Shown here: in pieces, positions 1 through 18,106 of the stretch
Layout: every line of letters begins with the position of its first letter
How positions within the stretch are numbered: position 1 is the first letter of the stretch
NCBI GenBank assembly: GCA_003139975.1
Contig: PLHN01000381.1
Span: 1-18,106, forward strand
DNA length: 18,106 nucleotides
Direction of reading: 5' to 3'
Source: Acidobacteriaceae bacterium
Lineage (GTDB): Bacteria > Acidobacteriota > Terriglobia > Terriglobales > Acidobacteriaceae
The notes under the pieces: generated by a model
Databases searched by the model: none
Told to the model about the DNA's origin: nothing
What the model saw: the letters and a program-made list of their open reading frames with translations, nothing else
Position numbers and translations under genes: made by a program

Positions 1-1
1 G

Positions 2-67
2 CCGCAGAACTCGCAGCTCTGGTGGAAGACGGTCAACGACTGGGTCGACCAGTGGACGAAGAAGTAG
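2..67 (+). CDS. 3' end of an unidentified gene, cut by the window edge
   Basis: An open frame enters from the left edge and ends at TAG 65-67. The visible tail is 21 residues, rich in Trp and ending Gln-Trp-Thr-Lys-Lys, which is an unusual composition for a chance frame. It is followed by about 590 bases without a convincing gene, as expected for the end of a transcription unit. Nothing in so short a tail identifies a family. The coding call itself is moderate: the alternative frame starting at 22 gives a low-complexity peptide that runs into the repeat region and looks spurious. Confidence 0.45.
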   Translation, partial: PQNSQLWWKTVNDWVDQWTKK

Positions 68-154
68 GCCCAAACTGTGACTTTGGGAAGGGCACGCATT
101 CAGAGGTCACGAAAAAACTCGGAATCAGGTGCTGCATTGAAGGGGTCGGCCTTG

Positions 155-406
155 CAGGCTGCGGAAAAACGCCGCCAGCGCAGGAAAAAGGGAAGGGCAC
201 GACCTCGGTCGTGCCGCTAAGTCGCTGTATATAGGTTCGCGCTTTAGCGCCTGGGGGCGCCTTTAGCGGACGGATATACTTTTTCCGCAGCCTGTTTAGC
301 CGAGCCGTTAAACCCTTTATTTTTGTCATTCCGAGTTCTCCGTAGCCGTGCTTGCACGGTGAGGAGATCGAGGAATCTGCATTTTTCCGCAACCTCGTAA
401 GCCGTG
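155..406. repeat. Mosaic of inverted and direct repeat elements
   Basis: This non-coding stretch has several nested elements. A perfect 15-base inverted pair lies at 155-169 and 280-294 (right arm TTTTTCCGCAGCCTG). Between the arms is a hairpin at 196-215 with arms GGCACGACC/GGTCGTGCC, then GCGCC-TGGG-GGCGC near 248-261. The right arm begins a 25-base unit (280-304) that recurs with 20 of 25 identical bases at 382-406. Between those two copies, 328-376 can fold into a long interrupted hairpin (ATTCC, TCTCC, CCGTGC pairing with GCACGG, GGAGA, GGAAT). From memory, similar segments are common between genes in Acidobacteriota genomes; copy number cannot be tested here. Confidence 0.7.
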
Positions 407-657
407 GGTGAAAAGTGGAGAACGCCGGCCAACACCCCGAAATTCAGCTCAAAATGACGTGCCCCGCTATATCACAAAACTACCCAAAAACCGCCAAAAT
501 TCTTGCGCCTTTTTGTCCACTTTTGTACCCATAGAAAATCTTCTTTCGTCTCCCCCTCCTAAAGGAGCTATTTCGGCTGCGAAGACTGCCCTCTTGCCTC
601 AACGATCTCCCATCAGTGCGGTCCAATCAGAACCCCCAATCGGAAACCAGGGACCGG
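407..657. other. Non-coding stretch between the repeat mosaic and the surface-protein operon
   Basis: No convincing gene is seen. The only structure noted is a short CTCCT-AA-AGGAG hairpin at 556-567. Read on the minus strand it lies about 90 bases past the stop of the secreted-protein gene, but no T run follows, so it is not called a terminator. Small open frames here have low-complexity translations and no ribosome binding site. Confidence 0.5.
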
Positions 658-1740
658 CTAGAAGCGAATTACGTCCACCTCGGCGCTGTAGGTTCCGGAA
701 GGACCGAAACGCGTCCCATTGAGATTAACTGCAGTGGTGACGTTGAGAGTAAATGGCTGAGCTTCGCTTCCGTTGCGGTATCCCGAGCCTACGATCCCGA
801 TGGGCGGCGGAGCATAGCCGTTGACGCCGGGCGCTCCGCTGGGATCGGCTTCAAGTATCTGCAAGAACAGGTTGTCGCCGAAGAACTCAAGGTAGGCAGG
901 CCCCCCACTCCCCGGCACGCGCGCAATATTCCCCGCAAACACATACATCCCCGGACTTGTACTGTTCAAAACGTTTACCCAGTTCGGCCATTTCACGTTC
1001 GTGTAGTTGAGCAGGTTCAATTCGTAATCGGTGACTGGCCCTGCGCCCGCCGCCGGCGCCCCGAAGTGGAGGGCATATACATACGCCGGTTCGTTCGGCC
1101 AGCCGCCGGAAAAAGTGATGTCAGTTCCAGCGAGCGCGTGAATGGGAAATGCGTATCCATTATTCGACCCGACCCCATTGACAGCTTGCGCCCCCAAAGA
1201 ATCCGTCCACCCCAAACTCCACGCTCCCTCGGTCGGCCATAGCGCCATCAGATAATCGCCGGTGGCGGCGGGCCTGAGAAGAACGCCGTCGAAATGAGCG
1301 ATGAACTCGCGGGCAATGGGTCGGGTAATTCCCCCTTGAGCCTGGGTGCCAGTCGGCCAGAAACCGAAACCAGTGACGAACAAGTCATAGCTCCCCGGAT
1401 ACGCGCCATCGGTTTCGATGGTAGCGGCCGTCCCGGCATGATTGCGGATAGGATTGCAGAAGTTCACGGGCCCGACCGGAGCCGAGAATGTAAAGCTCTG
1501 CGGCAGGTTGTTCTCGTCCGTCCAGCGGAGAATTGCCGACAGTTCATTCGCTGAGCCTGGTTGGTCGAGGTACACACATACGAGATAGCTGCCCGTTGCT
1601 CCCGGGGCGGAGATAAATGGCGTAGCCGGGAGCAAGGAGGTCAGGTTGAGAAAATCCTTGCGGATCTCGCTGATGGCAGCGAGCGCAGGAATTGCCAGGA
1701 GTATCGGCAGCAGCATGAGTGCAGCAATGAGTCGTTTCAT
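658..1740 (-). CDS. Secreted beta-rich protein of unknown function with an internal duplication
   Basis: The 360-residue product starts with a clear Sec signal peptide: Lys-Arg at 2-3, a hydrophobic run to about residue 20, and a likely cut after ALA near 20-22. The start is supported by TAGGAGAAACCGCT just before the ATG. The mature part is rich in Gly, Asn, Trp and aromatic residues, with no transmembrane segment. Two stretches look duplicated: about 48-130 (GSYL... LRWTD... AGT... YPGSYDLFVTGF) and about 160-230 (GDYL... LGWTD... AGT... EPAYVYALHFG). The gene lies 84 bases downstream of the large Ig-domain protein on the same strand, so it is probably the last gene of that operon. I do not recognise the family; a surface or binding role is inferred only from export and context. 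Confidence 0.8.
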   Translation of the reverse strand: MKRLIAALMLLPILLAIPALAAISEIRKDFLNLTSLLPATPFISAPGATGSYLVCVYLDQPGSANELSAILRWTDENNLPQSFTFSAPVGPVNFCNPIRNHAGTAATIETDGAYPGSYDLFVTGFGFWPTGTQAQGGITRPIAREFIAHFDGVLLRPAATGDYLMALWPTEGAWSLGWTDSLGAQAVNGVGSNNGYAFPIHALAGTDITFSGGWPNEPAYVYALHFGAPAAGAGPVTDYELNLLNYTNVKWPNWVNVLNSTSPGMYVFAGNIARVPGSGGPAYLEFFGDNLFLQILEADPSGAPGVNGYAPPPIGIVGSGYRNGSEAQPFTLNVTTAVNLNGTRFGPSGTYSAEVDVIRF

Positions 1741-1824
1741 AGCGGTTTCTCCTACAAGGCAAATAATGAAGTCGCGAATCGTCTCTACCCAAATAACGGT
1801 CGCCGGCGATTGCTCAGAAATCTC

Positions 1825-4800
1825 TTACTCCTCCCCGGCGAAACGGCAGCTTCTCCTGTCGTCGAGCAGCGCGGCGGCGGATTGGGCCGCGGGAACGCTT
1901 GTTGCAGTGTTTGAAGCACCAGGGGCTTTCGTGGGGATCGTGGTAGACGGTGGCACAACGAGCTGGGCCGCCGGCTTTCCGTCTGGCAAAACCGACTGCG
2001 GCCCGGACTGGACCTGAGGAAGCGTTTCCGGCGTGGGTGTTATGGCGCCCGGTTGCGCAACGTCGGGAGAGCCGCTTGCCGCAGAATCAGAGGCAGCTTC
2101 GCAAGGAGCCTCTTGGCTCGAGTCCGAACAGGCAGTCGCCGGCTGGTCAGCCGACGGCATTTCCTGCGGCACGGCGAACAGAATGCTCCCCGTACCCAGC
2201 GGTTGCGCGGAGACCGCCGCCGCATCAAATCGCACCACGCTCCGCGATGGCGGCGTGCCACCGCTTTTCTGGGGCGGCGGCTGCTGCGCGGCCAGCGGAT
2301 CTATGTTCTCCAGCTCAAACTGCGCAGTCGCGCTGCCCGCAGTCACCGCGATGAACGCATCGCACGGACCGAGGCTCCCAACGGTCGGCACGATCGAAGC
2401 GAGTCCATCCTGAACGGTGACTACTTGCGTTTGCGATGTCCCGAGGATGACGGGCATGCCGTCCTGGCCCGCGAAGTCGCTGCCCGGGGATGGCCCTCCG
2501 CCCGGCCCCTGCGGATTTCGTTCGAGCGTGGTCACAAAGGTGACGTTCACTCCCATGACAGGATTGTCGGCCGATGAGCCGTCCGTCGCCCGCATCGCGA
2601 GCGGCTGGAAGGGCTGGCCGTTGGGCACGACCTGAGCCGTTCCGCTAACGGCTTCCAGCTTCCACGAAGAAGCTGGCACGGCGAATAGGGTAAAAGTCTG
2701 ACAGGGGCTATTAGCGGGGGAAACGCAAGCGCTCACTTGCACGGTGGCGCTGAGGTTAGTGACTTGCGCAGTCACGCCGGCCAGCCCCGAGCTGTTGGTG
2801 GTCGCGGTGCTCGAAGAGAGCGAAGCGGCGCCATTGGTGACTGTGAATTTGATAGCCACATTTGCTTGCGGCGCGCCCAAGTCGAGCGCTTCGACGGTGA
2901 GCAGAACGGCGAGGGTTGCCCCCTTCGCGATCCAGAACGTGGGTGCGATGGCGGCCAGGTCGAGACTGGTTTCGGTTCCGACCAGCGTCGTCTGCTGCGT
3001 CTGGGCGGGCGAGTAGGACGTGGGCGCGAGTTCTGCGGTGATGGTGCCGGGGCCTGTGGCCGTTGGAGTTACCCATGTGGACGCTTCTCCCGCCGTATCG
3101 GTCAGAACCGAGCAAGCAGACGCTCCGCCGCAGGCCGAGAATTCGATGCCGTTCGTCGAACTCCACACGACGGTGGCGCCATTGACCGGCGTCACTCCGT
3201 CCACGGCCGTTGCGCGCACGCGGATCAAATTGGGCGCTTGCGCTCCTACGGGTGTCGGGGGCTCGGTGCCTTGCAGCATCTGAAGCAGATCGCTAGCAGC
3301 CGCGCCGTAGGTCAGCGCGCCAATCATTTGCGAAAACGATCCGTTCAACGGATCTGTAACCTGAATCGTGGCGAGACCATCCTGCGGGGCCGATGGCATC
3401 GCCACTTGCATTGCAGTTGCCGATTGGGTCAGCACCACGCCGTTACCGCTGCCGGCGATTACCTGCATGCCCGACTGAAACCCAATTCCTTCAAGCGTAG
3501 TGACTCCGCCGGCGACGCTCAGGCGTGCGGGCGTGACGGTGTCCGAGTAGAGCACGCTCGCCTGATAGAAATAGTCGGGACGCCCGTCGCCGCGATAATC
3601 GGCGATGCCAACCCGATAGCCCTCCGAGGAGTTGAACTGGACGTCGAGGCGGGTCATGCCAAACGTCATCGAGTTGAATGCCGAAGGCGTAGCCGCCGGT
3701 GCCGGATTGCCGCTCTGGTCGCTCAGTTCCCAAACTCCGATGACCGGCAGCAGCTTCGATTCGGTCGGGTTGCCGGATTCGTCGAAGGCCGTCACCGTGA
3801 CGGAGGCCGTGCGATTGGCCTGGGCGGTGAACTCGAAGAAATCGGCCGAGCCATAGCCGGAGATCCACGAACCCCAGCCACCGCCTTGCGGCAAGGGCGC
3901 GGGATCTTGATATGTCGAGCCGCTGCCGGGATGGGTTTGGGCAATCTCGCTGCCGAGCATCAGAATGTCGCGCTCAGAATTGGTGCCGCTGGCGACCGTA
4001 ACAACCACTGACGCGAACGATCCCGATGGCTCGACCTGCAAGGGCGCATACGGCCCCACGCCGGTCGACCAGTTTGGATCGAGCGCTTCCACACTCAGCT
4101 GATACTCGACGTAGGTCTGGCCGGCGGGAATCGTTAACTGGCCCAGGTTATAGATTCCTTCGACCCGGGTGTCGTTTGAGCCAAAGCGATCAAAGCGAAG
4201 ACCACTCGCGTCCATATATCCAGTGATGATGTTGCCGGCGTTGCCGACGAACGCATACCCGGAGACCGAAGTCACTACATATTGGCGCGAGGGTTGCCCG
4301 TTGACCATCATGCGCGCCACGACGTTGACGCCCTGCATCATTTGCGTGGCGTTGCCGGAGGCGTCGGTAAAGTACACGCCGCCCCAAAGTCCGCCGGTCG
4401 GCTGCGGATTGGCGCCGGACGCGGGATACAGCGTCGCCAGCGCCGTAACATCGTCAAGCTTAGGCACGGCCGCATTGGGATAGCACTGGCTGATGGGCAC
4501 GCAACTGATCGGGTCGGCAAAGTGCATGACCGGGAAACCCTGAAAATCGTCCCCGGTTGGAGTCGGGTCGTGCGTCAGGACGTTGATGTTTGCTTGCGAC
4601 CACCCCAGGCCGAAAATGCGCGCCAGCACGCGTGCTAGGCGGTATTGCACGTCAGGCAGCTGGGCGCTGGTGGAAGCACAGACTCCGTTGATCACGGCAA
4701 GGGCATGGACGATGTTGCCGCTCACGGCAAAATTGTCGGGTCCGCCATAGACGGCGTTGGTAAAGCAGTCGTCGACATCGCCCGCGCCTTGGCCTAGAAG

Positions 4801-5211
4801 CGCATCGGTGACGGTGCCGTCATAGTCGTAGACAATGCCGAGCGGCGTAGTTGTCGCGGATGGCGTAATGTCGGCGGGCGCTGCGATCACGCCATCGGTC
4901 ACCTGGATGGTGCTGCCGGTCACGTCCTCGGCGAGATGGCCTGCCTGAGTTACGGTGAGGCCGACGCCGGGCGCACTCGTCCACGAAGTAATCGCAGTGC
5001 CAACGAGAGCATCCGCCTGCGCATTGGTGAGGATCGGACTCAGATCGTTCTGATCGGTGTAGTACTGAACCGACGCATTCGCCCATACGATCGGCTGGCC
5101 CGCGACTCCGGGATCGAATCCGGAGCCGGCGATAAAAGCTGGGCCTCCGGCGCGGAGAGCGACGGGAGCGAGAGTAACGATCAGCGCGGTGGTCAAGATG
5201 CGAGTTCTCAT
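1825..5211 (-). CDS. Large exported protein: degenerate matrixin-like domain followed by Ig-like domains
   Basis: The product has 1128 residues. A signal peptide spans 1-21 (likely cut after LRA). Residues about 30-265 follow the layout of matrixin metalloproteases: a helix ending in RVLARIFGLGWS (194-205), Met229 in a possible Met-turn (PVMHF), then KLDDVTALATLYP (251-263), matching the usual LxxDDxxAIxxLY ending. However, the zinc motif HExxHxxGLxHS reads R194-V195...R198...W204, so all three His and the Glu are lost. Downstream are a beta region (270-400), a PPC-like segment (about 445-555), an IPT/TIG-like domain (about 558-635), two or three Big-type Ig domains (about 645-960), and a Pro/Ser/Ala-rich tail. 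Its ATG overlaps the upstream gene's stop as ATGA, implying coupled translation. The role is probably surface binding rather than proteolysis (inference). Confidence 0.88.
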   Translation of the reverse strand: MRTRILTTALIVTLAPVALRAGGPAFIAGSGFDPGVAGQPIVWANASVQYYTDQNDLSPILTNAQADALVGTAITSWTSAPGVGLTVTQAGHLAEDVTGSTIQVTDGVIAAPADITPSATTTPLGIVYDYDGTVTDALLGQGAGDVDDCFTNAVYGGPDNFAVSGNIVHALAVINGVCASTSAQLPDVQYRLARVLARIFGLGWSQANINVLTHDPTPTGDDFQGFPVMHFADPISCVPISQCYPNAAVPKLDDVTALATLYPASGANPQPTGGLWGGVYFTDASGNATQMMQGVNVVARMMVNGQPSRQYVVTSVSGYAFVGNAGNIITGYMDASGLRFDRFGSNDTRVEGIYNLGQLTIPAGQTYVEYQLSVEALDPNWSTGVGPYAPLQVEPSGSFASVVVTVASGTNSERDILMLGSEIAQTHPGSGSTYQDPAPLPQGGGWGSWISGYGSADFFEFTAQANRTASVTVTAFDESGNPTESKLLPVIGVWELSDQSGNPAPAATPSAFNSMTFGMTRLDVQFNSSEGYRVGIADYRGDGRPDYFYQASVLYSDTVTPARLSVAGGVTTLEGIGFQSGMQVIAGSGNGVVLTQSATAMQVAMPSAPQDGLATIQVTDPLNGSFSQMIGALTYGAAASDLLQMLQGTEPPTPVGAQAPNLIRVRATAVDGVTPVNGATVVWSSTNGIEFSACGGASACSVLTDTAGEASTWVTPTATGPGTITAELAPTSYSPAQTQQTTLVGTETSLDLAAIAPTFWIAKGATLAVLLTVEALDLGAPQANVAIKFTVTNGAASLSSSTATTNSSGLAGVTAQVTNLSATVQVSACVSPANSPCQTFTLFAVPASSWKLEAVSGTAQVVPNGQPFQPLAMRATDGSSADNPVMGVNVTFVTTLERNPQGPGGGPSPGSDFAGQDGMPVILGTSQTQVVTVQDGLASIVPTVGSLGPCDAFIAVTAGSATAQFELENIDPLAAQQPPPQKSGGTPPSRSVVRFDAAAVSAQPLGTGSILFAVPQEMPSADQPATACSDSSQEAPCEAASDSAASGSPDVAQPGAITPTPETLPQVQSGPQSVLPDGKPAAQLVVPPSTTIPTKAPGASNTATSVPAAQSAAALLDDRRSCRFAGEE

Positions 5212-5804
5212 CGCTCACTCCCTCGCGCGGAGCGGATCGCTCGCTCCAGTTGATCCAGCGTTGCCGGCGTGCGCGTTACGCGGGTGCCACGGGCGGAGTC
5301 ACGAGCCGGCCGCGAATTTGGACGCACTGCATCTTGCATGCTGGCTGGAACAACTGGCTGATGCTCCAAGACGTTGAGGCCAGCCGCATCCAGCCGAAGC
5401 TGCCCCAGTGGTCCTCCGACCGGGCTGGTCAGGCCGAGGCGGCTGGGCGGATATAAGAAGAGGAGGACATGCTCGCCTCGGCGGATCGGTGGATAGAGCG
5501 ACCATGCGCCTGTCCATTCGTGAATGCTCAAAATCTGGCCGGGTTGGACGCCGGCGATGGCGCGGTCAACGCGGAGGCACAGGGCGATAGATGGAACGCC
5601 GCGATCCGTCCGCGCGGTTTGTATCCTGTCACTGAGCGCCGTGCCGGCAAACACCATCCCGGCCCGCTGCGAGAGATGTTTCCATTGCGGGCCTAAGACG
5701 CGCTCGGCGGCGGCCTGGTCAGATTCACAGGCAGCCACGGTGCTCAATACCCAAATCGCTGCGAAAACGAAGGCGGCAAGAAACACAGGTCGCCACACAC
5801 GCAT
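5208..5804 (-). CDS. Small exported protein, possible lipoprotein, first gene of the surface operon
   Basis: The 198-residue product is read from ATG 5804, chosen because GGAAAGGA precedes it at good spacing and a signal sequence follows at once (MRVWRPVFLAAFVF...). A longer frame to 6002 exists but would run back through the region upstream of the divergent phasin gene. VAAC at 23-26 fits a lipobox, so Cys26 may be lipidated. The core (about 48-140) has the pattern VFAGTA... LRVDRAIAG...PGQ...IHEWTG...GEHVLLFLYPPSRLGLTSPVGGP, a netrin/TIMP-like beta-barrel pattern I associate with uncharacterised Acidobacteriota proteins. The C-terminus is Arg-rich. Its stop overlaps the start of the matrixin-like gene by four bases. 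The function is unknown. Confidence 0.8.
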   Translation of the reverse strand: MRVWRPVFLAAFVFAAIWVLSTVAACESDQAAAERVLGPQWKHLSQRAGMVFAGTALSDRIQTARTDRGVPSIALCLRVDRAIAGVQPGQILSIHEWTGAWSLYPPIRRGEHVLLFLYPPSRLGLTSPVGGPLGQLRLDAAGLNVLEHQPVVPASMQDAVRPNSRPARDSARGTRVTRTPATLDQLERAIRSARGSER

Positions 5805-5954
5805 CGCAAATCCTTTCCGGAGTGGAACGGACCGTGCGTGGTCCCTGGGAGTGAAGTCAGCGTAGCGCGTCAGAACCTGCAAGGCTATGCGCTGGGTCAC
5901 GAGGGAATTGTGACGAATCGCGGCCCCGTTTGCGCTAGCCCCGAACTCGCAAAT

Positions 5955-5969
5955 TGCCGCGATGCAGCA
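5955..5969. promoter_or_regulatory. Weak second PhaR-like box upstream of phasin 1
   Basis: TGCCGCGATGCAGCA keeps seven of the eight specified bases of CTGC-N3-GCAG, with a degenerate left arm. It lies upstream of the -35 box of phasin 1, with its centre 66 bp from the centre of the perfect operator at 6021-6035. It could be an auxiliary site or chance. Confidence 0.3.
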
Positions 5970-5984
5970 GACCAAGAAATGCGC

Positions 5985-6013
5985 TTGACGGCCTTCCTGC
6001 AAAGCACTATATT
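5985..6013 (+). promoter_or_regulatory. Sigma70-type promoter of phasin 1
   Basis: TTGACG (5985-5990) and TATATT (6008-6013) are separated by exactly 17 bp, close to the housekeeping consensus. Transcription should start near 6020, which falls at the left edge of the PhaR-type palindrome, an ideal place for repression. Confidence 0.75.
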
Positions 6014-6017
6014 CTAG

Positions 6018-6038
6018 CTATGCTGCATTGCAGCATAG
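6018..6038. promoter_or_regulatory. PhaR-type operator of phasin 1
   Basis: This is a perfect inverted repeat with 10-base arms (CTATGCTGCA and TGCAGCATAG) around one central base. It contains CTGC-ATT-GCAG, an exact match to the CTGC-N3/4-GCAG motif reported for PhaR of Paracoccus denitrificans. The core TGCTGCA-N-TGCAGCA recurs at the same place relative to the promoter of phasin 2, and phaR is encoded in this window. The site covers the expected transcription start and ends just before the ribosome binding site. Confidence 0.8.
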
Positions 6039-6048
6039 GAGGCTGTTT

Positions 6049-6798
6049 ATGAGAACCCACACCAAGCCCCACGACGAGCGCTCGCCTCTGTCCCTTCTGA
6101 CCGAGTTGGCCGTCGAGGGAACATCGAGCCTCGTCGAAGCGCAGCGAACTCTTCTTAACCTGGCAAAGCAGGAAAACGACATTGTCCTCAACGGCGTCAA
6201 AGAGCGGATTGGCGGCTTTATGCCGGCAGTCGCGATGACAGATCTTGTGCAACGCAGCCTCGATACGCTCATCGGGATGCAGCAAGAACTGCTGACCACC
6301 ACCAACAAACAGGCGCTCGAGTTGTTGGAGTCAAAGGGCGAAAAGAGTGAGCGCACGGCGCAGTTAGTCGAGTTTGCGCGCGAGGGCGTGGAAACCTTTA
6401 CGCGCGCGCAGAAAAAATTTCTCGACGTGGTGGCGGAGGAAACGGCCAAGGCAACGCGAGGCAAACCGGAACACAACGGCAAATCTGCGAAGAAGACTGA
6501 GCTAACGCAACTGGCGCGCGAAGCCGGGAACGCCTTTGTCGAAGCGCAGAAAAGACTGCTCGACGTCATGGGCCAGCAGATGAACGTCAACCTGGACGTG
6601 GCCAGTCGAACGCTGGACATGATGTCGCCTTCTCGCCTTTTACCGATGGCGAACCTCACCAGCGAAGGCGTGAGGAACTTTGTCGACCGTGAGACAGCTC
6701 TGATCGGGTCCATCGTCAAGCCGGCCAAGAAGGTCGTGGCCCATGCCAAGCACAGCCGGCCGCGTGCGACTCGGCGTCATAAGGCTGTACCGGCGTAG
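6049..6798 (+). CDS. Phasin-like granule protein 1, five-repeat type
   Basis: Phasins coat polyhydroxyalkanoate granules through amphipathic helices. The ATG at 6049 is chosen because AGGAGG stands six bases before it; the frame could open earlier but only inside the operator. The 249-residue product is almost wholly helical and lacks Cys and a signal peptide. It contains five copies of a 25-residue segment of the type E...F..AQ+.LLDV...Q, starting at about residues 19, 65, 108, 154 and 202, so the period is 43-48 residues. Repeat 3 ends AQKKFLDVVAEET, identical to repeat 4 of phasin 2. The tail (about 224-249) is rich in Lys, Arg, His and Ala. The promoter carries a PhaR-type operator. It belongs to a phasin-like family by its AQ+xLLD pattern, length and PhaR context; granule binding itself is inferred. 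Confidence 0.82.
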   Translation: MRTHTKPHDERSPLSLLTELAVEGTSSLVEAQRTLLNLAKQENDIVLNGVKERIGGFMPAVAMTDLVQRSLDTLIGMQQELLTTTNKQALELLESKGEKSERTAQLVEFAREGVETFTRAQKKFLDVVAEETAKATRGKPEHNGKSAKKTELTQLAREAGNAFVEAQKRLLDVMGQQMNVNLDVASRTLDMMSPSRLLPMANLTSEGVRNFVDRETALIGSIVKPAKKVVAHAKHSRPRATRRHKAVPA

Positions 6799-6871
6799 AC
6801 TGCGAAGGTCTTACTTGGTAGCGGGGTTCGGCGCGGGTAACTCTGTTTTTAGTAGAGAGCGCGCCCGACGT

Positions 6872-8539
6872 TCACGCAATAGCAGGCGATGCCTTCGACC
6901 GTTTCAAAAAACGGTTCAGAATCGCCTGCTCCCACTGCACCCATAAACGGCTGGTGTAGAGCAATGCACTGCACTGCAGCGTAAGCCAGTCCCGCGTCCG
7001 GAGCGGCGAACGGAATGCGGCGCGATTGCCGAGCCAGTGCCGCGCGACGCGACGCGCGATCGCGAGGCCCATGCCGGTATCAGGCCCAACGATGTCCGCA
7101 AGAATCCCTTCCAACGTAAACATCACTTTCGACAGCATGATCAGCGAAGCGGGAAACCTGACGCCCTTCATCGCAACCCGCTCCAGCAAGCGCATGGCGT
7201 CGGCGGCGCTGGGCAGATTTGATGGCGGTATCCCGCCCAGAAATTCGGCCACCGTCCGATGAATCATCCGGCCGCGCGGCGAATTCATTCCGATGGGATG
7301 CTGACTGAGCGCAACGATCGCGGCGCTCGTGCCCACGGGATCGCGCAAGCTGACCATCAGAAACAGGAGCGCGAGGTGCCGGCGCTCCTCCCGGCCCAGC
7401 CGTTCCCGCAGCGCCCAGTCGAGGATCGCCAGTTCGCCCGTGCGGTTGTTGTAAAGCAGGTTGCCCGCATGAGGATCACCGTGGAAGACGGCGTCTCGCG
7501 TGGCTGCAAACAGAGGCACGGCGATCAGTGCCTCGATGAGCTGCTCAGCCACTTTTCTGCGGCGCGGGGCCGGCAGGCGGGCGGCTGCGCTGGTCACCTT
7601 GATCCCGCGTTCCTCGGTAAGCGCCGTAACGGCCGGTGCGCACAAAGGCTCGATGAGCCGCGGTATGCGGACACCACGCATCGAGCGATAAAGAGTCCCC
7701 GCCTCGATCAGTGTCTTCTGCTCGCGGCTGAAGTTCACTTCGTGCCGGAGCAGGCGCCGGACCTTCCGGAAGGTGTCCGGGATAAGGTGAGCGGGAAATC
7801 CGTACCGGTGGTGCCGGTCTCCGAAGTGCTGGGCCAGGCCCTGGAGATAGTCCATGTCTTCGGCGAAGTATTGGGAGATGTGCGGTTTCAGCACCTTGAA
7901 GACGCCGCGCTGGCGCCGCCGGGTTTCCGGATTTCGCCAACTGAAGCGCACGACCGCGCTGACGCTGGCCTCCGAAAGTATGGCCGGTGCGATCTTGACG
8001 GCGTAGGTCTCGATCTTCTGGCCCAGCTCCCGCTGAATAATCGCGCGAATGTCTTCGGGCCTGACGTCGCGAATTCCGTTTTCCAGCCGGGCGAGCGCCT
8101 TGCGCAGAGCGGGGTGCAGATGCTGGTTGCGCGCGATAACCTGGCCGAGCTTCTGCAGCCCTGGGACCTTTGCGATCAGGCGCAGCAACCGCACCTCGGC
8201 TGGCGTGCCGGCGGGAAGTTCAATCTGCTCCAGGAGCTTTGGGGCGAGGCGCGCAGGGGAAAGTCGAGCGACCACGAACATCATGGCGTCGCGCACCGGC
8301 GGACGCCAATTGGCATAAGCTTCGGGAACTAGCCGTTCCACCGGGACGATTTCATCCACGATCCATCGCGCCATGGCGTCGCGCAGGGATTCGCCCGCCG
8401 GGCTTTGCAGCCCAGTCTCGATGGCTGCCACTTTCTCGGCGGCCGTGGCGCCTTGGGGAAGGAAATTCTCAAGCATGGCACGCAATTGCTCGGGGGCGAG
8501 CTGGCCAAAGCCCGCGGCGATGGCAGACGCATCCAGCAT
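6872..8539 (-). CDS. Divergent ABC1/UbiB-type protein kinase-like protein
   Basis: The 555-residue product has the order of ABC1/AarF/UbiB kinase-like proteins, which support ubiquinone or prenyl-lipid metabolism. The family KxGQ motif is KLGQ (130-133). The Ala-rich loop that replaces the kinase G-loop corresponds to EASVSAVV (190-197). The lysine strand is GVFKVLKP (Lys215). The catalytic loop is HGDPHAGN (353-360), and the metal-binding Asp is Asp374 in ILDWA. The last motif is DFG in usual members, so DWA is a deviation, and the loop lacks the family Gln. About 110 extra N-terminal residues of helical character precede the core. It converges with phasin 1 (73 bases between stops) and is divergent from the CrtC-like gene. 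It may act in lipid or isoprenoid handling with that neighbour, but this is inference. The ribosome binding site is weak. Confidence 0.82.
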   Translation of the reverse strand: MLDASAIAAGFGQLAPEQLRAMLENFLPQGATAAEKVAAIETGLQSPAGESLRDAMARWIVDEIVPVERLVPEAYANWRPPVRDAMMFVVARLSPARLAPKLLEQIELPAGTPAEVRLLRLIAKVPGLQKLGQVIARNQHLHPALRKALARLENGIRDVRPEDIRAIIQRELGQKIETYAVKIAPAILSEASVSAVVRFSWRNPETRRRQRGVFKVLKPHISQYFAEDMDYLQGLAQHFGDRHHRYGFPAHLIPDTFRKVRRLLRHEVNFSREQKTLIEAGTLYRSMRGVRIPRLIEPLCAPAVTALTEERGIKVTSAAARLPAPRRRKVAEQLIEALIAVPLFAATRDAVFHGDPHAGNLLYNNRTGELAILDWALRERLGREERRHLALLFLMVSLRDPVGTSAAIVALSQHPIGMNSPRGRMIHRTVAEFLGGIPPSNLPSAADAMRLLERVAMKGVRFPASLIMLSKVMFTLEGILADIVGPDTGMGLAIARRVARHWLGNRAAFRSPLRTRDWLTLQCSALLYTSRLWVQWEQAILNRFLKRSKASPAIA

Positions 8540-8559
8540 AAAGGTGAGTCTCAGCTTTC

Positions 8560-8588
8560 ACTATAATCCCGGGCATCCCGGATGTGCA
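8560..8588 (-). promoter_or_regulatory. Possible promoter of the ABC1/UbiB-like gene
   Basis: On the minus strand TATAGT (8565-8560) lies 17 bp from TGCACA (8588-8583), four of six bases to the -35 consensus. Transcription would start about 14 bases before the ATG at 8539. The -10 overlaps the plus-strand TATAAT listed separately, so the two divergent genes may compete for polymerase. Confidence 0.4.
8562..8581 (+). promoter_or_regulatory. Possible -10 box and adjoining palindrome of the CrtC-like gene
   Basis: A perfect TATAAT (8562-8567) is followed at once by the inverted repeat CCGGG-CAT-CCCGG (8569-8581). No good -35 is seen at 16-18 bp. The palindrome sits where an operator would block the start of transcription, but no regulator is implicated. 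Confidence 0.35.
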
Positions 8589-8634
8589 GTAACCGGCATC
8601 ACCGTATGATCAGAAGCTTTGTGAGACAGTTCTT

Positions 8635-9600
8635 TTGTTGTGCGGAGTTCGAAAATCCTTGGCCACTCTAAATGAAGTGTTTTCGTCCTTGTCGGTCCGG
8701 CGCCGCTATGAAGTCTGGTTTCTTCGCATGGGCCTGGCAGACGGCAGTGGGGCGTGGTGGTTTCGCTATCTGGTGATGAATCCGGGTCGCGACGGCTGCG
8801 CCGGAAACCCGCAGGGAATGCCCGTTCAGGTGTGGGCGACATGGTTCCCGGCGGGCGGAAGGCCGCACAGTTTCATTCAGGGATTTCCGCTGCCGGGATT
8901 GGATATCAGTAGCCGAGGGCAGGCTCCGTTTCACTTTCGAATTGGCAGTAATCAGATCGAAGAAGACTCCTGCCGGGGGGCTTTGGACGTCGATGGCCAC
9001 ATAGTCTCGTGGAATCTCCGCTACCGTTCCGCGTTTCACGTGACGCTGAGCAACAAGGGTTGGATCGGCTTTTCGCGCACGCCGCATTCCGACGCGGTTT
9101 TCTCCGGCGAGATCATGCTCGACGGCCGCACCTTTGCTGGAGACGCTCTCGGGTTCGGCGTGCAGGGACACAACTGCGGATTCCGGCATCGCAATTTCTG
9201 GACCTGGACGCACGCATATTTTCCTCGCGCCGGCCGACCTACAACCACGCTCGAAGCTTTGGTCTACGAGATGCCATTCGGCTTGGTGTTTCGCAAAGCC
9301 GTTCTCTGGCACGATGGGCTCCAGCATATCTTCCGCGATCTGCGGGAAACCGGCGACATCCGCAAAACCATGCATTGGACTTTTTGTTGTGCCGGACGAG
9401 AGGAATTCCAGATCGAGGCTGTGATCGACGGAAGTGGTCCAAGCCTGCATCGCCTTCCTTATCTGAAGACCGATTGTTCGGGCAGCTTCGAAGTGGTGAA
9501 CAACAGCCTGGCATCGGCAACGCTGGCTATAAAGAGTCCCGGTGCCGCGGCCGAGCGCTTGGAGACGGCCAACGGCGCGGTCCTCGAGAGGGTGGGCTAG
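8635..9600 (+). CDS. CrtC/AttH-like (hydroxyneurosporene synthase or tocopherol-cyclase type) protein
   Basis: The frame gives about 321 residues with no signal peptide. The start RRYEVWFLRMGLADGSGAWW resembles the YEWWYFxxxxxDG signature that opens the AttH/CrtC and tocopherol-cyclase lipocalin-like domains. The later pattern DGRTFAGDALGFGVQGHNCG...FWTWTHAYF fits the second half of that fold, where Gly-x-x-His and Trp-rich strands recur. Members act on carotenoids, prenylquinols or other lipids, so a hydrophobic substrate is likely, but its identity is unknown. The start is uncertain: the coordinate given is a TTG, no in-frame ATG occurs before the conserved part, and a GTG lies at 8677. The gene ends two bases from the stop of the convergent hydrolase gene. 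Confidence 0.65.
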   Translation: MLCGVRKSLATLNEVFSSLSVRRRYEVWFLRMGLADGSGAWWFRYLVMNPGRDGCAGNPQGMPVQVWATWFPAGGRPHSFIQGFPLPGLDISSRGQAPFHFRIGSNQIEEDSCRGALDVDGHIVSWNLRYRSAFHVTLSNKGWIGFSRTPHSDAVFSGEIMLDGRTFAGDALGFGVQGHNCGFRHRNFWTWTHAYFPRAGRPTTTLEALVYEMPFGLVFRKAVLWHDGLQHIFRDLRETGDIRKTMHWTFCCAGREEFQIEAVIDGSGPSLHRLPYLKTDCSGSFEVVNNSLASATLAIKSPGAAAERLETANGAVLERVG

Positions 9601-9602
9601 AG

Positions 9603-10415
9603 CTACAGGCGCGAGTGCGCGCGGGCCAAGCGCTCGGCGACAACGGAGTATACGGTCGGGTTGAATGCCATTCCGATGTGCGTGCTGGGGACTTCCACAT
9701 CCACTTCAGGATTGTTGGTCAAACAATGGCGCCAATCCACGACGCCGTCGTGCCGCGTGTAGATCGCGGTCTCAACCATCGAGCGGGGAACCTTGCGCCG
9801 CAGCGAATTCAGAAAATTACAAGTGCAGCGTCCGGTATAGCAATCCGGCAGGACGCCGCGGCCATGCTCCTCGAGAATCCGAATGCGAACGGCTTCCACA
9901 GCGTGGGAAACAGCGCGATTCGCGACCGTGCCGCGAATCGGCGAAGCCAGGGTAATCACGGATGCGACGTGGTTCGGCCGCTGGCCCGCCACCGATCGGG
10001 CGATCACTCCTCCCAGGCTATGGCCGATCAAATGAATCTTGCGGCCCGTCTCAGCCAGCGCTTTGTCAATGGTATGGTTCAGGCAGCGCTGGATGAGCAG
10101 ATTCGGGCATTCCGCATTTAAGCCGATCCCGGAAAAATACGCTTGGTATCCGATGCGGCGCAGCCAGGCGTGAAGCTCCGTAAGGTAGAGATCGGTGCCG
10201 AGAAAACCGGGAATGATAACGACCCCAGAGCCGTCGCCGCGCGGCACACCGAAACCGTAATAGACAGGCGCCGCGTGCAGAATAAGGATCTCAGCTCCCA
10301 ACAGAACCTCGGTCCACAGGGAGGTGTTGGTTTCCGGCTCAAAACGCGGAGCAGCCGGCTTGCGCCTGCTGGAGGTTGGTGGACGTCTTGTCGCTCTCTT
10401 CTGTTTGCGCTGCAA
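9603..10415 (-). CDS. Alpha/beta-hydrolase, lipase/esterase type with CxxxxCxC motif
   Basis: The 270-residue product has the lipase elbow GHSLGG (131-136, nucleophile Ser133), an oxyanion strand VIIPGFLGTD (66-75), an acid candidate Asp223 or Asp227 in TRHDGVVDW, and His246 in STHIGMAFNP. Three cysteines (192, 197, 199) form a tight cluster typical of a bacterial lipase group with the same VVDW and THIG motifs. The nucleophile is Ser, not the Cys of PHA synthases, so this is not PhaC. Acyl-ester hydrolysis is expected. The N-terminal 30 residues are basic and Pro-rich, without a signal peptide, which suggests a cytoplasmic or granule-associated enzyme. The start is a TTG with weak GGGA spacing and is uncertain. 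It lies 187 bases after phaR on the same strand, but with its own candidate promoter. Confidence 0.8.
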   Translation of the reverse strand: MQRKQKRATRRPPTSSRRKPAAPRFEPETNTSLWTEVLLGAEILILHAAPVYYGFGVPRGDGSGVVIIPGFLGTDLYLTELHAWLRRIGYQAYFSGIGLNAECPNLLIQRCLNHTIDKALAETGRKIHLIGHSLGGVIARSVAGQRPNHVASVITLASPIRGTVANRAVSHAVEAVRIRILEEHGRGVLPDCYTGRCTCNFLNSLRRKVPRSMVETAIYTRHDGVVDWRHCLTNNPEVDVEVPSTHIGMAFNPTVYSVVAERLARAHSRL

Positions 10416-10476
10416 GTTTGTCCCGCGTTGTCGAATTCCGCGTCGGGCGCGGAGTGTGCGTTTTCCGTGCTGCGGG

Positions 10477-10504
10477 ATTATACCGCTCTGCTCTTTTTGG
10501 TGAA
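10477..10504 (-). promoter_or_regulatory. Possible promoter of the alpha/beta-hydrolase gene
   Basis: On the minus strand TTCACC (10504-10499) and a perfect TATAAT (10482-10477) are 16 bp apart. This lies about 60 bases before the assigned TTG start and after the phaR stop. It suggests that the hydrolase can be transcribed independently of phaR. Confidence 0.5.
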
Positions 10505-10602
10505 CACTGATTTCCCCACGCTTCGAGTCGGGCGGAATCTATGTATAAAACAGGGCAATTGGCCTTATGTGGGCAACGAGGATTCTGTCATGAGCACGAG
10601 TC

Positions 10603-11136
10603 TCAGCGCTTCTTACGAGACGGGCGTTTGGCTTTGGGGGGCGCTGATTCTTCCAGCCGCGCTTCCAGTTCCGCCACGCGCTTGCGCAGAGCATCGACTT
10701 CGGGTTCTGCGGAAGCCTGCGCAGACGATGGAACCGCCGCGCCCAGGATCCGTTTCATCACGTCCACCGGAGACAGGATCGCCGACTGAACTTCGCTCAA
10801 CCGGTTCTGCACCGCATCTTGTACCTTCTCATAGGTGTCAAACGCAGATTTCAGATACCACATGAGGAATTCCTGCCGCACCTCGTCGGAGGCAATGATC
10901 AGTTGCCGCAGCAGTTCGAGCGGCAGTCCGGTCGGCTTATCCTTTGCATCCTCGGTGATGATCTGCGTAAGGGTGACGCGTGTCAGGTCACGGCCGGTCT
11001 TGGCGTCGACCACACGAACTTCCTGGCCTTCACGAACGAGCGCAGCCAGATCGTCGAGGTTGACGTAGCGGCTGCCGGCTGTGTCGTACAAGCGGCGATT
11101 CCCATATTTTTTGATGACGACTACGGAAGGCTTCAT
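10603..11136 (-). CDS. phaR: PhaR, polyhydroxyalkanoate synthesis repressor
   Basis: The 177-residue product matches the PhaR family along its conserved part. The N-terminal DNA-binding domain begins VVVIKKYGNRRLYDTAGSRYVNLDDLA and ends near 65 (LTQIITED). A second conserved region follows (about 66-105, LRQLIIASDEVRQEFLMWYLKSAFDTYEKVQ). The C-terminus has a heptad-like helix (about 145-163) and a Lys/Arg tail. PhaR binds both DNA and PHA: it represses phasin and often its own gene until polymer granules draw it off. The gene is divergent from phasin 2, whose operator is about 80 bases away, and a TGC-N3-GCA site lies in its own leader. The 5' ribosome site is weak (AGGTCTGG). Confidence in the family is high. 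The ligand in this organism is unproven, since no PHA synthase is in view. Confidence 0.93.
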   Translation of the reverse strand: MKPSVVVIKKYGNRRLYDTAGSRYVNLDDLAALVREGQEVRVVDAKTGRDLTRVTLTQIITEDAKDKPTGLPLELLRQLIIASDEVRQEFLMWYLKSAFDTYEKVQDAVQNRLSEVQSAILSPVDVMKRILGAAVPSSAQASAEPEVDALRKRVAELEARLEESAPPKAKRPSRKKR

Positions 11137-11150
11137 GGTCCAGACCTATG

Positions 11151-11161
11151 TTGCCATGCAC
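11151..11161. promoter_or_regulatory. Possible PhaR autoregulatory site in the phaR leader
   Basis: TTGC-CAT-GCAC keeps six of the eight specified bases of CTGC-N3-GCAG, including the inner TGC-N3-GCA core. It lies 15-25 bases before the phaR start codon, where binding would hinder transcription or early elongation. It is much weaker than the phasin operators. Confidence 0.4.
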
Positions 11162-11178
11162 AAGCGAACCAGAACATC

Positions 11179-11207
11179 TTGACACAAGCCCCTTGACTTT
11201 GTATAGT
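11179..11207 (+). promoter_or_regulatory. Sigma70-type promoter of phasin 2
   Basis: A perfect TTGACA (11179-11184) and TATAGT (11202-11207) are 17 bp apart. A second TTGACT at 11193 is too close to serve with this -10. The expected start near 11214 touches the left arm of the operator. Confidence 0.78.
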
Positions 11208-11215
11208 TTAGCTAA

Positions 11216-11230
11216 TGCTGCAATGCAGCA
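11216..11230. promoter_or_regulatory. PhaR-type operator of phasin 2
   Basis: TGCTGCAATGCAGCA is a perfect 15-base inverted repeat containing CTGC-AAT-GCAG, an exact match to the published PhaR motif. Spacing from the -10 box (8 bp) is almost the same as at phasin 1 (7 bp to the same core). It could also affect the divergent phaR promoter. Confidence 0.8.
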
Positions 11231-11245
11231 ATTGGAGGTATTGAT

Positions 11246-12172
11246 ATGGCAGCGGCAACCAAACAAGAATCCACTCACCCGAACCAGCCTTCGTTGATTT
11301 CCGTTCTCTCAGGTTGGGCGCAGCAGGGCGCGCAGACCTTCTTTGCCACGCAGCGGATCCTCCTCGATCTCGCCATGCGGCAGAATGCCAACGTCATGCA
11401 CGTTCTGCGCGAGCAACTATCGGATCCTCATCGTTCTCCTACTACGATTCTCAGCGAAATGGCCGGCGAGGGCATGGAGAACTTTCTCGAAGGGCAAAGA
11501 GTGCTGCTCGATCTCGGCAAGCAGCAGAACGAAATTCTGACGACCAGCGTCAAGGAACGGATCGGCGAGTGCCCGCGGAGGCATGCCGCCATCGACCTGC
11601 TGCGGCGCAGTGTGGACACATTCATCGACATGCAGCAGGAGTTCCTGAAGATCGCCGGCAAACAGAAACACCTCTGGATGGAAGCGGCCAAGTCTCGCAA
11701 GGCCTACCAGCCTGAGCATGCGGTGGACCTGGCCCGCGAAGGCATGGAGAACTTTGTCAAAGCACAGAAGAAGTTCCTCGATGTCGTCGCCGAAGAGACT
11801 TCCAACGCCATGAGCGGCAAACCGGCAAACGGCGCCAGGAAGGGGAAGAAGACTGAACTGTCCGAGGTTGCGCGCAAGGCCACAGAGTCCTTCATCGATG
11901 CGCAAAAGAAACTTGTGGATGTAGCTGGGCAGCAGATGAACGCCTATGTGAAAACCGCGGGCCAGACTGTGGACCTGATGCAGCCGTTGCCCTTCGTCCC
12001 CCTGGGCGAACTGGCACGCGAGACGGTGAAGAGCTACGTGGATGCGCAAAGGTCGTTGATGGAAGCGGTCATGAGGCAGGGAAATGGGCACGCGCACGCG
12101 GCCAAGACAGAGCACCGTGCCAAGCGTCCCGCTCGTGCAACCAGGAAAGCGCCTGTAACGGCGACTGCTTGA
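11246..12172 (+). CDS. Phasin-like granule protein 2, six-repeat type
   Basis: The ATG at 11246 follows GGAGG at seven to eight bases. The 308-residue product is helical throughout and paralogous to phasin 1. It carries six copies of the 25-residue AQ+xLLD segment, beginning near residues 23, 71, 117, 161, 207 and 255 (period 44-48). Copies 2-6 align in order with copies 1-5 of phasin 1, including the linker VKERIG, so this protein has one extra N-terminal copy. The last 25 residues are rich in Ala, Lys, Arg and His, recalling in miniature the DNA-binding tails of PhaF-type phasins. It is transcribed divergently from phaR under a strong promoter with a PhaR-type operator. A granule coat is the likely role; a bridge between granule and nucleoid is a more speculative reading of the basic tail. 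Confidence 0.85.
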   Translation: MAAATKQESTHPNQPSLISVLSGWAQQGAQTFFATQRILLDLAMRQNANVMHVLREQLSDPHRSPTTILSEMAGEGMENFLEGQRVLLDLGKQQNEILTTSVKERIGECPRRHAAIDLLRRSVDTFIDMQQEFLKIAGKQKHLWMEAAKSRKAYQPEHAVDLAREGMENFVKAQKKFLDVVAEETSNAMSGKPANGARKGKKTELSEVARKATESFIDAQKKLVDVAGQQMNAYVKTAGQTVDLMQPLPFVPLGELARETVKSYVDAQRSLMEAVMRQGNGHAHAAKTEHRAKRPARATRKAPVTATA

Positions 12173-12409
12173 TGCACGTGCTCTGAAGCGCAAAAGCGGA
12201 ACTGTTGTCTTCGATCCGCTGATGCGTGTTAATCGACAAACTCGCACTCGTCAGAAGAGAGTGTTCTCCGGCAAGGCGTCTTCGGGCAGAGATCTTTCGA
12301 GTCGAAGTTGCTTTCGAATCGAATCGGCTTTCGCCCGAGGCCGCCTTTTTCACTTCTTGGTTGCGCTTGATTGGGGACTCAAGCTTCGCTTGAAGCAGGC
12401 CGTCCGCGC

Positions 12410-13678
12410 TCACAAGAATCTGTCGGAGTTGCGGGGCCCATTTGCACCTAAATCCGGAGGCAGCCTCATGCCTTTGGCTCCATTTGCGGTAACGGGTTCG
12501 ACTTTCTTGTTCTCTGCCTTGTCCCATTGTAGAAAATCTTCGATTTCATCGATTCGTTCTTCGGCATCGTGATAGCCAATCTCAACCAGTTCACGCGTGT
12601 ACTTTGAGGTAAAGAGCAGGTAACTCATCAGGTCCGAACAGGAATCCGAGTCCCGTCCCAAGGCACTAACAAAGTACCGGATCATCGAAGGCATATCTTT
12701 CTGATGTTCCCCAGCTAGATCGGATAAATTGACCGAAGGCGTGATGACCAGCGTCTTCAATGGCCGAATCTTCTCGCCTTCTTCCACGTCGGGCTGAACG
12801 ATGTGACCACTCTCAAGCAGGTGGTTCAATCGTTCCAAGTGCTCGATATCGGTCGCGAGATGGTCGAGGAACATCACGTTAAACAGAACTCCCATCACCT
12901 GCGCGAGCGAAGGCCTGGTTTCATCGGCACTGACTTCCACCTGCTCTTTATTTCCGCACCGAACGCCGATCGCGAAAACCCTCTCCGCACCCAGCCGAAT
13001 GACCGGGCTGAGAGGCTGCTGCAGGCGAGCGCAGCCATCGCCAAAAAAAGCCGACCCGCGCGGAATCTCGAGTTGCACGGGTTCGAAAATCATTGGGATC
13101 GCGGCCGACGCACAAATGTGGTCAACGGTAATTTTTGTCGACACCGTCACCAACCGCACCCGCTGCCACGTCTGATGGCCCTTTGCTCCCTGGATGAAGA
13201 GATAACTCTTTCCGGAGTTGAAATTCGTCGCCGAGATGGCCAGGGCGTTAAGGTGGCCGCGCTTGATGTTTGTCTGGATGCGATCGCAATCGAGATGCCG
13301 GCCGAGAAAGTGCCGCAGCGGGGTCGCATCCAACAAAGACCGGGCGTGGCCTCCCCCGGTGATCCCGCCGAAAGAGAGATCCATTATCCAGGTGAGTGAG
13401 TTTTGGGCTTGGGTTACAAAATCGCAACGGAAAATATCGGAGGGCTTGAGCCCCGCCCACATCTCGGCGAGAACACGGGTTGCGGAGGCAAAATCATCGC
13501 AACCGGCGGCGAGCGCACTGCCGTTCACGGCACCGGCGGAGGAGCCTCCTATTAAAAGGAAGGGATTGCCGTGGGAGTCGATCCGTTTTAGTTCACCCAC
13601 GCGCTTCAGAACACCGGCTTGATAGGCGCCTCTGGCGCCTCCGCCCGTCATCACTAGACCGATCACGTTTTTGTCCAT
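12410..13678 (-). CDS. Patatin-like phospholipase
   Basis: The 422-residue product has the patatin Ser-Asp dyad. The oxyanion loop is GGGARGAY (12-19), the nucleophile elbow GGSSAG has Ser47 in GxSxG, and the second catalytic residue is Asp214 in FFGDGC, the family DGG/A motif. The region between includes ASAAIPMIFEPV (190-201), also usual in patatins. There is no signal peptide or membrane segment, so lipid acyl hydrolysis probably takes place in the cytoplasm or on a membrane or granule surface. The C-terminal part (about 240-390) is helical and acidic and not recognised; the last 30 residues look disordered. It converges with phasin 2 with 237 bases between stops, where no clear terminator is seen. 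The ATG has only a weak upstream purine stretch. Confidence 0.88.
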   Translation of the reverse strand: MDKNVIGLVMTGGGARGAYQAGVLKRVGELKRIDSHGNPFLLIGGSSAGAVNGSALAAGCDDFASATRVLAEMWAGLKPSDIFRCDFVTQAQNSLTWIMDLSFGGITGGGHARSLLDATPLRHFLGRHLDCDRIQTNIKRGHLNALAISATNFNSGKSYLFIQGAKGHQTWQRVRLVTVSTKITVDHICASAAIPMIFEPVQLEIPRGSAFFGDGCARLQQPLSPVIRLGAERVFAIGVRCGNKEQVEVSADETRPSLAQVMGVLFNVMFLDHLATDIEHLERLNHLLESGHIVQPDVEEGEKIRPLKTLVITPSVNLSDLAGEHQKDMPSMIRYFVSALGRDSDSCSDLMSYLLFTSKYTRELVEIGYHDAEERIDEIEDFLQWDKAENKKVEPVTANGAKGMRLPPDLGANGPRNSDRFL

Positions 13679-13730
13679 CGCTTTATTGGGAAGGGCGATT
13701 CAACCTAGGCTGGCTGCACCTGCCCCTCCC

Positions 13731-14004
13731 GATGCGATCTATTAGAATCAATAGCTTAGCGGGGCAATTACTTGCAAAATATTTCAGACAAAGAACTTAT
13801 ACGTAAAATATTCCGGAATAAAGAGTTAGCCGGCATTTCCTTGAATTTCGGAGCACGTCGATTCCCCGGAGGATCTATTGGATCGCTCCGGGTCTGTCAT
13901 CTGGACCTTGAGGAATCAGTCACTTAGCGGTTGGCTCCGCTGTGCGGAAAACGTACGCGAAACGCAAACTTCCTTCACAAAATATTGAAAATAAGGAATT
14001 TACG
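13731..14004. repeat. AT-rich 24-bp repeats in a gene-free region
   Basis: The interval 13679-14147 has no convincing gene. It holds three gap-free, related 24-base cores starting AAAATATT at 13776, 13805 and 13979, each ending in a GA..TTA-type sequence, plus a weaker fourth at 13736 (GATCTATT...CTTAG). The first two full copies are 29 bp apart. Their AT content stands out against the GC-rich surroundings. Between copies, 13865-13892 can form an 11-bp bulged stem (CCCGGAG-GATC with GATC-G-CTCCGGG) with no T run. The region lies upstream of the patatin gene and could hold its promoter or a protein-binding array; no transposase remnant was seen. Confidence 0.55.
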
Positions 14005-14147
14005 GGAAAAACGTCCGAGTCTCGACTTGGAGCTACTGCCGAAATGACTGGGGCTATGGCCCCGCTCAGTTGTCAAAGAACGAGTCGAGCAACAGCAACA
14101 CTTTGTTTGCTATGGAGCCATCTTATCAGTCGAGTCAAGTTCCCCCG

Positions 14148-14357
14148 TCATTTCTTCGCGGTCTTTGTCACGACCTCGGTTGCGTTCTCACGGGCTTCCA
14201 GCGTCTTGCACTTGTGCGCGTTGAACTGTTCCTGGATGGCAGATTGCGCGTTCCCCATGTTGGGGTCTCCCGAGAACTCCGCATTGCAGTACTCGCAAAT
14301 TCCACGCACGGGAACATTCCTGACTCGCTTTACGATCCGAAGATTTCGCTTTGGCAT
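14148..14357 (-). CDS. Small CxxC...HxC protein, possible zinc-binding
   Basis: From ATG 14357 the product has 69 residues and starts MPKRNLRIVKRVRNVPVRG. Then ICEYCNAEF (CxxC) and, about 25 residues on, FNAHKCK (HxC) make a possible Cys2-His-Cys metal site. The N-terminus is basic and the C-terminus charged. I associate similar short basic proteins with Acidobacteriota but know of no function; nucleic-acid or protein binding is a guess. The start at 14357 is preferred over 14501, because the extra 48 residues of the longer frame look unlike a protein and GTGGGA precedes this ATG. It is divergent from the cache-domain gene, with 293 bases between them. Confidence 0.6.
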   Translation of the reverse strand: MPKRNLRIVKRVRNVPVRGICEYCNAEFSGDPNMGNAQSAIQEQFNAHKCKTLEARENATEVVTKTAKK

Positions 14358-14650
14358 GAGCCAAGTTTCCCACAGGACCGCTTTCTGCGCTACCCGAGTG
14401 CTCTCAAACTGCACTACACCAGGAGAAACACCGACTTGATATTGGCCGGCCTTCCGTTGGAAGGCGACCTCATTCATTGAGACATGGCCGACTCTGGTCA
14501 CTGAGTGGTATGGGGACTTAACGCCAACAACCGAGGACTGGGATGACTTCCAGAATTGTTACGACAAAGGACGCGGCTAGAGAAATCCGGGAAATAGATT
14601 GCGTTCCGCGGCGAAAGGGGGCACAATTGGCACCCTCAGAGGAGGCGTGT

Positions 14651-15184
14651 ATGTACAACAGCAAAGTCCTCGGCGCGCTGGCGATGGCTCTCCTTATCGT
14701 CGCTACGTCCAGTGTCGCCATTGGGCAGATGGGCCAGGACAAAGCAACACCAGAGGAGGTCGTCAGCAAGGTAAGGGAAGCCGCTGCCGCCCTATCAAAG
14801 ACAGGTGACTTGTCACAATTTAACCAGAGGAGTGGTCCGTGGGTGTGGAAAGGCACTTATGTCTTCATCCAGGACTGCGACAAGAAGATCATGGCGGCTC
14901 ACCCCATCAAGCCGGAGCTGATAGGCCAGGACATCGCGGCGGTTAAGGACGCGAAATCGGGAAAAAGCATCTTCCCCGACCCTGAAGCCTACTGCAAGAA
15001 AGTGAAGGGCTCGCCTTCCGGTTTCTGGAACGAGTATTGGTGGCCGAAGCCCGGCGAGAAGGAGGCTTCCCGCAAGCTCACCTATCATTTGAATGCCAAA
15101 GGGACCTCGTATGTGGTGAATGCCGGGGTCTACGACAACAAGGCAACCATCAAGGAACTGTCAAAGATGAGCAGCGGAAAGTAG
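14651..15184 (+). CDS. Exported single cache-domain protein
   Basis: The 177-residue product is read from ATG 14651, which follows GAGGAGG at ideal spacing; a longer upstream frame lacks any such site. A signal peptide covers about 1-26 (LGALAMALLIVATSSVAIGQ). The rest has the pattern of small ligand-binding cache domains: a long helix (EEVVSKVREAAAAL), then WKGTYVFIQDCDKKIMAAHPIKPELIGQDI and, near the end, FWNEYWWPKPGEK... TSYVVNAGVYD. Cache domains usually sense small molecules outside the cell as part of receptors. This one ends without a transmembrane helix or signalling domain, so it would be a free periplasmic binding protein or partner of a separate receptor. A strong hairpin terminator follows 35 bases after the stop, so the gene is probably monocistronic. 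Confidence 0.85.
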   Translation: MYNSKVLGALAMALLIVATSSVAIGQMGQDKATPEEVVSKVREAAAALSKTGDLSQFNQRSGPWVWKGTYVFIQDCDKKIMAAHPIKPELIGQDIAAVKDAKSGKSIFPDPEAYCKKVKGSPSGFWNEYWWPKPGEKEASRKLTYHLNAKGTSYVVNAGVYDNKATIKELSKMSSGK

Positions 15185-15218
15185 CCTGGCTGCTCTTCCT
15201 CGCGACGTCGCAACAAAC

Positions 15219-15250
15219 GCCGCCCGATGCCAGGGCGGCCTTTCCTTTTG
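15219..15250 (+). terminator. Rho-independent terminator after the cache-domain gene
   Basis: GCCGCCC (15219-15225) and GGGCGGC (15233-15239) form a perfect 7-bp GC stem with a 7-base loop, followed by CTTTCCTTTTG. It is the clearest intrinsic terminator in the window. Confidence 0.78.
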
Positions 15251-15341
15251 CATCATCACGATGGGTCGGAACTGATCACTGTTATTAACAAGGCATTCGC
15301 GCTCAAAACCCGGTCAGGTCTACGGTTGGCTGGAGTTTGCC

Positions 15342-16382
15342 CTACTTCGCCACCACTGGCTGCGGGGGCACGTCTTCGACGCTCGCCTCGCGCAGAAACT
15401 TTGCGGCCTCTTCGGGTGGGGTGGGATTGATGTAGAAGCCAGTGCCCCATTCGAATCCGGCGGTCTTGGTCAACTTGGGCATGAATTCAATGTGCCAGTG
15501 ATAGTGCTCGTTGGTCGGGTCCTGCACCGGAGAAGAGTGCACGACCAGGTTGTAGGGAGGATTGTCGAGCACGCGGTCGGCTTTCATCAGCAGCAACTTC
15601 AGCGCCTTCGCCAGGTTCTCAAACATCTGCGACGACGAATTCTCAAATGCCGACTCATGCCGCTTGGGCAGAATCCAGGTTTCAAACGGAAACCTTGGAG
15701 CATACGGCGCCAGCGTCACAAAATCTTCGTTCTCGGCTACCACGCGAATCCCGCTCTCGAGATCCTGCCGGATGCCGTCGCAGAAAACGCACCGTTCCTT
15801 GTAGATGTAATACTGCTTGGCGCCCTGTAGTTCTTCCACAACGTAAATGGGCAGAATGGGCAAGGCAATCAGTTGCGAGTGCGAATGCTCAAGCGATGCC
15901 CCCGCGGCTTCTCCGTGGTTCTTGAAAAGCAGAATGTATTTGAAGCGCCGATCCTTCTTCAGATCGAGGATCCGATCCCGGAATGCCCACAGCACATCTT
16001 CGATCCTCTTCGCCGGCAGCATCGCCAGAGTGGTGTTGTGGTCGGGAGTCTCGATAATGACTTCGTGCGCTCCGACGCCATTCATCTTGTCGAACATGCC
16101 CTCGGCCTGCTTGTTCAAATTGCCTTCGATGCCAAGCGCCGGAAACTTGTTCGGCACGACGCGTACGGTCCAGCCCGCGGCGTCCTTCAGGGGACCACCA
16201 GAATTGTTCGGCCGGTAGGCCAAAATTTCCGATGGAGTCTTGTTCTCGTTGCCGTAGCAGAAGGGACAGAACCCGCCTTTGATCCGCACCGCCTCGCGCA
16301 CGAAGTCATGCGGGCGTTTGGCGCGATCTGTGGAAATAATCACCCACCGGCCAACGACCGGGTCTTTCCTTAATTCGGGCAC
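15342..16382 (-). CDS. galT: Galactose-1-phosphate uridylyltransferase (GalT family)
   Basis: The 346-residue product has the two HIT-type halves of GalT, which exchanges UMP between UDP-glucose and galactose-1-phosphate in the Leloir pathway. A zinc pair CPFC (39, 42), His115 in TPDH and the active site HSHSQ (166-170, nucleophile His168) are present, with KNHGEAAGASLEHSHSQ matching the conserved loop. The second half has HYHWHIEF. Usual GalTs have HPHGQ; HSHSQ is a variant, and such enzymes may act on other sugar phosphates or as ADP-forming relatives, so the substrate is less sure than the family. The start is GTG at 16382, directly after the TAG of the upstream yraN gene with no bases between, and AAGGA lies within that gene's end; coupled translation is likely. 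Confidence 0.87.
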   Translation of the reverse strand: MPELRKDPVVGRWVIISTDRAKRPHDFVREAVRIKGGFCPFCYGNENKTPSEILAYRPNNSGGPLKDAAGWTVRVVPNKFPALGIEGNLNKQAEGMFDKMNGVGAHEVIIETPDHNTTLAMLPAKRIEDVLWAFRDRILDLKKDRRFKYILLFKNHGEAAGASLEHSHSQLIALPILPIYVVEELQGAKQYYIYKERCVFCDGIRQDLESGIRVVAENEDFVTLAPYAPRFPFETWILPKRHESAFENSSSQMFENLAKALKLLLMKADRVLDNPPYNLVVHSSPVQDPTNEHYHWHIEFMPKLTKTAGFEWGTGFYINPTPPEEAAKFLREASVEDVPPQPVVAK

Positions 16383-16880
16383 CTACCGATAGTCCTTTCC
16401 GTGCGAACGTGCGAATCCATGATTGTACGCCACGGAAAACGCATTTTGAAACAGTTCAAACGATGGTTGAAGGAAGCCGCGATCGTAATAGACGGCAACC
16501 ACATCGAACCGCGGCCGGCACGAAGTGGGCATGTGCCGCAAAAAATCGCGCGCCACCAGCCGCAACTCGTCCCGTTTTTCCCGATCAACCGCGGCTTCTG
16601 CAGGTTTGACGGCGCGCGTCGTCCGCGTCTTCACTTCGATGAAGCACAGTATGTCCCCGTCCCACCCGACGATGTCAATCTCGCCGCGATGATTCGGGGA
16701 GCGATAATTGCGCGCGATCATCGTATAGCCGCGCCGGCGCAGGTAGAAGTAGGCGTCTTCCTCTCCGCGGCGTCCGGTTCGCAGATGCTCGGGTGCGTCC
16801 GGCAGATCGGGCTCGGGCGCCACACGATCGAGAAAATGCACGATGGCTTGCGTAAGGCGACCACCTAACATTGGGTACAC
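16383..16880 (-). CDS. YraN/UPF0102 family nuclease-fold protein
   Basis: The 165-residue product matches UPF0102 (YraN), a family with an archaeal Holliday-junction resolvase-like PD-(D/E)xK fold. Seen are GRRGEEDAYFYLRRRGY (36-52), RGEIDIVGWDGD (65-76, Asp69) and FIEVKTR (80-86, Glu82 and Lys84), then AAVDREKRDELRLVARDFL, all usual for the family. The nuclease core residues are intact; the biological role is not settled. About 35 extra N-terminal residues and a 20-residue C-terminal tail extend it beyond the common 115-125. The start is either GTG 16880 or ATG 16871; neither has a strong ribosome site, and an inverted repeat covers this area. It forms a touching pair with galT, an association with no obvious functional logic. 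Confidence 0.87.
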   Translation of the reverse strand: MYPMLGGRLTQAIVHFLDRVAPEPDLPDAPEHLRTGRRGEEDAYFYLRRRGYTMIARNYRSPNHRGEIDIVGWDGDILCFIEVKTRTTRAVKPAEAAVDREKRDELRLVARDFLRHMPTSCRPRFDVVAVYYDRGFLQPSFELFQNAFSVAYNHGFARSHGKDYR

Positions 16881-16915
16881 CAGCCCATGGTCAGAGTAGA
16901 CGGTGTATATGGGCT
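16876..16915 (-). promoter_or_regulatory. Two interleaved inverted repeats at the start of yraN
   Basis: On the minus strand AGCCCAT (16915-16909) can pair with ATGGGCT (16888-16882), and TACACC (16907-16902) with GGTGTA (16881-16876). The arms interleave, so with no bases between the third and fourth arms the two stems cannot readily coexist. The second stem would cover the GTG start at 16880. This may be a leader switch or a protein-binding site; chance is possible. Confidence 0.35.
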
Positions 16916-17009
16916 ACACGGTGATGCTCATCACGGACGATTCGGTCGGATTCGCTGGCCCTTGAAGATGCAGCGAGGTGGAATCCGCGAATAGATTGGA
17001 GAGCGGCGC

Positions 17010-17424
17010 TCAGTTTATGGCATCCGTGACGAGCTGCGTGGCGGCCCGAACTGGCTTTTCCTTGCCCAGCGTGTTCACCAGCACGACGCCGCCAAGCGCA
17101 ATCAGGCCTCCCCCCAAGGAGAGCGGCTTGGGCACTTCGTTCAGCCAGATCCAGGCGATTCCTATCGCCAGCACAGAAATCGCGTACAGCCGCGTGGTCG
17201 TCCTTCCGGCCGCGCCGTGCGACAGCACATACGCCCACGCTACGTAGGCAAGCGCTCCGGGAAAAATCCCGAGATAAAGCACTGCGCCAGTCGCCGCCAA
17301 GGGCGCGGCGCGCAGGGAACGTAACAGTCCGCCGGCGAAGGGCGCGAATGCCAGCAAAGGCCGAGGCCCAGATGACGAGCGCGAAACCGAGAGCAAGAAG
17401 TGTACGAGAGGTAAAGCGTGGCAT
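17010..17424 (-). pseudogene. EamA/DMT-family transporter with an internal deletion and frameshift
   Basis: A perfect AAGGAGG sits five bases before ATG 17424, which opens MPRFTSRTLLALGFALVIWASAFAGIRA, a typical first membrane helix of EamA drug/metabolite transporters. The match then stops. The remainder of the family pattern appears in another frame from about 17370 onwards: LLAFAPFAGGLLRSLRAAPLAATGAVLYLGIFPGALAYVAWAYVLS... LSLGGGLIALGGVVLVNTL, ending at TGA 17010. That is the last three or four helices of a protein of about 290-300 residues, so about 150-170 residues are missing and the frame has shifted at the junction near 17340-17370. An upstream start at 17498 in the second frame has no ribosome site and overlaps dinB, so it is unlikely to rescue the gene. 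Confidence 0.82.
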
Positions 17425-17478
17425 GGACGCCTCCTTTCATTTGGGTTTGAATTTTCGGGAAAGCGACGGACGAGCACC

Positions 17479-17982
17479 CTACCAGGTGTCGCCGCCACGT
17501 TCAGGAGGCCATGCGCCTGCCTGCCGCCGCAACAGGGCGATTTGGCCGGCGTGGTAACTGTTGTGCGCAGTGATCTGCCACAGCGTGGCGCGTACGGTGG
17601 ATTGGCGGGAAACTTTCTGGGGACTCACATCGCTCACAAGGCGGTCGAGCGTGGCGGAATCCGATTCAGCGAGGGAAGCCAATTGCGCGAGGTCGTCGAC
17701 GAAATGCTGGCGCGCCGCGTGCCACAGCGCTTCGTTCGCCAGCATGGCATGCTCCGGCCAGCTTTCAATCGCGCGATCGGGATTCCGTGGATTTTCTCCT
17801 GCGATTTTGCGCAGCTCGTGATCCATCCAGTAGTTCATGTGCATCACAATCTGCCAGATGGAATGGGGATAGCCTGGGAACCTCCGCGCTGCCAGCTTCG
17901 CGGAAATATCCTCTACACAAGCCACGGGATCGACGTGAGCGCCCCTGCCATACACGAGTTCGCGTAATGTGTTGTCGCTCAT
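17479..17982 (-). CDS. DinB-fold metal-binding protein
   Basis: The 167-residue product fits the DinB/YfiT four-helix fold. The three His that bind the divalent metal in this family are visible: His48 in SIWQIVMHMNYW, and His140 and His144 in LWQITAHNSYHAGQIALLRR, the latter a hallmark of the group. Family members include thiol-dependent S-transferases (bacillithiol, mycothiol) and many of unknown role; the substrate cannot be named here. There is no signal peptide. The ribosome site before ATG 17982 is weak (GAGAAACG). The stop lies 54 bases before the start of the broken transporter on the same strand, so both may once have been cotranscribed. Confidence 0.85.
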   Translation of the reverse strand: MSDNTLRELVYGRGAHVDPVACVEDISAKLAARRFPGYPHSIWQIVMHMNYWMDHELRKIAGENPRNPDRAIESWPEHAMLANEALWHAARQHFVDDLAQLASLAESDSATLDRLVSDVSPQKVSRQSTVRATLWQITAHNSYHAGQIALLRRQAGAWPPERGGDTW

Positions 17983-18106
17983 TGGTCGTTTCTCGAATCC
18001 GACTTGAACCGGTCATGTAGGGGGACTTGGCCGGGCCGTGTTCGGAAATCGATCAGCCCCCTGGGCCGCGGTCTCTTAAAATCCCAGGTTAGCGCGCCCA
18101 ATCACC
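17983..18106. other. Right-edge stretch without a gene
   Basis: This stretch should contain the promoter of the DinB-fold gene, but no convincing -35/-10 pair was found on the minus strand. No RNA gene or repeat is visible. Confidence 0.4.

What the first reader, a model, noticed from the sequence alone, without database searches (positions are those of the whole stretch)
5955..12172. A compact PhaR regulon: two phasin promoters with the same operator at the same position
Seen: TGCTGCA-N-TGCAGCA occurs as a perfect palindrome 7-8 bp past the -10 box of two separate phasin genes, each with a 17-bp spaced near-consensus promoter, and phaR lies beside one of them. Known: PhaR of Paracoccus binds CTGC-N3/4-GCAG and is released by PHA. 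Inferred: the same logic works here, in a probable acidobacterium, where PHA control is little studied to my knowledge.
Basis: partly seen in the sequence, partly recalled or inferred. Interest (0 to 1): 0.7.

Follow-up and report, generated by a model that had tools for sequence, protein, structure and literature searches.

The report
PhaR switch for bacterial fat droplets
A DNA switch known for controlling bacterial bioplastic granules is present here and conserved in related soil acidobacteria, but it travels with the enzyme that makes wax and oil rather than bioplastic, suggesting it was reused to control the coat protein of fat droplets.

Summary
TGCTGCA-N-TGCAGCA occurs exactly at 6021-6035 and 11216-11230, 7 and 8 bp after the -10 boxes of two phasin-like genes, and phaR lies beside the second. 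These are the only exact sites in the 72.7%-complete genome. The operator (at most 1 mismatch) lies at 88 of 89 related phasin-like genes in named acidobacterial loci. A PhaR operator is well supported, though not shown biochemically.

The "PHA" part is not supported. PhaR genes in the window's family form two types. Type B (12 genomes of 200) always neighbours a class III PHA synthase. Type A, the window's type (35 of 200), does not; 32 of the 35 have no PHA synthase (two show weak partial hits only), and the other 3 also carry type B. Instead 32 of the 35 carry wax-ester synthase/DGAT (WS/DGAT), against 2 of the other 165, on the same contig within 15 kb in 27 of 32. In seven related loci the phasin-like and WS/DGAT genes adjoin, codirectional, behind the operator.

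Best explanation: a PhaR-phasin switch reused for triacylglycerol/wax-ester droplets. Caveat: the window's own incomplete genome shows no WS/DGAT. Nothing has been tested at the bench.

The parts
5985..6013 (+). sigma-70-type promoter of the short phasin-like gene (TTGACG-17-TATATT)
6021..6035 (.). operator 1, TGCTGCATTGCAGCA, exact palindrome, 7 bp after the -10 box
6049..6798 (+). short phasin-like protein (249 aa); start ATG 6049 after AGGAGG. No Pfam match at E 0.001
6872..8539 (-). ABC1/UbiB-type atypical kinase; in the fetched stretch of 15 of 39 type-A phaR loci
8635..9600 (+). [not shown]
9603..10415 (-). alpha/beta-hydrolase lipase (serine GHSLG box), present in the fetched stretch of 36 of 39 type-A phaR loci and of none of the 12 type-B loci
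10603..11136 (-). phaR, type A (PF07879 DNA-binding domain), divergent from the long phasin-like gene; perhaps self-regulated through the shared 109-bp gap (inferred)
11179..11207 (+). promoter of the long phasin-like gene (TTGACA-17-TATAGT)
11216..11230 (.). operator 2, TGCTGCAATGCAGCA, exact palindrome, 8 bp after the -10 box
11246..12172 (+). long phasin-like protein (308 aa), six amphipathic helical repeats of about 40 aa (low-confidence model)
12410..13678 (-). patatin-like phospholipase, neighbour in a minority of type-A loci

Best explanation
This is a PhaR-type storage-granule switch reused for neutral-lipid droplets (triacylglycerol and/or wax ester made by WS/DGAT). PhaR binds TGCTGCANTGCAGCA, which covers the expected start of transcription. 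This blocks the two phasin-like genes and perhaps phaR itself, through the shared phaR-phasin gap. When droplets form, their surface adsorbs PhaR through its diverged part behind the DNA-binding domain. The promoters then open, and the amphipathic-helix phasin-like proteins coat the droplets. Shown by sequence: the operator, its fixed position at the promoter, the genes, their conservation, and the co-occurrence and linkage with WS/DGAT and not with PHA synthase. Inferred: PhaR binding, repression, droplet adsorption and coating.
For: Operator: at most 1 mismatch at 88 of 89 phasin-like ORFs in 76 named loci (78 exact) and at 52 of 53 in the family loci with the window (40 exact). 94 of 103 sites have a -10 box ending 7-10 bp before the operator with a 16-18 bp spacer, against 6.7% after shuffling the upstream DNA. 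PhaR: 35 of the 46 motif genomes carry phaR (Fisher p 4e-21). Store: WS/DGAT in 32 of 35 type-A phaR genomes and 2 of the other 165 (p 3e-31), on the same contig within 15 kb in 27 of 32, overlapping or abutting phaR in 5 (L169, L179, L182, L192, L193). Class III PhaC in 12 of 12 type-B genomes and 0 of the other 188. Outside the family, of 10 phaR genomes 5 have WS/DGAT on the same contig within 10 kb, 3 have PhaC and 2 neither; none has both. WS/DGAT in 43 of 46 genomes holding the phasin-like gene. Phasin-like gene followed by WS/DGAT, codirectional and within 400 bp, in 7 of 76 named loci, each with the exact operator (domain check on 4 of the 7).
Against: The window's own genome has no WS/DGAT hit (its row). 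It is 72.69% complete, and 2 of the other 34 type-A genomes also lack one. WS/DGAT occurs without phaR in G004 and G042 of the family and in G302 outside it (G314 has only a hit under the cut-off). Three of 46 genomes with the phasin-like gene have no WS/DGAT, and two phaR genomes outside the family have neither store (G346, G364). WS/DGAT has no operator directly upstream in the family loci. Three genomes carry both types and both stores. Two type-A genomes have weak partial hits to the PhaC model (G049 26.7 bits, G015 19.9, against 323-353 for the type-B ones), read as other hydrolases. Support for type A as one group in the PhaR tree is weak (78/34; one side of a branch in 80% of bootstraps). 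Binding to lipid droplets is wholly inferred. Related genomes share ancestry, so the p-values overstate independence.
Confidence: 0.74

Rival explanations
1. One reading: an ordinary PhaR regulon for PHA granules, with PHA made by an unrecognised or unassembled synthase.
For: PhaR family and operator are those of PHA systems; the window's genome is incomplete; a PhaR locus with class III PhaC and the same operator exists in related genomes.
Against: 32 of 35 type-A genomes have no PhaC by PF07167 or TIGR01836 beyond two weak partial hits, 18 of these 32 at least 98% complete, while the same searches find PhaC beside every type-B phaR. The locus lipases have a serine (GHSLG) box in 38 of 38 ORFs, not the cysteine box of PhaC. 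WS/DGAT tracks type A. FISH-Raman found no PHA in Solibacteraceae and other Acidobacteriota cells of activated sludge (passages, PMC8100337; other families than the window's).
Confidence: 0.13
2. The palindrome is the site of another repressor, and phaR is a bystander.
For: 16 of 65 exact sites lie in family genomes without a phaR hit; no binding data.
Against: None of those 16 lies at a phasin-like gene or the ~400-aa hydrolase, and 13 of 16 are overlapped by a reading frame of 150 aa or more. The motif matches the published CTGCNNNGCAG of PhaR. Both phaR types, with different neighbours, carry the same site at the promoter.
Confidence: 0.06
3. Mixed role: type-A PhaR and phasin serve membrane or isoprenoid-quinone lipid bodies (ABC1 kinase, AttH/CrtC-fold protein, lipases), and WS/DGAT is only one client.
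For: ABC1 kinase, AttH/CrtC-fold protein, lipase and sometimes patatin recur in type-A loci; WS/DGAT is outside the operator-driven unit in the family loci.
Against: WS/DGAT is in 32 of 35 type-A genomes and 43 of 46 phasin genomes and adjoins the phasin-like gene in 7 named loci. ABC1 and the AttH-like gene are in the fetched stretch of only 15 and 13 of 39 type-A phaR loci; the stretches are short, so this undercounts.
Confidence: 0.2

Closest known systems
PhaR-phasin (PhaP) regulon of PHA granules (Cupriavidus, Paracoccus, Rhodobacter, Sinorhizobium)
   Same: PF07879 DNA-binding domain; CTGCNNNGCAG-type operator; phasin as target; granule-titrated repressor logic (PMC12542648, introduction read and passages)
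   Different: No PHA synthase beside the window's type; WS/DGAT in its relatives instead; no recognisable PHB_acc domain (PF05233); the phasin-like targets reach no curated phasin cut-off
MLDS/MLDSR of Rhodococcus jostii lipid droplets
   Same: Major droplet protein and its own regulator, beside each other; regulator recruited to droplets, so droplets can raise coat-protein expression (PMC5504291, passages)
   Different: MLDSR is described there with an XRE-type HTH and a different box, and both represses and activates; the words PhaR and phasin do not occur in that text. The window's regulator is of the PhaR family and lies in a different phylum
Type-B locus of the same bacterial family: phaR, short phasin, class III PhaC (L122, L134 and others)
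   Same: Same operator at the phasin promoter, phaR divergent from phasin, homologous DNA-binding domain
   Different: Separate PhaR clade (100/97), short phasin, PhaC with a GWCIGA cysteine box, none of the locus lipase, ABC1 or AttH-like neighbours in the fetched stretches
Plant plastoglobules (recalled, no call)
   Same: Lipid bodies whose proteins include ABC1 kinases, esterases and a cyclase acting on isoprenoids
   Different: Analogy only; no homology of the coat proteins tested

Membership tests
PhaR (polyhydroxyalkanoate synthesis repressor) | PHB_acc_N DNA-binding domain (PF07879) | tested here: met
   97.2 bits against cut-off 25
PhaR (polyhydroxyalkanoate synthesis repressor) | NCBIfam equivalog TIGR01848 above its cut-off | tested here: not met
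   101.5 bits against 109.45: just short
PhaR (polyhydroxyalkanoate synthesis repressor) | PHB_acc regulatory domain (PF05233) | tested here: not met
   No match in the window protein at E up to 10; 2 of 22 relatives match, best E 0.083
PhaR (polyhydroxyalkanoate synthesis repressor) | CTGCN3GCAG operator at the phasin promoter | tested here: met
   published site from PMC12542648
PhaR (polyhydroxyalkanoate synthesis repressor) | Binds DNA and is released by PHA | not testable with these tools
   needs protein
PHA regulon | PHA synthase in the genome | tested here: not met
   PF07167 and TIGR01836: none in the own genome (73% complete) and, two weak partial hits aside, none in 32 of 35 type-A genomes
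Phasin families | Match to a curated phasin model above cut-off | tested here: not met
   PF09712 21.6 bits against 25.7 for the long protein; TIGR01841 11.3 against 30.2 for the short one
WS/DGAT neutral-lipid storage locus | WS/DGAT gene in the same genome | tested here: inconclusive
   Absent from the incomplete own genome; in the sample present in 3 of 3 other same-genus genomes with phaR and in 0 of 4 without
MLDSR-type lipid-droplet regulator | XRE-type helix-turn-helix | tested here: not met
   Only PF07879 passes its cut-off in the window regulator

The most novel reading that the evidence does not exclude
A PhaR-family repressor that senses triacylglycerol/wax-ester droplets by adsorbing to their surface, in place of PHA. 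It runs a neutral-lipid droplet kit: multi-repeat coat protein, WS/DGAT, lipases, ABC1 kinase and an AttH/CrtC-fold enzyme. A second clade of the same repressor still goes with PHA synthase in the same bacterial family with the same operator, so one operator would serve two chemically different stores, including in 3 genomes that hold both.
Probability: 0.5. Interest if true: 0.85.

Novelty: new variant of a known kind. Interest (0 to 1): 0.7.

Why it matters
PhaR is known as the PHA sensor. Here a kind of PhaR follows the enzyme of fat and wax storage, so what PhaR really senses (a polymer, or any hydrophobic granule surface) becomes testable by comparing two kinds with one operator. It gives candidates for droplet coat proteins and their regulator in Acidobacteriota, where neutral-lipid accumulation is called unexplored (passage, PMC10351704). 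It also warns that phaR or phasin-like genes in soil genomes should not be read as PHA production.

Tried and rejected
PHA synthase as partner: rejected for the window's type. The site at 5955-5969 as a second operator: not conserved. A recurrent motif-like stretch inside the ABC1 gene near its 3' end in six named loci (2 mismatches in five, 1 in L212): read as coding sequence, not an operator. The two 1-mismatch sites elsewhere in the own genome (L150, L151): no link to storage genes seen. Long-phasin structure: mean pLDDT 48.9, so no fold search was made. Operator directly upstream of WS/DGAT: not found in the family loci.

Counting notes. The 'PHC' column is invalid: that model was empty, so the column repeats the patatin table. 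PhaC was read again. In one search, 115 distinct phasin upstream stretches were kept (stretches cut by a contig edge left out); 104 had at most 1 mismatch within 250 bp of the ORF start and 103 of those had the full 120 bp. Of the 11 others, L149 and L258 are true misses and 9 have over-long ORF starts. Family loci (L075-L151) and named loci (L199-L274) overlap in part (for example, L200 and L075 lie on contigs of the same length) and are not independent. The WS/DGAT search covered 47 of the 76 named loci (46 genomes), chosen mostly as not obviously in the family sample; at least three of its genomes repeat earlier samples (same hit coordinates as G077, G237, G289), and one hit (G419) is a fragment of 46 bits. 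No PhaC hit reaches the TIGR01836 cut-off (323-353 bits against 365.3); the cysteine box and full-length match carry the call. One genome with PhaC (G096) has further PhaC-like pieces on another contig. The types of the 10 phaR genes outside the family were not assigned. One alpha-proteobacterial PhaR of four fetched (L277) gave no usable protein, so the tree has three.

Papers and novelty searches. Opened: PMC12542648 (passages and introduction); PMC5504291, PMC6686919, PMC10351704, PMC2667194, PMC8100337, PMC10888616 (passages only). All else is listing only. Searches: PhaR with 'wax ester synthase' (2 papers; PMC6355812 listing only), 'phasin' with 'wax ester synthase' (7), Acidobacteriota with 'wax ester' (6). 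PMC10351704 mentions one putative phasin on a Pseudomonadota scaffold with a WS/DGAT homolog. No listed title or opened passage links PhaR to WS/DGAT; whole texts of most listed papers were not read.

Full report
WHAT IS THERE. The window carries two exact copies of TGCTGCANTGCAGCA, at 6021-6035 and 11216-11230. Each sits just past a sigma-70-type promoter with a 17-bp spacer: TTGACG/TATATT and TTGACA/TATAGT. The -10 boxes end 7 and 8 bp before the palindromes. Behind them are two related phasin-like genes, 6049-6798 and 11246-12172. phaR (10603-11136, minus strand, PF07879) is divergent from the second. In the whole held genome these are the only exact sites and the only phaR.

IS IT MORE THAN CHANCE? 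In 200 genomes of the same family the exact pattern is found 65 times, and its reversed control twice. Forty of the 65 lie at a phasin-like gene, 1 upstream of a phaR at a contig end, 5 at one alpha/beta-hydrolase gene and 19 elsewhere. Of those 19, 16 are in genomes without phaR, 13 of them overlapped by a reading frame of 150 aa or more; the other 3 are L085, L088 and L128. Seen from the genes, 52 of 53 phasin-like ORFs in the family loci with the window (40 exact) and 88 of 89 in named loci (78 exact) have the operator with at most 1 mismatch; the misses are L149 (2 mismatches) and L258. In 94 of 103 sites the best promoter ends 7-10 bp before the operator with a spacer of 16-18, against 6.7% when the upstream DNA is shuffled. 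The operator thus covers the expected start of transcription, a usual place for a repressor. Its core matches the published R. sphaeroides PhaR site CTGCNNNGCAG (PMC12542648).

TWO KINDS OF phaR. The 51 phaR genes in 44 of 200 family genomes fall into two kinds. Type B (12 genes in 12 genomes) has a short phasin. In all 12 a class III PhaC of 345-395 aa with a GWCIGA cysteine box lies 0.4-0.9 kb beyond the phasin, on the same strand. These PhaC score 323-353 bits, under the strict TIGR01836 cut-off of 365.3. Type B is one clade (100/97) in a PhaR tree with three alpha-proteobacterial PhaR proteins. Type A (39 genes in 35 genomes, the window among them) has the long, repeated phasin-like gene in most loci and no PhaC beside it. 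The type-A genes lie together in the tree, but with weak support (78/34). Both types use the same operator: type B has 7 exact sites, 4 with one mismatch and 1 with two. The two types agree best in the DNA-binding domain and differ behind it. Neither shows the PHB_acc domain clearly.

WHICH STORE? PhaC is present in exactly the 12 type-B genomes; PF07167 rings in the same 12, in 9 over its cut-off. Twelve more genomes have only weak partial hits to the PhaC model (19-27 bits), among them the type-A genomes G049 and G015. WS/DGAT (PF03007) is present in 34 genomes: 32 of the 35 type-A genomes, and 2 without type A (G004, G042). The three type-A genomes without it are G000 (the window's, 73% complete), G107 (69%) and G187 (90%). 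Three genomes have both types and both enzymes. Gain and loss go together even inside genera: in the window's genus 3 of 3 other phaR genomes have WS/DGAT and 0 of 4 phaR-free ones do. WS/DGAT is on the same contig as the type-A phaR, 1.0-14.6 kb apart between the matched domains, in 27 of 32, and overlaps or abuts the phaR gene in 5. A class-wide sample of 240 adds 10 phaR genomes outside the family: 5 with WS/DGAT (all on the same contig within 10 kb), 3 with PhaC, 2 with neither, none with both; one genome outside the family has WS/DGAT over the cut-off without phaR (G302) and one a hit under it (G314). Of 46 genomes reached through the phasin-like gene, 43 have WS/DGAT, the two with the nearest PhaR relatives (L199, L269) included. 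In seven named loci, three of them labelled Bryobacterales or Bryobacteraceae and the rest Terriglobia or Acidobacteria, WS/DGAT follows the phasin-like gene on the same strand within 400 bp, so it lies behind the operator itself.

MECHANISM. Most likely PhaR represses the phasin-like genes from the start site, and perhaps itself, until droplets of triacylglycerol or wax ester adsorb it. The coat protein is then made in step with the droplets. This is the known logic of PhaR with PHB (PMC12542648, introduction) and close to that of MLDSR with lipid droplets in Rhodococcus (PMC5504291, passages), here with a PhaR-family protein on the fat side. Operator, promoter geometry, conservation and linkage are shown by sequence; binding, release and coating are inferred.

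LIMITS. The window's own genome is incomplete and shows no WS/DGAT, so the reading for this organism rests on its relatives. The genomes are related and the p-values ignore that; the within-genus pattern and the families outside f1 soften this. I named types A and B from sequence similarity and phasin length with the PhaC result already in view; the tree came later. 'Phasin' is a label from position and helices, not from a curated model. The literature searches cover open papers only; no listed title or opened passage links PhaR to WS/DGAT.

Noticed in passing
L122, L123, L125, L126, L133, L134, L138, L146-L149, L115: A second phaR clade in the same family lies with a short phasin and class III PHA synthase and carries the same operator (L149 with 2 mismatches): likely true PHA loci.
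   Followed up: yes
L076:4058-5317, L086:320-1576, L118:4052-5248, L120:4008-5237, L084: An extra target: a ~400-aa PGAP1-like alpha/beta hydrolase (GHSMG box in 4 of 5 pieces) with the exact operator upstream, in genomes that also hold phaR.
   Followed up: partly
window 8635-9600: Conserved protein without Pfam match at E 0.001 but with a predicted AttH/CrtC-like two-barrel fold, beside an ABC1 kinase; recalls the protein set of plastoglobules (recalled).
   Followed up: partly
window 11246-12172: Six-fold repeat of amphipathic helices with moment peak near 98 degrees; 3086 relatives among the candidates scored, and of the best 120 listed none with a Pfam domain and every name given 'hypothetical protein'.
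   Followed up: partly
L139, L141: Extra phaR copies in two genomes (G105, G049) without phasin-like gene or operator in the fetched stretch.
   Followed up: no
L088:4001: Exact operator 112 bp from the start of a 321-aa gene that looks like a universal stress protein (by eye), in a genome with both phaR types.
   Followed up: no
L121:519 and 8947: Two exact motif copies in similar stretches of a genome without phaR, ahead of two similar small genes of unknown kind.
   Followed up: no
window 1825-5211: Large (1128 aa) protein with Big_1 Ig-like repeats; not linked to the finding.
   Followed up: no
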